A stretch of DNA of 64,000 bases from Sulfurimonas sp. HSL3-7 (GTDB taxonomy: Bacteria > Campylobacterota > Campylobacteria > Campylobacterales > Sulfurimonadaceae): NCBI RefSeq assembly GCF_039645985.1, contig NZ_CP147919.1:1550001-1614000 (forward strand), written 5' to 3'. Below the pieces are notes generated by a model that had not been told where the DNA came from, did not search any database, and was given only the letters and a program-made list of their open reading frames with translations. Both the position numbers and the translations under genes were made by a program. Shown here in pieces: positions 1 to 64,000 of the stretch (its first letter is position 1; each line of letters begins with the position of its first letter).

Positions 1-146
1 TCTTTGCGATGACGTACAAAGAAGTAGATCAAAAGCAGGAGAAGGACACTAAATGCTGTCACGATATACGGTGTAGGCACTGCTTCATCCGCTGCAAACA
101 GAGGGGTCAGGGATAGAGACAAAAAAAGTAATAAAAAATAGTTCAT
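1..146 (-). CDS. N-terminus of an exported or membrane-anchored protein (partial)
   Basis: Only the first 48 residues lie in the window; the gene runs off its left edge. The ATG at 146 opens a classic signal peptide (MNYFLLLFLSLSLTPLFA, probable cleavage after LFAA). A short linker follows, then a strong membrane helix near residues 31-43 that ends in the basic stretch RHRK. It lies 38 bp downstream of the receiver-domain gene on the same strand, so the two are probably co-transcribed. A sensor or partner of that regulator is plausible, but the visible part shows no catalytic domain and I do not name a function. Confidence 0.6.
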   Translation of the reverse strand, partial: MNYFLLLFLSLSLTPLFAADEAVPTPYIVTAFSVLLLLLIYFFVRHRK

Positions 147-184
147 AGTGGAATTGCCTAGTTAAGATTATGTTTGCAGGGGCG

Positions 185-1864
185 TTACACCTCTGCCATG
201 TCCGATAGAATAGATTGCAGTTGTGTTTGATAACGCTTCATCAATTTCGGGTATTGATCACTCTGCCCTGCAATGATCGCCTCTCTAAACTCCTCAGCCG
301 TCTGTGTCAGTGCAGCTGCACCGACACTTTCAGCGATTCCTTTGACATCGAGCAGCAGTGCTTTTGCTTTGTCAAAGTCGCCATGCTTAAGCCATATTTC
401 GATCTTTTCATCGGAGTCATGATAGAGCGACTGGAACTCGGCAAGAACCTCATGGTAAAGTTCGACATCACCGCCCAGCATCTCCAAGCCCAAAGAGTTG
501 TCAAGATGGATCGCTGCCTCTTCTTCAGCAGCAGTTGTTGCATTCGGATCAAAGTAACAATAAAGCGCTTGGTAAAGTGCCGCGATTTTAAGCGGTTTTT
601 CCAACTGCTCTTCCATACCGGCATCACGCATCTTTCTAATATCATCGACACCGGTATCACCGCTGAGCGCCATCACCGTGATGTGATCGTAGGCCGGATT
701 TGCACGGATCTGCCTGGTCGCTTCCAGCCCGTCAACACGCGGCATGTGCGCGTCCATCAGGATGATCTGATAATTCGAATCCTCTTGCAGAATATCCAGA
801 CACTCTTGACCGTCATTGGCGATTTTAATATTGATGCCGGACTCTTTGAGCAGACCGACGATCACTTTTTGATTGATCAGGTTGTCTTCCGCGATCAACA
901 GATGCAGCCCTGCAAACTCTTTAAAGTTCTCTTTGCTTATCTCTGTGACAGCACTGTTGGGTTCGCGAAGCTTGTGATTGAGCGCTTTGCCCTCTTTGAC
1001 TGCCGGAACAACCTCTTTTTCGACCGGCAGGGTTTCAGGTGCTTCTTCGGTAACAGTGAGATCACTCTCTAGCTGAACTTCAGGCTCTTCTGAGACAACC
1101 GCCGGTTCTTCCGTGGCGGCCGCCGGTTCAGCTTCGGCACCCATCTCTTTTTCAAGTGCTTCAGCCTGGACATAAAGTTCTTTCAACGCTTCGCCTGAAG
1201 GTTTTTTCGGCTTTCGCATTAATAGATAGACTAGTATTAGAAGCGCCAATCCCCCTACCCCGTATAAGAGGTATTCGGTTTTAAACGGCAGGCTGAAAGC
1301 TTCTTCTTTTGCCGCCGCAGGCTTCACTACAGGCGCAGGCTTTTCCTCGACAGACTCATTCTCCACACGTACCTTTACCGGTTCGCCCATATGCTCCTGC
1401 GCGACCGCGTTTTCTAGAAGTTCGCGTTCTTTAGCCTCTCTCTGCTGCAGACTCCACTGCATAAATTCTTCACGAACGCACCCTTTACACTCCGCCGCAT
1501 ACGCTTTCGGATAGTGTTCTTTGACAATCGCAAGGACTTCGTACAGTACCTTATCCTCCACAAAAGGTTCGATACTTACAAGGTAGGTGCCGTTTTGATC
1601 TTTGACAGCATAATCAAACCCGTGAAGCAATTCCAGATTGACTATTTTTGAACTGCTGTCCATGACATCCAACAAGGTGCTCAACTGGACATCAGCATCC
1701 TGCCTGTTATCAAAACTCCCTATAACAATATTTTTCCCATCTTTGAGATTTTCGACTTTTTGGGTTTGCGTCTGTACCTGCAGCGGCGTATCCAGCGGCG
1801 ACGAAGAGAGTGTTGAAAATGTACCCATCAACATTGCCAGTAAAAGAAGTTGACTTTTTTTCAA
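185..1864 (-). CDS. Membrane-anchored response-regulator protein with REC domain and degenerate Hpt domain
   Basis: 559 residues. A signal peptide (1-22) is followed by an SPOR-like region with a periplasmic look (about 43-125, including IVIGSFDNRQDADVQL), a membrane helix at about 197-216, an acidic Glu/Pro/Ala linker (225-300), a receiver domain (about 330-440) and a C-terminal helical bundle (450-555). The REC acidic pair (E336, D337), phospho-acceptor D371 in ILMDAHMP, and K433 are all present, so it should accept phosphate. The C-terminal bundle has the Hpt layout, but the expected xHxLKG reads LLDVKG: the phospho-His is Leu505. Translation starts at a TTG 9 bases after AAGGATA. It shares an operon with the partial membrane protein at the left edge. 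The partner kinase is not visible. Domain calls are confident; the biological role is unknown. Confidence 0.75.
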   Translation of the reverse strand: MKKSQLLLLAMLMGTFSTLSSSPLDTPLQVQTQTQKVENLKDGKNIVIGSFDNRQDADVQLSTLLDVMDSSSKIVNLELLHGFDYAVKDQNGTYLVSIEPFVEDKVLYEVLAIVKEHYPKAYAAECKGCVREEFMQWSLQQREAKERELLENAVAQEHMGEPVKVRVENESVEEKPAPVVKPAAAKEEAFSLPFKTEYLLYGVGGLALLILVYLLMRKPKKPSGEALKELYVQAEALEKEMGAEAEPAAATEEPAVVSEEPEVQLESDLTVTEEAPETLPVEKEVVPAVKEGKALNHKLREPNSAVTEISKENFKEFAGLHLLIAEDNLINQKVIVGLLKESGINIKIANDGQECLDILQEDSNYQIILMDAHMPRVDGLEATRQIRANPAYDHITVMALSGDTGVDDIRKMRDAGMEEQLEKPLKIAALYQALYCYFDPNATTAAEEEAAIHLDNSLGLEMLGGDVELYHEVLAEFQSLYHDSDEKIEIWLKHGDFDKAKALLLDVKGIAESVGAAALTQTAEEFREAIIAGQSDQYPKLMKRYQTQLQSILSDMAEV

Positions 1865-2119
1865 ACGTATATCCTTGCTTTCATAAAGTATAAAGCCTCT
1901 CTAGAGACTATGAAAAATTAGAGTAACATAAAATCGTATAAGTAATCTTGACACGCTGTTAATATATTCAACAACTCCGCCGAAATAGTCTATTTTTTTA
2001 TACATTATTCTAATTATAGAAAACTCTTATGTTACAATAGAGTCACATATATTTAAAGAAAACGTCAATAAGAGCCTGATAAGGAGCTTATTGGATAGAT
2101 CTTATTTTAAGGTACAGAG

Positions 2120-2719
2120 ATGCAGATAAACTATGTTGGTCCTAAACCGATCATTTCAAAAAGCGGGATCACTTTCGATCCTGAGCATGATGACAGGTAT
2201 ACCTACCTCAATATTATCGTTCAGCTTTTGCAAGCGCTGGGCAGTGACTCTTTCGAAGAGAACACCTACCAATATCCCGCCGATACCAAACGCCTTGACG
2301 ACAACGAGATCTTAGCCGGTATACGGGACTATTGCGGCGATTTGGACACGAAAGTAAAAGAAAATATTGGAAAAGAAAACAAGCGTATAGACAATGAGAT
2401 CAAAGAGGCAAAAGAGAATAAAGCACTTTCGCAAAGCGAACAGGATGCATTGATCAATAATATTGAACTGATGCGAAACTATCGCTTACAATATATCACA
2501 AATGAAACGCTCTACAACAGTGCTGTCAAGAACCTTACGCTTCAGGTACAAAAAGCGCATATCGATTATATTATTGTGCCGATGTTTCAACGTTTTGCAT
2601 CTATATTACATTCGATACAAAACGAAATTGCCCAGCATAAGATACCTATTGACACCAAGATGAGTATCTACGAAGAAGATGGGAAGCTGATGGCAAAGCT
2701 GGAAGTTAAAAACAGATAG
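2120..2719 (+). CDS. Hypothetical protein with central coiled coil
   Basis: 199 residues, no signal peptide or membrane helix. The middle (about 75-135) is highly charged and helical (KENKRIDNEIKEAKENK), suggesting a coiled coil; the ends are more globular. ATG follows AAGGTACAG. The upstream 250 bp to the divergent receiver gene is AT-rich and holds no other gene. I do not recognise the family. The codon pattern and clean start make it a real gene, but no function can be inferred. Confidence 0.65.
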   Translation: MQINYVGPKPIISKSGITFDPEHDDRYTYLNIIVQLLQALGSDSFEENTYQYPADTKRLDDNEILAGIRDYCGDLDTKVKENIGKENKRIDNEIKEAKENKALSQSEQDALINNIELMRNYRLQYITNETLYNSAVKNLTLQVQKAHIDYIIVPMFQRFASILHSIQNEIAQHKIPIDTKMSIYEEDGKLMAKLEVKNR

Positions 2720-2752
2720 GCGTTTGCATATCTGTTGATAATTGCGCTGAGG

Positions 2753-3577
2753 CTACTCTTTTACAGTCGCTATCGTCTGTGCGTAAGCGACTTTTGCACC
2801 CGGTTCTACTGAAAGTGCCAACATGTCCGGTTCAGCAATGATGACGATTGTCGAGCCCATCTCAAAACAGCCAAGGTCATCGTTCTTGGCCAGTGCAACG
2901 CCCTCTTCATACTCGTAGACACTTACCTCGGTACTGCTTGCATTGGTCTGAATAGCCGGTTCAAAAGAGACCTGCATTACACCGACATTCAAGGCTCCGA
3001 CGAGCACCATGTAAAAAAGTTTACCCTCGCTGTTCTCACACTCCAATACTACACGTTCGTTTTCTACAAACAGGTTAGGCTGTTTGTTCAGATAGCGCAT
3101 GTTGACGGGGTAGAGTTTGCCCGGAATATGCACCGCTTTTTTAACACTCAGGTCACATGGAACATGGTAACGGTGGTAATCGCTGGGTGAAAGATAGAAG
3201 TTGACAAAGTCGCCATCGACCAGCTTCTGCTTCCTGTCGTCTTCGATTTTATCGCCTAGAAGATCGTTGATATTGTAGTACATCCCCTTGATATGCAGGG
3301 CAATATCTTCATGCAGACGGCCGCATTCGGTGATCAGGGAGTCGCATGGTGAAATAAAATCTTTCGGGTCTTCGGAAAACGCTCTCGGCGTTTCAAGACG
3401 ACGCGTAAAGAGAGCGTTAAGTGTCTCGTACGTCGACGGATCACGAAACTCGCTCATGTCCAAACCCATCAGCTTAACGTAACCGTTATTGATAAGGTCC
3501 TGAACCGGTTTTGGGAAACGGGTATTGGCAAATTTGCCGAACCCTTGAGAAAACAGACTTGTTAGATGTCGTGCCAT
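2753..3577 (-). CDS. psd: Phosphatidylserine decarboxylase proenzyme
   Basis: 274 residues. Converts phosphatidylserine to phosphatidylethanolamine at the inner membrane. The proenzyme self-cleaves to form a pyruvoyl group. The cleavage motif is seen as GST in FEMGSTIVII near the C-terminus (about residue 242-244), and the conserved SPSDYHRYHVP segment carries the Asp/His needed for self-processing. Length matches short bacterial Psd. The start ATG overlaps the truD stop codon by one base, placing it last in a thiL-truD-psd operon. Family assignment is secure. Confidence 0.93.
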   Translation of the reverse strand: MARHLTSLFSQGFGKFANTRFPKPVQDLINNGYVKLMGLDMSEFRDPSTYETLNALFTRRLETPRAFSEDPKDFISPCDSLITECGRLHEDIALHIKGMYYNINDLLGDKIEDDRKQKLVDGDFVNFYLSPSDYHRYHVPCDLSVKKAVHIPGKLYPVNMRYLNKQPNLFVENERVVLECENSEGKLFYMVLVGALNVGVMQVSFEPAIQTNASSTEVSVYEYEEGVALAKNDDLGCFEMGSTIVIIAEPDMLALSVEPGAKVAYAQTIATVKE

Positions 3578-4677
3578 TATGACTCCTTGCTAAAATTTTC
3601 GACTTGCAACGGACGTTTCGCCAGCTCTTCGACGAGTACCGTAGCGTAACACCCTTTTGGCAGTGTAAAGTGCATCTCAAACCACGCTTCATTCTCTTTA
3701 TACTCATATTCGACATCTTCCGGATAGACCCAGGCATAACGTCGGTCGCCGTCAACTTGCTTATAATCCATGTCGAACTCTTTTTCGATCTCGCCGGCCA
3801 GGCCGCTCGCACGGCGGGAACGCTTGCCCAGCAACAGACCTGTCGGAACGACCTCTTTACTGTTTATACGTTCGATATCCGCTGCTTCGCCTTCATACTC
3901 GAAAGGAGCGCCGTGCGGGTAGTGTTTCAGGATATCGCCTTTGAATATTTTGAAAGGGTGCGCCTGTGCCTGTAGTGCCGTGATGACATCTTCTGGCATG
4001 TTCAGAACATCACACAGTGCCTTTGCCTCGAAACTGGAGACAAGAGAATTGATCTCCAGACGGCGGCTGAGCCACAGATTGAACATGTGGCTCTGGTAGG
4101 CATTGATATAGAGGCGTTTGAGCTTGACATTGCGCTCTTTTCGCTTGCCGAGCAGAATAGCCTCGCCGAGTTTGTAGTTGGCACCGTCGCTGCCGAAACG
4201 TTGATAACCGAAAAAGTTGGGCATCCCCTCTTTTTTGATCTGCTTAAGGGCTTCCGAGAGTTTTTTGGCTGCGGTCGGGTTCACTTTTTTCAGGCGGATG
4301 AAGAAACGGTTGCCTTTCAGATGCCCCAGACGTATCTTATTGTTATGATAGGTCCGATCAAGGAACTTGATATCTTCATGGTTGAAACTTTCAAGCTTCT
4401 CTTCATGTTTTTTTAAAATAGAGATATATTGCTTGGTCAAAGCATTTTTATCTTTGAGCCCGGCATAGCCGATCTCTCTGGCATTGATGCCGAGATGATT
4501 GGCGATCCGGCCCAAGGCATCCCAGGTAGAGAGATTTTTCTTGCGCATGTGCAATACAAGGTGCTCACCCTCGCCGCTAAAGTCATAAAGTGGAATCTCG
4601 TCAACGACAAAGTCTCGGGGAGTCTGTCTGAAGTGAAAAGCGATGGGCGTGTGGGAAAGGGAGTAAAATCTGTTCAT
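3577..4677 (-). CDS. truD: tRNA pseudouridine(13) synthase TruD
   Basis: 366 residues. Isomerises U13 of tRNA-Glu to pseudouridine. The signature GYAGLKDKNALTKQY (about residues 69-83) contains the catalytic Asp, and PNFFGYQRFG is the second conserved block; the inserted TRUD domain follows. An ATG start at 4677 lies 17 bp after the thiL stop, and the gene ends overlapping psd by one base, so the three genes are translationally close and likely one transcript. Length is normal for the family and no key residue is missing. Confidence 0.95.
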   Translation of the reverse strand: MNRFYSLSHTPIAFHFRQTPRDFVVDEIPLYDFSGEGEHLVLHMRKKNLSTWDALGRIANHLGINAREIGYAGLKDKNALTKQYISILKKHEEKLESFNHEDIKFLDRTYHNNKIRLGHLKGNRFFIRLKKVNPTAAKKLSEALKQIKKEGMPNFFGYQRFGSDGANYKLGEAILLGKRKERNVKLKRLYINAYQSHMFNLWLSRRLEINSLVSSFEAKALCDVLNMPEDVITALQAQAHPFKIFKGDILKHYPHGAPFEYEGEAADIERINSKEVVPTGLLLGKRSRRASGLAGEIEKEFDMDYKQVDGDRRYAWVYPEDVEYEYKENEAWFEMHFTLPKGCYATVLVEELAKRPLQVENFSKES

Positions 4678-4694
4678 AATGTCCTGAATACGGT

Positions 4695-5519
4695 TTAAAA
4701 ATGGTGTGCTTTACAGCAGTTTTTATAACTTCGACGTGCCGCTTTGGCAATAATTTGTAAAGGGGTACGGTTTTTAGCGGCAAGCCGTACGATCTTCTTA
4801 CGCTGACGCGGATCGAACCCTATCAGCATCTCATACTCTTCACCGCTGCAAAACAGTCTCTTATCTATCGGTTTAGTAAAGAGAAATCCTACCCTATTTA
4901 AGCTATGAAGCCGCTCAAGATCACTGCCCAGTCCGTCAGATATGTCCATACCGCATGTCAGCGACGGCGCGGTCTCTTCGATAAACGTGCGGCGAAGACT
5001 GAAATGGACAAATTTTGAGCGCGAATGGACCTTGCCGCCGCTAAGCAGGTAGCGCAGGTCCCTCGCACTTTTACCCACTTCACCGGTATAGGCGATCAGG
5101 TCCCCTTTTTTAAGCCCCTTGCGGTGCAGAGGACGATCGGCATGTGAAATAATAGTGATAGAGATGTCGAGCCTGCTGTTAGAGACGGTATCACCGCCGA
5201 TGATCTCTAGGCCGTATTCGCTTGCCGCAGCCTGAAAACCGGCATGCAGCTCGCGCATATCATGCAGGGTATAGTGTGACGGAATAGCGATACTCAAAAG
5301 CGCGTATTGGGGCGTTGCGTTCATTGCCACAGCATCAGAGATGTTGATCAACATCGACTTGTAGGCAATCTGTCGCAAGGTCATCCAACTTCGTTTAAAA
5401 TGAATATTTTCGCAAAAAGCATCGTTCGTATAGACCCGCTTGCCTATCAGTGCACCGTCATCACCAATACGATGGGAATGGTTTGAAAAAAGTTTAATAA
5501 AATAACTTTCAGTGTTCAC
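4695..5519 (-). CDS. thiL: Thiamine-monophosphate kinase
   Basis: 274 residues, a little short for ThiL (usually 300-330). Phosphorylates thiamine monophosphate to the diphosphate cofactor. Visible motifs: IGDDGALIG (ATP/Mg site), NISDAVAMNATP (the ISD[ILV]AAM block), IIGGDTVS and the late CGMDISDGLGSDL. The start is GTG at 5519. It is the first gene of thiL-truD-psd. The upstream 167 bp is shared with a divergent gene and should hold both promoters. The N-terminus is compact but all substrate-binding motifs are present. Confidence 0.9.
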   Translation of the reverse strand: MNTESYFIKLFSNHSHRIGDDGALIGKRVYTNDAFCENIHFKRSWMTLRQIAYKSMLINISDAVAMNATPQYALLSIAIPSHYTLHDMRELHAGFQAAASEYGLEIIGGDTVSNSRLDISITIISHADRPLHRKGLKKGDLIAYTGEVGKSARDLRYLLSGGKVHSRSKFVHFSLRRTFIEETAPSLTCGMDISDGLGSDLERLHSLNRVGFLFTKPIDKRLFCSGEEYEMLIGFDPRQRKKIVRLAAKNRTPLQIIAKAARRSYKNCCKAHHF

Positions 5520-5686
5520 ATCTTTATCTTTTTATTCGTATTTTATCCAAAATCGGCACGTTCATAACCAGGGGGTCTTGTTTTTCAAGGATAATATGAC
5601 TTTTTTTTAAGTCGCTATTAACCCCATTAACAATAAAATGCCCATAAACACAAAGTAACACTATCACTTAATAACAAAGGTTCACA

Positions 5687-6898
5687 ATGCGAATATCGAT
5701 TATCAAGATTTTTGCCATGCTAAAATCTTTTTTTTTGGTACTGCTCTTTTTAGCGATTCTTCTTACCGCCGCTATCCTGAGTGAATACTCTTCTTTCTAT
5801 AAATTAGAAAACCTGCAAAAAGAAAAAGAGCTGGCAACGACGATCTATACCCTGGGGCGAGACGACCTTGACCTTTCTATTATTCAGTATCGCGGGCAAA
5901 GCAGCATGCTTAAACATGAGCAGGCGTCGCTTCTAGACCTTTATGCGTACGATTTCATCGGTCAGTTTGTGCAAAGCGGGAACTATCACAATGAAGTCGC
6001 CAAACTCGACAATGCAGTTAAAAACTTCAACAAAAGCGCAGAACAATGGTACACCCAAGAACTTCTGTCTGACGAGGAGCTTCAGGTACGTCAATCAGAT
6101 CTGACACGAAAACATGACCTCCTCATAGCGCAGATCAACTCGATCATATCGCAGAATATGTTGTATGAAAAGAAACGATTTTACATACAGCAAGCGCTTA
6201 TTCTTGCCCTTCTCGGTTTAATCCTCTATATCTTTTTCTCGATGTTTCGTCGTCTGACGCAAGCTCAAGGTGACATTAATGCACTTTTTACGCTCGAGAA
6301 CGTTGAAGAGAAAAAATTTCAGAGCATCGAAGCCGATGCAATTGCCAAACGTATCAGCCGGAACACCAAACCTTCCACCACCCAGAATCCTGCTTACCTT
6401 GATGCCGTGACCGGGATAAACAACCACAAGGGTCTGATACATGAATTTTCAGAGAAAAAATCTCAAAAAATCGGTAATTACACGGCTATCTGTATTTTTG
6501 CCATTGACAGGTTAAATGAAATCGAACTGCAATACTCGCAAGATTTTCTGGAAGCTGTTTTGAAAAAAGTGGGTTTTATGCTCTCGCTATATCGCCAGCA
6601 TAATGACGTAATCGGCCGTTTGGACCACAACCAGTTTGCCATCATACTCTCCCGCCAGAGCAAAGCAGCTGCGTTTGGCGACTGTGAGCTCATACGAAAA
6701 AGCGTGGAAGATACACCGTTCAAAACCTCTGACGGTCAAAATCTTGCCATCACGCTAAGCGGCGGATTTGTTCAAAAGCTTTCAACACAGAGCCTTGAAG
6801 AAGTAATCACCAAAGCAAACAAAGTACTCGGCATGTCTATTCAGCATGGCGGCAACCGTATCGCGCAGCTGCGTGACAAAAGCACTTCGTTAAAGTAG
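5687..6898 (+). CDS. Membrane protein with degenerate GGDEF domain
   Basis: 403 residues: membrane helix 1 (about 10-30), a roughly 130-residue extracytoplasmic helical sensor region, helix 2 (about 166-185), a linker, and a C-terminal diguanylate-cyclase-like domain (about 235-400). In place of GRYGGDEFAIIL the active loop reads GRLDHNQFAIIL, so the GG(D/E)EF catalytic and metal ligands are gone. The LTGL-N-R entry motif is likewise VTGINNHKG. By analogy with other degenerate GGDEF proteins it probably senses or binds rather than makes c-di-GMP. Start ATG follows AACAAAGG. Monocistronic, with a stem-loop just after the stop. Confidence 0.8.
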   Translation: MRISIIKIFAMLKSFFLVLLFLAILLTAAILSEYSSFYKLENLQKEKELATTIYTLGRDDLDLSIIQYRGQSSMLKHEQASLLDLYAYDFIGQFVQSGNYHNEVAKLDNAVKNFNKSAEQWYTQELLSDEELQVRQSDLTRKHDLLIAQINSIISQNMLYEKKRFYIQQALILALLGLILYIFFSMFRRLTQAQGDINALFTLENVEEKKFQSIEADAIAKRISRNTKPSTTQNPAYLDAVTGINNHKGLIHEFSEKKSQKIGNYTAICIFAIDRLNEIELQYSQDFLEAVLKKVGFMLSLYRQHNDVIGRLDHNQFAIILSRQSKAAAFGDCELIRKSVEDTPFKTSDGQNLAITLSGGFVQKLSTQSLEEVITKANKVLGMSIQHGGNRIAQLRDKSTSLK

Positions 6899-6903
6899 CG
6901 CTC

Positions 6904-6921
6904 AGCCGTATGAGTACGGCT
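6904..6921 (+). terminator. Stem-loop after the degenerate GGDEF gene
   Basis: Perfect 7-bp stem AGCCGTA/TACGGCT with a 4-base loop, 6 bases after the stop codon; a T6 run occurs about 14 bases later. It is a plausible intrinsic terminator separating this gene from sdhABE, although the T-run is not immediately adjacent. Confidence 0.5.
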
Positions 6922-7023
6922 GTTATTGCTACATTTTTTCCCACTCCGCCTAAACTTCCCGCAAAAAAGTGTAACTTTACGTCACTATTTTTCTCTTTAA
7001 CCATAGAAAAGAATTTGAAACGC

Positions 7024-7029
7024 TATAAT
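7024..7029 (+). promoter_or_regulatory. -10 box of the sdhABE operon
   Basis: TATAAT inside CGCTATAATCG, 37 bases before the sdhA ATG. There is no good -35 at 17 bases, as is common for sigma-70 promoters in Campylobacterota. The expected start lies about 30 bases upstream of sdhA, whose ribosome site is GAAGGAC. Confidence 0.5.
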
Positions 7030-7066
7030 CGATTTTTATTATGTACACTCTATTGAAGGACGGTTA

Positions 7067-8779
7067 ATGAGTATTACCATTCATACCTATGATGCAGTAA
7101 TTGTCGGGGCCGGTTTAGCCGGTAACGCGGCTGCCCGCGAACTACAAAAAGCTGGCAAAAAAGTTGCAGTCATTACTAAACTCCACCCGCTTCGCTCGCA
7201 CTCAGGTGCTGCGCAAGGCGGTGTCAATGCTGCTTTCAGCGATGAAGACAGTGTTGAGCTGCATGAATTTGACACGGTCAAAGGTGCTGACTACCTGGCA
7301 GACCAGGATGCAGTTGAGTTCATGTGTAAGAACGCACCGGAGACGATCCGCTGGGCAGAGCGTATGGGTGCCGTGTTCAGCCGCCAGGAAAACGGCATGA
7401 TCGCACAGCGTCCTTTCGGCGGACAGTCATCGCCGCGCGCCTGTTACGCAAAAGACCGTACCGGTCTGACACTGCTGCAGACGATGTATGAGCAGGCGTA
7501 CCGCGAGGGCGTTGAGTTCTGGGATGAGTACTACGCAGCCGATATCCTTTATGAAGACGGCAAAGCGTACGGTGTTGTCGCTTTCAATATCCGCAATATG
7601 GAAAAAGTGATCTTCAATGCCAAATCGGTCATGTTCGCCACAGGCGGTTACGCCCGTTCATTCAAGATCAATTCAAATGCCCACGCCAATACCGGTGACG
7701 GCCTCTCTATCGTTGCACGTCACGGCCTTCCTTTGGAAGATATGGAGTTTGTACAGTTTCACCCGTCGGGCCTTTCGGGCAACGGTGTTCTCATCTCTGA
7801 AGCGGCTCGCGGAGAAGGCGGTCGTCTTTTCAACTCAGAGGGCGAACGTTTTATGGAGAAATATGCGCCTAACGCGATGGAGCTTGCTTCACGCGATGTC
7901 GTTGCGCGTGCGATCATCCAGGAGATCCGTGAAGGCCGTGGTGTCGGTCCGCGTAAAGATGCGGTCTATATCGATCTTACCCACCTTGGTGCCGATCTTA
8001 TTATGGAACGTCTGCCGGAACTTCGCGATCTTGCGATCACCTTCCTTGGACTTGACATGATCAAAGAGCCGATCCTTATCTCTGCGACAGCGCACTACTC
8101 GATGGGCGGTATTCCTTGCGACATCGACGGTCATGTCCGCAAAAACAATACCGAGTTCGTAGAAGGTTTCTACGCTGCCGGTGAATGTTCGTGTGTAAGT
8201 GTACACGGTGCGAACCGTCTCGGTGCCAACTCGGTACTCGAAGCGATGCTTTTCGGCCGTTTCGTCGGTAAGTCTATGGTCAAAGACCTTGACGGTATCG
8301 AGCTTAAAGTGGCGACGGAAGCAGATGCCGCGCGTATGAACGCCGAGATCGAATGGGTTCTTAACAACAACGGTACAGAGACTGTTCCGGGTCTTCGTGA
8401 AGAGCTTCAACAGAGCATGACGGACAATGCCGGTGTTTTCCGTACGGAAGAGACGTTGACAGAACAGGTCAAGATTCTCAAGGAACTGCGTAAGCGCTAC
8501 AAAAACATCCGTATTGACGACAAGTCCAAGATCTACAACACGGAGCTTCAGGAAGCGATCGAATTCGGCCACATGCTTGACTACTCTCTCTTTATCGTAG
8601 AGAGTGCATTGGCACGTAAAGAGAGCCGCGGTGCCCACTACCGTGAAGACTTCACTACACGTGATGACGAAAATTTCCTTAAACACACCATGGCCTACAT
8701 GGACGAAGAAGGCAATATCACACTTGACTACATGGATGTCGTACTCGGCAAACATGAACTTAAAGCAAGATCATACTAA
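7067..8779 (+). CDS. sdhA: Fumarate reductase / succinate dehydrogenase flavoprotein subunit (SdhABE/MfrABE type)
   Basis: 570 residues. Catalytic subunit interconverting fumarate and succinate. The N-terminal Rossmann motif is [13 protein letters not shown]. His45 in [11 protein letters not shown] is the residue that covalently holds FAD in the family. [19 protein letters not shown] and [13 protein letters not shown] form the dicarboxylate site. There is no Tat signal peptide, unlike Wolinella MfrA, so a cytoplasmic-facing enzyme is inferred. It is followed 9 bp later by the iron-sulfur subunit and then an HdrB-like subunit. That set identifies the non-classical complex without a cytochrome b subunit. 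The direction in vivo (fumarate reduction with methylmenaquinol, or succinate oxidation) cannot be told from sequence. Confidence 0.92.
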
Positions 8780-8788
8780 GGAGACGAC

Positions 8789-9772
8789 GTGAATAACAAC
8801 TCTATTACAACCAAAGATGTCACGTTCAAAGTCTTTCGTTTCAATTCCGAGACGGATTATCTTCCGACGTACAAAGAGTACAAGATGGAGGTCACCTCTG
8901 AAGAGGTCGTTCTTGACATCCTGAACCGCATCAAGTGGGATTTCGACGGCTCGTTCTCATACCGTCGCAGCTGCCGTCACGGTATCTGCGGGGCATGTGC
9001 GATGAAAGTCAACGGTAAAGCAACACTGGCCTGTAAAGTCAACATGCACGAGATGGTCGAGCTTTTCGGCAATGAGATCACGCTTGAGCCTTCAAGCATC
9101 AAACGTTCGGTCAAAGACTTCATCATCGACAAGTCCGACTTCTGGGAAAAACATGCGCAGGCAAAACCTTACCTCGAAGCCGAGATCGACGAAACACCGA
9201 CCATGGAGAACCTCGTATCTATCGAAGACAACGACAAGATCGAAGATGCCGATCTCTGTATTCAGTGTGGTGCCTGCCACTACTCATGCCCAGCGGTAGA
9301 GATCAACGAACAGTTTATGGGGCCGGCTGCCTTTGTCGCCGCCTACCGTTTCGGTATCGACACGCGTGACGATGCACAGGGTGAACGCCTCGATACAGTC
9401 GACACACCTGCACAGGGTGTCTGGGACTGTGTCAAATGTTACGAATGTGCAGACGCCTGTCCGAAAGAGATCAACCCGATCGACAAGATCACCAAACTGC
9501 ACAATATGGTCTTTGAAAGCGGCAAAGTACGCAAGAACGTCGCATCGCGCCATGCCGTCGGTTTTGCCCACTCTATCAAGAAACACGGTCTTCTTGACGA
9601 AGGTGAACTCGTACGTTACTCAGAAGGCAACATCGGCGTCCTGAAACATGTTCCGGTCGCCCTGCAGATGTTCAAAAAAGGGAAGATCGTCCTTCCTTGG
9701 AACATGCCGAAATCGGATAACCTTGATGAGATCCAGAAACTCATCAAATCATCTTCAACAACGAAATTCTAG
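8789..9772 (+). CDS. sdhB: Fumarate reductase / succinate dehydrogenase iron-sulfur subunit
   Basis: 327 residues, longer than classical SdhB (about 240) and matching the SdhE-linked type. The N-terminal plant-type ferredoxin domain binds [2Fe-2S] through CRHGICGACAM and a later LAC. The C-terminal helical domain binds two clusters through CIQCGACHYSCPA and CVKCYECADACPK. It carries electrons between the flavoprotein and the HdrB-like subunit. Start is GTG preceded by a strong AAGGAGA, 9 bp after the sdhA stop. Confidence 0.92.
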   Translation: MNNNSITTKDVTFKVFRFNSETDYLPTYKEYKMEVTSEEVVLDILNRIKWDFDGSFSYRRSCRHGICGACAMKVNGKATLACKVNMHEMVELFGNEITLEPSSIKRSVKDFIIDKSDFWEKHAQAKPYLEAEIDETPTMENLVSIEDNDKIEDADLCIQCGACHYSCPAVEINEQFMGPAAFVAAYRFGIDTRDDAQGERLDTVDTPAQGVWDCVKCYECADACPKEINPIDKITKLHNMVFESGKVRKNVASRHAVGFAHSIKKHGLLDEGELVRYSEGNIGVLKHVPVALQMFKKGKIVLPWNMPKSDNLDEIQKLIKSSSTTKF

Positions 9773-9780
9773 GAGCTGGT

Positions 9781-10662
9781 ATGTCTAAATTAAAATATGC
9801 CCTATTTACCGGTTGTACTGCCAAAGAGTCGACACCTGAACAGATGATGTCGACCCTGGCCGTTGCCGACAAACTCGGTATCGAACTTGTCGAACTTACA
9901 GAAGCCTCTTGCTGCGGTGCTTCCCACCTTCAAGACTATGATGATTTCCTTTCATTGGTTTTGAATGCCCGTAACATCGCCTATGCTGAAAAGCACGGTC
10001 TTACGATGGTGACCATCTGTAACACCTGTCAGCTTAACACGGCGATGACAAAACACCGTCTTGACAACAACGCCGAGCTTAAAGCGCGTGTCAACGAGAA
10101 ACTCGGCGAAGTCGGTCTTGAGTACAAAGGGACGTCACAGATCACCCACTTCCTCTACGCGATCATCGATGACTTCGGTCTTGACAAGATCAAAGAGATG
10201 GTCGTAAAGCCGCTGAGCCAGTTCAACATCGCACCGTTCTACGGCTGTCACAATATCCGCCCTTCTGAACTTCAGAACGAGACGCACAAGACACCTGAGA
10301 GCTCTTACAGACCGACCTCTCTTGATGACCTTATCATCGCTTGCGGCGGCACTAATGTTGATTATGAAGAGAAGAACAAGTGCTGTGGCTTCCATGCAGA
10401 GCTTCAGTCACCTAAAACAGCAGCAACCCTGACAGGGAATGCACTTGCCGGTGCAATGGACCAAAATGCAGACTGGATGGTCACGCCTTGTCCGCTTTGT
10501 CATCTCAAACTTGACACACAGTACCACCACGCTTCCGTAGCGATCGGCCGCGACGTCAAAATGCCGGTACTGCACATGCAGCAGATGGTTGGTCTTGCTC
10601 TCGGCTGTACGCCGGCAGAGCTTGGTCTGCAACACCACGTCTCCAACGTAGATTTCGTATAA
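9781..10662 (+). CDS. sdhE: SdhE/MfrE: HdrB-like cysteine-rich subunit of the fumarate reductase complex
   Basis: 293 residues. Two CCG-type cysteine-rich domains resembling heterodisulfide reductase subunit B: first SCCGASHL with a following CNTC, then GCHNIRP, KCCGFHAEL and CPLCHLKLD. In this complex type it replaces cytochrome b and membrane anchors and is thought to carry the quinone-reactive cluster through amphipathic membrane binding. ATG lies 8 bp after the sdhB stop with an AGGAG site. The last gene of the operon, followed by a UUCG stem-loop. Confidence 0.88.
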   Translation: MSKLKYALFTGCTAKESTPEQMMSTLAVADKLGIELVELTEASCCGASHLQDYDDFLSLVLNARNIAYAEKHGLTMVTICNTCQLNTAMTKHRLDNNAELKARVNEKLGEVGLEYKGTSQITHFLYAIIDDFGLDKIKEMVVKPLSQFNIAPFYGCHNIRPSELQNETHKTPESSYRPTSLDDLIIACGGTNVDYEEKNKCCGFHAELQSPKTAATLTGNALAGAMDQNADWMVTPCPLCHLKLDTQYHHASVAIGRDVKMPVLHMQQMVGLALGCTPAELGLQHHVSNVDFV

Positions 10663-10671
10663 TCTGCGTTT

Positions 10672-10691
10672 TGTATCACTTCGGTGATACA
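10672..10691 (+). terminator. UUCG-capped stem-loop after sdhABE
   Basis: Perfect 8-bp stem TGTATCAC/GTGATACA closed by a TTCG tetraloop, 9 bases after the sdhE stop. Only a weak pyrimidine stretch follows (CCCCTTTC), so it may act as an RNA 3'-end stabiliser as much as a terminator. Confidence 0.55.
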
Positions 10692-10823
10692 CCCCTTTCA
10701 TCCCCTCAGCTTTTTACATTTCCAACTACCCTTTTCTGTCAAAAAAAAGACTAGTATGATTTGCCGCATTGTGCAGCATCACCATCGGTAAAAAGAAGGT
10801 CTGAAGAAGGTTCCCAGCGGGGA

Positions 10824-11306
10824 TCAGCTTTTTTGTAGAATAGCTTCAAAGGCATCGGGATGCAGTGTATCGCCGACGTAGACCACCGCTTCTGCCGCCC
10901 CGGCATTGAGTACCAGCTCGCGGTAGGCCTCTGCCTCATTCTCGCTGACATAGCTTTTCTCAGGGTGGATGATGACCCGCGGGGCGGCGAGTTTGTGTCC
11001 GGAGGGGGCGCTTTTTCGTATAAGCGCACTGAGCACTTTTGACGCCAGTAAAAAGCTGTCGGGGTCATGTTCCAAGGAATCAAACGGTGCCACGACCACC
11101 GAGGGGTCTTCGGGTTTCAGCTCTTGGATCTCCCTGCCGACCGCTGTAATAACGTCGGCAGCGCCCTTTTTTTTGATCGCGAGTATAGGCTCGTCCTCAT
11201 AGCGTATCCCGCCTGGCAGATGGTGGAGGGTGACCTTTCCTCTTCGAAAACGGATATACACGATATGCTCTTCTTTCTGAAAAAGCCCTCTGATCAAACC
11301 AAACAC
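10824..11306 (-). CDS. Short MreB-like (actin-fold) protein
   Basis: About 160 residues from a GTG start at 11306, chosen because it follows GAGGGG and gives the MreB-like N-terminus xFGLIRGLFQK; the frame stays open to a TTG at 11363. The order of segments follows the first half of MreB: a short N-terminal strand region, EDEPILAIKKKG (compare MreB NEPSVVAI), ITAVGREI (AVGxEA), PEDPSVVVAPFD (TPGNIVAIRP), then PRVIIHPEKSYVS and VLNAGAAEAVVY (LNAGAREVYLIEEP). The ATP-binding second half is missing: about 160 residues against about 345. It sits after recR in the mltA-recR operon, linked by context to cell-wall work. Homology is my reading by eye. Confidence 0.55.
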   Translation of the reverse strand: MFGLIRGLFQKEEHIVYIRFRRGKVTLHHLPGGIRYEDEPILAIKKKGAADVITAVGREIQELKPEDPSVVVAPFDSLEHDPDSFLLASKVLSALIRKSAPSGHKLAAPRVIIHPEKSYVSENEAEAYRELVLNAGAAEAVVYVGDTLHPDAFEAILQKS

Positions 11307-11429
11307 CCTTGCCCCTCTTTTCTCAGCAGTGACCGTGCTGTTCGCATGCGTCAACGCTTTCAAAGGGGACCATTCCCCTTTTTACAGCCTGAAGCTGACA
11401 GGCCCGAAAAGCCGTTTCCAAATAACGGA

Positions 11430-11999
11430 TCATACTTTGACTCGGTCCTCGAGTGCCCGTGCAAGCGAAAGCATGTCGATGTTCTCCAGACTCACGCCGG
11501 TCGGGACGCCCTGGGCGATGCGGGTAAAGAAGACATCGTAATCACTCAGCTTGTCTTCGATGTAGAGGATGACCGCGTCATTGGCGATGGAGGGGGTCAA
11601 AGCGAAGACCACCTCGGTGATGCCGCTCTCCACCATCTCCTGAAGGTGCGTTATTGTCAGATCTTCCATGGAGTCCAGGACAAAGTAGCGTCCGTCGAAG
11701 AGACCGTTCTCTTCAAGGGTCAATATATCCTTGGCATTTTCGACAACGCAGAGCAGCTCATGGTTCCGGCTCTCGTCCGAGCAGATGTAGCAGAGCTCGT
11801 CTTCACTCATACCGCCGCAGGAGCGGCACTTTTTAAGGCTGCCGAGCGCATCTTCGATGGCATGGGCGATCTTGAGCGCCGAGAAGTTGTCATTCATGAC
11901 CATGTGGTAGGCCAGGCGGGTCGCCGATTTCTGTCCGATGGTCGGCAACTCTTCCAGGGCATCGACCAGTCGGTTAAATTTATCAAGTGTATTATTCAT
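11430..11999 (-). CDS. recR: Recombination mediator protein RecR
   Basis: 189 residues from the ATG at 11999. RecR acts with RecO/RecF to load RecA on gapped DNA. Features: helix-hairpin-helix near the N-terminus (LPTIGQKSATRLAYH), a C4 zinc finger (CRSCGGMSEDELCYIC), then a Toprim domain (LLCVVENAKDI ... ALTPSIANDAVILYI) ending GVPTGVSLENIDMLSLARAL. The open frame extends 17 codons further upstream into mltA, but family length favours this ATG. No Shine-Dalgarno precedes it; a TAAAAT box lies 7 bases upstream, so it may be translated leaderless in addition to being read from the mltA transcript. Confidence 0.92.
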   Translation of the reverse strand: MNNTLDKFNRLVDALEELPTIGQKSATRLAYHMVMNDNFSALKIAHAIEDALGSLKKCRSCGGMSEDELCYICSDESRNHELLCVVENAKDILTLEENGLFDGRYFVLDSMEDLTITHLQEMVESGITEVVFALTPSIANDAVILYIEDKLSDYDVFFTRIAQGVPTGVSLENIDMLSLARALEDRVKV

Positions 12000-12009
12000 T
12001 ACTGCTATT

Positions 12010-13137
12010 TTAGCGCAGTATGGATGAAGAGTCCATCTTTTCGCCATCATATTTCGGCACCAGCAGGTAGAGCCGGAGCGGCGACTTCAACTCGCCCGCC
12101 AAGAGCTCCGCCTCCCTGCCGAAACCGCAGAAGAGATCGGCCCGTACCGTCCCCTTAATGGCGCCGCCGGTATCTTGTGCGAAGACGATGCGCTGCATCA
12201 GCGGATCGGCCGCAGAGAGAAAGAGCGGATACCCCAGCGGAATCTTCGAACGGTCGACTGCAACGGATCGCATCGGCGTGAGCTCAATGCCCAGCGAACC
12301 CGTTGCCCCCTTACGGCGCTTCTCAAAGAAGACAAAGCTCGGGTTGCTCTCCAGCGTGGCCCGGGCCTCCTCCGGATGTGCCTCCAGCCATCGCCGTATG
12401 TTCTGCAGCGAGATCTTCTCCTGTGCTATCTCCCCGCTTGCCACCAGCGCCTTGCCGACGGAGCGGTAGGGGTGGCCGTTTGTACCGCCGTAACCGACAT
12501 AAAGGGTCTCGTTGTTCTCCAGCAGGATCCTCCCCGACCCCTGTACCTGCAGAAAAAAGCGGTCGACGTCGCTCTCAAGATAGAAGAGCGGCCTCTCCCT
12601 GATGGCCCCGGCGTTGATCTGGCGGCGCGAATAGTAAGGCACTACCCTATTCCCTTCCAGACGCCCCTGCACCCTTTGGTTCTTCAGATCGGGATAGAGT
12701 GCGTCCAGCTTGACGTCAAGCAGGTCGGCAGGCCGGCTGTAGAGCGGGTAGCGGTAACGCCCGCTCCGCTGCAGCGAGCCTTTGAACTGCGGTTCGTAGT
12801 AGCCCGTCAGCAGCTGCTCTTCATCCTTGCCTCCATGCAGCAGGAAAGGACGGAAGTGTTCTTCGAAAAAGGCGCGCCCGTCCGCCGCTTCCTCTGCCTC
12901 TGAACAGAGCTTTTCAAGCCCCGGCACAGGCTTGACAGTGCGGCACTGCTGCCGGAAAAGTTGCAGCGCCTTACCGTGCGCCTCCTCCTGCCACCCTGCA
13001 AGATCGCCGAAGGTGACAAACGTCCCATTGACACGGCTCCACTTCTGCGGCGAGATACTCTGCAACCGTTCCGCACAGCCGCTTATCAGCATCACTGCAG
13101 CAGCAAAAAAGAGGCTTTTTATCAAAGAAGCTGACAT
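12010..13137 (-). CDS. mltA: Membrane-bound lytic murein transglycosylase A (lipoprotein)
   Basis: 375 residues from an ATG preceded by AAGGAGAG; another ATG 24 bases upstream lacks a site. The signal peptide ends in the lipobox LISGC, so it is anchored in the outer membrane. The MltA barrel domain shows LLTGYYEPQFKGS, YYSRRQI and FFLQVQGSGRI, and the C-terminal 3D domain carries VFAQDTGGAIKGTVRADLFCGFG with its three Asp residues. It cleaves peptidoglycan to form 1,6-anhydro-muropeptides. First gene of mltA-recR-MreB-like. Confidence 0.92.
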   Translation of the reverse strand: MSASLIKSLFFAAAVMLISGCAERLQSISPQKWSRVNGTFVTFGDLAGWQEEAHGKALQLFRQQCRTVKPVPGLEKLCSEAEEAADGRAFFEEHFRPFLLHGGKDEEQLLTGYYEPQFKGSLQRSGRYRYPLYSRPADLLDVKLDALYPDLKNQRVQGRLEGNRVVPYYSRRQINAGAIRERPLFYLESDVDRFFLQVQGSGRILLENNETLYVGYGGTNGHPYRSVGKALVASGEIAQEKISLQNIRRWLEAHPEEARATLESNPSFVFFEKRRKGATGSLGIELTPMRSVAVDRSKIPLGYPLFLSAADPLMQRIVFAQDTGGAIKGTVRADLFCGFGREAELLAGELKSPLRLYLLVPKYDGEKMDSSSILR

Positions 13138-13185
13138 CTCTCTCCTTCCGGCGATCGCCATTTACTGTTTCGACCTATCAGATGG

Positions 13186-13191
13186 TATAAT
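13186..13191 (+). promoter_or_regulatory. -10 box upstream of dnaJ
   Basis: TATAAT in GGTATAATTCC, 38 bases before the dnaJ start. It lies in the 92-bp gap between divergent mltA and dnaJ. No heat-shock repressor (HrcA CIRCE) inverted repeat is seen nearby. Confidence 0.5.
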
Positions 13192-13229
13192 TCCGAAAAT
13201 ATTTTACCAAATATCAGAAAGGCAACATA

Positions 13230-14354
13230 TTGGAAGATCTAAGTTATTATGAAATTTTAGAAGTTTCACAAAATGCGGACAAATCAACGATTAAAAAAGC
13301 CTATCGAAAACTGGCAAAACAATACCACCCCGACCGCAATCCCGACGATGCGGAAGCCGAGGCAAAGTTCAAGTACTGCAACGAGGCGTACCAGGTTCTA
13401 AGCGACGACAACCAGCGCGCCATCTATGACCGTTACGGCAAAGAGGGGCTCCAGGGCGGTGCAGGCGGCGCAAGACATGGCGGCGGCTTCGGCGGCTTCG
13501 AAGACCTCGGCAGCATCTTCGAGGAGATGTTCGGCGGCGGTGCCGGCGGCGGACGCCGTTCGCGCGGACCGCAGGAGAAGTACCCGCTCGATATGGCGGT
13601 CGAGATCCGTCTGAGCTTCAAAGAGGCGATCTTCGGCTGCGAAAAAGAGGTCAAGTTTACCTATAAAAAAGCGTGCGAAAGCTGTAACGGGACCGGTGCG
13701 AAAGACGGCAACGTCAAGACCTGTAGCCAGTGCGGCGGCAAGGGCCAGGTCTATGTCCGCCAGGGCTTCATGACCTTCTCGCAGACCTGTCCGGTCTGTC
13801 ACGGCGAAGGGACGATGCCGGGCGAGAAGTGCCCCGACTGTAACGGCAAAGGGTACGAAGAGATCAAAGAGACCGTCACCGTCAAGGTCCCGGCCGGCGT
13901 CGACACCGAGAACCGTCTTCGAGTCTCGGGCAAAGGGAACATCGGCCGAAGTGGCAGCCGCGGCGACCTCTACGTCACCTTCATCGTCGAAGAGGACAAG
14001 ACCTTCATCCGTAACGGCAACGACGTCTATGTCGAAGTACCGGTCTTCTTCACCCAGGCGGTGATGGGCGAGACGATCAAGATACCGTCACTGACCGGCG
14101 AACTCGAGCTCAAGCTCGACATCGGCACGCGCGACAAGCAGCAGTTCACTTTCCGCGGCGAGGGTATCGAAGATGTCCACGGCCACGGCAAAGGCTCGCT
14201 GATCGCACAGGTCAGCCTCACCTACCCTAAAAAGCTGACGGACGACCAGTACGATCTCCTCGACCAGCTCCAGGAGAGCTTCGGCGTGGAGTCAAAACCG
14301 CACGAAAGCCTCTTCGAGTCCGCTTTCGACCGTGTCAAGGGCTGGTTCAAGTAA
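13230..14354 (+). CDS. dnaJ: Chaperone protein DnaJ
   Basis: 374 residues. Full DnaJ architecture: J domain with HPD (YHPDRNP, about residue 33), Gly/Phe-rich linker (about 75-118), four zinc repeats [24 protein letters not shown] and CPDCNGKG, and the C-terminal substrate domain. It stimulates DnaK ATPase and delivers unfolded clients. The start is TTG at 13230 after AAAGG. dnaK and grpE are not adjacent. The gene body is GC-rich, in sharp contrast to the AT-rich cassettes that follow. Confidence 0.95.
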
Positions 14355-14389
14355 CCGCTAAATCTTAGCACTTCCCTCTTCACAATGCT

Positions 14390-14578
14390 GACTAAGTCCT
14401 AAAACCGGACTTAGCAGCACATTTTCGTTCAAATAAGTCCATTTCCATTACTTAGTACACATTGTTCATACCTACAATTCCGCATTGATTCTACTTCAAA
14501 TACCGCAACCAGCATTAAAATCATATTTTTTTACAATTTTTCATATGTTCTGCTAAGTCCTATTTTAAGCCTTAGTCG
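14390..14578. repeat. Non-coding 189-bp element bounded by imperfect 29-bp inverted repeats
   Basis: The left arm (14390-14418) and right arm (14550-14578) are reverse complements at 24 of 29 positions; both contain GGACTTAG/CTAAGTCC. Each arm is itself partly palindromic, for example CTAAGTCC-7 nt-GGACTTAG at 14392-14414. A further TAAGTCC (14434) and ACTTAG (14450) lie inside. There is no ORF. It lies between dnaJ and the first cassette. It could be a MITE-like insertion, a dnaJ terminator plus repeat, or part of an attI-like recombination platform; the sequence alone does not decide. Confidence 0.45.
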
Positions 14579-14601
14579 TATAAAATGTGCACCAATAAAT
14601 A

Positions 14602-14786
14602 GTTGTACGTTTCCGCGCAGCGAAAACGTACAACGGCCGGGCTGAGCACTGAACGTGCCACCAACCAATTGTCGTTCTCCGCTACGCTACGAACAACAAT
14701 TGGCAGGAGTCACACACCAAGCCACTATCCAGAAATCAGCAAGCTGATTTATGAAAAGTGACTTACTGGTGCTCAGCCCGGCCGTT
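14602..14786 (+). repeat. ORF-less 185-bp cassette repeat, copy 1
   Basis: First of three identical copies. It begins with an 11-bp inverted repeat (GTTGTACGTTT ... AAACGTACAAC, 14602-14634). An 18-bp GC-rich outer stem follows, AACGGCCGGGCTGAGCAC at its left and GTGCTCAGCCCGGCCGTT at its right, enclosing two hairpins (CCAATTGTCGTTC/GAACAACAATTGG and AAATCAGC-AA-GCTGATTT). The layout is that of a cassette made almost only of a long attC (about 160 bp). The only internal frame is a 16-codon ATG frame crossing its 3' end. Unlike copies 2 and 3 it is not preceded by an attC, so this G^TT may be the attI-side end of the array. Confidence 0.85.
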
Positions 14787-14797
14787 AAGTTCACAAA

Positions 14798-15154
14798 ATG
14801 AAAAAATACAGATTATTAGCAAAACTCTTTCTTGGATTAATTCTACTTGGGCTTCTATGTTTTCAGAGTGCTTTGTATTACGGAAAATCACGAAATACAA
14901 ATGCAGAAGAATCAATGAAATTTTACGTAAAAGAATTAACAGCTTACAAAAAAAGGGAGGGACACTATCCAAGCAGCATTAAGGACATTGCCAATCCACA
15001 TAAAATGGATAAGTTATTTTATCTGTTCCCAACAAGCGAAATAATATATAAGCCTTTGGGTGGTAAATACATTATATACTTCATAGAGTTCCCATTTGGA
15101 CCGGGGCAAGTATATTCCAGTGCAACAGGAGAATGGACTTATGAAGAAATATAA
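14798..15154 (+). CDS. Cassette-encoded small membrane-anchored protein
   Basis: 118 residues. An N-terminal membrane helix (about 8-27, LAKLFLGLILLGLLCFQSA) precedes a short periplasmic domain ending PFGPGQVYSSATGEWTYEEI. The single N-terminal helix followed by a region like KFYVKELTAYKKREGHYPSSI recalls pseudopilin-type proteins. That is only a resemblance. No Shine-Dalgarno precedes the ATG, which lies 14 bases after the cassette breakpoint. Its own attC follows 3 bases after the stop. AT-rich codons mark it as foreign to the flanking chromosome. Confidence 0.6.
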   Translation: MKKYRLLAKLFLGLILLGLLCFQSALYYGKSRNTNAEESMKFYVKELTAYKKREGHYPSSIKDIANPHKMDKLFYLFPTSEIIYKPLGGKYIIYFIEFPFGPGQVYSSATGEWTYEEI

Positions 15155-15157
15155 AGC

Positions 15158-15226
15158 ACTTAACAAATCAGTGGAGCCAATAAATTACCCTACGGGAAAT
15201 TTATTGGCTCATTTTAAACGTTATGC
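15158..15226 (+). other. attC site of the 118-aa cassette
   Basis: R'' ACTTAAC (15158-15164) and R' GTTATGC (15220-15226) enclose the stem GAGCCAATAAATT ... AAATTTATTGGCTC. ACTTAAC is the reverse complement of the cassette's first bases GTTAAGT at 14784, so this attC belongs to the cassette. Length 69 bp, normal for attC. Confidence 0.8.
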
Positions 15227-15238
15227 AAAAGGAAATTA

Positions 15239-16240
15239 ATGAAAAACATCATCTTAATAATAGTTTTTGTTTTGTTTTTTGAATCTCAATCTAAGTCAGA
15301 ACTTTTGGGATTCAACTATGAATGTTTACATGTTGGAACCAATGGAATAACTCAAAAGTACAAAGAAGTTTATGAAGGTGAAACTGTTCATCTCTTTATT
15401 GGGAGTGAAGAAGGTAAAAATGTTGGAGAGAAAAAATATTTCTTTAATGGTTCTGAACTGAAATTAATCAATAAAAAGCCAAATGCTTATGAATATGATG
15501 CAAAAATGCATACTTCTGATCATAAGATTGCATATGTTACTAATTACTCATATGATAGTTTCCCGCAAGACTTTCGTATAAATATTGTAGAGGAAGGACT
15601 TTTATATGATTCTGTTGAATATTATAATTGTTCGAGGAAAAAAGAAATTGATTTAGACAATTTTTTTAAGCAACTAAAATCAAATACTCTTCCTTTTATT
15701 GGTAAAGCCACCTTTAACTTTTCGGGTGGGAATGGCACACAAGAATATATTGAAATCAAAGGAAATAGCGATATCGACTTAGGAAATTGTGGTGTATTTG
15801 GATGTAGCTCATATTACACTGGTAAATATGAATCGGTTATTGAAAATTACTCATTTATAGCTGATGCAGTGCTATGGGTAGATGAGACGGGTAAAATCAG
15901 AAATAAGTGTGATGAATGGGGAGTAGAGAGTGATAAAAATCTCCCATGCAAGCAAAAACTTTCTTTCAATTATAGAGTGGATACAAAAACGGGCGAAGTA
16001 TATATTAATCAGGATATCTTTGATTCATACGCTTACCAAATTCTTGGGGATGAGTATGAGACTTCTTCCGAAGGAAAGATTTTATGGAAGACATCTGATC
16101 TCGTTCAAAAAAGAGACAACCATTCCCAAAAGATCTATTGTATAAAAAATAAAAATATTTGTACAAGCGAAAAAGAAATAGTAGACAGCTTCAAAAAAGA
16201 AAAAGGGCTATCAAACAAACTGGACTATAAGATCAAATAG
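15239..16240 (+). CDS. Cassette-encoded exported protein of unknown function
   Basis: 333 residues with a signal peptide (MKNIILIIVFVLFFESQS). The mature part is rich in aromatic and charged residues and has paired cysteines (CGVFGC, CIKNKNIC). ATG follows AAAAGGAAATTA, one of the few good ribosome sites in the array. I recognise no domain. The cassette's attC has a 5' core (AACTAAC) that does not match its own start (GTTATGC), suggesting a fused cassette. Confidence 0.6.
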   Translation: MKNIILIIVFVLFFESQSKSELLGFNYECLHVGTNGITQKYKEVYEGETVHLFIGSEEGKNVGEKKYFFNGSELKLINKKPNAYEYDAKMHTSDHKIAYVTNYSYDSFPQDFRINIVEEGLLYDSVEYYNCSRKKEIDLDNFFKQLKSNTLPFIGKATFNFSGGNGTQEYIEIKGNSDIDLGNCGVFGCSSYYTGKYESVIENYSFIADAVLWVDETGKIRNKCDEWGVESDKNLPCKQKLSFNYRVDTKTGEVYINQDIFDSYAYQILGDEYETSSEGKILWKTSDLVQKRDNHSQKIYCIKNKNICTSEKEIVDSFKKEKGLSNKLDYKIK

Positions 16241-16267
16241 CTCCTATAGAAAATTAAATGAATGGAC

Positions 16268-16333
16268 AACTAACAACTCATCTCACATAAATAGATGCCA
16301 ACCGGCATGTATTTATGAACTTAAACGTTAGGC
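16268..16333 (+). other. attC site of the 333-aa cassette (core mismatch)
   Basis: R'' AACTAAC (16268-16274) and R' GTTAGGC (16327-16333) with a stem CATAAATA-G-ATGCC-AACC-GGCAT-G-TATTTATG. The R'' would pair with a cassette beginning GTTAGTT, which is how the cassette at 18452 begins, not with this one (GTTATGC). The attC itself looks intact. Confidence 0.7.
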
Positions 16334-16353
16334 CAATGAAGGAGTAATATATC

Positions 16354-18216
16354 TTGTCAAGATTTATATCACCTCCAATAAATCAATTTGAAAAACTGCG
16401 TCAACCACTTACTGATGGTGAACGAATTGTATTTAATCTTTTTAATGATCACTTACCAATTGAATGGGAAATCTATGTACAGCCCCATCTTAATGGGCTA
16501 CGTCCTGACTTTGTTCTTTTACACCCAAAAGTAGGAATTGCTGTTTTTGAAGTAAAAGACTGGAATCTACAAGCAATGAAATACAGTGTTATTGAACGTA
16601 TGGGCAAATCACCCGTACTAGTTGGCGAAAAGGATGGAAAGCAATTCTCATTACAGAGTGAAAACCCAATAGAAAAAATATATAGGTACAAACAGGAAAT
16701 TCACGAATTGTACTGTCCTAGAATTGACGGTAAAGCTGGATTCGCTGCTATCACAGCCGGGGTCATATTTCCTTTTAGTTCAGAAAGTTCGATAAGAAAT
16801 CTTTTTTCTATGAGTTTAAGTTACCGAGGAATGGATCAATGGCCACAATACAATCCATTAACAGGTGTAGATTCTGTCCAATCTGGAAATATAAAATCTA
16901 TATTTCCTGAAAGTGTCAGAAAATACTCAAAATTCATGAACGATGATCTAGCAAAGGATTTGAGAAATTGGTTAGTTGAACCTGATTTTGCTACAACACA
17001 GAGACAGTCACTTGAGCTTGATCGAACACAACTATCATTTGTTAAATCAAGAACTGAATCAGGTTATCGTCGGATAAAGGGGCCTGCAGGGTCAGGAAAA
17101 TCTCTCATATTAGCTTCAAGAGCTGCTGAGTTGCTCGGTGAAGGAAAAGAGGTACTTGTTGTAACATTTAATATTACACTACTTCATTATCTGATGGATG
17201 TTTCAGTTCGTTGGCCACAATCAGGTGGGAAGACACGTAAAGATATTACATGGCTCAATTTCCATTTCTGGTGCAAAAGAGTATGTCAGGAAAATGATTG
17301 TGAAGAAGAGTATAAAGCTCTTTGGTCAGACGATAAGAATGTAAATAAAGTTCTAAGCATTGATTTACCAAATCTTGTCACTTTAATTCTCGATGACCCT
17401 TATTGCGTCACAAAAAAATATGATGCAGTATTAGTTGATGAAGGCCAGGACTTCATGCCTGGTTGGTGGAATGTTTTGAGAAAGGTCTGCAAAGAAGATG
17501 GCGAAATGCTCCTTGTTGCAGATGCAACTCAGGACGTTTATGGTACTGCAAATTCATGGACAGATGAGGCAATGATCGGAGCGGGGTTTCCAGGTGGTAA
17601 ATGGGCTGAACTTAAAATTAGTTATCGACTACCGACGCTGGCTCTTGAATATTGTCGAAAATTTGCAGAACAGTTTTTGCCAAAAGAAAGTGTAAATTTA
17701 CCCATGCCACCACAAGATGAATTAGATCTTTTTCCTTGCACACTCAAATGGGTACATACAAAAATGGAATTTGCAGCTAAAGTATGTCAAGAAGAGTTGT
17801 TTTCACTAGCAATCAATGCAGAACCAGACCTCTTATCTATACCTGATTTAACATTTCTAGCTGACACCAATAAACGAGGTATCGCTGTAGTTTCCGAACT
17901 AGGAGCCAAGGGAGTTAAATCATGCCATACATTTTCTGAAGAGGCTAGTGAGTCAAGAAGAAAAAAAATGGGCTTTTATATGGGAGATGCGCGTATCAAG
18001 GCAACGACACTTCATAGTTTTAAAGGTTGGGAGTCAAGAGCCATTGTGATTTTTATTGGACAATCAGCAGACAAGAAATCATTGGCTCTTATTTATACTG
18101 GATTAACACGTTTGAAAAAACACACAGAGGGAAGTTACTTAACTATTGTTTCGTGTGCAGATGAATTAATGCCATATGGCAAAACATGGCCAAAGTATAT
18201 TGAAAAGATGGCCTAA
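16354..18216 (+). CDS. Cassette-encoded NERD nuclease-helicase protein
   Basis: 620 residues. The N-terminal NERD domain (nuclease-related, PD-(D/E)XK fold) shows RPDFVLLHP with D52 and the catalytic-type FEVKDW (E66, K68). An SF1 UvrD-like helicase follows: Walker A GPAGSGKS (243-250), VLVDEGQDF (Walker B), ADATQDVYG, KISYRLP, then TTLHSFKGWESRAIVIF and YTGLTRLKK near the C-terminus. It should bind and degrade or unwind DNA. Single-chain nuclease-helicases of this kind (for example staphylococcal Nhi) act against phage, so a defence role is a reasonable inference. Start is TTG at 16354, 8 bases after AAGGAG. The largest cassette in the array; its attC begins inside the last codons. Confidence 0.8.
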   Translation: MSRFISPPINQFEKLRQPLTDGERIVFNLFNDHLPIEWEIYVQPHLNGLRPDFVLLHPKVGIAVFEVKDWNLQAMKYSVIERMGKSPVLVGEKDGKQFSLQSENPIEKIYRYKQEIHELYCPRIDGKAGFAAITAGVIFPFSSESSIRNLFSMSLSYRGMDQWPQYNPLTGVDSVQSGNIKSIFPESVRKYSKFMNDDLAKDLRNWLVEPDFATTQRQSLELDRTQLSFVKSRTESGYRRIKGPAGSGKSLILASRAAELLGEGKEVLVVTFNITLLHYLMDVSVRWPQSGGKTRKDITWLNFHFWCKRVCQENDCEEEYKALWSDDKNVNKVLSIDLPNLVTLILDDPYCVTKKYDAVLVDEGQDFMPGWWNVLRKVCKEDGEMLLVADATQDVYGTANSWTDEAMIGAGFPGGKWAELKISYRLPTLALEYCRKFAEQFLPKESVNLPMPPQDELDLFPCTLKWVHTKMEFAAKVCQEELFSLAINAEPDLLSIPDLTFLADTNKRGIAVVSELGAKGVKSCHTFSEEASESRRKKMGFYMGDARIKATTLHSFKGWESRAIVIFIGQSADKKSLALIYTGLTRLKKHTEGSYLTIVSCADELMPYGKTWPKYIEKMA

Positions 18217-18276
18217 CAAAGCAGAGGAGCCAATAAGTCACCTACGGCGACTTATTGCTCATTTCAAACGTTGTAC
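18211..18276 (+). other. attC site of the NERD-helicase cassette
   Basis: R'' GCCTAAC (18211-18217) overlaps the stop codon of the gene. R' is GTTGTAC (18270-18276), and the stem is GAGCCAATAAGTC ... GACTTATTGCTC. GCCTAAC is the exact complement of the cassette's start GTTAGGC. A canonical, apparently functional site. Confidence 0.85.
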
Positions 18277-18454
18277 GTTTCCGCGCAGCGAAAACGTACA
18301 ACGGCCGGGCTGAGCACTGAACGTGCCACCAACCAATTGTCGTTCTCCGCTACGCTACGAACAACAATTGGCAGGAGTCACACACCAAGCCACTATCCAG
18401 AAATCAGCAAGCTGATTTATGAAAAGTGACTTACTGGTGCTCAGCCCGGCCGTT
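18270..18454 (+). repeat. ORF-less 185-bp cassette repeat, copy 2
   Basis: Base-for-base identical to the copy at 14602 across 185 bp. It is bounded on the left by the R' core of the NERD cassette's attC and on the right by the next breakpoint (GTTAGTT). Sequence diverges immediately outside both breakpoints, as expected for a cassette moved by site-specific recombination rather than a transposon with target duplications. Confidence 0.85.
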
Positions 18455-18481
18455 AGTTGACAAAATAAAAAGGAGTTGTTC

Positions 18482-18880
18482 TTGAAAATCTTATTCGTAG
18501 GCTTATTTATTATGATTACATCAGCTATAGGGAATCCATCATATGTTGCAAAGTGCCAATTGTTAAATATAACTGATCATTATACAGATGAAGTAAATAC
18601 TAAGTATGCTAAAAACTCACAATATGATTTGACGCTTATATTTAATGATGGTAAAGGAACTGGTAATATGGATGATACTATAACTGTTGTTCCTAAAAAA
18701 GGTGAAAAACTAGAGGCTCATATTGTTAGCCCAAGGGGTTATGTAGATATATTTTTTCCAATAAAAAAACCTAATACTAAAGATCCCTTTACTTATGGAC
18801 TTTTGCCAAATGGAGACCTTGTAATGATATCTCCATTAATAAAAATGAAGTATCAGTGCAAAAAACTAGATAAAAACTAA
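18482..18880 (+). CDS. Cassette-encoded small exported protein
   Basis: 132 residues from the TTG at 18482, 6 bases after AAAGGAG; an upstream TTG at 18476 touches the ribosome site and is unlikely. The signal peptide (xKILFVGLFIMITSAIGNP) is followed by a small domain of mainly beta-type sequence with two cysteines, one near each end (VAKCQLL, KYQCKKL), possibly a disulfide. No recognised family. The attC after it is degraded. Confidence 0.55.
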   Translation: MKILFVGLFIMITSAIGNPSYVAKCQLLNITDHYTDEVNTKYAKNSQYDLTLIFNDGKGTGNMDDTITVVPKKGEKLEAHIVSPRGYVDIFFPIKKPNTKDPFTYGLLPNGDLVMISPLIKMKYQCKKLDKN

Positions 18881-18920
18881 TATAAATAAGGCAAATTATC
18901 ACTCACGACAAACGTTATAT
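18875..18920 (+). other. Degenerate attC of the 132-aa cassette
   Basis: Expected R'' AACTAAC is AACTAAT (18875-18881). The right half (AAATTATCACTCACGAC, then AAACGTTATAT) closely matches the right half of the attC at 20425-20494, but the left arm is missing. The stem cannot form normally, so the two flanking genes may now move as one unit. Confidence 0.5.
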
Positions 18921-18935
18921 TGCCTAGGAGAATGC

Positions 18936-19574
18936 ATGAGTAAAACAACATCGGACGATCCTTTATTAGAGTGGAATCGCTTAAATATAGAAAATACCGA
19001 ACAAGGCTTCACATCCGCTTTGTTTCATAGCCTTGCTGAAACTTCTCCGTTAGTTGATAAATTTTCAATTTGGCTACTCGCAGGCACCGGTGCAACTGGG
19101 GCTCTACTCATTACACAGATCAAATCTATACTGCCTTACTTGTCTGTTCATGGCTACAAAGCATGCTTAATTATACTAGTCATATCAGCGGTCACAGGCT
19201 TCATTGCGAAGTATTATTCACTCCGATGCAATATACAGAACAATGTGCAAGCGAAGCTTTCTGAGTTGTCGAAGCCGGTCTTTGACAAGCATAAAGAAGA
19301 TAAAGATAAAATTCTAGAATATGCCAATCAAAGGGGTATTGAGATTCAAACAGAAATTAATTTTGAAAACGTAATCAATGAAATCTCAAAACCATTTCCA
19401 TTTTGGGTAAAGTGGCTTATAGCTCGCAAGATCAATAAATCCTCTGGTGAGCGCCAAGCAGGTTTTCATATAGCTATCAAAGCCTATACATCACAGCTGC
19501 GTTGGACATTAATACAATCAGTTTTGTTTTTATTATTTATATCCACGGCGGCATGGTTTGCAAATGCAATATAA
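18936..19574 (+). CDS. Cassette-encoded membrane protein with three predicted helices
   Basis: 212 residues. Two membrane helices at about 44-62 and 73-93, a cytosolic stretch rich in Lys/Glu (about 100-170), and a third helix at the C-terminus (about 190-209). The topology resembles small 2TM/3TM effectors found next to sensing proteins in conflict systems, but I see no diagnostic motif. ATG follows CCTAGGAGAATGC. The stop codon lies inside the R'' core of its attC. Confidence 0.55.
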   Translation: MSKTTSDDPLLEWNRLNIENTEQGFTSALFHSLAETSPLVDKFSIWLLAGTGATGALLITQIKSILPYLSVHGYKACLIILVISAVTGFIAKYYSLRCNIQNNVQAKLSELSKPVFDKHKEDKDKILEYANQRGIEIQTEINFENVINEISKPFPFWVKWLIARKINKSSGERQAGFHIAIKAYTSQLRWTLIQSVLFLLFISTAAWFANAI

Positions 19575-19591
19575 CAAACCAAACGTTATGA
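19569..19591 (+). other. Collapsed 23-bp attC of the 212-aa cassette
   Basis: R'' ATATAAC (19569-19575) and R' GTTATGA (19585-19591) are separated by only 9 bases. R'' pairs exactly with the cassette start GTTATAT at 18914, so this is a true cassette junction whose whole L-box stem has been lost. Normal attC sites here are 66-70 bp. Confidence 0.6.
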
Positions 19592-19606
19592 ATCAAAGGA
19601 TAAAAA

Positions 19607-20407
19607 ATAGACAAAGAAACTAAATCAATACTAGAATTAATTGAAGCAGCAGAACTTGATTATACAAACTTAACAATTGAATTGATTGATTTAGTAAATT
19701 TTGAGTATTTTAATTTTCAAATTACTCCAAAAGAATATTTAAAGTTTGCAAAAGAAGATTTAAAAGATAATAGTAACAGAGCATTAATCAATGCATTATC
19801 AAATGCAAAAAGATCTATAGATTGTTTAATTGAAAGTACCTTAAAAGGCTTATCAATTAATATTGAAAATAATATTTCTCCAGAAGCTTTAAATTTTTGT
19901 AATAAAGTTCTTAATGGAAAAGATAAAGGTATTATGCCTAATACATTAAAGTTATTCAATGCTCTCGGTTTAGCTCCATCAATTTTAATTACTGAAGTAA
20001 GGTTTCTCCGAAACGTTATTGAACATGAATATAAATTACCAAAAAGAGAAGATGTAATAAGAGCTATTGAGGTAGCTGATTTATTAATAAACAGTGTAGA
20101 GTCAAAAAAAATAAAAAGTTGTGAGCTACTAATTACTGATAAGAGTTATAATAAAGGAATATTATTTGACTTATCTTATGAGTCAAATAGATTTAATTTA
20201 AATTCAGTAGAAATGCCAGATGCCACACATCTTAGTAGAAAGTCTTCTTATAGTTTTCATGGAGATGAATTAATATATTACTATTTTCTTCGGGCAATGA
20301 TAATTGCAGAACAAGATGAAGATGAGTTGTTTGAAGTTATTAAATTATTAATATCTGAGATAAAACCAACTCTTTCAATAAAACATATAAAGTGTAAAAT
20401 GCATTGA
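19607..20407 (+). CDS. Cassette-encoded HEPN-like protein (ATA start inferred)
   Basis: About 266 residues if translation begins at ATA 19607, 6 bases after AAAGGA. The first ordinary start codon in frame is TTG at 19682 (241 residues), which has no ribosome site. The 25 codons before that TTG read as good protein (xDKETKSILELIEAAELDYT), so an ATG-to-ATA change is likely. A helical domain ends with RFLRNVIEHEYKLP, containing R-x4-H (RNVIEH), the signature of HEPN RNase domains. Many HEPN proteins are toxins or defence RNases. No antitoxin partner such as MNT is adjacent. Very AT-rich. Confidence 0.55.
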   Translation: MDKETKSILELIEAAELDYTNLTIELIDLVNFEYFNFQITPKEYLKFAKEDLKDNSNRALINALSNAKRSIDCLIESTLKGLSINIENNISPEALNFCNKVLNGKDKGIMPNTLKLFNALGLAPSILITEVRFLRNVIEHEYKLPKREDVIRAIEVADLLINSVESKKIKSCELLITDKSYNKGILFDLSYESNRFNLNSVEMPDATHLSRKSSYSFHGDELIYYYFLRAMIIAEQDEDELFEVIKLLISEIKPTLSIKHIKCKMH

Positions 20408-20424
20408 TTATAAAATAGAAAGCT

Positions 20425-20494
20425 TCATAACAAATACGAGGAACGCAATAATTTACCACGAGCGGAAAATTATCGCTCACGACAAACGTTGTAC
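20425..20494 (+). other. attC site of the HEPN cassette
   Basis: R'' TCATAAC (20425-20431) pairs exactly with the cassette start GTTATGA at 19585. R' is GTTGTAC (20488-20494). The stem is GAGGAACGCAATAATTT against AAATTATCGCTC, with an asymmetric insertion. Confidence 0.75.
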
Positions 20495-20672
20495 GTTTCC
20501 GCGCAGCGAAAACGTACAACGGCCGGGCTGAGCACTGAACGTGCCACCAACCAATTGTCGTTCTCCGCTACGCTACGAACAACAATTGGCAGGAGTCACA
20601 CACCAAGCCACTATCCAGAAATCAGCAAGCTGATTTATGAAAAGTGACTTACTGGTGCTCAGCCCGGCCGTT
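20488..20672 (+). repeat. ORF-less 185-bp cassette repeat, copy 3
   Basis: Identical to copies 1 and 2. Right breakpoint GTTAAGT, as at copy 1. The three copies are in direct orientation, 3.7 and 2.2 kb apart, and could drive deletion of the intervening cassettes by homologous recombination. Confidence 0.85.
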
Positions 20673-20691
20673 AAGTTCATAAAGGGATTAA

Positions 20692-21087
20692 ATGTCTTTG
20701 CAATACGATGGATGGTGTAGAAGAATTGATCTTAGTTTTAGATCTAGATATCCATATATAAATACAAGAATATTCAAATTAAATGATCATGAATTTCAAA
20801 TTTTTGTAGCTGAGGACATCAAAGATTTTTCCGAATTGCAAAAGATATTCAACCATGAAATAAAGTTTGTAACTGCCCCTGTAAAACTCGTAAATCGTAA
20901 ACCAAGTAATTATATTACGGAACTAAAATGTATAGAAGTCAAAGATATACCATCAAAGTTTGAAGGTTTACCTTTAACAATGAATCAAATCTATAACCAT
21001 ATTTTTTCTATACACCCAAAAATCAAAATAAGTGGAATCAACGAAGATCATCAAATTACACCCCAGGGGTTGAATCTCCACTTTTGA
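20692..21087 (+). CDS. Last cassette gene, 3' end replaced by transposon sequence
   Basis: 131 residues: N-terminal SLQYDGWCRRIDLSFRSRYPY and a predominantly beta pattern; unknown function. ATG follows AAAGGG. The last 11 codons (TPQGLNLHF region, from 21054) are the terminal inverted repeat of the transposon, so the native C-terminus and its attC are missing. The product is therefore probably a truncated chimera. Confidence 0.5.
   Translation: MSLQYDGWCRRIDLSFRSRYPYINTRIFKLNDHEFQIFVAEDIKDFSELQKIFNHEIKFVTAPVKLVNRKPSNYITELKCIEVKDIPSKFEGLPLTMNQIYNHIFSIHPKIKISGINEDHQITPQGLNLHF
21054..21085 (-). repeat. Left 32-bp terminal repeat of the RAYT element
   Basis: AATTACACCCCAGGGG followed by TTGAATCTCCACTTTT. 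Perfect complement of the right end. On the minus strand it also encodes the last residues of the transposase C-terminal domain (KSGDSTPGV, then TAA). Confidence 0.8.
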
Positions 21088-21187
21088 TGACTTTGGAGAT
21101 GAGCGATTTCGAAAGGTTTAGATAGCGTGCGATGTCTGCCTGGGTATATCCGTCCAGATAGGCATTGACAATCGCTGTGTTCCTTTC
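21056..21187 (-). pseudogene. C-terminal helix-turn-helix of the transposase, cut off by an amber codon
   Basis: Directly after the TAG stop (21188-21190) the same frame continues for 43 codons: ERNTAIVNAYLDGYTQADIA, then RYLNLSKSLISKVIKSG, ending DSTPGV and TAA at 21056. This is a clear helix-turn-helix of the sort found at the C-terminus of many RAYT transposases. The intact gene would encode about 260 residues. Either a nonsense mutation inactivated it, or amber read-through occurs. Confidence 0.7.
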
Positions 21188-21838
21188 CTAATTGCTCTGA
21201 ACTTCATAAAAATGTTCTTCAAAAGCTATGGAACAGCTTACCCTAAAGCCCTTGTCGGTTTTCTCTATTTTTTCCTTCTGCATTTTTTTGAGAACATTCA
21301 TCTCTTCTTCTGATATCGGCACATCCAGCAGCTCTGTGAGTGTTTGCATGTCGAATTCTTTTATGAGGATCGATGCTTTGGAACAGGGATGATACGCTTT
21401 GGCATTTAGAAGAGATGCCGCCAAGGTAAAAGGGTATTCACCTACTCTTCCACATTTGCCCGCTTCAATAGGGTTATTCTCTATACAGCGTATAAGTGTA
21501 TAGAGATACGCTTCGGATGTTATATATTTGGATTTATAGCGATCTTGCCAGAGGTGACCGCTTCGCTGATACCTTTTGTTGAAATACTGGGCATAGTTGG
21601 CATTGACTATCCGCATGCATGTCGAGAGATTCTCTTTTTGGGTTTCGACAAGCAGATGGTAGTGATTATCCATAAGGCAGTAGTCATGCAGCGTTACGTG
21701 ATGTATTTGTGCCATTTTATTAAAGATCTTTAAAAACATCTCTTTGTCTGTCGGAGTATTAAAAACGTCGCAACGGTTTACCCCTCTGTTAATGATGTGA
21801 TGGTAACCCGCTAGATCTATTCGTGGACGTGTAGGCAT
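21188..21838 (-). CDS. REP-associated tyrosine transposase (Y1/HUH), truncated by an amber stop
   Basis: 216 residues from the ATG at 21838, which follows AGGAG; the frame is open five codons further. The Y1 transposase domain starts RPRIDLAGYHHIINRGV. The metal-binding HUH motif is DNHYHLLVE (H-Y-H), and the helix with the nucleophilic Tyr is NANYAQYFNKRYQRSGHLW. It cuts single-stranded DNA at REP-like hairpins. The predicted DNA-binding C-terminus is separated by TAG. Codon use resembles the chromosome more than the cassettes do. Confidence 0.85.
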   Translation of the reverse strand: MPTRPRIDLAGYHHIINRGVNRCDVFNTPTDKEMFLKIFNKMAQIHHVTLHDYCLMDNHYHLLVETQKENLSTCMRIVNANYAQYFNKRYQRSGHLWQDRYKSKYITSEAYLYTLIRCIENNPIEAGKCGRVGEYPFTLAASLLNAKAYHPCSKASILIKEFDMQTLTELLDVPISEEEMNVLKKMQKEKIEKTDKGFRVSCSIAFEEHFYEVQSN

Positions 21839-21913
21839 GCAATCTCCTGTCACAAATAAAATAGATTACAATAATTTTAAACTACTACAGGTAGACTATG
21901 CCGTATTGCCATA

Positions 21914-21945
21914 AAAAGTGGAGATTCAACCCCTGGGGTGTAATT
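21914..21945 (+). repeat. Right 32-bp terminal repeat of the RAYT element
   Basis: Perfect inverted copy of 21054-21085, followed at once by a second partial copy (see the tandem repeat). Confidence 0.8.
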
Positions 21946-21966
21946 CCAACCCCTGGGGTGTAATTC
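21927..21966 (+). repeat. Two tandem copies of a 20-bp REP-like unit
   Basis: CAACCCCTGGGGTGTAATTC occurs twice without a gap (21927-21946 and 21947-21966). Each unit holds the palindrome ACCCCTGGGGT. The second copy lies outside the inverted-repeat boundary and may be a remnant of an earlier insertion or a REP target. Confidence 0.75.
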
Positions 21967-22015
21967 CGTTCTCACCCTCCGCGATGAAAACAGAAGAAAA
22001 AGTGCTTAAAAAATT

Positions 22016-22459
22016 TCAGATCACCATCTGTATCAGACTCTCTCCCCACATCTTCAATTGATATTCGGGCAGTGCACTTGTAAACCTGTTCAGCTCTTTG
22101 GACTGCTTGAAGGCGATCAGGGTGGGCAAGGTATTGACACCGTACTTCAAGGCAAGATCAGGGTACTCCAGCGTGTTGACTTTAATAAAACGTACTTCGA
22201 GCGCGAGTGAAGCGGCAGCGCTTTCATAGTCGGGTGCCATCTTCATGCAGGGGGCGCATAACGGCGAGTAAAAGTCCACCAAGACCGGAATATCATTTTC
22301 ATTCAAATGCGTATAAAACATTTCCGGATCACAATCTACCGGTTTTGTTTCAAGCATTGATCGCGTACAGACCTGACAGGCGATATCGGCTTTTGACTCT
22401 TCGATTTTTATGGCATTGGTTGCTTCACAATGGGGACAGACTATCTTTAGAGTATCCAT
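22016..22459 (-). CDS. trxC: Thioredoxin 2-like protein with N-terminal zinc ribbon
   Basis: 147 residues. N-terminal zinc-binding cysteines (CPHC near residue 9 and CQVC near residue 33) as in TrxC, then a thioredoxin fold with active site SPLCAPCMKM. The usual WCGPC is LCAPC, so its redox potential may differ from ordinary thioredoxin. The cis-Pro region is GVNTLPTLIAF. Cytoplasmic; likely reduces oxidised proteins. It stands alone, close to the transposon end. Confidence 0.85.
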   Translation of the reverse strand: MDTLKIVCPHCEATNAIKIEESKADIACQVCTRSMLETKPVDCDPEMFYTHLNENDIPVLVDFYSPLCAPCMKMAPDYESAAASLALEVRFIKVNTLEYPDLALKYGVNTLPTLIAFKQSKELNRFTSALPEYQLKMWGESLIQMVI

Positions 22460-22520
22460 TTATACACCTCATGAACTATATTTAAATATATTCGAGTACG
22501 GACTGAAACAGTAATAATGA

Positions 22521-22736
22521 CTCAAAAAAATATATATATTCATCAAATGCAATTTCAATTCTACTTCCGTACGTCAAGCACTATATTGTGCAGGTCAAAA
22601 GAGATATTCGGTTATTATTGATGCTTCCTCCTTCCCACTTGTCCATGAACGGTGGAAGCGAGAAGATGAACAGTACGACCTCCTCGGCCAACAGCAGTCG
22701 AACCTACGTCAACACTTCCTTTATCCCCTCTTTTAA
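22521..22736 (+). pseudogene. Possible 3' gene remnant without start codon
   Basis: The frame is open between a TGA at 22518 and TAA at 22736 with no ATG, GTG or TTG. From about 22560 it reads like real protein (QALYCAGQKRYSVIIDASSF, then LVHERWKREDEQYDLLG). It may be the tail of a gene whose 5' part was lost. I do not recognise the family. The rest of the 400-bp gap holds only the promoter region of the next gene. Confidence 0.25.
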
Positions 22737-22855
22737 AGGAGCAGACCTTCTATTTCACACAACATTCATCAAGAAAAACAAATTCTATTTTGCTATAGTA
22801 AATATGTAAATATAGCTATATATCTTGTATCACGATGTAAATAAAAGGAACTGTT

Positions 22856-23830
22856 ATGAATGGACAGATAAAAAGATTTACTACATTACTGCCAGTAAGC
22901 CTTGTGCTTGTTTTCTTGCAGGCATGTAGTATCAAAATTCCGGTTGACTCACCCAAGCCGTCAGAAACAAGTTACCAGGATGCCAACAGCAGTGAAATGA
23001 AGGTGGAGTTTGAAAGTGATCTAAATGAAGACCATGAAGTCGCTGCAGGAGACAGAACAACGGTCTTTATTCTTGAGCATAATCATGAAAAAATAGATGC
23101 CGGTGACTTTATAAAATCCGGACTGCAAAATGAGATAGCCGCACGAAAGATTCCCCTCAAGTTTGTAAGCCCTGCCGACGATAAATTGACCTTGGACCAT
23201 TTCGAGATCATCACACACAGGGCAACAGGATTTTCACCGCTGGTCACCGTATCAACATTGAAAGTAGAAATGAAGGTCGGTGACGAGACCAAAAGCTTTG
23301 TTTCCTTAATAAAAAGAGCGAAGACACCGGTCTGGAGTATGAACGAAGTCTTTGAGCCTTGCTATAATGAAGCGACTACCTTGTTGATCAAAGAGGTTGT
23401 TGCAAAGATCAACCAAGCGTATTTCGGCCATAAACTGAGTGATCAGTCTGTTGAAAGATTAAAACAGAGTATCGCGACAAAAGCACATGGCCGGTCAACC
23501 TATATGGATGTGTATGAACTGGGATTTTCCAACAACAAAAACAGCATAGACTATCTTAAAACACTCACGACCGACCCCGATGAGTACATTAGACTGGCAG
23601 CCATTTCCGGCATTGGGACACTGGGGGAGAAAACGCAGTTTTCATTTCTGGTCTCAATCAATAAGAATGCCACACTATGGCAAGATAGAGCGATGGCTTT
23701 AAAAAGTATCGGGGACCTGGGAACGAAGGAAGCGTATGATTACCTGGCACAAAGACAAGCATTCTGGACAGGAAAAACAAGTAATGAAGCTATTTGGAAT
23801 TTAAAGATCATTAATCTGTACAGCCATTGA
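22856..23830 (+). CDS. Lipoprotein with C-terminal HEAT-like repeats
   Basis: 324 residues. The signal peptide ends in a lipobox (FLQAC, Cys at about 24), so it is lipid-anchored. The middle region (about 60-200) is a mixed alpha/beta domain of unknown type. The C-terminal 100 residues contain two or three HEAT/PBS-like repeats (EYIRLAAISGIGTLGEKTQF; WQDRAMALKSIGDLGTKEAY), usually protein-binding. ATG follows AAAAGGAACTGTT. Apparently monocistronic. Function not inferred. Confidence 0.7.
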   Translation: MNGQIKRFTTLLPVSLVLVFLQACSIKIPVDSPKPSETSYQDANSSEMKVEFESDLNEDHEVAAGDRTTVFILEHNHEKIDAGDFIKSGLQNEIAARKIPLKFVSPADDKLTLDHFEIITHRATGFSPLVTVSTLKVEMKVGDETKSFVSLIKRAKTPVWSMNEVFEPCYNEATTLLIKEVVAKINQAYFGHKLSDQSVERLKQSIATKAHGRSTYMDVYELGFSNNKNSIDYLKTLTTDPDEYIRLAAISGIGTLGEKTQFSFLVSINKNATLWQDRAMALKSIGDLGTKEAYDYLAQRQAFWTGKTSNEAIWNLKIINLYSH

Positions 23831-23901
23831 TCGTACGGAGTTTTAGGCTCTAAATGACTCTCAAAGTTGTTTAAAGGCTAAACAGGTCTGCTCTCTGAAT
23901 T

Positions 23902-24216
23902 CTACACCGTCTCTATATCGACGATCTCCACCCTGTCACACTCTTTCTTAAACAGCTTGCGGCTTCTGGCGTTCTCTTCGGCCAGGTCTAGGATATCGGC
24001 GAAGTCGTTTTTGCTCACTTCGAACTGGTAGAGCTCTTTCTCTGTGGCGAGGGTCAATAGTGCCTCTTTATCGTCGCTGTTGAGCACGAGGTTGCGTACC
24101 CCATTGGCGAACTCGCTTTTGATCGCCTTGGCCACTTTCTCGTTGTTTAAGAGCATCTCAACAGTGATCTCCAGGTTCGTGTCTTTTTGACAGAGGACTT
24201 TGTAGGTGATTATCAT
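23902..24216 (-). CDS. Conserved hypothetical small protein
   Basis: 104 residues from the second ATG (24216), placed 5 bases after GAAGGG; the frame begins 4 codons earlier. Soluble, highly charged, alternating strands and helices (MIITYKVLCQKDTNLEITVE; C-terminal VEIVDIETV). No motif recognised. It lies downstream of ccsBA on the same strand with a stem-loop in between. Confidence 0.55.
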   Translation of the reverse strand: MIITYKVLCQKDTNLEITVEMLLNNEKVAKAIKSEFANGVRNLVLNSDDKEALLTLATEKELYQFEVSKNDFADILDLAEENARSRKLFKKECDRVEIVDIETV

Positions 24217-24333
24217 CTTTCCCTTCATTCTTAGCCTTTTTTAGGGGTACCCTTTTGGATTGCAATAGGGGTATTATACAGAAAGAGCCGAAAAGGGCCA
24301 AAAAAGCTAGCAGAATGAAAGGTAGTAGGAGGT

Positions 24334-24351
24334 TCCCTGCTTTCGCAGGGA
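24334..24351 (-). terminator. Stem-loop just after ccsBA
   Basis: Perfect 7-bp stem TCCCTGC/GCAGGGA with a 4-base loop, 5 bases past the ccsBA stop. There is no adjacent T-run on the minus strand, so termination is likely but not certain. Confidence 0.4.
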
Positions 24352-24356
24352 GAGGT

Positions 24357-27300
24357 CTAGCAGTTCTTCGGGTCGAAGAGCTTGCGCTTGCGGTAGGCCA
24401 ACGCGATGATGATGAAGACGATCGCGTAGGTCACCGGCACGAAATCCGGGATCGGCACCGGGTCGCCTTTGGCGTAGGAGTGCATCCCCGCGAGGTAGTA
24501 GTTGACGCCGAAATAGGTCATCAGCACCGACGTAAAGGAGAGCAGCGAGATGACTGAGTAGAGGTACGGCGTATAGAGCGTCTTGATAAAGCGCAGGTGG
24601 ATCACCACCGCATAGACCAGGATCGTCACAAGCGCCCATGTCTCTTTAGGATCCCAGCCCCAGTAACGCCCCCACGACTCGTTCGCCCAGACGCCGCCGA
24701 GGAAGTTACCGACCGTCAGCATCGCCAGCCCGATCATCAGGCTCATCTCGTTGATGGCGTTAAGCTCTCTGATGGAGAGGGAGATCTGACGCTCGTTGCT
24801 GCTGTTCTTGAGGATGAAGAGCACAAGGGTGATGAAGCCAAGCAGTGCGCCCAGACCGAGGAAGCCGTAGCTCGCCGTGATCATCGAAACGTGGATACTC
24901 AGCCAGTAGGACTGAAGGACCGGCACAAGGTTGGTCACCTGCGGGTCCATCCAGTTCAGGTGGGCCACGAAGAGAATAAGCCCTGTCAGGATCGACGTCG
25001 CCGCCAGGGTGATCGGCGAGCGTTTCGAGAAGATGAACCCGGCCAGTACCGTTGCCCAGGCGATGTAGACCATCGACTCATACCCGTTCGACCACGGGGC
25101 GTGGCCCGAAATGTACCAGCGGATCGCCAGACCGATCGTATGGAAGATCAAAAAGAGCACAAGCAGCGCGAAACTTGCCTTCGTAAAGAAGGTCAATCCG
25201 AAACGCGGTTTGATGATCTTGACGAACGAGAGCACCAGCAGTGTGAAACCGACCAGAAAGTAGAGCGGCCAAAGGCGCTCAAAGATATTGGCATGGTTAT
25301 GCCAGATTTCCAGAGCAACTTTCGAATTGTCGGGATAGACAGCGGCACCGACATCATGTTGATATTCACTGATCGCGACCAGAGCATTGTCCGCTTCGCC
25401 CCAGTGCCCTGTTGCCAGGCCCGTGTCGACCGCGGTAAAGTAGTTGACTGCCAGCTCGCGCACCTTATAGGCGTCGCCGCCCTGCATTCCCTGCAGAGCG
25501 CCCATGGTGTCGAGCCACTTGTTGTTCTCGTCGTTCGGTACAGGCCACATGCGCAGCAGTGCTCCCGAGAAGACCATATAGGCGACATTGACGCGTTCGT
25601 CGACCTGCAGGACCGCCTTGTCAAACTTGTCGCGTTTGCCCGGCGCTTTGCGGATCGCCTCGTTGACCGCTTCGGTCAGCTTGTAACCGGCCATCTCGTC
25701 AGGAAATTCGAAAAACTGCGAGAATGCCGCCAGTTTCTCTTTCTCGCCGAGTCCGAGCAGCTTGTTGACATCCTTATGCGAGGTACGGATCAGTTTGATC
25801 TCGCGCCACGCCTCCGGACGGGTCATCATACCGAGAATAATCTGATTCGGATTGAGCCCGAGGATCGAACCTTTGCGGTTCATCTTGTGCATGATCTCGG
25901 TGCTGAGGGTGTCGACCGGTTTCATACGCCCTGCACTGTCCTGGATAATCAGTCGGCCGAAGTTGGCGGCGTGCGTCTTGTCGAATTTCTTGATCTCGGT
26001 GACCAGCGGGTTCTCTTCGGCATGAAGAGTCGGCGTGTACATCAGACCCAGCATCAGGGCAACGGCGGCGGCAGCCTTCTGCGCTTCGCTTGCATCGCGT
26101 GCAAGCTTCATCAGTCTCGAAAAACGCCCTTTGGCAAAGAGCGATCCGAACATACCGATGGCAAGCATCAGGTAGCCGATGTAGGTCGGGAGGGTTCCCG
26201 GGTCGTTGTTAACGGAGAGTACGGTTCCTTTCTCATCCTGGTCGTACGACGACTGGAAGAAGCGGTAGCCGCGGTGGTCGAGGACATGGTTCATGTAGAT
26301 GCGGAACGGCTCTTCGATCCCCTGCTCTTTATCGATCAGGACGACGTCACTGGCGTAGGATGCCGGCGAGTTTGAACCCGGGTAACGCTCAAGGTCGAAG
26401 TCGACCAGTTTCAGCGCGAACGGCAGCTTGATGTACTCGGCGCCGTAGGTCAGAGCCACCTCGAGCCCGTCAAACGAGAGGTTCAGCGGTTCGCCGACAA
26501 CACCGTTCTGGCCGAAGACAACGCCTTCATGGCGCGCGTCACCGACACGCACTTCGAAACGGAGGGCGTCGCGGTTGCTGGCGCGCATCATCGGTCCCTT
26601 TTTCGATTCGGAGGAGACCAGCGTGCGCGATGCTTTAGGATAGAAATCTCTTATGACGAAGTTGCTTGTCCCTGCCGTAAAGAGGGTTCGTTTCGCCGCT
26701 TCGGCCCTGGTCGACGCTTTCAGCTCGCCCCGGCTCTGGTCATCCATCTTCAGATAGGCGAGGTCCATCGGGTTGTCCATAAAGAGTGTGCCGTCTTCGA
26801 CATAGAAGGAGATGACAGGCTTGCTGAAACTCGCTTTTGAGCCGAAGTTCAAAATGACCGAGTTGCTCTCGAAGTAGTCGCCCTGCTCCAGCTGTACCGG
26901 TTGCCCCTGGCTGCCGTTTGTCACCATCATGTTGATAATAGGCTTGCCATTTGGGTCCTCCTTGATCGAGTAGGTCGCGTTGGGGATATACTCCAGAAGT
27001 TTGATCGCTACCGCTTTGCCGCTGTCAAGATCAACGGTCTCATCAAAACTGTTCTCCGTCATCTTGGAGAGTAAAAACGGCTGCTTGTATTGGCTTCTGT
27101 TCCCCTCTTTATCGGTAAAGACTGCTTTCAGATAGGTATCGGAAGAGGTCAGGAGGTTTGAGGCCTGCCCTTCACGGATATGCATCATCCCTTCAAAACC
27201 GAAAAAGCGCGTCACCGCGGCACCGGCCAGGATGACCAGAAACGAGACGTGAAAAAGCAGGATAAGGATCTTTTTCTGCTGTATCATCCTGAAACGGACG

Positions 27301-27494
27301 ATATTGATCATCAGGTTGATCGCCAGAATGATCAGCAGCGCCTCGAACCACTGCGCTTTGTAGACGACAGCCTGGGCCGTTGGTGTACCGTAGTCGTTCT
27401 CGATAAAGGTGGCATAACCGACGCTGACCGCAAAGACCAGCATCAGTATAGCCATCGTCTTCATCGACCCGACTATTGCTATGATTTTTTTCAT
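24357..27494 (-). CDS. ccsBA: Fused cytochrome c maturation protein CcsBA (ResB-CcsA)
   Basis: 1045 residues from the ATG at 27494, which follows AAGGAATATA; the frame is open 25 codons upstream. System II cytochrome c synthase that exports heme and attaches it to CxxCH apocytochromes in the periplasm. The N-terminal ResB part has several helices around a large periplasmic domain (about 90-400). The C-terminal CcsA part carries the tryptophan-rich heme loop (WANESWGRYWGWDPKETWAL) between helices, and conserved histidines. Fusion of the two proteins is typical of Campylobacterota. It would serve cytochromes such as the di-heme peroxidase at 59590. Confidence 0.93.
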   Translation of the reverse strand: MKKIIAIVGSMKTMAILMLVFAVSVGYATFIENDYGTPTAQAVVYKAQWFEALLIILAINLMINIVRFRMIQQKKILILLFHVSFLVILAGAAVTRFFGFEGMMHIREGQASNLLTSSDTYLKAVFTDKEGNRSQYKQPFLLSKMTENSFDETVDLDSGKAVAIKLLEYIPNATYSIKEDPNGKPIINMMVTNGSQGQPVQLEQGDYFESNSVILNFGSKASFSKPVISFYVEDGTLFMDNPMDLAYLKMDDQSRGELKASTRAEAAKRTLFTAGTSNFVIRDFYPKASRTLVSSESKKGPMMRASNRDALRFEVRVGDARHEGVVFGQNGVVGEPLNLSFDGLEVALTYGAEYIKLPFALKLVDFDLERYPGSNSPASYASDVVLIDKEQGIEEPFRIYMNHVLDHRGYRFFQSSYDQDEKGTVLSVNNDPGTLPTYIGYLMLAIGMFGSLFAKGRFSRLMKLARDASEAQKAAAAVALMLGLMYTPTLHAEENPLVTEIKKFDKTHAANFGRLIIQDSAGRMKPVDTLSTEIMHKMNRKGSILGLNPNQIILGMMTRPEAWREIKLIRTSHKDVNKLLGLGEKEKLAAFSQFFEFPDEMAGYKLTEAVNEAIRKAPGKRDKFDKAVLQVDERVNVAYMVFSGALLRMWPVPNDENNKWLDTMGALQGMQGGDAYKVRELAVNYFTAVDTGLATGHWGEADNALVAISEYQHDVGAAVYPDNSKVALEIWHNHANIFERLWPLYFLVGFTLLVLSFVKIIKPRFGLTFFTKASFALLVLFLIFHTIGLAIRWYISGHAPWSNGYESMVYIAWATVLAGFIFSKRSPITLAATSILTGLILFVAHLNWMDPQVTNLVPVLQSYWLSIHVSMITASYGFLGLGALLGFITLVLFILKNSSNERQISLSIRELNAINEMSLMIGLAMLTVGNFLGGVWANESWGRYWGWDPKETWALVTILVYAVVIHLRFIKTLYTPYLYSVISLLSFTSVLMTYFGVNYYLAGMHSYAKGDPVPIPDFVPVTYAIVFIIIALAYRKRKLFDPKNC

Positions 27495-27649
27495 TATATT
27501 CCTTAGATGGGCATCTTTAGAGATCTTTCGGATAAGAGCTCTAAAAACACCCTGATAATTGGTTTGCACATTCTATATTTTTTTTGTTAACTCAAAGTAA
27601 AGAAACTCCCCAAAAAAGTGGTATTTCAGGGAGATCCTGACTGCGCGCC

Positions 27650-30367
27650 CTACTTGAGCTCACCCCAATGTCTGCCGAGGTTAAGCGATGTCTTCAAAGG
27701 GATATTGAGCGGCACGATCGACTCCATGATCGCTTTGAACTCCTTCGCAACGGCTTCGGCCTCTGCCGCATCGGCTTCAAAGATCAACTCATCGTGTATC
27801 TGCAGCAACATTTTTGCAGGAAGTCGTCTCTTTTTTATCACATCGGCGATCTTGTTCATGGAGAGTTTGATCAGGTCGGCAGCCGAGCCCTGGAATACGG
27901 TGTTGACCGATTCCCTTTCATAAGCCGCTCTTACCATCGGTACCGCTTTTGCATAGTCGAAATAGCGGCGGCGCCCCAGCAGTGTCTCAACGTACCCCTG
28001 CTCTTTAGAGAGTTCGACAATGGAGGCAAAATAGCTTTTGACCGTCGGAAAGCTCTCAAAGTACTTCTCGATAATGCTTTTTGCCTCTTTTGTCGTGATG
28101 CCGAGGGTGTCGGAGAGTTTTTTCTGCCCCATGCCGTAGAGCAGCCCGAAGTTAACCGTTTTAGCGATATTGCGCTTGGCCGGGGCATCCTCTTCGCCGA
28201 AGAGGACGATAGCGGTCTGCATGTGAATGTCTTTGTCCTCTTTAAAGGCGTTGACCAGAACGCTGTCCTGCGAGAAGTGGGCCAGCAGACGCAGCTCGAT
28301 CTGCGAATAGTCGATGCCGATCAGCACCTTGCCTTCCGGCGCGACAAAGGCCTCGCGGATGCGTGCGCCGAGTTCCGAACGGGTCGGGATGTTCTGTAGG
28401 TTCGGGTTTTTGGAGCTCAAACGCCCCGTCGCGGTTCCCGTCTGAACAAACGAGGTGTGGATGCGCCCGTCTTCGCTCTGACGGTTCAGTTCCAGCAGCG
28501 GTTCGATGTAGGTCGAGTAGAGCTTGAACATCTCCCGGTACTGCAGGATAAGGCCGATAATCGGGTGCTCGTCAGCCAGGGCAGTCAGCACCTTCACGTC
28601 GGTACTCCGTTTTTTGCCCACCGGCAGCTGCAGTTTGTCGAAGAGAATATCGCCGAGCTGCTTCGGCGAGTTGATGTTGAACTCGCCGCCGGCGGCTTCG
28701 TAGATCGCCGCGGTCAGTTCGGAGAGTTTCTCTTTCGCCTCCTCTTTGAACTTTTCAAGACTTTTGGCATCGCTCATGATCCCGGCGCGTTCCATCTCAA
28801 GAAGCGTCGTGATAAACGGAAATTCAAGGCTGTGGGCGAGATCGATAAGATGTTCCGCACCCTGCAGCTTGAGTTTTTCGAGCAGAATGTTAAAAAGTCT
28901 GCGCGTAATAAGGGCATCTTCCGCCGCATACTTCGCCGCGTCTTCCAGCTCGACAGAAGCGAAGGTCTCCCCTTTCTTGACCGTGTCCTTGAAGGCGATC
29001 ATCTCATGATCGAGCCACTCCTGGGCCAGATGGTCGAGCGAATGTTTGCTCTCGGGGTTCACCAGCCAGGAGAGCACAATGCTGTCACCGTAAATGTCGA
29101 GCGTCTCGACCCCGAGAAAATCCGCGACAAAATGGAGATCGAACTTGATATTGTGACCGACAACGCGTGAAGCGAAGATCTTGCGCAGCGCCTTCTGCGC
29201 CGTCTCTTTGCAGACCTGGTCGGGAACACCGAGGTAGAAGTGGGCGACCGGCACATAGTAGGCGACCTCGTCGTTCAGCGCGAAACTGAAGCCGACAAGG
29301 TGGTCTCTGGTGTGTTCCAGTCCCGTGGTCTCGGTGTCGAAGGCGACGATATCATCGCTTTTAAGGCCGCCGAGCAGTGCCATCAGCTCCTTTTCATCGG
29401 TGACAAGACGGGTGTCGAGATCCAGCTTTTTGGGTTTAGCCGCCGCCATCACCTCGTCGGCTGTTTTGGGCTTCGGCGAGACGGGAGGCGCTTCTGGATC
29501 GACCAGTTTTTTGGCATGCAGGGTGCGCAGGATCCCGTTCATCTCGTACTCGACCAGTTCGTCATAGATCGGAATAAAAGGGTTCTCTTCAGGCAGGGCG
29601 AACGGGGTAAAGTCGATCCCCTCCAAAATGTCCGTGCGAAGGGTGACGAGCTTTTGCGACATCCAGGCATCGGTCTCAAACTCGCGCAGCTTCTTTTGGA
29701 TACCAGGCGGTTTAATCTCGTCGATGTGATCGTAGACGTTTTGCAGGGTGCCGTATTGGCTGAGAAGCTTTTGCGCCCCGACTTTTCCTATCCCCTTGAC
29801 ACCCGGCACGTTATCCGCGCTGTCACCGAGTATCGCCTGGTAGTCGGTGAACTGACAGGGATGAATGCCGTACTTCTGAAAACACTCGTCTTCGTTGATA
29901 TCTTTACGCTTTATCGCATCGACAAGCACCACCTTCTCATCGTCGATAAGCTGATAGAGGTCTTTGTCGTGCGAGACCACCCGTACGGTGTAGCCTCTTT
30001 TCTTCGCCTCAATCGTCAGCGATGCAATGATATCGTCTGCCTCAAAGCCATCTTTTGCAATGGCGTGAAAGCCCATCTTCTCTATCCACTCGATCGCAAT
30101 CGGAAGCTGCATCGAGAGCTCTTCGGGTGGTGCGGAACGGTTCGCTTTGTAGTTGGGATCGATTTCGTTGCGGAAGGTCGGCCCTTTCGAGTCGAGAGCA
30201 AAAACAAGATAATCGGTCGTATGCTCTTTTTCGATACGGTCGATGAAGTGGGTAAAACCGGTCAACAGCCCGGTCGGAAACCCTTTTTTGTTGGAGAGCG
30301 GCGGAAGCGCATAAAAACTTCTGAAAAAGAAGCCGAAAGTATCAATAATCGTTATGGTCTTAGACAT
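27650..30367 (-). CDS. polA: DNA polymerase I
   Basis: 905 residues from the ATG at 30367 (MSKTITIIDTFGFFFR), preceded by CAAGG; the frame stays open 60 codons upstream but that part is low-complexity and not Pol I-like. Domains: 5'-3' flap exonuclease (1-290, SHDKDLYQL, GDSADNVPGVKGIGKVGA), 3'-5' proofreading exonuclease with its acidic residues present (VAFDTETTGL), and the polymerase domain (motif A IGIDYSQIELRLLAHFS, motif C IHDELIFEA). Replaces RNA primers and fills repair gaps. All three catalytic centres look intact. Confidence 0.95.
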   Translation of the reverse strand: MSKTITIIDTFGFFFRSFYALPPLSNKKGFPTGLLTGFTHFIDRIEKEHTTDYLVFALDSKGPTFRNEIDPNYKANRSAPPEELSMQLPIAIEWIEKMGFHAIAKDGFEADDIIASLTIEAKKRGYTVRVVSHDKDLYQLIDDEKVVLVDAIKRKDINEDECFQKYGIHPCQFTDYQAILGDSADNVPGVKGIGKVGAQKLLSQYGTLQNVYDHIDEIKPPGIQKKLREFETDAWMSQKLVTLRTDILEGIDFTPFALPEENPFIPIYDELVEYEMNGILRTLHAKKLVDPEAPPVSPKPKTADEVMAAAKPKKLDLDTRLVTDEKELMALLGGLKSDDIVAFDTETTGLEHTRDHLVGFSFALNDEVAYYVPVAHFYLGVPDQVCKETAQKALRKIFASRVVGHNIKFDLHFVADFLGVETLDIYGDSIVLSWLVNPESKHSLDHLAQEWLDHEMIAFKDTVKKGETFASVELEDAAKYAAEDALITRRLFNILLEKLKLQGAEHLIDLAHSLEFPFITTLLEMERAGIMSDAKSLEKFKEEAKEKLSELTAAIYEAAGGEFNINSPKQLGDILFDKLQLPVGKKRSTDVKVLTALADEHPIIGLILQYREMFKLYSTYIEPLLELNRQSEDGRIHTSFVQTGTATGRLSSKNPNLQNIPTRSELGARIREAFVAPEGKVLIGIDYSQIELRLLAHFSQDSVLVNAFKEDKDIHMQTAIVLFGEEDAPAKRNIAKTVNFGLLYGMGQKKLSDTLGITTKEAKSIIEKYFESFPTVKSYFASIVELSKEQGYVETLLGRRRYFDYAKAVPMVRAAYERESVNTVFQGSAADLIKLSMNKIADVIKKRRLPAKMLLQIHDELIFEADAAEAEAVAKEFKAIMESIVPLNIPLKTSLNLGRHWGELK

Positions 30368-30798
30368 AAAAAGCCTTGTAAAATAGTCGTTGTATTTTAA
30401 CGAAGAAAGCTTATGGGCACCTCTAGAAACCCTAGTCCGCCTCAGAGGGGAGAAAGAGAGATGAGATGGTGCAGAACTTTTTTGAGTCATAGCCGTAGCT
30501 ATGAGGATAGAAAATTCTACGATACGGCATTTAGTGCCGCCCTGCATTGCGCTTAATGTACAAGGTCGCTCTCTTTATCTCTCCCGTGGGCACTAGGGAG
30601 AAGCAGACACATTCTATATACGACTTAACTTTTAATAAGAGTACGTTTAGTACTCTATTAGGAGATATCCATAGCAATGGCCAGGGCTTGTGCGTTAGCC
30701 TGCCTCGGGTGCAAAGAGTTGCCTTGATTGTGTACTTCTCTAGCGCTGAGGATAACTGGGGTTTATAGAGATGCCCTTAACTCTCTCAACCAGGATCA
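30368..30798. other. 430-bp gap without a convincing gene, several small hairpins
   Basis: Short frames on both strands have no ribosome site or protein-like composition. Visible structures: TCATAGC-CGTA-GCTATGA (about 30486-30503) and a short inverted pair GGCA...TGCC near 30524. The DNA has many short inverted words, as in a decayed repeat or structured RNA, but nothing definite. Confidence 0.3.
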
Positions 30799-31395
30799 TT
30801 AATGCTCAATATCAGCAAGCTGCCGGTCGTGAACCCTGCTTAAAAGGAGCAGTCCGGCGACAGCCCCGACCACCGCAAACCACATATCCGACTGCGTGTC
30901 CCAAGTGTACCCCTGCAAGGCCAGGAAGGCTTCGGCATTGTCGCCTGTGGCCAGCGCCACCCACCACTCAATGATCTCATAGAAAGCACTGATGGCCAGA
31001 CAGACACTTACGATGAAGAAAGTCCGCCAGGCAGCACCGTTTATCACCTGTTTTCGTATGAGGATCTCCCGTGCGACCAGCGCCGGAACAAACCCCTGCG
31101 CGATGTGGCCGAGTTTATCGTAGTTGTTGCGTGTAAAACCGAACACCTCTTTCAGGTCGTCAAACAGAGGGACTTCCGCATAGGTGTAGTGGCCGCCGAC
31201 CATCAGGATGATGCAATGAAGCAGTATCAACAGGTAAAGCAGCGGAGTCAGCCTGAACGGTCTGTAGGTAAATGCCAATACAACCACCGCGATAACGGCG
31301 GGAAGAACCTCCAAAACCCAGGTAAGACGGTCTTTCGGCTCTATACCCGACCAGACAAAGACGGCAGTGAAAACAGTGATCCAAAGATATTTAAT
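30799..31395 (-). CDS. DUF2238 (YjdF-like) membrane protein, probable ATT start
   Basis: About 198 residues. Five or six membrane helices and the family blocks GGHYTYAEVPLFD, NYDKLGHIAQGFVPAL, YEIIEWWVAL and GYTWDTQSDMWF. The first ordinary start codon in frame is a TTG at 31314. The 27 codons before it (xKYLWITVFTAVFVWSGIEP, then KDRLTWV) match the usual DUF2238 N-terminus, and an AGGAAAGGA site lies 6 bases before an ATT codon at 31395. I therefore place the start at ATT. Role unknown; the family is an inner-membrane protein. Confidence 0.7.
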   Translation of the reverse strand: MKYLWITVFTAVFVWSGIEPKDRLTWVLEVLPAVIAVVVLAFTYRPFRLTPLLYLLILLHCIILMVGGHYTYAEVPLFDDLKEVFGFTRNNYDKLGHIAQGFVPALVAREILIRKQVINGAAWRTFFIVSVCLAISAFYEIIEWWVALATGDNAEAFLALQGYTWDTQSDMWFAVVGAVAGLLLLSRVHDRQLADIEH

Positions 31396-31493
31396 GGGTA
31401 TTCCTTTCCTGGCTTCTCACATCTGCCACTCTGGCTATTGTAGGCCATCTTCCCTTAAAGCACTTTTTGCAACGTCCTTATCAAAAACCTCTG

Positions 31494-32300
31494 TCATCTG
31501 CTCTGATCAGCCAGCAACTTGTACACTTCCACAGGCATCACACCCAACTCGTCGGCAATGTTCTTTATCTTGCTGTCGGGGGTAACCTCATCAATCCCTT
31601 TTGCCTTTAAAAGTTCAATCGAGCGGTTGAGATCGATCTTTTTCATGTCGCTTAATTCCTGCAGGGTTTTTCGGCCCAGCCCGGAGGGGATATTCTCATC
31701 TTCGCCATGCGGCTTCTCTGTTCTGATCAGCTTGAAGATATCACTGGGGCTCATATGGTTGTTTTCGGCAATGGTCAGCAGTGATTCGTCTTCCTTAAAG
31801 ACAATGTTGTTTTTTTGCAGGATCTCTTTTGCCTGGTCAAGGTCTATGTTCAGTTTCTGACATAACACTCGCAGTTTCGTCTCCTCTGCATGGCCGTAAG
31901 GCGGCTCACCGTACTGCTTGGCCCAGGACTCTTTGATCTTGTCCCCCATCTGAAGAAAGGCCTTCATCGGGTGGACCGGGTAGAGTGTACCGGCAACGAA
32001 AAAGAGGTTGATCAAAAGCGCGATCACAAACTCCCTTTTGGTAAAAGAGATCTTTCTGTTGGCATCTTTGAGGTAACTGATAATCGGCTTCCAGTTATAG
32101 TAGATATGCCAGGCACCGAAGAAAAGGAAAGTCAGCATCGAGGTCGTGTGAAGCTCTGCATACTGTGTCTTCGTCAATCCCCACAGATGCCAGTCACTCC
32201 AGTAGGCGACACGCCCGTGCGGCGTTAGAAAGAGCATGATGCCGGTGTAGCTCATGATCAGAAAGGAGAGCCCCAGGCTCAACGAGGTTATCTTTTTCAT
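31494..32300 (-). CDS. DUF4405-type membrane protein with C-terminal helical repeats
   Basis: 268 residues. N-terminal half with three membrane helices and conserved histidines (HTTSMLTFLFFGAWHIYYNW), typical of DUF4405/cytochrome b561-like proteins that may bind heme. The C-terminal half (120-268) is cytosolic or periplasmic and holds repeated short helical motifs (LCQKLNIDLDQAKEILQKN; LSDMKKIDLNRSIELLKAKG; IADELGVMPVEVYKLL), each like a small DNA- or protein-binding helix pair. ATG start. It probably shares a transcript with the DUF2238 gene. Confidence 0.6.
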   Translation of the reverse strand: MKKITSLSLGLSFLIMSYTGIMLFLTPHGRVAYWSDWHLWGLTKTQYAELHTTSMLTFLFFGAWHIYYNWKPIISYLKDANRKISFTKREFVIALLINLFFVAGTLYPVHPMKAFLQMGDKIKESWAKQYGEPPYGHAEETKLRVLCQKLNIDLDQAKEILQKNNIVFKEDESLLTIAENNHMSPSDIFKLIRTEKPHGEDENIPSGLGRKTLQELSDMKKIDLNRSIELLKAKGIDEVTPDSKIKNIADELGVMPVEVYKLLADQSR

Positions 32301-32349
32301 ACTATACCGCCTGATCTGTTTTTGGATTTCTTCATCTCATTCTGCCATT

Positions 32350-33012
32350 CTATCTGTTTTTGGGGTTTAGAATTTTTTCACCGAAGGGTATGCCGGATAA
32401 AAGTTTTACTTTGTTCGCAACCGAAACACTTAGCATGTCCTGAAACACATTCTCATAGAGCTCATCAGAGATACTGCTGACATCCATGAAACCGTCAATG
32501 ATCAGCAGGGACAATCCGTGAAGCGATGACCAGATGGCAATAGCTCTGTTAAAACTGCTCTCCTTCTTTAACACCCCGCTTTGCTGCCCCTCTTCTATGG
32601 CAAGTTTCAAGGCGCCGAAACCGCTGCAGTCATCATCTTTTATACTGATGATACTTTCTCTGATTGCAGCGTACTTGTGTCCGAAAAGCAATCTGTAAAG
32701 ATTCGGATTTTTCTTTGCAAAACCGATATACGCTTTTCCGCTTTCATGGAACCTCTCAATCAGAGGTCTGCTTTTTAGGCCCAATATAGGCGATATCGTG
32801 TCATCGAACTCTTCAAAGCCCTTTTCGATGACAGTTTCCATAAGCGCGTCTTTCGAACGGAAATGCCTATAGATTGCTGACCTTGAAGTACCGGTAGCAT
32901 CAGACAATACTTTCAACGTCAGTTTTTCGACATCCTCTTCTGCAATAAAATCAAAAGCTGTCCGTAAAAACTCTTCTCTCAGATTTCCATGATGGTAGTC
33001 GTTTTTTATCAT
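32350..33012 (-). CDS. TetR-family transcriptional regulator
   Basis: 220 residues. N-terminal helix-turn-helix (LTLKVLSDATGTSRSAIYRH, then FRSKDAL) at about 30-58; the C-terminal ligand domain is helical with a conserved aromatic/His patch (IWSSLHGLSLLIIDGF). Divergently transcribed from the LolA-like/OMP/RND operon. Two 21-bp palindromes lie in the shared 95-bp gap, so it very likely represses that operon and itself until a lipid or hydrophobic ligand binds. The ligand is not known. Confidence 0.85.
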   Translation of the reverse strand: MIKNDYHHGNLREEFLRTAFDFIAEEDVEKLTLKVLSDATGTSRSAIYRHFRSKDALMETVIEKGFEEFDDTISPILGLKSRPLIERFHESGKAYIGFAKKNPNLYRLLFGHKYAAIRESIISIKDDDCSGFGALKLAIEEGQQSGVLKKESSFNRAIAIWSSLHGLSLLIIDGFMDVSSISDELYENVFQDMLSVSVANKVKLLSGIPFGEKILNPKNR

Positions 33013-33035
33013 GAAAGTATTTTATCACAATACCC

Positions 33036-33087
33036 AATGTGAACAGTGTTTACATTTAAATTTTATTATGTTAACATTGTTCACATT
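33036..33087. promoter_or_regulatory. Pair of 21-bp TetR-type operators
   Basis: Two near-identical palindromes: 33036-33056 and, in opposite reading, 33067-33087. Both fit AATGTGAACA-N-TGTTNACAT(T/A). Centres are 31 bp apart, about three helical turns, placing two dimers on one face of the DNA. They fill the gap between the TetR gene and 33108, and probably overlap both promoters. Confidence 0.65.
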
Positions 33088-33107
33088 TAAATTCTGGAGG
33101 TGGAAAT

Positions 33108-33854
33108 ATGAAAAACATACTACTAGTGTCGGTACTGAGTGTGGGCTTGTTTGCCCAAAGTTCTGCAGATATTGCCAGAAAGTCGTACGAAGCGATATCG
33201 GGATATGGAAGCAGTGTCTCTAAGACCACGATGATTCTCAAAAATGCGCAAGGCGTTGAGAATACCAGGAAACTGGAGATCAAAAAGCTGGAGACAGATG
33301 ACGGGGATAGATCGCTGATAAGTTTTTTATACCCGCTTGATATTAAAAATACCAAACTGCTGAGTTTCGAACAGATAGGAGGAGACGACAGGCAGTGGCT
33401 CTACCTGCCTGCCCTTAAAAGGGTGAAACGGATCAGCGCAAGCAACCGATCCGGCTCTTTTATGGCGAGTGAGTTCAGCTACGAAGACATCGCCTCGCAA
33501 AACTATAAAAACTATACCTATGAGGGCGAAGCCCAAAAAATCAACAAAGACGGGCTCGAGTATTTTCAGATCACAAGAGTTCCAAAAGACAAAAACAGCG
33601 GGTACTCCAGACAGGTTGTCTACATCGATACCAAAAGTTACCTGGCAAGATTCGGAGAGTATTACGACAAGCAGAACAGACTGCTGAAAGAAGTGACCTT
33701 TTCAGAGTATCGAAAGCTTGACAATCTCTATCGCATCCAAAAGATCAACATGCACAATGTTCAGAGCGGCAAAAGCAGTCTGCTGATCTGGGATCAGGAT
33801 GAGATCAAAGCGGGACTGAAGCCTTACGACTTTTCAAAAAGAGCACTTAAATGA
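33108..33854 (+). CDS. Outer-membrane lipoprotein-sorting-like (LolA-fold) periplasmic protein
   Basis: 248 residues with signal peptide MKNILLVSVLSVGLFA. Mature sequence matches the LolA-like family found beside RND exporters: KTTMILKNAQGVENTR, DDRQWLYLPALKRVKRIS, SGSFMASEFSYEDIA, YFQITRVPKD. It should carry a lipid or lipoprotein across the periplasm. ATG follows TGGAGGTGGAAAT. It is the first gene of a three-gene operon and overlaps the next start (ATGA). Confidence 0.82.
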   Translation: MKNILLVSVLSVGLFAQSSADIARKSYEAISGYGSSVSKTTMILKNAQGVENTRKLEIKKLETDDGDRSLISFLYPLDIKNTKLLSFEQIGGDDRQWLYLPALKRVKRISASNRSGSFMASEFSYEDIASQNYKNYTYEGEAQKINKDGLEYFQITRVPKDKNSGYSRQVVYIDTKSYLARFGEYYDKQNRLLKEVTFSEYRKLDNLYRIQKINMHNVQSGKSSLLIWDQDEIKAGLKPYDFSKRALK

Positions 33855-35014
33855 CAAGGGTTCTATTGATTTTGATGGTTGTGATATATGCACATGCCGC
33901 AGATTATAGATCCGATCTCTCTTTAGAGTATATAAACTACGATGAATTTTCTGATGAAGCCGTGCTTTCAGGCAATACAAAACTGACACTGCAGAATGAT
34001 CTGTTTACGACGAACGTGTTGCTGGAGTACCTCTATAGCAGCGAGTATAAAGATAGAAGATACATTCTGCTCAATGAGTTCTATGTGAGCAAAGCGTATG
34101 AAGAGTACAGTTTTACGCTCGGAAAAGTGATCAGGTACTGGGGCGAATTAGAGGGGTTCAATATAGCTGACGTCTACAATCAAAAGAACTATCTGCTTGA
34201 CCCCTTTGACAAGAGTGCCAAACTGGGTTCATGGGGCTTCTTCGTATCGAAATACTTTGATGAAAGCCGTTTGGAATTCGGTGTGAGGTTTTATGAAGAA
34301 GATCAAAAATATCCGTCTGTAGATGAACCATATTCCCCGTTTCTTCTGGATTATGACGACACCTTGCTCTTTAGCGATGGGCGCTACACCCCTACTCTGC
34401 ATCTTATGTACAGTTTTACCGATGATACCGTTGCCGACAGCGAAACAAAGATCATCCTTCTTCATGGATACGACAACAAACGATATTTCAAGATGATCAG
34501 CCAAAACAGCCTCTCACAGTATGCCTACAGGGTCAACAAGGTGCTGTTGCTTTCAAACGTCGTCTATAAGAGTGCTATTTTCAAGTGTGAAGCGGGCTAC
34601 ACGGATGTGATCCGCGATGACGATATAAGTGACTATACCCAACTCTCTTTCGGGGCTGAAAACGGTTTTTATGACATTTTTGGTGCCGATATAAGTGTGT
34701 ATGCCGAGTACTACCGTTATCTCTACAGACAGGAGAAAATAGAGAACGTTGATATATCCGAGATCTATGACAATGATATCTTTATAGCGTTTAGATTGGA
34801 TCTTAACGATCCAAGCGGCAGTCAGCTCAAGGGCGGTGTTTTGTATGACATCAAGAGTGGTGAGCAAATTATTAAAGCCGAAGGCAGATCAAGGATTGTT
34901 GATAACCTCGTTCTGAATTGCGAATATTTACAGCCATTGCCTTCTGAAAACACTCTTCTGTCACAACTAGGTGAGACAAGAAGAGTTGTTCTTGGCTTGA
35001 CCTATACATTTTAA
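33851..35014 (+). CDS. Outer-membrane beta-barrel protein of the RND/LolA-like operon
   Basis: 387 residues. Signal peptide (MTRVLLILMVVIYAHA), then alternating aromatic beta strands and a terminal Phe (VVLGLTYTF), typical of an outer-membrane barrel. It overlaps the upstream gene by 4 bases and precedes the RND gene by 11 bp. Proteins of this type (DUF1302-like position in similar operons) are presumed exit channels. Barrel and operon are clear; the substrate is not. Confidence 0.75.
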   Translation: MTRVLLILMVVIYAHAADYRSDLSLEYINYDEFSDEAVLSGNTKLTLQNDLFTTNVLLEYLYSSEYKDRRYILLNEFYVSKAYEEYSFTLGKVIRYWGELEGFNIADVYNQKNYLLDPFDKSAKLGSWGFFVSKYFDESRLEFGVRFYEEDQKYPSVDEPYSPFLLDYDDTLLFSDGRYTPTLHLMYSFTDDTVADSETKIILLHGYDNKRYFKMISQNSLSQYAYRVNKVLLLSNVVYKSAIFKCEAGYTDVIRDDDISDYTQLSFGAENGFYDIFGADISVYAEYYRYLYRQEKIENVDISEIYDNDIFIAFRLDLNDPSGSQLKGGVLYDIKSGEQIIKAEGRSRIVDNLVLNCEYLQPLPSENTLLSQLGETRRVVLGLTYTF

Positions 35015-35025
35015 AGGAGAGCAAG

Positions 35026-37281
35026 ATGGATGGATACCTGCACTTTTTAGATCGGCAAAAATATAAGCTTTTAGTTTTAGCGACTCTCACTGTCGCCTTG
35101 TTGTCGATCTCTTTAAAAGATCTGGCATATGAGGGGAGCTACCGAATCTGGTTTGATAAAGAGTCAAAGATCATACACGATTATGAGCATTTCAGGACAT
35201 CCTTCAGCGGCGATGACACATTCATCGTCGCTTTTAAAGATGAGGAGGGAATATTTTCCGAAAAGGCCGTCAATACTATTTTGACCTTAACGGAACAGTT
35301 CAAAAATATTGACGGTGTCAGAAAGGTCGACAGCCTGACAAATTATCAGTATATCCGCTCAGAAGATGATGAGATCATCGTAGAAGATTTCATAAGCACC
35401 CCGGAACACCTGCAAGAAAAAAAGCGGCTGGCTTTGCAGGACACGCTGATCCTGAACCAACTGATAAGCGGTGATGCCCTTACCACCATGATAGCTGTCA
35501 GGCTTTCCGATACAACGGGCGGAGATGAAGCGGTCAATATCTATGTGATGAAGAAGCTCGAAGAGATAACCGGCAGCGTTTCCAAGAAAAACGGCTATAC
35601 ATTCCATATCACCGGTGCCCCTGCGATCACCGCTTCGCTTGTGACTGTCTCACGCAGTGATGCCATGGTCCTTATGCCGCTTGCCGTTGTTATGGTATTG
35701 AGTATCTTATCGATCCTTTTTAGAAGTGTCGTCGGGGTGTTGGTTCCGTCAGTCGTAATCGTTTTTACTTTTTTGACCGTGCTCAGTATGCAGATGATAC
35801 TGGGATACAAACTCAATAACTTTACAGTAAACATCCCCTCTTTTATTACGGCCATAGCTATTGCCGATTCCATGCACCTCTATCTTGCATGGGTCTATTA
35901 CAAGATGAAAGAGATGGCCAACAGAGAGGCCGTCTCTATTGCGTTAAAAACGAATATTCTGCCGATAGCCTTGACATCTTTCACGACAGCCGCCGGATTT
36001 GCCTCACTGGGGTTAAGCGCCATTGAACCGATCTCGACCTTGGGTATTGCCATAACAACGGGGGCTGTTCTGGCGTTTGTTTTCAGTATCACCCTTGTTC
36101 CGGCTATTCTGCTGACCCTGAAAGATGATTATGCGGTCAAGCCGATAACATTTTTAAACCTGTTGAGCACAAAAGGCTACGGTGCTTTTGTCGTCAGACA
36201 TGACAGAAAGATCATCTATGGTTTTGCCGTTGTACTCCTGACACTGGGTTTCGGCATAAGTTTTGTCAAAGTGGACAGCAACAGTATCAAGTTCTTTTCG
36301 TCCGATACCGTCGTGCGGAGCGGCAGCGACTTTATAGAGAAAAACCTGACCGGATCGATAGTCTATGAGATCATTTTGGATTCGAAAGAGAAAGAAGGTG
36401 TAAAAAACCCGGAGTTTTTGAACACGGTAGCAAGGTTTGAAAAAGCACTTAAGTCCAAATTTTCGAATGTACGGTTCAGCACCTCACTGAAAGATATTGT
36501 TGTCCGCATGCAAAAGGTACTAAACGAAGACTCCCCGAGCATTCTGCCACAAGAGCAGGAGTTGGTCGCGCAGTACCTGCTGCTGTACTCAATGAGCCTG
36601 CCTCAGGGGATGGAACTCAACGATAAGATCGACACGACAGAACGGTTTCTAAGACTCTCTATCCATACCGATATTGTGGATACGTCAAAAGATCTGCAAA
36701 TGATAGCGTGGATAAAAAAGTGGTGGCTGAAAAACGGTCGGTACAGCGCTGATGTACAGGGGCAGACAGCTATTTTCGCCTACATGCAGTCGAGTGTAAC
36801 CGATACGCTCTTGATCTCTATCTCCGTTACGCTTTTGATCGTGCTGTTGTGTATGCTGATCATTTTTAAAAACATCAAGATGCTCTGGCTTTTCATCCTG
36901 CCGAACATAGCACCCGTACTATTGGTAGCCGGCGTCATGGGGTATTTGGGGATAAATATAGATTTGGGCATAGCCATCTCGGCCGCTGTTATTCTGGGCA
37001 TAGCTGTCGACGACACTATTCACTTTTTCAGCAAGTACCTGGATGCGATCAAAACTAAAAGTTTTGAAGAGAGCATCGATTACGTCATCAGTCACAGCGG
37101 CAACGCAATGATTTTGACCACCTTTATCTTATCGTTGACATTTGCCCTCTTCGGTGTCAGCAGCTTTATTCCGAACGTCAATTTTTCAATCGTGACGGTC
37201 AGCGCTTTAAATATTGCGCTGTTGTTGGACCTGTTGTTGTTGCCTGCGTTGTTGAGTCTGTTTTACAGAAAGGGTGTTTAA
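35026..37281 (+). CDS. RND-superfamily (MMPL-type) exporter
   Basis: 751 residues. Twelve-helix layout: helix 1 near residue 15, a periplasmic loop (about 40-195), helices 2-6 (about 205-360), helix 7 near 390, a second loop (about 410-600), and helices 8-12 to the end. Conserved features are ITAIAIADSMHLYLAWVYY and the later AAVILGIAVDDTIHFFSKY, the proton-relay Asp region of MMPL/HpnN-like exporters. ATG follows AAAGGAGAGCAAG. With the LolA-like and barrel proteins it probably moves a lipid from inner to outer membrane under TetR control. Confidence 0.85.
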   Translation: MDGYLHFLDRQKYKLLVLATLTVALLSISLKDLAYEGSYRIWFDKESKIIHDYEHFRTSFSGDDTFIVAFKDEEGIFSEKAVNTILTLTEQFKNIDGVRKVDSLTNYQYIRSEDDEIIVEDFISTPEHLQEKKRLALQDTLILNQLISGDALTTMIAVRLSDTTGGDEAVNIYVMKKLEEITGSVSKKNGYTFHITGAPAITASLVTVSRSDAMVLMPLAVVMVLSILSILFRSVVGVLVPSVVIVFTFLTVLSMQMILGYKLNNFTVNIPSFITAIAIADSMHLYLAWVYYKMKEMANREAVSIALKTNILPIALTSFTTAAGFASLGLSAIEPISTLGIAITTGAVLAFVFSITLVPAILLTLKDDYAVKPITFLNLLSTKGYGAFVVRHDRKIIYGFAVVLLTLGFGISFVKVDSNSIKFFSSDTVVRSGSDFIEKNLTGSIVYEIILDSKEKEGVKNPEFLNTVARFEKALKSKFSNVRFSTSLKDIVVRMQKVLNEDSPSILPQEQELVAQYLLLYSMSLPQGMELNDKIDTTERFLRLSIHTDIVDTSKDLQMIAWIKKWWLKNGRYSADVQGQTAIFAYMQSSVTDTLLISISVTLLIVLLCMLIIFKNIKMLWLFILPNIAPVLLVAGVMGYLGINIDLGIAISAAVILGIAVDDTIHFFSKYLDAIKTKSFEESIDYVISHSGNAMILTTFILSLTFALFGVSSFIPNVNFSIVTVSALNIALLLDLLLLPALLSLFYRKGV

Positions 37282-37351
37282 GGTTGTTAACTTCAATCAA
37301 AGATCTTTTTATATCTGTCAATTTTTTTGCAGTCTGTATACAGTGCGCGGA

Positions 37352-37861
37352 TTATTCGACCTCGGTGACAGCAACCATATAGTTTTTGCCGTAGAATTTC
37401 GCACACTTCGGGCATGTCGTGTAGAAGAAGTACGTTTTCTTGGCCTCTTTCCCCCGGCTTTTGACAAAGATCTCCATCTCTTTTTCGAACTTCGGAGCAT
37501 CTTTGTAGGGCCCTTCAAAGACCTTTGTCAGAAAATCGCCGTTCATCTTTACCATCTCCTGCCCCGGCACTGCTTTGGTGACGGCGAAATAGTGTTCGCC
37601 CCGCCAGGCAGAGGGGTCATAGGAGAGGACAATAAACTGTTCCATCTCCTGCGCCTCTGCTTTTTCTATGGCTTCAAAGGTTTTTGGGAAAACAGAGCCC
37701 ATGTTCAGCGGGATGTGGAAGAGACTTCGGGTTGTCGCCTTGAGAAAAAGTTTGTCTTTAAAGTGCAGCTCCTGTTCATCCCACCCTTCAGGCTTGAACC
37801 TTGGGCAGCAGTTTGTAGGGTTGTCGCTCATATCGTATCTGGGTAAAGCATTGGTCTCCAT
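37352..37861 (-). CDS. Conserved hypothetical protein with CPKC motif
   Basis: 169 residues, soluble. N-terminal block YDMSDNPTNCCPRFKPEGWD and C-terminal TCPKCAKFYG carry cysteines that could bind metal. Often labelled hydrolase in databases, without experimental support that I know of. ATG start; single gene. Confidence 0.55.
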   Translation of the reverse strand: METNALPRYDMSDNPTNCCPRFKPEGWDEQELHFKDKLFLKATTRSLFHIPLNMGSVFPKTFEAIEKAEAQEMEQFIVLSYDPSAWRGEHYFAVTKAVPGQEMVKMNGDFLTKVFEGPYKDAPKFEKEMEIFVKSRGKEAKKTYFFYTTCPKCAKFYGKNYMVAVTEVE

Positions 37862-37929
37862 CTTTTCTCTCCTTCTCTTTATAAAGCCTATTCAGCCACT
37901 CTATATTATAGGCCAAAAGCCCATTGCAT

Positions 37930-38484
37930 TCAATCAAATATTTTTTTGTACCCGTGGCAGTAAGGCAGTTTCCCGTGACGTTCGTAATAATCCTGGTGAT
38001 ACCCCTCTGCCTTGTAGAAGGTCTCGGCCTTGCGGATCGCTGTCGCCACCTTGTAGCCCTTCTTCGTCAAAATAGAGACCAGTTTCTCGGCAACCGCCTT
38101 CTCATCCGCATCGCTGTAAAAAATGACAGATAGGTACTGCTCGCCGATATCGGGGCCCTGCCCGTCGGTCTGCGTAAAGTCGTGGATCTCGAAGAAATTT
38201 TTGGCAAGGGTCTCGTAGCTGATCTTTTTCGGATCATAGATCACCTCTACCGTCTCTAGATGGCCGGTCTTTTTGAAGACGACATCCCGGTAGGAGGGGT
38301 TCGCAAGATGCCCGCCCATAAACCCGGAGACCACATCGTTAACACCGGGCAGTTTCTCCATGTAGTACTCAACGCCCCAAAAGCAGCCGCCCGCAAAATA
38401 GGCCTTCTGGAGTCCTTCTTTATCCTCTGCATGCAGCAGCAGTGACGTTGCCAATGTCAATAATATCAAGAGTATCTTTCCCAT
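37930..38484 (-). CDS. msrA: Peptide methionine sulfoxide reductase MsrA, exported
   Basis: 184 residues. Signal peptide (MGKILLILLTLATSLLLHA) followed by the catalytic GGCFWGVEYY, with Cys33 as nucleophile, and SGFMGGHLANPSY. C-terminal resolving cysteine in LPYCHGY. Reduces methionine-S-sulfoxide in the periplasm; the exported MsrB at 48351 covers the R form. Reductant in the periplasm is not encoded beside it. Confidence 0.92.
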   Translation of the reverse strand: MGKILLILLTLATSLLLHAEDKEGLQKAYFAGGCFWGVEYYMEKLPGVNDVVSGFMGGHLANPSYRDVVFKKTGHLETVEVIYDPKKISYETLAKNFFEIHDFTQTDGQGPDIGEQYLSVIFYSDADEKAVAEKLVSILTKKGYKVATAIRKAETFYKAEGYHQDYYERHGKLPYCHGYKKIFD

Positions 38485-38588
38485 TCTTCATCCTTTTGTC
38501 ATATCACTATATCTTACCCTATTGTAGGATGAAGAGACGAATGGAAAATTAACCGTATTTTTATGCCTCAAACATATCTCTATTAGGC

Positions 38589-38594
38589 TAAAAT
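38589..38594 (+). promoter_or_regulatory. -10 box giving a probable leaderless transcript
   Basis: TAAAAT, 6 bases before the SDR start codon at 38601, in GGCTAAAATTCG. No ribosome site fits between. Transcription would begin at or next to the ATG. Confidence 0.4.
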
Positions 38595-38600
38595 TCGTTT

Positions 38601-39428
38601 ATGAAAAAATCCATTTTAATTACAGGCTGTTCCAGCGGCATCGGCTATGCGGCAGCACACTTTCTGCATAACAACGGCTACGAGGTTTTTGCCACGGCAC
38701 GTAAAGCGGATGATGTCAAAACACTCCGTGAGGAGGGGTTCAACGCCTTTCAACTCGATGTGACCGACACCGCTTCCATCGACAGCGCCCTGGCCGCCGT
38801 CTTGGAGCAGACGGGCGGCACGCTCTATGCCCTTTTCAACAATGCCGGCTACGGGCAGCCCGGCGCCCTGGAGGATGTACCGGCAGAGGCCCTTCGCGAA
38901 CAGTTTGAGACCAATGTCATCGGTCTGCATGAGATGACAAGACGCATCATCCCTGTGATGCGGCAACAGGGCTACGGGCGCATTATTCAGCACTCCTCCG
39001 TACTCGGCCTCATCTCACTGCGTTTTCGCGGTGCCTATAATGCCAGCAAATATGCCATTGAAGGGCTTTGCGATACCCTCCGGCTGGAACTTGACGATAC
39101 CGACATCCATGTCGTCACGCTTAACACGGGTCCTATCCACTCCAGGTTCCGCGACAATGCGACCGAGAAGTTTCTGCACTATGTCGACATCGACAAGAGC
39201 TGTTTTGCTAAAGAGTACCATGAAGAGGTCCTGGCACGCAAAGCGAAAAAAAGCGAGAACGACCCCTTTACCAAAGAGCCTATCGAGGTCATCAGAAAAG
39301 TGGTTCTGGCGCTTGAAAAGCCTCAACCGAAGCCGCGCTACTATATTACCGCGGCAACACACCTTTTAGGCACGTTCAAACGTTTACTGCCGACATCGTG
39401 GCTCGACAAAATCCTGTTGAAGGTCTAA
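38601..39428 (+). CDS. Short-chain dehydrogenase/reductase
   Basis: 275 residues, classical SDR. Cofactor motif TGCSSGIGYAA (7-17), NNAGYG, catalytic Ser in QHSSVLG, and YNASK with the Tyr/Lys pair. The extended C-terminus (KPRYYITAATHLLGTFKRLL) is hydrophobic, as in steroid- and lipid-type SDRs. It abuts the 2OG oxygenase gene with no gap, so the two probably act on related substrates. Substrate unknown. Confidence 0.85.
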   Translation: MKKSILITGCSSGIGYAAAHFLHNNGYEVFATARKADDVKTLREEGFNAFQLDVTDTASIDSALAAVLEQTGGTLYALFNNAGYGQPGALEDVPAEALREQFETNVIGLHEMTRRIIPVMRQQGYGRIIQHSSVLGLISLRFRGAYNASKYAIEGLCDTLRLELDDTDIHVVTLNTGPIHSRFRDNATEKFLHYVDIDKSCFAKEYHEEVLARKAKKSENDPFTKEPIEVIRKVVLALEKPQPKPRYYITAATHLLGTFKRLLPTSWLDKILLKV

Positions 39429-40172
39429 ATGATGAACGCCCTGTTAAACCATGAAGTATCTGCCCCTAAAGTACGTCAGATCAGTGACAAGATATTCGCC
39501 GAAGCGTTTCTCTTTGACCTTGATATCGCAGCGCCCCTGCTCCCTTCACCCTATGCGGAATTCCCGTTTCTGGTCATCGAGGGGTTTATGGATGAGTTAA
39601 GCTGTAAAGCGATACTCGATGCAGCGCAAAAAGCTAAAAATGCCAAACATGCCGCGCTGCTGAGCAGAAGGAAAAAGTTAAATCAGAAGATTCGAAAGAC
39701 GAAGATCCTCACCCTCTCTCCCGCACATAAAAAGCTCTATACCCAGTCTTTCAACCGGGCCCGTCCGCAGATAGAACACTTCTTTTCACTCTCACTGACA
39801 ACATCAACAGATGTGCAGGTACTCGAATACACCCCCGGCTCTTTCTACAAAGCGCATGCAGACGACTCAAACATGCTGGTCGATCCTGACGGAAAGGTTG
39901 TGGGTTTTAAACAGGTCGCGCCGCAGAGAAAGATCAGCAGCGTACTGTTTACAAGCGAACACAGTGACGATGTTCATACTCCCTACCAGTTCAGCGGCGG
40001 CGAGCTGACATTCAACTATTTTAAAGACAAAGAAAACAATACGGTTATGTTTAGACCGAAGATGGGGACGCTGATCGTCTTTGCTAGCAACCCTATCTAT
40101 ACCCATGAAGTCAAAACAGTCACCGAGGGCTATCGGCTTACGCTGGTACAGTGGCATGATGCACTGCTCTAA
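39429..40172 (+). CDS. 2-oxoglutarate/Fe(II)-dependent dioxygenase (prolyl hydroxylase type)
   Basis: 247 residues. Double-stranded beta-helix fold with the iron triad HxD in YKAHADDSN and a distal His in IYTHEVKTV, plus the Arg that binds 2-oxoglutarate (EGYRLTLVQW). The N-terminal 90 residues are a helical lead-in. The start codon follows the SDR stop directly, with GAAGG upstream. Likely hydroxylates a protein or small molecule; the target is not evident. Confidence 0.8.
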   Translation: MMNALLNHEVSAPKVRQISDKIFAEAFLFDLDIAAPLLPSPYAEFPFLVIEGFMDELSCKAILDAAQKAKNAKHAALLSRRKKLNQKIRKTKILTLSPAHKKLYTQSFNRARPQIEHFFSLSLTTSTDVQVLEYTPGSFYKAHADDSNMLVDPDGKVVGFKQVAPQRKISSVLFTSEHSDDVHTPYQFSGGELTFNYFKDKENNTVMFRPKMGTLIVFASNPIYTHEVKTVTEGYRLTLVQWHDALL

Positions 40173-40180
40173 AGGCGGGG

Positions 40181-41314
40181 TCAGTCTTTTTTGACCTGGT
40201 GGTGAAAGTCGTGTTTTATCAGATTTTTGATGATCGTATTTTCCTGAGGTGTGATCCTCTCGCTCTCTTTCATCGCACGCAGGATATGGTGCACCTCATT
40301 GACAGTGATGCCGTAGGGGTCTTTCTTCTCGATCTTCACCCGTTCATCATCCAATATATGGACCATATCGATATTACGTCTGCTGTGCTGTAAAAAGTAG
40401 ATCAGCCCCAATTCGCCCGTATGCTCTTTCTCCAACGCAACGACCACGCGTTTGGGAATCTCCCGTGTTACAGCAGGTGCTATCTTCTTGAAATCCCCCG
40501 CACTCATATAACCGATATAAAACTTTGTAAAGAGATCGATCTTGCGCACGACATCGCTTTTGTTCAAAAAGTTCATGTCCAGACAGACATTTTTAGCACT
40601 GCGGGAACGTTTCAGCAGCCATGTCAGGGTATTGTAGTATTTAAAAGGACGGATCTCAAGCTTGTCGGTCCCTATAACACGCTTGTCATTGACCTTACGG
40701 TAGGGTTTGCGCTTGGTGTTTTTCATGTCACTGAGCCAACTGAGAATATCTTTGGCGGTAAAAGGCTTTGTGATCCAGACGGTACAAAAGTCCTGCAGCT
40801 GCTTGGTCCCCGTCACCCCCTCGTTAAGGATCAGGAGTGCTTTGACCTTGTAATGCGGGAATATCGTCTCCAGTAGCGCTTTCTTCTTGCGCAGACGGCG
40901 TTTCAGGTTGGTCACCGATTTGGTCAGGGTCATCTCGACCATATAGAGCGTATTGTCTTTGGTGATGAAAAGCGCATCGAACTCGCCGATCTCATTGCGG
41001 TTTGTGCGGTAGACGATCTGACCTTTTGCATTGACCGAGAGCGTGTTTGAGAGCGAGTGTGTCTTGGGGGCGTTGGGTCCCTTTGAGATAAACTTGGCGA
41101 TATCATCCTGGGTAACAGCCCAGCGCAGAAGTCGCTCATAAATAAAGTTTTCAAACGCTTCGCCCTCAAAAGAGCGGTATGAGCTTATGTATTGCGGTTC
41201 GTCTTCAGCCATTCCCTTTTTTTGAAGGGAGAGAAGATGTTTGATACCGTACTGATAATAGAGAAGATTATCGTGAATATCGTCTTTTTCGAGATTGTAT
41301 ATCTCGTCTGGCAT
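40181..41314 (-). CDS. Hypothetical protein with PD-(D/E)XK-like central segment
   Basis: 377 residues, soluble. The segment EIGEFDALFITKDNTLYMVEMTLTK (about 110-135) has the D-(n)-ExK spacing of restriction-like nucleases, but the Lys position is Thr (EMT). Basic helices follow (LKRRLRKKK). The C-terminal half resembles nothing I know. Convergent with the 2OG oxygenase gene. It may be a degenerate nuclease-fold protein that binds nucleic acid. Confidence 0.5.
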   Translation of the reverse strand: MPDEIYNLEKDDIHDNLLYYQYGIKHLLSLQKKGMAEDEPQYISSYRSFEGEAFENFIYERLLRWAVTQDDIAKFISKGPNAPKTHSLSNTLSVNAKGQIVYRTNRNEIGEFDALFITKDNTLYMVEMTLTKSVTNLKRRLRKKKALLETIFPHYKVKALLILNEGVTGTKQLQDFCTVWITKPFTAKDILSWLSDMKNTKRKPYRKVNDKRVIGTDKLEIRPFKYYNTLTWLLKRSRSAKNVCLDMNFLNKSDVVRKIDLFTKFYIGYMSAGDFKKIAPAVTREIPKRVVVALEKEHTGELGLIYFLQHSRRNIDMVHILDDERVKIEKKDPYGITVNEVHHILRAMKESERITPQENTIIKNLIKHDFHHQVKKD

Positions 41315-41468
41315 GCTAAAAATAGGGAACTCCTGAGGGACACTCTACATGCCCTGTTTTAACTCACCTCTTGAGTAAGCCAACTAATAATACAGATTTG
41401 TTACTGAAATCTTGATATTAATGTGAAATATCAACCCGTTTTTCTCTGTAAAATGCCATAATCACAGA

Positions 41469-42119
41469 ATGAAAAAAACGGAACAAAAACCATTCGACCA
41501 TCAAAAAGCCCGGCAAGAGGCAACAAGCTGGTTTGACGACCACTATAAAGAGGCCAACAAAGAGCTGAGTGCTGTTGCCTGGGCAAAGGGCAGAACCAAC
41601 CCTCTGCTTCAGGAGTATCTGGAGACCTCTTATCCCGTCCCTTCGAAAGCGATCGTGATAGGATGCGGACTTGGCGATGATGCCAACGCCCTCTATGAGG
41701 CCGGCTTTGACGTCACGGCCATCGACATCTCGCCTGAAGCGATCAAATGGGCCAAAGAGCGTTTCGGTGAGACCACAATCGATTTCAGAGTAGCCGATCT
41801 TTTCGACCTTCCGCAGGAACTGCTCGGCAAGTTCGACTTTGTATTCGAAGCCTTTACCATTCAGGCCCTGCCCCTCTCGCTTCGCGACAGTGTCATCACG
41901 GCTATCGCTTCGCTTATGGCACCCTATGCGAAAGTCCTCGCCGTCTGTAATGCCAAACGCGACGACGAGTACTTTGACGGACCGCCGTGGCCGCTGACGA
42001 CCAACGAACTGCGCCTCTTTACCATGAAAGAGTGCAAAGAACTCGAATTCAGCATCTACGAAGAACAGTCGCACCTCTCCTCACTCAAGGTACGTGCTGT
42101 TTTTCAAAAAGAAAACTAG
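41469..42119 (+). CDS. SAM-dependent methyltransferase (TPMT/TehB-like)
   Basis: 216 residues. Rossmann methyltransferase motif [19 protein letters not shown], post-[15 protein letters not shown], and a C-terminal [13 protein letters not shown] typical of thiopurine-methyltransferase-like enzymes. No ribosome site; a CATAAT box ends 6 bases before the ATG, suggesting a leaderless message. It is 7 bp upstream of a phosphoribosyltransferase gene. Confidence 0.8.
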
Positions 42120-42126
42120 GAAAAGT

Positions 42127-42573
42127 ATGATCTATTATCCCTACGAACAATTTGTAAACGATGTCAAAGCCCTTGTCAAACTGACAGAGAGCTATCAACC
42201 CGACACCCTGATCGCTATTGCCCGAGGCGGTCTCACGCTCGGCCATGCCTATGCCAGTGCCACCGGGAACCGTCAGCTCTTGACAGTCAACTCGATACTT
42301 TACGAAGGCGACCAACGCGGTACAAGCTGCGAGATCTTCAATGTCCCCGAACTGCAGCATGCAAACAAAGTACTGCTGCTCGACGACATCGTTGACAGCG
42401 GACAGACCATCAAAGAGGTACTCGAACATCTTCAGGCCAGCTTTCCCAATGTCATATTCAAGATCGCGTCGATCTACTATAAAAAAAGCGCGACCATCCA
42501 GCCCGATTTTGCACTCCATGAAGCCGATGACTGGATCGAATTTTTTTGGGAAAAAGATTTTTTAGCTGATTGA
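42127..42573 (+). CDS. Phosphoribosyltransferase (Gpt/Hpt-like)
   Basis: 148 residues from the ATG at 42127 after TAGGAAAAG. PRPP-binding motif VLLLDDIVDSGQTI (about 84-97) and an N-terminal IAIARGGLTLG loop. Best fit is purine phosphoribosyltransferase of the xanthine-guanine type, salvaging bases to nucleotides. Coupled to the methyltransferase upstream. Confidence 0.8.
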   Translation: MIYYPYEQFVNDVKALVKLTESYQPDTLIAIARGGLTLGHAYASATGNRQLLTVNSILYEGDQRGTSCEIFNVPELQHANKVLLLDDIVDSGQTIKEVLEHLQASFPNVIFKIASIYYKKSATIQPDFALHEADDWIEFFWEKDFLAD

Positions 42574-43629
<1,056 letters not shown>

Positions 43630-43752
43630 CTAAACGTTTTTGGCAGCAATAGACTATTGAGTATTTTATATAGTCTGTTTCCACATAGCGTCTGCTTTTC
43701 TTTGTATCTGTTTAATGATTTGCTTTTATCTGCGGTGCTAATGAAGCTTTGC

Positions 43753-43758
43753 TATAAT
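43753..43758 (+). promoter_or_regulatory. -10 box of the 312-aa gene
   Basis: TATAAT in GCTATAATTTC, 19 bases before the ATG at 43778, which has AAGGAAA. No matching -35. Confidence 0.5.
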
Positions 43759-43777
43759 TTCGAACACAAGGAAACGC

Positions 43778-44716
43778 ATGCAGATCGACAACAGCACAAA
43801 CATTATTAACGGACTTTTCCAGATCCCTGATGAGGGGAGTTTTATAAAAAAACTGATCCTCTCGCGCCCGACGGTCTTTAACCCGGACGTCGTCCTCGCT
43901 TTCAAGGTTTTGCAGGAGAACTACCCTTCGCTTGAGCTGATCCAGAAAGCGCACTATTTTGCCCTCCTGCTGCCGACAGTCTCACCCGGCGTCACGCTTG
44001 AAGCGATGCTGATCACCACCGAAGAAGAGGGTGAGCGCTATTTCAGTCTCTATCACCGCCTCCATTTTGACCAAACGATGTACCCGGGTATGAATATCAT
44101 CGAATCGGACGCCTTTTTACGCATGGCCGCCGTGGTCACCAACGTCCCGATCAATGACCGGATCGAAGGGCTGGCCAGTCTGCTTAACTACCAGATCAAA
44201 GAGGCGCTCAATATCGAGATCACCATGCTCAGCCTCGCCGATGCCAACCCGCAGGTCGTCGAGGAGAACGTGCTTCCCTATGTGATGAACACTATCGCAC
44301 GCTATATGCTGGCCGCAAAACTCGATGACACGGACTACATACGCCCGATGAGCAGAGACGAACTGAGCAGTCTTATCGCACGGTGGTGTGACCTGCCGCT
44401 GCTTGTCACGGCAACAGGCGTTGAAAAGCTTGAGGCGTGGGAGGAGGATGTCATCAAATCGGAAAATGCCTTTATACCCGAATTCGCCTCATCCACGACC
44501 TGTCTGATGTTTCTCTACCTTGAACAGAAGACCTCTTCCGCCCTCCTCGACAAAGGCGGCTTCAAGCTAGTAAAAGAGTTCCTGCTGGACAAGGCAAACC
44601 TCTACCATCTCAAAACGATCACAGGAGCGGGCGAAACACTGGGGAACTTCAGACAGCTGGATGATTCGATAGAAGAAGAGGACGTCGACTTTTCGATCTT
44701 CGATCCGAATTCGTAA
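43778..44716 (+). CDS. Conserved hypothetical protein
   Basis: 312 residues, soluble, mainly helical, acidic C-terminus (DSIEEEDVDFSIFDPNS). No motif recognised. Good start (AAGGAAACGC-ATG) and its own promoter. The stop codon overlaps the first bases of an AAAAAAG tandem repeat. Confidence 0.6.
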   Translation: MQIDNSTNIINGLFQIPDEGSFIKKLILSRPTVFNPDVVLAFKVLQENYPSLELIQKAHYFALLLPTVSPGVTLEAMLITTEEEGERYFSLYHRLHFDQTMYPGMNIIESDAFLRMAAVVTNVPINDRIEGLASLLNYQIKEALNIEITMLSLADANPQVVEENVLPYVMNTIARYMLAAKLDDTDYIRPMSRDELSSLIARWCDLPLLVTATGVEKLEAWEEDVIKSENAFIPEFASSTTCLMFLYLEQKTSSALLDKGGFKLVKEFLLDKANLYHLKTITGAGETLGNFRQLDDSIEEEDVDFSIFDPNS

Positions 44717-44776
44717 AAAGAAAAAAGAAAAAAGAAAAAAGAAAAAAGAAAAAAGAAAAAAGAAAAAAGAAAAAAG
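44715..44776. repeat. Heptanucleotide tandem repeat (AAAAAAG x 8, plus a partial unit)
   Basis: Eight exact units from 44721 to 44776, preceded by AAAAAG. Pure purine on the plus strand. It starts at the stop codon of the 312-aa gene and ends at the stem of the hemF terminator. Such repeats change copy number by slippage. Confidence 0.95.
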
Positions 44777-44798
44777 AAGGTGGCGATAGCTCACCTTC
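44760..44798 (-). terminator. Intrinsic terminator of hemF
   Basis: On the minus strand a 7-bp stem (GAAGGTG/CACCTTC, 44776-44798, 9-base loop) is followed at once by TTTTTTCTTTTTT supplied by the heptamer repeat. Good terminator geometry for the hemF transcript, about 125 bp past its stop. Confidence 0.65.
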
Positions 44799-44923
44799 CA
44801 ACAAACTGAACTTACAAAAGTTTCAGATTAGGTGTAGATTGTGTTTAACTCAGACCGATAGCGCACTGCTGTGCGTAGAGAGTCTGAGTTGGACGCAAGA
44901 TGCGCCGAAGCTGGAACTTTTAT

Positions 44924-45961
44924 TTATTTGTGGTTGTCGACTGTGGGAGGAACGATGTCGCCGCTGGCCTGCATGCTCAAGGCCTCGGGATGTGCCTTGT
45001 AGTGCGCGCGCACCACCTTTGCAAGACGCTGCTTCGCAGCATCGTCGACCAAAACCCTGCCCTCGCCTTCGAGCGCATCAACAAGCCCCTGCACCAGTTT
45101 CTCCTGCGGCGGCGGGACCAGCGCTTTCCACGACGCGAGCAGCGACTTATCCACATAGCGGGGGATCGAGCCCATAATGCCCACATCGTTTTGGTCATGA
45201 ACCAGAAGCCCCGACGTTGTCCCTCTGTCAAGTGTCAGGACCTGAAAAAGATAGAGGGTATGGTAGGCAAGCTGCTTTTCAAAATCCTCTTTAGCCGGTT
45301 TCGGGTTTTCTGCAAGCGCTTTGCGTACAATGTCGATATAGCAATCCACCATCTTCTCACCGAAATGTCTGGCCAGCGCTTTGTCCGCCGCCGCATCGCC
45401 GCTGGAAAAACTTTCCAGATAGAAGTGCGACACGCCGCGGTGACGTCCAAGCGCCGGTATGTTGAAATAGCGGTCCCCCTGGGCAGCACCCGCTTCGAAC
45501 TGTTCCGGCGCCGCCGTTTTCAGACACGCCGTAAACTGCTGCGTCGCGCTTTTGATCTCAATAGCGGGGTTAAGGTCGGCCATGACACGCCAGTAACCTT
45601 TGCCGCTCTTCATCTCCGTCCAGCTGATGTGCATGTGGATAGAGGGCACCAGGGGGTTGAAGGGGTGAATGATCGTCGAAAGGGCCGTAGCTGAACCCAG
45701 CTTTTTCTCGGCGTCGTCATCGTAATGGACCTGTGAGACGTTGACTGAGCCGCGGTTAAACAGGCTGTCGTCCGTTGCCATATATCGCAGACCGCCGCCG
45801 TGGCGTCCCCCGTCTCTGAACCACTCAACGGCGTCAAATGCCTTGTCATCACCGAACTCCCTGCTCAGCGCGTTCAGACGCTCCACAAAGTAAAGCTGCA
45901 GATGTTCAACTATGGCATTGGCCTCTTTGGCCGTTGCCGAAGCGGCTGATGTACGATTCAT
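44924..45961 (-). CDS. hemF: Coproporphyrinogen III oxidase, oxygen-dependent
   Basis: 345 residues. Decarboxylates coproporphyrinogen III to protoporphyrinogen IX using O2. Family blocks: EWFRDGGRHGGGLRYM, NVSQVHYDD, IHPFNPLVPSIHMHISW and YFNIPALGRHRGVSHFYLE. A little longer than E. coli HemF (299). Start ATG with AAAGGAGAGAT. An oxygen-dependent step implies aerobic or microaerobic growth. It sits 9 bp after rhlE on the same strand. Confidence 0.92.
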   Translation of the reverse strand: MNRTSAASATAKEANAIVEHLQLYFVERLNALSREFGDDKAFDAVEWFRDGGRHGGGLRYMATDDSLFNRGSVNVSQVHYDDDAEKKLGSATALSTIIHPFNPLVPSIHMHISWTEMKSGKGYWRVMADLNPAIEIKSATQQFTACLKTAAPEQFEAGAAQGDRYFNIPALGRHRGVSHFYLESFSSGDAAADKALARHFGEKMVDCYIDIVRKALAENPKPAKEDFEKQLAYHTLYLFQVLTLDRGTTSGLLVHDQNDVGIMGSIPRYVDKSLLASWKALVPPPQEKLVQGLVDALEGEGRVLVDDAAKQRLAKVVRAHYKAHPEALSMQASGDIVPPTVDNHK

Positions 45962-45970
45962 ATCTCTCCT

Positions 45971-47260
45971 TTATGATCCAAAACGGTTGCGTTTGGTCTG
46001 CTTGACCTTTTTAGGCGCAGCAGCCGCACTTTTGGGTTTCTCTTTCTTGGGGGTATGCTTGCGGATCGAAGCGCTTTTGCGTCGGTCACGCTGGTTGTGC
46101 TGCTCTGAACGGTCGGGGATACGTTCGGTAAATTCATACCCTTTCGTCTTGATCTCGGTCATCTTAAGCCCGATAAGCTTCTCTATCTCAAGAAGGTAGG
46201 CAACATCATAGGCAGAGACAAGCGATATCGCCAGCCCTTTTTTTCCGGCCCTCCCCGTCCGGCCGATACGGTGGACATAGTCTTCGGCCACGCTCGGAAG
46301 CTCGTAGTTGATGACATAGTCCATATCTTTGATATCGAGCCCGCGTCCCGCCACATCGGTTGCGACCAGGACCCTGAACTTGCCCTCTTTGAACTGCTTG
46401 AGCGCCTTGGTGCGCTTTGCCTGTGTGATGTCACCGTGTATCGCCGTTGCCGGTAGTCCCGCTGCCGTCAACTCCTCTGCGAGCTTGTCCGTCACATCTT
46501 TGGTACGGGTGAAGACAATGACCTGATTGTAGTTGTTGGCCCCGATCATGTAAGCCAGGAGGTCGCTCTTGTCGGCACTGTTGACAAAATGGACCTTCTG
46601 CTCGACCGTGTCGGCCGTTTTGTTCTGGCGCGCGACCTCTATGATCTTGGGTTTTCTCAGCAGCGATTTCCCGAGATTGACCACTTTGGGTGTGAACGTT
46701 GCCGAAAACATAAAGGTCTGCCGCCCTTTGGGCGTCAGTTCGGCGATCGCTCTGATCTCGTTGATAAAGCCCATATCGAGCATCCGGTCCGCTTCATCCA
46801 GCACCATATAGTTGATGTTGGCGAGTCTGACGCTCTCTTTTTGTATGTGCTCTGCCAAACGCCCCGGTGTTGCGATGATGATATCCACACCGCGTTCAAG
46901 CTGCTCGGTCTCGGTCGAGATCTTCTTACCGCCGTAAAGCTTGACGGACTTGAAAGGTAGCCCTTTGCCGTACGCGTCTACGCTCTCACCCACCTGCATC
47001 GCCAGTTCACGCGTCGGTACCAGGATCAGCGCACGCAGCAGATGCGTACCTGCATTTTTCTTGTCCTGGGAGAGACGCTGCAGCATCGGTAGGACGAAAG
47101 CAGCCGTCTTGCCCGTGCCCGTCTGTGCGCTCACCAGAATATCTTTTTTGTCCAATGCTACCGGAATGGCCTGGGACTGTACGGCGGTCGGCTTTTCGTA
47201 ACCCTGTGCTTTCACCGCGTCTAAAATGTTACTGTTCAAGCCAAGTGTATCAAAGCTCAT
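45971..47260 (-). CDS. rhlE: DEAD-box ATP-dependent RNA helicase (RhlE type)
   Basis: 429 residues from the second of two adjacent ATG codons, which has better spacing to GAGGAG. Q motif FDTLGLNSNILDAV, Walker A AQTGTGKT, PTRELAMQ, DEAD box VLDEADRMLDMGF, SAT (FSATF), and HRIGRTGRAG. The basic C-terminal tail (KKEKPKSAAAAPKKVKQTKR) binds RNA. Acts in ribosome assembly or RNA decay. Probably cotranscribed with hemF. Confidence 0.92.
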   Translation of the reverse strand: MSFDTLGLNSNILDAVKAQGYEKPTAVQSQAIPVALDKKDILVSAQTGTGKTAAFVLPMLQRLSQDKKNAGTHLLRALILVPTRELAMQVGESVDAYGKGLPFKSVKLYGGKKISTETEQLERGVDIIIATPGRLAEHIQKESVRLANINYMVLDEADRMLDMGFINEIRAIAELTPKGRQTFMFSATFTPKVVNLGKSLLRKPKIIEVARQNKTADTVEQKVHFVNSADKSDLLAYMIGANNYNQVIVFTRTKDVTDKLAEELTAAGLPATAIHGDITQAKRTKALKQFKEGKFRVLVATDVAGRGLDIKDMDYVINYELPSVAEDYVHRIGRTGRAGKKGLAISLVSAYDVAYLLEIEKLIGLKMTEIKTKGYEFTERIPDRSEQHNQRDRRKSASIRKHTPKKEKPKSAAAAPKKVKQTKRNRFGS

Positions 47261-47338
47261 CATATCTCCTCAAATCACTGCCTCGGTAGCGTTTAATAGC
47301 GCAATTATAGCTAAACAGAGGACTAATCATTAAATCGT

Positions 47339-47344
47339 TATAAT
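47339..47344 (+). promoter_or_regulatory. -10 box upstream of the acyltransferase gene
   Basis: TATAAT in GTTATAATCAT, 31 bases before the ATG at 47376. Confidence 0.45.
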
Positions 47345-47375
47345 CATACACTTTATATCCAAGGCGCTGTCACTT

Positions 47376-48269
47376 ATGATCAGTTTTTATCTTTTTCTCG
47401 GCTTTGAAAAATTATTGATGCTGCTGCCCCACTCCTGGCGCAAAGCACTCTTTCTCGGACTTGCAAGAGTCGCTTTTCACATCGACAGAAAGCATCGCCG
47501 CATCATCAGACAGAACATGCGGTTTGTCTACGGTGATGATGTTGATAAGACATTCGTCAACGAGGTGGGATTGTATGGCTTTCAAAGCCTGGCCCTCAAT
47601 TTTCTCTATACCATCGAGGGGCGCTATATCACCCTTGAGGAGCTGAGAAAAAAAGTCACATTTGAAAATATCGAGTACGTTGAGAAAGCCCAGGCCGAAG
47701 GACGGCCAATTGTCTTTGTGACGGCCCATTACGGGGAGTGGGAACTGATCGGCAGTGCCACAAGCGCCTTTCTCGAACCCATCATGATCATCTACAAGGA
47801 GATGGCCAATCCCGATTTCCAGGAGTACCTTTTAGGCTCACGCGCGAAATTCCGAATGAGTTATGCCGAGCGCCACGGTGCGCTTAAAGCGCTTGTCAAA
47901 CAGATGCGTGCGAAAAAATCGACCGCCCTGCTTATCGACACCAATATTCGCAAGCGTGACGGCACCATCGTCGACTTTTTGGGCAAGCCGACCCGCCAGA
48001 TCACGACACCGGCCTTTTTGGGACGGAAGTTCAATGCTGCTTTGATCCCGGGGATAGCCTACACGGACGATCATGAGCACTACACCATCAAGTTCTTTCC
48101 GGAGATAGAGATGCAGAAGACGGAAGATGAAAAAGCGGACATCAATGACGCGACCCAGAAGATGACGGATTGGCTGACAGAGGTCATCTACGATGATCCC
48201 AAATACTGGTTTTGGATGCACCGGCGCTGGAAGACGGATTATCCGGAGATCTACCGAAGTAAAGATTGA
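47376..48269 (+). CDS. lpxL: Lipid A lauroyl/myristoyl acyltransferase (LpxL/HtrB family)
   Basis: 297 residues. N-terminal membrane anchor, then the LPLAT catalytic HxxxxE/D motif as TAHYGEWELIGSA (His and Glu), LIDTNIRKRDGTIVDFLG, and C-terminal YWFWMHRRWK. Adds a secondary acyl chain to Kdo-lipid A at the inner membrane. Length is normal. Monocistronic. LpxL versus LpxM specificity cannot be read from sequence. Confidence 0.87.
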   Translation: MISFYLFLGFEKLLMLLPHSWRKALFLGLARVAFHIDRKHRRIIRQNMRFVYGDDVDKTFVNEVGLYGFQSLALNFLYTIEGRYITLEELRKKVTFENIEYVEKAQAEGRPIVFVTAHYGEWELIGSATSAFLEPIMIIYKEMANPDFQEYLLGSRAKFRMSYAERHGALKALVKQMRAKKSTALLIDTNIRKRDGTIVDFLGKPTRQITTPAFLGRKFNAALIPGIAYTDDHEHYTIKFFPEIEMQKTEDEKADINDATQKMTDWLTEVIYDDPKYWFWMHRRWKTDYPEIYRSKD

Positions 48270-48313
48270 TACGGGAGAGCAACGTATCGCGCCGTTTGTT
48301 TATGAAAACCTTC

Positions 48314-48319
48314 TATAAT
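48314..48319 (+). promoter_or_regulatory. -10 box of msrB
   Basis: TATAAT in TTCTATAATGCG, 31 bases before the msrB start, whose ribosome site is AAAAGGAT. Confidence 0.5.
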
Positions 48320-48350
48320 GCGAACAGACAGATAAGCAAAAGGATCTATT

Positions 48351-48806
48351 ATGAAACGCATTGTATTATCTTTTCTACTATTGCTGGGGGCCCTGATATC
48401 CCATGCAGATGAAGGAAAAACATTGAAAGAACTCCCTATCGAATACAACACCCTCACCCCTGAAGAAGAGTATATCATCCTGCGCAAAGGGACCGAACGT
48501 CCTTTCGGCGAGAACTACGAGAAGTTTAAAAACGAAGGGGCCGGCACCTACGTCTGCCGCCGATGCAATACCCCGCTCTACACCTCCAAGGAAAAGTTCG
48601 ATTCCCACTGCGGCTGGCCGAGTTTTGACGACGAGATCCCGGGAGCGGTCAAGCGCGTTCCCGATGCCGACGGACGCCGTGTCGAGATCGTCTGCAGCAA
48701 CTGCGGCGGCCACCTGGGGCATGTCTTTGTCGGCGAGCATATGACACCCAAGAACACGCGCCACTGCGTCAACTACACCTCGATCAAGTTTATTCCGGCA
48801 ACATAG
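48351..48806 (+). CDS. msrB: Peptide methionine sulfoxide reductase MsrB, exported
   Basis: 151 residues. Signal peptide MKRIVLSFLLLLGALISHA. Zinc-binding CRRC and CSNC pairs, CGWPSFDDEI, and the catalytic Cys in RHCVNYTSIKF. Reduces methionine-R-sulfoxide in the periplasm, the counterpart of the exported MsrA at 37930. The two are 10 kb apart, not fused as in MsrAB. Confidence 0.93.
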   Translation: MKRIVLSFLLLLGALISHADEGKTLKELPIEYNTLTPEEEYIILRKGTERPFGENYEKFKNEGAGTYVCRRCNTPLYTSKEKFDSHCGWPSFDDEIPGAVKRVPDADGRRVEIVCSNCGGHLGHVFVGEHMTPKNTRHCVNYTSIKFIPAT

Positions 48807-49048
48807 GCGCCGCGCCTAAACCCGGGTTGTCTATAATTTTCAAAAGGATTATAGAGGGCCTGTTCCACCTCTCCGCTTTAGCCTTCAGCAACGGCAAAAC
48901 AATCGTCATGCTTCTCTTTACATTTCGATCCAGGCATAGATGTTTATGCCCGACAGTGGCCCGTAAATCAAATGCTTAACTTTGAAAAAGAGATGGCGGC
49001 TATACTCAGATATAAGCGTCAGATGAGAAGAAGCGAGTATAATTGCGT

Positions 49049-49396
49049 ATGACAAAACAAGAACTTCTCCAACACGCCAACACAGATGAGATTACCCGTA
49101 TTATCACCAAACAGTGGTCCGGACTCAATGATGAGGAAAACCGAGAGTACTGCCTGGAAGAGATCTATGCCTCTCTGGCCGAAACCGCACCCCTGCCGGA
49201 GAGCTTCCATCTCTCAAGCAATGATGAAAAAGCACAGTATGAGATCGATATCGACATGCTGTTAATAACAATAGAGTGGGACGATATCGGCAATCTCATT
49301 TTTGACGACGGCGACAACGAAGCGCACTTCTGGTCGCAGGTCGGCGATAAGAACGAAAAGAGGAACAGAAAGATCTACCGATCCCTTTTTCCATAA
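49049..49396 (+). CDS. Hypothetical acidic protein, probably leaderless
   Basis: 115 residues, acidic and soluble (IDIDMLLITIEWDDIGNLIF, DDGDNEAHFW). No recognised domain. A TATAAT box (49038-49043) ends 5 bases before the ATG and there is no ribosome site, so a leaderless message is likely. The 240 bp before it holds only an 8-bp inverted repeat (TCTATAAT/ATTATAGA near 48831-48856). Confidence 0.55.
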   Translation: MTKQELLQHANTDEITRIITKQWSGLNDEENREYCLEEIYASLAETAPLPESFHLSSNDEKAQYEIDIDMLLITIEWDDIGNLIFDDGDNEAHFWSQVGDKNEKRNRKIYRSLFP

Positions 49397-49442
49397 CAGA
49401 TTACGGTAGTAAAATCAAATCAGGGTATCGGTAGTCAGAAAG

Positions 49443-49466
49443 AGAGCTGCACTTCGGTGCGGCTCT
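49443..49466. terminator. UUCG stem-loop between convergent genes
   Basis: 10-bp stem AGAGCTGCAC/GTGCGGCTCT (one G-T pair) with a TTCG loop, midway between the stops of two convergent genes. Short T-rich stretches lie on both sides, so it can serve both. Confidence 0.6.
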
Positions 49467-49474
49467 TATAAGGG

Positions 49475-49810
49475 TTACTGGTCGTTGTTGGCAGCGTATT
49501 CCGGTGTACAGAAGATACCGCAGTGGCATTTACCCTCTTCAGGGATCTCTTTTTCGATTGCCGGCGGACACGGACAGATACGGTTGTCGGCACTGACATG
49601 CTTGCCGTCCTCTTCTATGACCATAAAACATGGGCAGAAACGTTTGCCGTAAAGCATCTTGTGACGTGCAAGCCCCATGAGGACACCTTCGTTTACATCT
49701 TCATTCGGATTGTAGACCCAGCCGAACTGTTTGTTGACCTTGTCTGTGAATTTTTTTGTTTTCTCCATCTCATTAAGAAACTCAGGTGAACTCATATCTA
49801 TTTTTTGCAT
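49475..49810 (-). CDS. Ferredoxin-thioredoxin reductase catalytic subunit-like protein
   Basis: 111 residues. Contains the FTR catalytic pattern: CPCF, later CPCPP, and CHCGIFC, giving the four [4Fe-4S] ligands and redox-active disulfide. Family length is right. Would pass electrons from ferredoxin to a thioredoxin (the TrxC-like protein at 22016 is a candidate partner, by inference). ATG follows AAAGGAT. Confidence 0.88.
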   Translation of the reverse strand: MQKIDMSSPEFLNEMEKTKKFTDKVNKQFGWVYNPNEDVNEGVLMGLARHKMLYGKRFCPCFMVIEEDGKHVSADNRICPCPPAIEKEIPEEGKCHCGIFCTPEYAANNDQ

Positions 49811-49964
49811 GATTATCCTTTACATAGTGCTGTAAGTATAGGGTGCTGAGACTTAAAAAAGATGGAATTAAATCTGACTTCTATACTTCTTAATTTTAAT
49901 TTTTAACAACTGTTACTTCTTTATCACTCCGCGTTTTGTTAAAATAACGCCAGTAAGGATAATT

Positions 49965-50405
49965 ATGCACGAAGAACAACTATTTGAGATGGTCAATGAA
50001 GCCGTAGAATTTGCCAAAGCGGAGCTCGAGTCGGAGCAGACGCTGCGACCTTTTGCCATGATACTTTTTGAAGACGGGAACGTAGAGAGCCTTAAGGCAG
50101 ACCCATCTGCACATGAAGAGCAGTACGAAACGCTGATGGCAAGGCTGAAACAAAAAGTCGCCGATGATCCCAGGATCACGGCACTTGCGATCATCGCCCG
50201 GGTCACTATTCCGGCCCACTTCAAACCGCCGGTCAGCGACGGTATCCGCGTCCATCTTGAAGAACGCCACAAAACAGACAGCAAGGTCGGTGCACGCTTT
50301 TTGTATGTACCCTATGCGCTCTACAAAAATGCGGGATCTGACGACGTCACAATGCAGCTGCACAATCCGATCCCTGTCGCTTTTCCTGCAGAGATCTTTA
50401 TCTAG
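49965..50405 (+). CDS. Conserved hypothetical protein
   Basis: 146 residues, soluble alpha/beta. Helical N-terminus then strands (ITALAIIARVTIPAHFKP, ARFLYVPYALYK). ATG with TAAGGATAATT; a TAAAAT box lies about 20 bases upstream. Family not recognised. Confidence 0.55.
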   Translation: MHEEQLFEMVNEAVEFAKAELESEQTLRPFAMILFEDGNVESLKADPSAHEEQYETLMARLKQKVADDPRITALAIIARVTIPAHFKPPVSDGIRVHLEERHKTDSKVGARFLYVPYALYKNAGSDDVTMQLHNPIPVAFPAEIFI

Positions 50406-50430
50406 AACAGTTATTTAGAGAACGGTTTTC

Positions 50431-51567
50431 TTATGACAAACGCATCTTGTAGTCGGCATAGCCAAACTCTTTGACCACTTTTATCTCGCCCTCTTGCGTC
50501 ACCAGTACAAGCGAAGGGAGCTTGATACCGTTAAAGGTGGTGTTTTTGACAAAAGTGTAATGGATCTGATCTTCGAAGATAATCCTGTCGCCGGTTTTCA
50601 ATGGCTGATCAAACGAGTAGTCCCCCATGATGTCGCCCGCCAGACAGGTATTGCCGCCTAAACGGTAGGTATAGGCCTTTTCGCCGGCTTCACCTGCCCC
50701 TCTCACTTCTGCACGGTAGGGCATCGCCAGCGTGTCGGGCATATGCGCCTCGGCAGAGGTGTCCAGGATCGCAAGGTCCATACCGTTATGGAAGGTGTCC
50801 AGCACGGTTGCCACCAGCTCGCCTGTCTGCCAGCCGACCGCCTCGCCCGGCTCCAGGTAGACGGCAATATTGTTATGTCGCGCCCTGAATGCCCTGATCA
50901 CCTCAATCAGTCTGTCGACGTCGTAGTCTTTACGGGTAATGTGGTGACCGCCGCCGAAGTTGATGTAGTTCATCTGGTCGATATAGTCGCCGAACTTCTC
51001 CTCGAATGCCGCCAGCACTCCCTCCAGCGCATCGACATTCTGCTCGCAAAGCGCATGGAAGTTCAGACCGTCGAGCTCCTCGAGGATGCTCTCGTCAAAA
51101 TTGGCAAGCGTGGTCCCCAGACGGCTGTAGAGCCCGCAGGGATTGTAGAGGTCGACAGGAGAGGAGGAGAACTCCGGGTTGACGCGCAGGGAGATAGAAA
51201 GTCTCGGATTGACCTTTTTGGCCATCGCGCTGAACCGTTTTAGCTGCGAAGGCGAGTTAAAGACCAGGTGGTCGGAGATAGAGGCGATCTGCTCTATCTC
51301 CTCCTCTTTGAAGGCGGGCGAATAGGTGTGCACTTCGCCCCGCATCTCCTCAAAGGCAAGCAGTGCTTCATGCAGACCGCTCGCAGTCGCTCCGTCAAGA
51401 TATTGACGCACAAGGTCGAACGTCGACCACATTGCAAAGCCTTTAAGCGCGAGTATGATCTTGGCGCCGGTCTCTTTTTTGACACGTGCCAAAAGTTTCA
51501 AATTGTTCTCCAAGCGGGTCAGATCACAGACATAGGAAGGGCTGGGAAGAGTATCGTAATTTATCAT
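50431..51567 (-). CDS. nspC: Carboxynorspermidine/carboxyspermidine decarboxylase
   Basis: 378 residues. PLP enzyme of the alanine racemase/ornithine decarboxylase fold: PLP lysine in IILALKGFAMW, NFGGGHHITRKDYD, and YLEPGEAVGW. Removes CO2 from carboxyspermidine to give spermidine. CASDH, which makes its substrate, is 1.3 kb away on the same strand with bax in between on the other strand. Together they form the alternative spermidine pathway of Campylobacterota. Confidence 0.93.
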   Translation of the reverse strand: MINYDTLPSPSYVCDLTRLENNLKLLARVKKETGAKIILALKGFAMWSTFDLVRQYLDGATASGLHEALLAFEEMRGEVHTYSPAFKEEEIEQIASISDHLVFNSPSQLKRFSAMAKKVNPRLSISLRVNPEFSSSPVDLYNPCGLYSRLGTTLANFDESILEELDGLNFHALCEQNVDALEGVLAAFEEKFGDYIDQMNYINFGGGHHITRKDYDVDRLIEVIRAFRARHNNIAVYLEPGEAVGWQTGELVATVLDTFHNGMDLAILDTSAEAHMPDTLAMPYRAEVRGAGEAGEKAYTYRLGGNTCLAGDIMGDYSFDQPLKTGDRIIFEDQIHYTFVKNTTFNGIKLPSLVLVTQEGEIKVVKEFGYADYKMRLS

Positions 51568-51686
51568 TATCAGACTTTTTTGTTATTATAACGCTTTATT
51601 ATTACCCCGATAAGTGCTCTTACGGCGTAACATTAATATCAAATTTTACCCTAAATTCAGGGGGTTTGATCTAAAAAGCGAGTTAA

Positions 51687-52805
51687 ATGAAACAGATAGT
51701 ATTGGCCGTAATCGCACTCCTTTTGCTAGCAAGCATGTATGCCGTCTATAACGAATTAAACAAAATAATACCGTTTTTCGATCAGAACAGCTCAAAAACA
51801 GTTGAAGATAGTGATACAGACGTGGCCCATAACAGTTCCGGGAAAAAAACCGCCACAAGCAATACAGAAAGAAAACGCTATAAGACCCCTGCTTCCACTC
51901 CGGAGTCCAAGCGTCTCTTTTTAAAGAAGACGATCGCGGCCATCAGAAAGGTAAAAGCGCGCCTCGATGCCGAATACCAGGCTGTTTATGAACTCAGCCT
52001 CAAAGAGAAGCTTACCCCAAAAGAGCAGGCAAAGATTGAACGGCTTAAAAAACGCTATAAAGTCAGCGGTTTTCCCTGTCTGCTGAAACGTATGCATACC
52101 CACCCTATCAGTATCGTCATCGCCCAGGCGGCACTGGAATCAGGCTGGGGAAGTTCACGCTTCTACCGCGAAGCCAACAACATCTTCGGCGTCTGGTCTT
52201 TTAATCCCAACGAACCGCGTATCGCGGCAGGCATACCGCGAGAGGGGCAAAAGACCATCTATGTCAAAAAATACAAAAACCTGGAAGCTTCCATCGAAAG
52301 CTATTACCGCATGATGGCCAGAGGACGTGCTTTTGAACAGTTCAGAACAGCGCGCCTACACACCAACAACCCTTTTGAGATCATCGCTTATCTCGACCAC
52401 TACTCCGAACTGCGCCATGAGTATGTCAAACGTCTCTATTATGTCATCAAGTCCAACAGGTTCAATGAGCTCGATACGCCGGTTTATCAGCCGCCGGGCT
52501 GGAAAAACATCGAACCGGCCAGAGCCGAATACCTGATTCCTGAAAAAGAGGAACCTGCAGCCAAAGTCGCCGACAAATGTAAAAAAGACATCACCCCCGC
52601 TCTTGAGAACAGCGAGCGGAACAGCTCGCGAGTGCCGGATATAACAGTGTTGCCTAAAAAAGCTAAAGAGAGCGCAACCGTCACCCATATCACGAATGTT
52701 CCTCATTCCCATGACAAGGTTCAAGATCGCAATAATACCAAAGAGCAAAACCGTTCAAAAGATGTCCCGATAAAGGTACAAGAGGTCAATACGGCGGAAG
52801 TGTAA
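51687..52805 (+). CDS. Bax-like N-acetylglucosaminidase domain protein
   Basis: 372 residues. N-terminal membrane helix (about 5-23), a basic linker, a glucosaminidase domain (about 125-265) with IAQAALESGWGSSRFYREAN, where Glu is the probable catalytic residue, and NIFGVWSF, EASIESYYRMM. The C-terminal 110 residues are low-complexity, lysine and glutamate rich. Expected to cut peptidoglycan glycan strands in the periplasm. Monocistronic between the two spermidine genes. Confidence 0.82.
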   Translation: MKQIVLAVIALLLLASMYAVYNELNKIIPFFDQNSSKTVEDSDTDVAHNSSGKKTATSNTERKRYKTPASTPESKRLFLKKTIAAIRKVKARLDAEYQAVYELSLKEKLTPKEQAKIERLKKRYKVSGFPCLLKRMHTHPISIVIAQAALESGWGSSRFYREANNIFGVWSFNPNEPRIAAGIPREGQKTIYVKKYKNLEASIESYYRMMARGRAFEQFRTARLHTNNPFEIIAYLDHYSELRHEYVKRLYYVIKSNRFNELDTPVYQPPGWKNIEPARAEYLIPEKEEPAAKVADKCKKDITPALENSERNSSRVPDITVLPKKAKESATVTHITNVPHSHDKVQDRNNTKEQNRSKDVPIKVQEVNTAEV

Positions 52806-52874
52806 AAAACAGATAAAACATCGCTTAGATACGTGTCATAAGTGAGAGAGTAGAAAACGTTTGAAAATTGAAAA

Positions 52875-52900
52875 GCAAAGTCTGATTACTCAGACTTTGC
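52875..52900 (-). terminator. Intrinsic terminator of the CASDH gene
   Basis: Perfect 11-bp stem GCAAAGTCTGA/TCAGACTTTGC with a 4-base loop; on the minus strand it is followed by TTTTCAATTTTC. It lies 7 bases past the CASDH stop. Confidence 0.75.
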
Positions 52901-52906
52901 ACCCCT

Positions 52907-54088
52907 TTAGTTAAGTTCGATGACCTTCCAAGGAAGACCCTGCTTGTTCAGCTCTTCCATGAACGGGTCCGGATCAAACTGCTCCATGTTGTAGACCCCT
53001 TTGGCCTGCCATTTGCCCTCAAGCATCAGTTTCGCCCCGATCATTGCCGGAACGCCGGTCGTGTATGAGACCGCCTGCGACTGGACCTCGGCGTAGCACT
53101 TCTCGTGGTCGCTCACCTGGTAGATGTAGATCTTCTTCTTCTGACCGTCCTTGATCCCTTCGGCGACAATACCGATGTTGGTCTTGCCTTTGGTGCGAGG
53201 GCCCAATGAAGCCGGGTCAGGCAGCAGTGTCTTCAGAAACTCGATAGGGACGATCTCCTGACCTTTGTGCATCACCGGCTCGATGCCGAGCATCCCGACG
53301 TTTTCGAGGCAACGCATATGGGTCAGGTAGCTCTCGCCGAAGGTCATGAAAAAACGGATACGTTTGAGCCCCTTTATATGTTTGACCAGCGACTCCATCT
53401 CCTCGTGGTAGAGAAGATAGCTGTCTTTCGGACCGACTTCAGGGTAGTCCCAGACCATCTTGATCTCCATCGGCTCGGTCTCGATCCACTCGCCGTTCTC
53501 CCAATAGCGCCCTTTTGCACTCACCTCGCGGAGGTTGATCTCCGGGTTGAAGTTGGTTGCGAACGGGTAGCCGTGGTCGCCGGCGTTACAGTCGAGGATG
53601 TCGATCGTATGGATCTCGTCGAAGTAGTGTTTCTGCGCATAAGCGCAGAAGACATTGGTCGCACCCGGATCGAAGCCGCTTCCAAGAAGGCCCATGATGT
53701 CGGCTTCTTTAAACGCATCGTCTTTGGCCCACTGCAGCTTGTACTCGAACTTCGCCTCGTCCGGGTGTTCATAGTTGGCCGTGTCCAGATAGTCGACCTT
53801 GGTCAGCAGACAGGCGTCCATGATGCTGAGATCCTGGTACGGCAGCGCCACGTTGATGACGATGTCTGCGCCGACCTTCTCGATAAGGGCTGCGGTCTCC
53901 TCTACATTGTCCGCATCCACCTGGGCGATATCGATCGCACCTTCAGGCAGCTGTTTTTGGATCTTTTCACAACTCTCCAGACGTCTACTCGCCAATACGA
54001 TCTTTGTAAACGTCTCTTTGTTCAAAACACATTTGTGGGTAACGACCCCGCCGACACCGCCGGCTCCGATAATTAAAACAGTTGCCAT
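52907..54088 (-). CDS. Carboxynorspermidine/carboxyspermidine synthase (saccharopine dehydrogenase family)
   Basis: 393 residues. NAD(P)-binding motif VLIIGAGGVGGVV at the N-terminus. The saccharopine dehydrogenase-like fold has LLGSGFDPGATNVFCAYA and DCNAGDHGYPFATNFNPE. Condenses aspartate semialdehyde with putrescine or diaminopropane and reduces the imine. Its product is the NspC substrate, and the pair is conserved in this phylum. ATG with AAAAGGAAGCAGC. Confidence 0.9.
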   Translation of the reverse strand: MATVLIIGAGGVGGVVTHKCVLNKETFTKIVLASRRLESCEKIQKQLPEGAIDIAQVDADNVEETAALIEKVGADIVINVALPYQDLSIMDACLLTKVDYLDTANYEHPDEAKFEYKLQWAKDDAFKEADIMGLLGSGFDPGATNVFCAYAQKHYFDEIHTIDILDCNAGDHGYPFATNFNPEINLREVSAKGRYWENGEWIETEPMEIKMVWDYPEVGPKDSYLLYHEEMESLVKHIKGLKRIRFFMTFGESYLTHMRCLENVGMLGIEPVMHKGQEIVPIEFLKTLLPDPASLGPRTKGKTNIGIVAEGIKDGQKKKIYIYQVSDHEKCYAEVQSQAVSYTTGVPAMIGAKLMLEGKWQAKGVYNMEQFDPDPFMEELNKQGLPWKVIELN

Positions 54089-54121
54089 GCTGCTTCCTTT
54101 TAAAAAAGTTTTTGTCAGATA

Positions 54122-54490
54122 TTATACCAGTTTAAAGGCTAAAAGAAGGGTGCATATCCACACGGCGCCGGTCGTAACCAAAGAGACAAAGACCAGTGCC
54201 GCCCCGGCATCTTTGGCCTGTTTCGCCAGGAGATGATACTCCTTGGTCACCAGATCGACGACACGTTCGACCGCACTGTTGGCAAGTTCCGCCATAATAG
54301 GAAGGAAAAGCGAAATATTCAGAATAAACTTATAGACGATATCGATCGGCAAGAGCCATGCGGCCACACTCGCCACGAGAAAAAGCAGCAGCTGAAGCTT
54401 GAATGAGCTCTCATGCTTCGTAACGTCGACAAGACCGGCCAGTGCATAGGTAGTGTTTTTAAACAGCGTGTATTTGGGTTTATTGTGCAT
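54122..54490 (-). CDS. dgkA: Diacylglycerol kinase
   Basis: 122 residues from the ATG at 54490, which follows AAGGATGATTACT; the frame is open 25 codons further but those overlap the upstream gene. Three membrane helices and the family block MAELANSAVERVVDLV (usually ELLNSAIE). Recycles diacylglycerol to phosphatidic acid at the inner membrane. It overlaps the end of the LplT-PlsC gene by 11 bases, so the two are translationally coupled. Confidence 0.9.
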   Translation of the reverse strand: MHNKPKYTLFKNTTYALAGLVDVTKHESSFKLQLLLFLVASVAAWLLPIDIVYKFILNISLFLPIMAELANSAVERVVDLVTKEYHLLAKQAKDAGAALVFVSLVTTGAVWICTLLLAFKLV

Positions 54491-56315
54491 AGTAATCATC
54501 CTTGAGTTTTTGTACGGCCGTTTTGACCTCGTCTGCCGACGAATGCATAGGCATCGGTTCGCCATACAGTACCGTCACTTTGCGGCGCAAGGAGCGGGAC
54601 CGTCTTTCGACATATTTTTTGGGTGAACGCGAATATCGGCTGCCCCACATGCCGCCGATATAAAACGGGACGATCACACCATGGGCATCCCTCGCGACCA
54701 GTTCAAAACCGCGTAGAAACGGTTGGAGCTCTTCGCCGCGGTTGATAGAACCCTCCGGAAACAGCGTCACCAGTTCGCTGTGATCGAGGTGCTCTTTGGC
54801 CTGTCTGAAAGCATCTTTGGACGCTCTTGCCGAGACAGGAATGGCACTGCCCCATTTGAAAAAATGGTGCAGCAGCGGCCAATTATAGATATCGCGGTCC
54901 ATCATAAAGACCGTACGGCGTTCTACTGCCAACTGGACGATGACCCAGTCTATCCAGCTCACATGGTTGCCCAGCAGCAGTACCGCACGGCTCGGCGGAA
55001 CGTTCTCGCTCCCCTCATAGACAAATTTATAGCGCAGCGAAAGCACCAGTTCGACGATGAACCAGGTCAGTATGAGATCGTGTTTTTTGATCATATACAC
55101 TGCCATCGCGGATGTCAGCGCGGCGATGGCATAAAAAAGCCCCTCCGCATTCAACCCTTTGTAGGCGAAGAGTGTCGTAAGCCCCAGGAAGAAGACCATG
55201 AAGATGTTCTGGATAAAATTGTTTCCCGCCAGTATCGTTCCCAGGTGAACACCGGGGGCATGTTTCTGGATAAAGGCGTTAAGCGGCACAATGAACATCC
55301 CCGAAGAGAGACCGAAAAGAAAAAAGAGAGCGGCAATCAGCTCGATCTGCAACAGGGTCGGAATAAGAAAGAGACTGAGTGCCATACCGGCAGCACTGAA
55401 CGGCACCAGCCCCATATGGATATAGAACTTCGAAAAACGCGCCGCTATGACCGAACCGATGATGATGCCGATTGCGGTAAGTCCCAAAATACCCTGCACA
55501 TAGATCGTATTGGTAATGCCAAGCTGCTCTTTGGCATACGCCCCGAAGATCGCCAGCGCCACCTGCGAAACGCCCCAGAAAATCGAAAGCGCGATGATGG
55601 CATCGAGTATCGGGCGTTTACGGGTGATGGTCTTCATATTTTTACGCAGATAATAGCCCGAAAAGTATTTTCCTGCATGAAACCTGCGTTCGGAGGGCAC
55701 GCGCTGTCTGTTTGGCAGTCGCAACATCAACAGCAGCTCGACGACCGAACCGGCGACCAGCATCCACCCGAGCGGTGCTATCTCGCGTACGATGTCGTCC
55801 GCCGTTTCAAAGGTGCCGAGCATACTCTCAAAAAACAGGGTATAGACGACGATCCCCGAAAGAATCGCGACCGTCGTTGCCGCCTGTACCGCCGCATTAC
55901 CCGCCGAAATGAACCTGTTACCCACCAGCTCTTTGATATAGCCGTACTTTGCCGGCGAATAAAATGCACTCTGCATCGCCAGCAGAAAAGTAAAGCCGAA
56001 GGCCACTTCAAACCATCCCATATAGTAGGAGAAGGTGATCGCAAGTGTCAGAACAACAGCGACCGCCGCCGCATAGGCCATGACACGGTTCTTGGGAAAT
56101 TTGTCGGAAATAAACCCTGCCGGGGTAAAGACCATGATGAACGGCAGCAGGATCAGGGCGTTGACGATCGCCGTGAGGATGATCTGCTCCTGGTTGTCGT
56201 AGATCTTGAAGACCGTGTTCTGGATGATGATTTTGTGGCCGAGATCGGTAAAGGCATTTAAAAAAAGGGCGATGATATAGGCGTAGGTACCCCTGATTTT
56301 GAACATCTCTTTCAT
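54480..56315 (-). CDS. Fused LplT-like lysophospholipid transporter and PlsC-type acyltransferase
   Basis: 611 residues from the ATG at 56315, overlapping the preceding stop (ATGA). The N-terminal two-thirds (to about 410) is a 12-helix MFS transporter like LplT (FLNAFTDLGHKIIIQNTVF, FYSPAKYGYIKELV). The C-terminal 190 residues are a glycerolipid acyltransferase with LGNHVSWIDWVIVQ (HxxxxD) and LFPEGSINRGEEL. In E. coli LplT partners with Aas, which also has an acyl-ACP synthetase domain; that domain is absent here. It probably imports and re-acylates lysophospholipids. Next to dgkA. Confidence 0.87.
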   Translation of the reverse strand: MKEMFKIRGTYAYIIALFLNAFTDLGHKIIIQNTVFKIYDNQEQIILTAIVNALILLPFIMVFTPAGFISDKFPKNRVMAYAAAVAVVLTLAITFSYYMGWFEVAFGFTFLLAMQSAFYSPAKYGYIKELVGNRFISAGNAAVQAATTVAILSGIVVYTLFFESMLGTFETADDIVREIAPLGWMLVAGSVVELLLMLRLPNRQRVPSERRFHAGKYFSGYYLRKNMKTITRKRPILDAIIALSIFWGVSQVALAIFGAYAKEQLGITNTIYVQGILGLTAIGIIIGSVIAARFSKFYIHMGLVPFSAAGMALSLFLIPTLLQIELIAALFFLFGLSSGMFIVPLNAFIQKHAPGVHLGTILAGNNFIQNIFMVFFLGLTTLFAYKGLNAEGLFYAIAALTSAMAVYMIKKHDLILTWFIVELVLSLRYKFVYEGSENVPPSRAVLLLGNHVSWIDWVIVQLAVERRTVFMMDRDIYNWPLLHHFFKWGSAIPVSARASKDAFRQAKEHLDHSELVTLFPEGSINRGEELQPFLRGFELVARDAHGVIVPFYIGGMWGSRYSRSPKKYVERRSRSLRRKVTVLYGEPMPMHSSADEVKTAVQKLKDDYYAQ

Positions 56316-57043
56316 GAAGCCAGCGCCGTGCTCCAACCGGCATAAAGGCCGTGCTCTTTGGATGCCGCCTCGATAAGCATTCTGGCAAGCTTTTCCAAAA
56401 GCGCCTCATCGATGAGATGTTCTTTGGTCAGCGTCAGCACATGGGCATATTCTTCGCTGCTGTCATAGCTTATCTCTTTGACGGCAAAGCCCTCAAGGGC
56501 CAGCTTTTCACCGGCCCGTTTTGCATTTGCCTCGGTTTGGAACTGCAGGTAATGCTCGACTTCACGGCTCTTGGTAAGATCGTCACCGGCCTCTTTGAGC
56601 TCGGCGATTATATCGCGGCTCTGTATCTGCTGTAGCATCAAGGCGTCGGGATAGAGCATGTAGCGGTAGTGTTCCCACTTGGCGTCTCTGGAAGAGCCTG
56701 AATCAAAGACATACCGCGCAGAAGCGTGTTCGGTCACAATGGTTTGAAACCTTTTGGCCGTCGGCGCATAGAAGTAGAGTTCCATCCACCCTTCCGCATA
56801 CCTTTGCCCGACATAGACGGCGTCGAGCTCCTTGGTCAACGCCTCTTCGAGAGACATTGCAGCCTCCTGAAGCCCGCTCAGTTCCGAAGCGGTCGGAAAC
56901 CCCTTCTCATCGACCTCGTTCATCTTGAAAAAAGCCCACAGCAGCCAGGGACGTTCCTCCTGAGGCGCCGTCTCAATATAGTCCATCTCGACTTCCGTCA
57001 TAACGGAAGACGCTTCATCGTTTGCAATATAGTATTCGATCAT
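56312..57043 (-). CDS. DUF695 plus RraB-like domain protein
   Basis: 243 residues. N-terminal DUF695 domain (about 1-130: MTEVEMDYIETAP, WLLWAFFKMNEV, YFYAP) and a C-terminal RraB-like domain (about 140-220: ELKEAGDDLTKSREVEHYLQ, ALEGFAVKEISYDS). RraB proteins inhibit RNase E in gamma-proteobacteria; a similar RNA-related role is unproven here. First gene of a three-gene set with LplT-PlsC and dgkA, overlapping the former by 4 bases. Confidence 0.7.
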   Translation of the reverse strand: MIEYYIANDEASSVMTEVEMDYIETAPQEERPWLLWAFFKMNEVDEKGFPTASELSGLQEAAMSLEEALTKELDAVYVGQRYAEGWMELYFYAPTAKRFQTIVTEHASARYVFDSGSSRDAKWEHYRYMLYPDALMLQQIQSRDIIAELKEAGDDLTKSREVEHYLQFQTEANAKRAGEKLALEGFAVKEISYDSSEEYAHVLTLTKEHLIDEALLEKLARMLIEAASKEHGLYAGWSTALAS

Positions 57044-57133
57044 AATATTTTTCTTTGTTTATAGGTGCGGTATTTTATCTTTTTGAGAGTATATTCCCGC
57101 TAAATAATGGGACAAAGCGGCTATAATAGTGTC

Positions 57134-57535
57134 ATGGAAACGATCTATCTGCTTATTATCTTTTATATTGCGCTGGAACTCTTTGAGGTGCAGTGGCAAA
57201 AAGGTGCGAACCTGCTTGCCATGTTAAGCAGGATGTACCGCTACTACAGCAAAAACATCATCCTCTTTCTGTTGATGCACCCGACCTTCTATTTTGGCAT
57301 CGGCCTGGTGATGCTCACCGACTTTGCGTTCAGTGCCATTGCCCTGCTCTTTATCAAGACGGTCGACATCGCCACCAAGATACTTTTGATCCAGCAGGTC
57401 TTTGAAAAGAGAGAACTTACCGCGGAGATGTCGGCCATGCTGATCACACCGTTGCACCCTCTAATGCCCTATTTATCGGTGCTGGTCTATACCCCACTGG
57501 TCTATTTCGCACTCTCTCCGATTCAGCTATTTTGA
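57134..57535 (+). CDS. Small membrane protein, probably leaderless
   Basis: 133 residues from the ATG at 57134. Three or four hydrophobic segments (METIYLLIIFYIALELFEV; IILFLLMHPTFYFGIGLVML; and the C-terminus). No family recognised. TATAAT (57122-57127) ends 6 bases before the ATG with no ribosome site. Confidence 0.6.
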   Translation: METIYLLIIFYIALELFEVQWQKGANLLAMLSRMYRYYSKNIILFLLMHPTFYFGIGLVMLTDFAFSAIALLFIKTVDIATKILLIQQVFEKRELTAEMSAMLITPLHPLMPYLSVLVYTPLVYFALSPIQLF

Positions 57536-57597
57536 TTTGTAGCTTAATTAAATATAATAACCTTCATAACTCCATTGTATGTAATTGGAGGTTTTGC

Positions 57598-57603
57598 TAT
57601 AAT
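57598..57603 (+). promoter_or_regulatory. -10 box of the DUF2892 gene
   Basis: TATAAT in GCTATAATTCC, 32 bases before the ATG at 57636. Confidence 0.45.
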
Positions 57604-57635
57604 TCCGGAACTTTACATCCTTATGGAGCATCCAA

Positions 57636-57815
57636 ATGAATATTATGAAAATAAGAGCAGTCTGCCGTCCTATCCGTATCGTCGTCGGTCTGGCATTGAT
57701 CACGACAGCCGTCGTAACAGGAAACCCGTGGTTCTATCTTGGTATCGCCCCTTTGATCGCGGGAATGGTCAACTTCTGTCCGCTTTGCATCATCACTAAA
57801 AAGTGTGACATCTAA
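57636..57815 (+). CDS. DUF2892-type small membrane protein
   Basis: 59 residues. Reads MNIMKIRAVCRPIRIVVGLA, then LITTAVVTGNPWFYLGIAP, LIAGMVNFCPLCIITKKCDI. Pattern of the DUF2892/YgaP-tail family: two helices, a Gly turn, and a CPLC cysteine pair. A rhodanese partner is not adjacent. Ribosome site TGGAGC. Its own promoter and terminator frame it, so it is an independent gene. Confidence 0.65.
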   Translation: MNIMKIRAVCRPIRIVVGLALITTAVVTGNPWFYLGIAPLIAGMVNFCPLCIITKKCDI

Positions 57816-57837
57816 ACAGCTTCCAGCACTTCTTACC

Positions 57838-57883
57838 GATGATCTGCCCTTTGCAGGTCATCATACCCCCCCCCTTTTTTTTT
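57838..57883 (+). terminator. Terminator of the DUF2892 gene with C9T9 tail
   Basis: 10-bp stem GATGATCTGC/GCAGGTCATC (57838-57847 with 57853-57862, one G-T pair) followed by nine C (57866-57874) and nine T (57875-57883). Confidence 0.7.
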
Positions 57884-58068
57884 CCTGTTCAATGACAGTT
57901 CAAAAACCTTCTGGTCAATTTTCTATCTTAAATACTTTTTTCAAAGAGTCATGCAAAGAAAGAAAGAATGTATTATGCATAACTCCAAGTAAACGGCACC
58001 TGATCAATTATGAAAGTAATTATCAATATTGTAACATAAGGTAACATCAACCGGACGTTTTTTATTTA

Positions 58069-58087
58069 AATAATGATAATAAGTTTC
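58069..58087 (+). promoter_or_regulatory. Fur-box-like site upstream of the porin operon
   Basis: AATAATGATAATAAGTTTC resembles the 19-bp Fur consensus (GATAATGATAATCATTATC), matching best in the left half. It lies 90 bases before the porin start in an AT-rich, otherwise empty stretch (57884-58177). Iron repression of the downstream operon is inferred. Confidence 0.4.
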
Positions 58088-58177
58088 AAAACTATTGACA
58101 GCCTGTTTCCAATTTGCTACCATACCGCCATATAAATGATTGTGAAAACGATTATTAGAATAATTAAGGATCTGAAA

Positions 58178-59542
58178 ATGAATAAAAAAATTGTATTGGC
58201 ACTTAGCGCGGCTGCTCTGTGTTCGACCATTGTTCAGGCGGACGACGCCTCTGATATTGCCGAATTGAAAAAACTGGTCGCTGAACTCCAAGCCAACCAG
58301 GAAGCCCTCGTCGATGAGACATCCAATGCCCAGGTCGGTTTTACGACGGTCGACACAAGTTTCTCGCATAACGGCATGGGGGCTGCGGCATCCAAGGTCT
58401 ACAAATCCTCATCACCACTCTCCATCGGCGGATACGGCGACATGTATTTCGAAAGCAGCGACAAAAAAGGCGCCGACAACATCGCCGACGTTTACCACTT
58501 CGTCCCGTACATCGGCTACAAGTTTACCGACAGCATCATCCTCAACACCGAGCTCGAGTTCGAACACGGCGGGGCCAATCCCGAGATGGATGAGCCCGAG
58601 GGGTATGCGATCGTCGAGTTCATGTACCTTGACTTTTTGATGCAGCAGGCCTTCAATGTACAGCTGGGTCACCTCCTTGTACCGATGGGACTCATTAACA
58701 TGCGCCACGAACCGACACTCTACAACACGGTCCAAAAACCGAAGACAGAGAAGTACATCATCCCGTCAACATGGCACTCGACCGGTGCACTGGCCTACGG
58801 TACGCTGGGCGAGAGCGGCATCAGCTATAACGCCGGCGTCATCCAGGCCATCAACCTCGATAACGAATTTGCAGGGACCGCCTACCAGATCTACGAAGCG
58901 CCTGCCGGCTCTACGGGTAAGACAGCCTATAACAAAGCCGCCCTTGTCGGCCGCCTGGACTACCGGGGCATCAACGGCCTTCTGTTGGGCGCTTCGGTCT
59001 ACTACGGCGACGCAACGCAGGGGAGCATCTCCGGTGCCGATGCCCTGATCTACGACCTTCATGCTACCTATGAGATTGCCGGTTTCAAAGCGAAGGCGCT
59101 CTACAGTGCCGCCCATATCGAAAACGCCGACAAGATCGCCGCAGGACAGAGCAACCCGCTCAGTGCGAACTACGACCCGCTCAACCAGAACGGCCTCTCC
59201 ATGCAGGATGCCAACGGCTACTACATCAACCTAGAGTATGATGTGCTGGCACAGGCAGGGACAAGCTACAGACTCCCTCTCTTCGTCCAGTACGACGCCA
59301 TCGACCCGACACAGAACGTGGTCGATAAAAACGGCGATGCCGTCGCCGGCTATGACTACATCGACGACACTACAGGCCTGGTGAAGACAGCAAGTACCAA
59401 CACCAAAGAGGCGACCACGACCGTCGGTCTCAACTTCTTCCCGCATGAGCAGGTGGTGCTGAAGATGGATTACGCGATGACAGACATCGATGCCGGCAAA
59501 GATTACAACACCTTCAGCATGGGGCTTGGATTTATCTTCTAA
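58178..59542 (+). CDS. Outer-membrane porin-like protein
   Basis: 454 residues from the ATG at 58178 after TAAGGATCTG. Signal peptide MNKKIVLALSAAALCSTIVQA, a coiled segment (ASDIAELKKLVAELQANQ), then a barrel with repeated aromatic strands (SIGGYGDMYFES; FVPYIGYKFTDSIILNTELE) and a terminal Phe (MGLGFIF). Typical of the phosphate-selective/Campylobacterota porin type. First of a five-gene operon with a periplasmic peroxidase and FMN protein. Substrate unknown; iron complexes are possible given the Fur-like box. Confidence 0.82.
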   Translation: MNKKIVLALSAAALCSTIVQADDASDIAELKKLVAELQANQEALVDETSNAQVGFTTVDTSFSHNGMGAAASKVYKSSSPLSIGGYGDMYFESSDKKGADNIADVYHFVPYIGYKFTDSIILNTELEFEHGGANPEMDEPEGYAIVEFMYLDFLMQQAFNVQLGHLLVPMGLINMRHEPTLYNTVQKPKTEKYIIPSTWHSTGALAYGTLGESGISYNAGVIQAINLDNEFAGTAYQIYEAPAGSTGKTAYNKAALVGRLDYRGINGLLLGASVYYGDATQGSISGADALIYDLHATYEIAGFKAKALYSAAHIENADKIAAGQSNPLSANYDPLNQNGLSMQDANGYYINLEYDVLAQAGTSYRLPLFVQYDAIDPTQNVVDKNGDAVAGYDYIDDTTGLVKTASTNTKEATTTVGLNFFPHEQVVLKMDYAMTDIDAGKDYNTFSMGLGFIF

Positions 59543-59589
59543 TGCGCTTTTTGAGACAGACAACAGATACGGAAAACAGGAGCAAAACG

Positions 59590-60753
59590 ATGAATCCACG
59601 TCATAGCATATCGGGACTCTTGGCCCTCACGGCGGTCCTTTTCGGCCTCTCGGGCTGTGAAACGCCGGCCGATCCCGAGGTTGACAACGCTACACAAAAC
59701 CAGAAGAAGGTCGCTCTGGGCGAGGCACTTTTTCATGACACGAATCTCTCGCTTAACAGAACGATGGCCTGCGCCACCTGCCACCAGACAGGCAGTGCGA
59801 TGATCGACACACGCGAATCTGCCGCAGTAGGCGCTTCGCTTGGCGATGACGACTTCTCCCGCAGCGACAGGAATGCACCGACGGCGGCCTACGCCGCTTT
59901 TACGCCGAGCTTCCACTTCGACAGCGGCGAGGGGCTCTACATCGGCGGACAGTTCCATGACGGGCGCGCGAAAGATCTCAAGGCGCAAGCGAAGGGACCT
60001 TTTTTGAACCCGGTCGAGATGATGATGCCGGACGAGAGTTCCGTGATCGAGCGCGTCAAAGAGAACAGCGAAAGAGTCGAACAGTTCAAGACGATCTACG
60101 GCGAAAACATCTTCGATGACGACCTGAAAGCCTATGATGCGCTTGCCGACAGCATTGCCATCTTCGAGATGAGCGACGTTTTCGCGCCGTTCGACTCCAA
60201 ATATGACCGTTTTCTCTCAGGAGAGGAGAGCCTGACCCCTCTCGAGGCGGAGGGGCTCAGACTCTTTGAGGGCAAGGCGATGTGTTCGGCCTGCCACCCG
60301 GCAACGACAGCGGACGGCAGCCGTCCGCTCTTTACCGACCACACCTACGATAATCTGGGCGTACCGGTCAACCACCAGCTGCGCGCGGTCAACGGCCTGG
60401 GCGAAGGGGTCATCGACAACGGTCTGGGCGGACGCGAAGAGATCAACGACCCTGCCCTCAACGGTGCCTTCAAAGTGGCGACGCTGCGAAACATCGCCGT
60501 CACCGGGCCTTACATGCACAACGGTCTTTTCAAAGACCTCAAGACCGTCGTCCACTTCTACAACACCCGCGACGTTGAGGGTGCCATCAACCCCGAGACC
60601 GGGGAGGCTTGGGAAGAAGGGGAAGTCGACGCGACCAAGAACGTCAACGAACTCGGTGACCTCGGCTTGACTGACGAAGAGGAAGATGCCCTCGTCGCTT
60701 TTATGAAGACGTTGACCGACAAGCAGTACGAACACCTCATACCTGCTGACTAG
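59590..60753 (+). CDS. Di-heme cytochrome c peroxidase family lipoprotein
   Basis: 387 residues from the ATG at 59590 (CAGGAG 7 bases upstream). Lipobox GLSGC, so membrane-anchored in the periplasm. Two heme c motifs, CATCH and CSACH, about 180 residues apart as in BCCP/MauG, with the conserved FKVATLRNIAVTGPYMHNG block. It reduces peroxides or, if MauG-like, oxidises a partner. Heme attachment needs CcsBA (24357). Confidence 0.88.
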   Translation: MNPRHSISGLLALTAVLFGLSGCETPADPEVDNATQNQKKVALGEALFHDTNLSLNRTMACATCHQTGSAMIDTRESAAVGASLGDDDFSRSDRNAPTAAYAAFTPSFHFDSGEGLYIGGQFHDGRAKDLKAQAKGPFLNPVEMMMPDESSVIERVKENSERVEQFKTIYGENIFDDDLKAYDALADSIAIFEMSDVFAPFDSKYDRFLSGEESLTPLEAEGLRLFEGKAMCSACHPATTADGSRPLFTDHTYDNLGVPVNHQLRAVNGLGEGVIDNGLGGREEINDPALNGAFKVATLRNIAVTGPYMHNGLFKDLKTVVHFYNTRDVEGAINPETGEAWEEGEVDATKNVNELGDLGLTDEEEDALVAFMKTLTDKQYEHLIPAD

Positions 60754-60840
60754 GGAGCGGGCAAAACCCTTCTCCTCCCAGAGAGCCGGATGCGCTCTCT
60801 GGAAATGTTATACTTCCAAGAAAAAAGAGAGACGACATCC

Positions 60841-61362
60841 ATGCGCTATATTCTGTTCCCCCTGCTTCTTATCGCTTCACTGCAGGCCAAACTCCTTGTC
60901 TCGCCTTTTGACGCCCTTCACGCCGTCTACGGCAAAGAGGTCAAGATCGAGAAGAAAAATGTCCTTTTGACAGTCGAGAAAGCAGAACGTATCTACAAAC
61001 AGGCCCAGATGAAGAAGGGTTCCAAGATCTTTCGTACCTATACGGTCACCAGAGAGGGCAAGCCCCTTGCCTATGCGATCCTGATCTCGCGTGTCGTGCG
61101 AACCAAAGATGCTGCGGTCCTCTATATGATCTCGCCCGAAGGTGTTATCGACGCCGTCGAAGTGATCGCCTTTAACGAGCCGCCGGAGTACACCCCGACC
61201 AAGGCCTATGTCGACCAGTTCAAAGGCAAATCGTCCAAAGACACCCTCCGTGTCGGCAAGGATATCCCGACCGTGACCGGCGCGACCATGGGGGCACGCA
61301 ACGTCACCGACGGTGCCCGCCTTGCCCTCGCGGTCTTCGAGCTTCTCTTTAAAGAGCAGTAG
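60841..61362 (+). CDS. Exported FMN-binding domain protein
   Basis: 173 residues from the ATG at 60841. Signal peptide (MRYILFPLLLIASLQA). FMN-bind domain near the C-terminus with VTGATMGARNVTDG, matching the SGAT-xT-type site at which ApbE attaches FMN covalently to Thr. Periplasmic electron carrier. Directly followed by the next gene (no gap). Confidence 0.8.
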   Translation: MRYILFPLLLIASLQAKLLVSPFDALHAVYGKEVKIEKKNVLLTVEKAERIYKQAQMKKGSKIFRTYTVTREGKPLAYAILISRVVRTKDAAVLYMISPEGVIDAVEVIAFNEPPEYTPTKAYVDQFKGKSSKDTLRVGKDIPTVTGATMGARNVTDGARLALAVFELLFKEQ

Positions 61363-61854
61363 ATGAAATTCACCCTGGTCAAAGATGTCAAACACGACAG
61401 CCTGATGCGCCCGCTTCTGGGCGGACTGCTGCTCTTTATCTTCCTCTTTCTGACAGCCGATATTTTTCTCAAAAACGACCATATCGGCCTGACGCCGACC
61501 ACCCTTTCGCAGACACTTTTCGGCAACGAAGAGGAGTTCATCGAACCTGCCAGCGAACACTTCCTGCTTGAACTGATGCACAGCGACATTTTTTTTATGA
61601 TGATGACGCTGCTGACCCTCAGTGCCGTCTATGCCAGACTCTGTCAGAACAACACGCTGCGCCTGGTCAACATCAATGTGACGATGATCGCGGCACTGCT
61701 GGCGATTCTCTTTCTGCCTTTGGCCTACTACCTTTCGGCACACTTCATCCTGCCCTACATCGCCGCTTTTTATCTCTGGCACCTCATGGCACTGATGATG
61801 ACGCTGGCCTCCCTCTTCTACCTCTTCGTGCCCCAGAAAAGCGATCTGAACTGA
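61363..61854 (+). CDS. Four-helix membrane protein of the FMN/peroxidase operon
   Basis: 163 residues. Four hydrophobic segments (about 19-34, 70-86, 101-120 and 127-155) and several His within or near them (SEHFLLELMHSDIFFMMM; YLWHLMALMM), which could bind heme. Unknown family. The ATG directly follows the FMN-protein stop and the stop overlaps the next start. Confidence 0.65.
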   Translation: MKFTLVKDVKHDSLMRPLLGGLLLFIFLFLTADIFLKNDHIGLTPTTLSQTLFGNEEEFIEPASEHFLLELMHSDIFFMMMTLLTLSAVYARLCQNNTLRLVNINVTMIAALLAILFLPLAYYLSAHFILPYIAAFYLWHLMALMMTLASLFYLFVPQKSDLN

Positions 61855-62312
61855 TGCACCAGAGCTACCGCATCTCCATTGCTTACTTTACCCTCTTCGG
61901 CGCACTGCTGCTCTCAAGCGGTATGGTGCTTTTCTTCAGCAAGATCGGCTTCTCCTACGAGGCAGTGAAGAGCTACTACCTCGGCAGCGAAGCCCTCTTC
62001 AGCTCACCGAAAAGCAGTTACGGCCTGCTCGAAACCGCCCTTCCCCACCTCGGTTCGATGGGGCTCTTCATCATGGTCACCGGCCACTTCCTCCTCTTTT
62101 CGACCAAAGAGAAAAAGCGGCTTGCCAAAAAAACGGTCGTCCTCCTCTTCCTCGCCGCACTGCTTGACATCTTCAGCGGCTTTCTGATCGTCGGAGGGTG
62201 GATCTTTTTTGTCTGGGTCAAACTGCTGGCTTTTGGCATACTTCAGCTATTGGGGCTCTACCTGCTTTGGCTGCTTTTCAGCGCGGTCTGGCAGGGGATC
62301 ACTACGAAATAA
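61854..62312 (+). CDS. Four-helix membrane protein, last gene of the operon
   Basis: 152 residues. Four hydrophobic segments, with His in the second (LPHLGSMGLFIMVTGHFLLF). Overlaps the previous gene by one base (TGATG). With its neighbour it may form a membrane electron-transfer module feeding the FMN protein. This is inference from the operon and not from a known family. Confidence 0.65.
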   Translation: MHQSYRISIAYFTLFGALLLSSGMVLFFSKIGFSYEAVKSYYLGSEALFSSPKSSYGLLETALPHLGSMGLFIMVTGHFLLFSTKEKKRLAKKTVVLLFLAALLDIFSGFLIVGGWIFFVWVKLLAFGILQLLGLYLLWLLFSAVWQGITTK

Positions 62313-62432
62313 AACATCGCTCATCTCTTCTCTTATACGGTCTCTTGACATCCCGAACTCTTCAACAACACCTAAAAAGCCTTTGATTAAATGCTACTAT
62401 ATTCGTTAAATAACAAGAAGGGAACACATTCG

Positions 62433-62978
62433 ATGATGAAAAAGATGCAGATCGCCAAAGCATTTACGCTGATGGAATCAGGGCCTGTTGTCTTCATTAC
62501 GACAGCCGACGGAGAGAAGAGCAATATCATGACCATCTCCTGGACCATGGTCATGGACTTTACGCCGATATTTGCCATAACCACGGGTCCCTGGAACTAC
62601 TCCTATACCGCACTTCAGGAAACCGGGGAATGCGTCATTGCCATTCCCACTGTCGAAATGATCGACCAGGTCGTCGGCGTGGGAACATGTTCCGGCGCCG
62701 ACACGGACAAATTTGAAAAGTTCGGGCTGACTCCCGTAAAGGGGGAACGGGTCGGAGCTCCTTTAATCAAGGAGTGCCTGGCAAATATTGAGTGCAAGGT
62801 TGTCGATATCATCGAAAAGCACAATATTGTTGTACTCGAAGGCATCGCTGCCTACTTCGACAATTCAAAAAAAGAGAAGCGGACGCTTCATGCAGTCGGT
62901 GACGGTACTTTCATAATAGACGGTGACAAGCTGGATCGAAAGAAGATGATGCGCTCGAAACTGCCGGAGGGTGTCTGA
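62433..62978 (+). CDS. Flavin reductase-like domain protein
   Basis: 181 residues from the ATG at 62433 (AAGGG upstream). FMN-binding split-barrel fold: SGPVVFITTADGEKSNIMTI near the N-terminus, FAITTGPWNYSYTALQETGE, and VGTCSGADTDKFEKFGL. Family members bind FMN and reduce flavins or oxygen-type substrates. Not part of the preceding operon (120-bp gap). Confidence 0.82.
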   Translation: MMKKMQIAKAFTLMESGPVVFITTADGEKSNIMTISWTMVMDFTPIFAITTGPWNYSYTALQETGECVIAIPTVEMIDQVVGVGTCSGADTDKFEKFGLTPVKGERVGAPLIKECLANIECKVVDIIEKHNIVVLEGIAAYFDNSKKEKRTLHAVGDGTFIIDGDKLDRKKMMRSKLPEGV

Positions 62979-63072
62979 TGCGTCGGTAAGTTGTGTGAAT
63001 GCATACATTGTAGATCGGGTGGGAAGAACAAAAGAATCTGTAATATGTTTTGGAAAATTTTTGAAAGAAAGA

Positions 63073-63159
63073 TGGTGCGTCCGAGAGGACTTGAACCTCC
63101 ACAGCCGTTAAGCCACTAGAACCTGAATCTAGCGTGTCTACCAGTTTCACCACGAACGC
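63073..63159 (-). tRNA. tRNA-Leu (anticodon CAG)
   Basis: 87 bases including the encoded CCA. Acceptor stem GCGTTCG/CGGACGC, D-loop GGTGAAACTGGTAGACACG, anticodon stem CTAGA-TTCAGGT-TCTAG with CAG, a long variable arm as expected for Leu, and T-loop GGTTCAAGTCC. Confidence 0.93.
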
Positions 63160-63427
63160 ATGTCGACAGTATAGCGCATTTTAGTCCGCATAGGGGAGCA
63201 ATGATAACTTTACACTTTAGGATCATGTGACAACGCATCAATATCCGGACCAGAAGAGAAAGCGGCTTGCCAGGTTGAGACGCCTCCAAAACCATATCTT
63301 GTCATTGCTAAGAAAGCAAAAACCTGATTTTTGATATTCTTAAAACAGTCAAGAAGAGTCTCCGGTCTCTATTACTGAAGTCGGAGCCAATCTTTTTTCT
63401 TTACCCGTTCAAACAGAGGAGTATCAT

Positions 63428-64000
63428 ATGAAAAAGGTCAGTAAAAAATTCGAAACCAACACTTTTCAGTCTCTTTTTGTCCTCTTAGCCATTGTTTTTT
63501 CGGTCTCTTACGTCAGCTGCAGCGGCGGAGGCGGCGGTAATGATGTGGATGATGATAACGGCGACTTTACAGGCGGCTCCGGCGTCGGGGCCAACGGAGT
63601 CGTCACCTTCTGGCGCTACTATCCATCTGCAGAGGGTGCGGTGGGTACAGCCAAGGCTGTTTTGGAGACCTCCGGCAACGACTTTCTCATCGCCGGCAGT
63701 CAGGGGGATGATTTTGATTTTGCACATCAGGACATCCACCTTATCCGGACCGACAGCAGCGGCATCAGCACACATGAAAAAACGGTCGACCTGCCCGGCG
63801 GGTCCGTCGCTAACGATATCGTCGAAACAGCTAACGGGGATGTGACTGCCGTAGGCTACGCCGGCAGCGATGCGCTGATTGACCTGGTGCTCCTGTCAAC
63901 CGATGCCGATTTCGTGCAAAAGTGGCTGAAACACTTCGGCGGAGGTTTGGGAAACGATGCGGGGTATGCACTGCTGAAAGCGCAGGACGGGTACCTGATG
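63428..64000 (+). CDS. Large lipoprotein with repeat-type extracellular domain (partial)
   Basis: 191 residues visible; it continues past the right edge. Signal peptide with a lipobox-like VSYVSC (Cys31) followed by a glycine and acidic linker (SGGGGGNDVDDDNG). The body shows repeated short strands (NDFLIAGSQGDDFDF; GDVTAVGYAGSDALIDLVLL; DAGYALLKAQDGYL), each about 50 residues, as in beta-propeller or delta-60 repeat proteins. ATG start. Confidence 0.6.
   Translation, partial: MKKVSKKFETNTFQSLFVLLAIVFSVSYVSCSGGGGGNDVDDDNGDFTGGSGVGANGVVTFWRYYPSAEGAVGTAKAVLETSGNDFLIAGSQGDDFDFAHQDIHLIRTDSSGISTHEKTVDLPGGSVANDIVETANGDVTAVGYAGSDALIDLVLLSTDADFVQKWLKHFGGGLGNDAGYALLKAQDGYLM

Follow-up and report, generated by a model that had tools for sequence, protein, structure and literature searches.

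A NERD-UvrD nuclease-helicase gene carried as an integron cassette in Sulfurimonas, probably as a defence gene

Why does a large nuclease-helicase gene ride in an integron, and is its product likely to act in defence against phages? The gene lies in Sulfurimonas sp. HSL3-7, in a stretch of 64,000 nucleotides (contig NZ_CP147919.1, positions 1,550,001-1,614,000) that we call the window and cite in its own numbering. Our main reading, to which we give a probability of roughly two in three, is of a promoterless integron cassette whose single-chain product most likely defends its host against phages or other DNA that enters the cell.

The NERD-UvrD open reading frame (16354-18216, + strand) is intact, starts with TTG and encodes 620 amino acids. 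An earlier note on this DNA had described a single-chain protein with NERD and UvrD-type helicase parts, and the Pfam search that it had proposed found NERD (PF08378) at residues 21-120 (E 3e-7; 31.3 bits, cut-off 22.1), together with the UvrD helicase (PF00580; E 4e-10; 40.3 bits, cut-off 23). The features of the gene are:

16340-16344, + strand: likely ribosome binding site, AGGAG
16414-16713, + strand: NERD nuclease domain, residues 21-120, with E23, D52, E66 and K68
17005-18213, + strand: SF1A (UvrD-type) helicase core, residues about 218-620, from Pfam and the structure model

NERD has the PD-(D/E)XK nuclease fold, and D52, E66, K68 and E23, which we take to be the catalytic residues of that fold in this protein, are invariant in an alignment of 19 sequences, including relatives of as little as 26% identity. 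The same 19 of 19 holds for K249 (Walker A), D362-E363 (Walker B), Q393, R425, K557-G558 and R586. The statement that the nuclease (D52, E66, K68) and Walker motifs are intact was therefore right, numbering included. An AlphaFold2 model of the protein is of middling confidence (pLDDT 75.6, pTM 0.59), and we therefore claim no fine geometry. In this model residues ~218-620 align to UvrD (2is6_B; Z 26.6, rmsd 4.4 over 371 residues), followed by AddA (Z 23.2), AdnA (Z 21.9) and RecB (Z 19.1), and Dna2 is among the Foldseek matches; the comparison bears on the helicase part and hardly probes the N-terminal part. A likeness to SLFN11/14 (Z ~19) was dropped, as its rmsd was 14-19, and a single-sequence search of solved structures gave no match to the protein. 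Purifying selection on the gene is strong: in comparisons with relatives of another phylum, dN/dS is 0.05 and 0.074 (pS 0.67 and 0.65). Two further NERD-domain genes were seen in the host genome, at 2574647-2574979 (- strand) and 350930-351082 (+ strand), in a family scan that was not exhaustive, since the NERD-UvrD gene itself was absent from its list.

The gene is one cargo in a ten-cassette array, with three gene-less members, between dnaJ (which ends at 14354) and a Y1 transposase gene (21188-21853, - strand), and its cassette is the fourth from attI:

14390-14608, + strand: attI-like region at the head of the array, duplicating the host's spacer between intI and attI
14603-14784, + strand: gene-less cassette, copy 1; nearly all of its 182 bp are attC
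14785-15220, + strand: cassette with a 118-aa ORF (14798-15154) of no family; attC 15158-15226, 54.6 bits
15221-16327, + strand: cassette whose 333-aa ORF (15239-16240) matched no family above cut-off; attC 16268-16333
16328-18270, + strand: NERD-UvrD cassette, 1,943 bp, with attC flanks and complementary ends
18211-18276, + strand: attC of the NERD-UvrD cassette, 54.2 bits, E 4e-10
18271-18452, + strand: gene-less cassette, copy 2, identical to copy 1
18453-18914, + strand: cassette with a 134-aa ORF (18476-18880); attC apparently truncated, by eye
18915-19585, + strand: cassette with a 212-aa ORF (18936-19574); attC down to about 20 nt, by eye
19586-20488, + strand: cassette with a 241-aa ORF (19682-20407); attC 20425-20494, 42.8 bits
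20489-20670, + strand: gene-less cassette, copy 3, identical to copies 1 and 2
20671-21089, + strand: last cassette, with a 131-aa ORF; 3' end lost beside the Y1 transposase unit

That the gene is cassette cargo, as the note had proposed, is borne out by attC sites on both sides and by complementary ends: the first seven bases of the cassette, GTTAGGC, pair with the R'' box GCCTAAC at 7/7 positions, as did the ends of 2 of 258 control ORFs. To score the sites we trained a covariance model on 15 attC sites, all taken from the host's own integron and none adjoining the NERD-UvrD gene; the upstream site (16268-16333) scored 28.8 bits (E 1.2e-3). The model recognizes attC of the host type, and other types would escape it. 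We took it for host-type sites because two home-made scanners, one strict and one relaxed, missed or over-called sites outside that type. Over 20 sources, matches came from the window and from a second Sulfurimonas locus (L010) only; in the window the model picked up four + strand sites, one of which it reported on the - strand too.

How might such a gene be expressed? The leader ahead of its start codon is ~26 nt long, so short that the gene is probably promoterless; in four relatives with a readable boundary the leader is 26-45 nt. A promoter call near the start of the array was dropped, since a scan there found 8 sigma-70-like sites against a shuffle mean of 8.5, which is chance level. We infer that transcription could start at the attI side or in the gene-less cassettes. 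Within the genome, the three identical 182-bp gene-less cassettes are confined to this array, and each has an 18-nt perfect inverted repeat and a 155-nt hairpin. Gene-less cassettes of Vibrio often bear promoters, according to the part of the source available (PMC11014356), and those described here may serve as hubs for promoters or for recombination.

At the other end of the array, the Y1 (IS200-type) transposase unit (21054-21945) is bounded by 36-nt inverted repeats that are 97% complementary, and the last cassette may owe the loss of its attC to this unit. The 241-aa cassette protein has an R-N-x3-H motif within a helical stretch that, judged by eye, resembles HEPN; the protein matched no Pfam family above cut-off, and its single-sequence fold had a pLDDT of 49.

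Where the integrase is encoded bears on how the array could be loaded. The host genome is one contig of 2.87 Mb with a single integron integrase over the TIGR02249 cut-off (408.8 bits), ~0.52 Mb from the array and adjoined by a long array of its own. It could serve the NERD-UvrD array in trans. The attI-like region (14390-14608) matches the sequence next to this integrase at 73% identity over 228 bp and was recovered in a genome-wide search as well; its cassette insertion point is G14602/T14603. Full or partial attI copies lie at that site and at genome positions 1044560, 1522640, 1307713 and 1105116, the last three being partial (80% over 92 bp at 1.5226 Mb, 30 bp at 1.3077 Mb and 78% over 73 bp at 1.105 Mb). 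Cassettes or attC sites were found near 14390-14608, 1044560, 1522640 and 1307713, and clusters of host-type attC at ~1.03-1.04, 1.31, 1.45, 1.52, 1.565-1.570 and 1.85 Mb. The dispersed attI copies would allow a direct test of whether one integrase can stock several arrays around the chromosome.

Is cassette carriage peculiar to this strain? When 84,980 species genomes were scanned, seven relatives (L008-L014) turned up, four of them in genomes with an integron integrase over cut-off. The closest are in two gammaproteobacterial metagenome-assembled genomes (L008, 85% identity; L009, 80%), followed by PS1-clade L012 (67-69%), Sulfurimonas L010 (66-67%), Pseudomonas L011 (64%) and the remoter L013 (55%) and L014 (44-46%). 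In the class of L009, 3 of 369 sampled genomes match at E <=1e-80, L009 itself included. The wider PADLOC family is present in 23 of 398 genomes in the phylum of one further genome (G403), where its members are mostly ~25% identical to the window protein, with two at 61%. In IMG/VR, 59 loci matched, seven of them across almost the whole protein, and the one close match is L079 (contig 3300040744_000459).

What is new is the setting of the nine sequences at or above ~61% identity. Six (the window, L008, L009, L010, L011 and L079) have cassette settings, three strong and three probable, and the other three (L012, L160 and L161) stand beside genes that match PADLOC models. The cassette settings span Campylobacterota, Gammaproteobacteria and one probable prophage. 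Besides the window, the strong cases are L010, with an attC of 48.5 bits and ends that pair 7/7, and L009, with several attC-like hairpins in the contig and a 7/7 pair near its ends. The probable case L008 starts with GTTAGGC and has a hairpin on its 3' side (as stable in 3 of 300 shuffles), its R'' box having lost AAC, and L011 has hairpins on either side that are weak (z -1.6 and -0.9). In L079 the leader CGTTGGACCGCAAGG agrees with that of L011 at 14 of 15 positions and a 3' attC-like hairpin follows (2 of 500 shuffles). Among more distant relatives, neither the host-type covariance model nor the 7/7 end test found an attC.

The probable prophage is L079, which has a phage-type integrase and repressors; from 5031 to 10582 the order is an FRG gene (PDC-S15), the NERD-UvrD cassette and the phage-type integrase. 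Beyond the integrase we noted, by eye, a ribonucleotide reductase gene of host type. A phage origin of the NERD-UvrD gene was considered and set aside, with no match among 50,697 phage records.

In the tree, the window protein groups with L008 and L009 (support 100/97) and campylobacterotal L010 falls outside, which fits transfer between phyla. Such a transfer would not be very recent, because the synonymous sites are near saturation. The latest tree adds L160 and L161, both missing from two earlier trees that gave the same grouping; in it, the reading frame is wrong for L166 and L153 (8 and 3 stops read as X) and their placement is void. A strictly cassette-only clade was rejected, as the non-cassette L160 and L161 (61%) fall inside the group of nine, with the forks there open. 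Cassette and non-cassette states therefore seem to alternate.

The link to defence comes from a family match and from neighbours. The protein matches C3a187 (PDLC01087, "NERD+UvrD"), a candidate defence family of PADLOC-DB 2.0.0, with E 1.2e-150 and 501 bits, over its full length (residues 1-617 to model positions 1-558 of 559). The note's suggestion that the gene "would add a single-gene system" was thus overstated: NERD+UvrD is already modelled in PADLOC, and as a family the system is not new.

The three close non-cassette kin all adjoin PADLOC-model genes. L161 has HEC-06-, PDC-S26-, PDC-S12- and PDC-S02/ZorD-like genes within ~5 kb, L160 has PDC-M55A- and GajB-like genes within ~9 kb, and L012 adjoins a fragment of a type II methyltransferase. 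In L011, a GmrSD-like gene (HEC-05) follows ~4 kb downstream. More distant kin occur on plasmids. On an A. pittii plasmid (L034:4942-17229) the order is hsdM-hsdS, NERD-UvrD, hsdR and then a complete GajA-GajB pair, an A. baumannii plasmid has the same hsd restriction operon with SIR2, and others lie beside SIR2-HerA, cas1/cas2 or Abi_C. Four plasmid contexts (L028, L029, L030 and L036) showed no clear defence neighbour.

Two controls bear on these neighbourhoods. On nine plasmids (L030 was dropped as a near-copy of L029), the 7-8 kb around the target were compared with a control stretch of the same plasmid, the L028 stretch being shorter as the record ends there. We counted annotated restriction, CRISPR, Abi and named anti-phage genes and excluded toxin-antitoxin pairs on both sides. 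Defence genes were present in 6/9 targets and 1/9 controls (p ~0.05, by hand), or, in a weaker contrast with the two Acinetobacter targets merged as one lineage, in 5/8 and 1/8. The chromosomal control (12 of 23 regions) gave 93 against 6 matched PADLOC families, with 108 against 104 neighbour proteins, and the gain in proteins may be modest because the tool counts families, not proteins. Taken by association, from the PADLOC match and from the cassettes, plasmids, prophage and defence islands in which it occurs, an anti-phage role is likely. Close relatives sit on cassettes of unrelated bacteria, in a prophage or among anti-virus genes, and the gene is thus probably a mobile anti-virus gene.

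Several known systems resemble this one in part. C3a187 has the same two domains in one chain, many of its other members being only ~25% identical, and the window protein represents a distinct sub-branch. Gabija (GajA and GajB) likewise combines a nuclease with a UvrD-type helicase, and a 40%-identical relative of the window protein adjoins a GajA-GajB pair. In contrast to Gabija, the nuclease here is of the NERD type and fused into one chain, GajB models match the protein in pieces only (best 28.8 bits), and the neighbouring cassette ORFs tested gave no OLD/TOPRIM match of GajA type. Nhi and Nhi-like immunity share the nuclease-helicase concept, and NERD is listed for Nhi-like in a review table, in the portion of that review available (PMC10952713). 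The PADLOC Nhi model matched a stretch of only 38 residues (E 4e-4).

Defence genes on integron cassettes were rightly called a recent theme and are already in print; Darracq, Getz and Kieffer reportedly described integron-encoded defence cassettes in Vibrio and in mobile integrons in 2025. Those are likewise defence-type genes carried as integron cargo, whereas here the host belongs to Campylobacterota, the attI is an orphan, the cargo is a large nuclease-helicase and the gene has close kin on cassettes of another phylum. Cassette 11 of Vibrio rotiferianus is NERD cargo as well, a 257-aa protein with NERD and a zinc finger but without the helicase, and the available part of its description (PMC3262767) discusses it for pleiotropic growth effects and not for phage defence. 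Our literature search, largely without subscription papers, found no paper under C3a187's PADLOC name and no test of a single-chain NERD-UvrD protein. As a single, probably promoterless gene, NERD-UvrD can be tested alone.

How might the protein act? UvrD-type SF1A helicases move 3' to 5' on single strands. We infer that the protein has nuclease and helicase activity, that DNA is its substrate and that it recognizes ends or gaps. The UvrD-type motor could enter replicating or injected DNA at free ends or single-stranded gaps, where the host's own repair helicase leaves it uncovered. Driven by ATP, it would run along one strand and feed the DNA into the N-terminal NERD (PD-(D/E)XK) domain, which would cut it. 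Related ideas have been proposed for Gabija, as an attack on linear DNA left uncovered by RecBCD (PMC12407980), and for Nhi, as a response to phage SSB-DNA complexes (PMC10732053), each as given in the accessible part of its source.

The same architecture would suit a DNA-repair nuclease-helicase of the AddAB, AdnAB or Dna2 type that processes broken DNA, became mobile by chance and has no role in defence. The helicase model has UvrD, AddA, AdnA and RecB as its nearest structural neighbours and Dna2 among its Foldseek matches, as such an enzyme might. Repair enzymes, however, are usually core genes. The spread of this gene is very patchy: at an identity of at least 67% it occurs in 2 of 397 sampled Campylobacterota genomes (the host and the Sulfurimonas of L010). 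It also rides on cassettes, plasmids and a probable prophage and sits in defence-gene islands, and we consider a pure repair role unlikely. Just as doubtful, in our judgement, is that the protein's main targets are competing mobile elements (plasmids, ICEs or satellites) and not lytic phages, or that it protects its own carrier. That idea draws on the relatives found on 53 plasmid records and in the prophage-type contig, adjoining the integrase, but the neighbouring type I restriction-modification, Gabija, SIR2-HerA and CRISPR systems hit phages as well as plasmids. Because those systems act on both, context cannot separate anti-phage from anti-plasmid action.

It would be a third alternative, and a very improbable one, that the cassette is a silent passenger, stored in HSL3-7 and neither expressed nor selected there. 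Its fourth place from attI, 26-nt leader, TTG start and lack of an above-chance promoter would suit a stored cassette. The intact reading frame and a dN/dS of 0.05-0.07 across phyla argue against it and indicate past expression and selection of the gene in the lineage overall, if not in HSL3-7.

In kind, the cassette is ordinary, a known candidate family as integron cargo within an existing theme. What is unusual is the orphan attI setting and a distribution that takes in two phyla, ordinary defence islands and probably a prophage. If the role in defence is true, a little-studied candidate family would be tied to integrons as a vehicle between phyla and into a prophage. With confidence a little short of even, we postulate that the lineage is an exchangeable promoterless defence cassette that has crossed between Campylobacterota and Gammaproteobacteria, settled in a temperate phage beside its integrase and shifted between cassettes and ordinary defence islands, and that the host has a dispersed integron, in which several attI-headed arrays lacking an integrase could be loaded in trans by one distant enzyme.

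Defence-like cargo is in the minority among the cassettes of the host's integron: 2 of 10 match a PADLOC model. In its main integron we observed cassettes for a NucC-like PD-DExK protein and a mad2-like protein (L015:9599-10375 and L015:12594-13331, both - strand), the former matching the PD_DExK model with E 2.6e-24 and NucC with E 3.4e-15, and the latter having E 6.6e-18.
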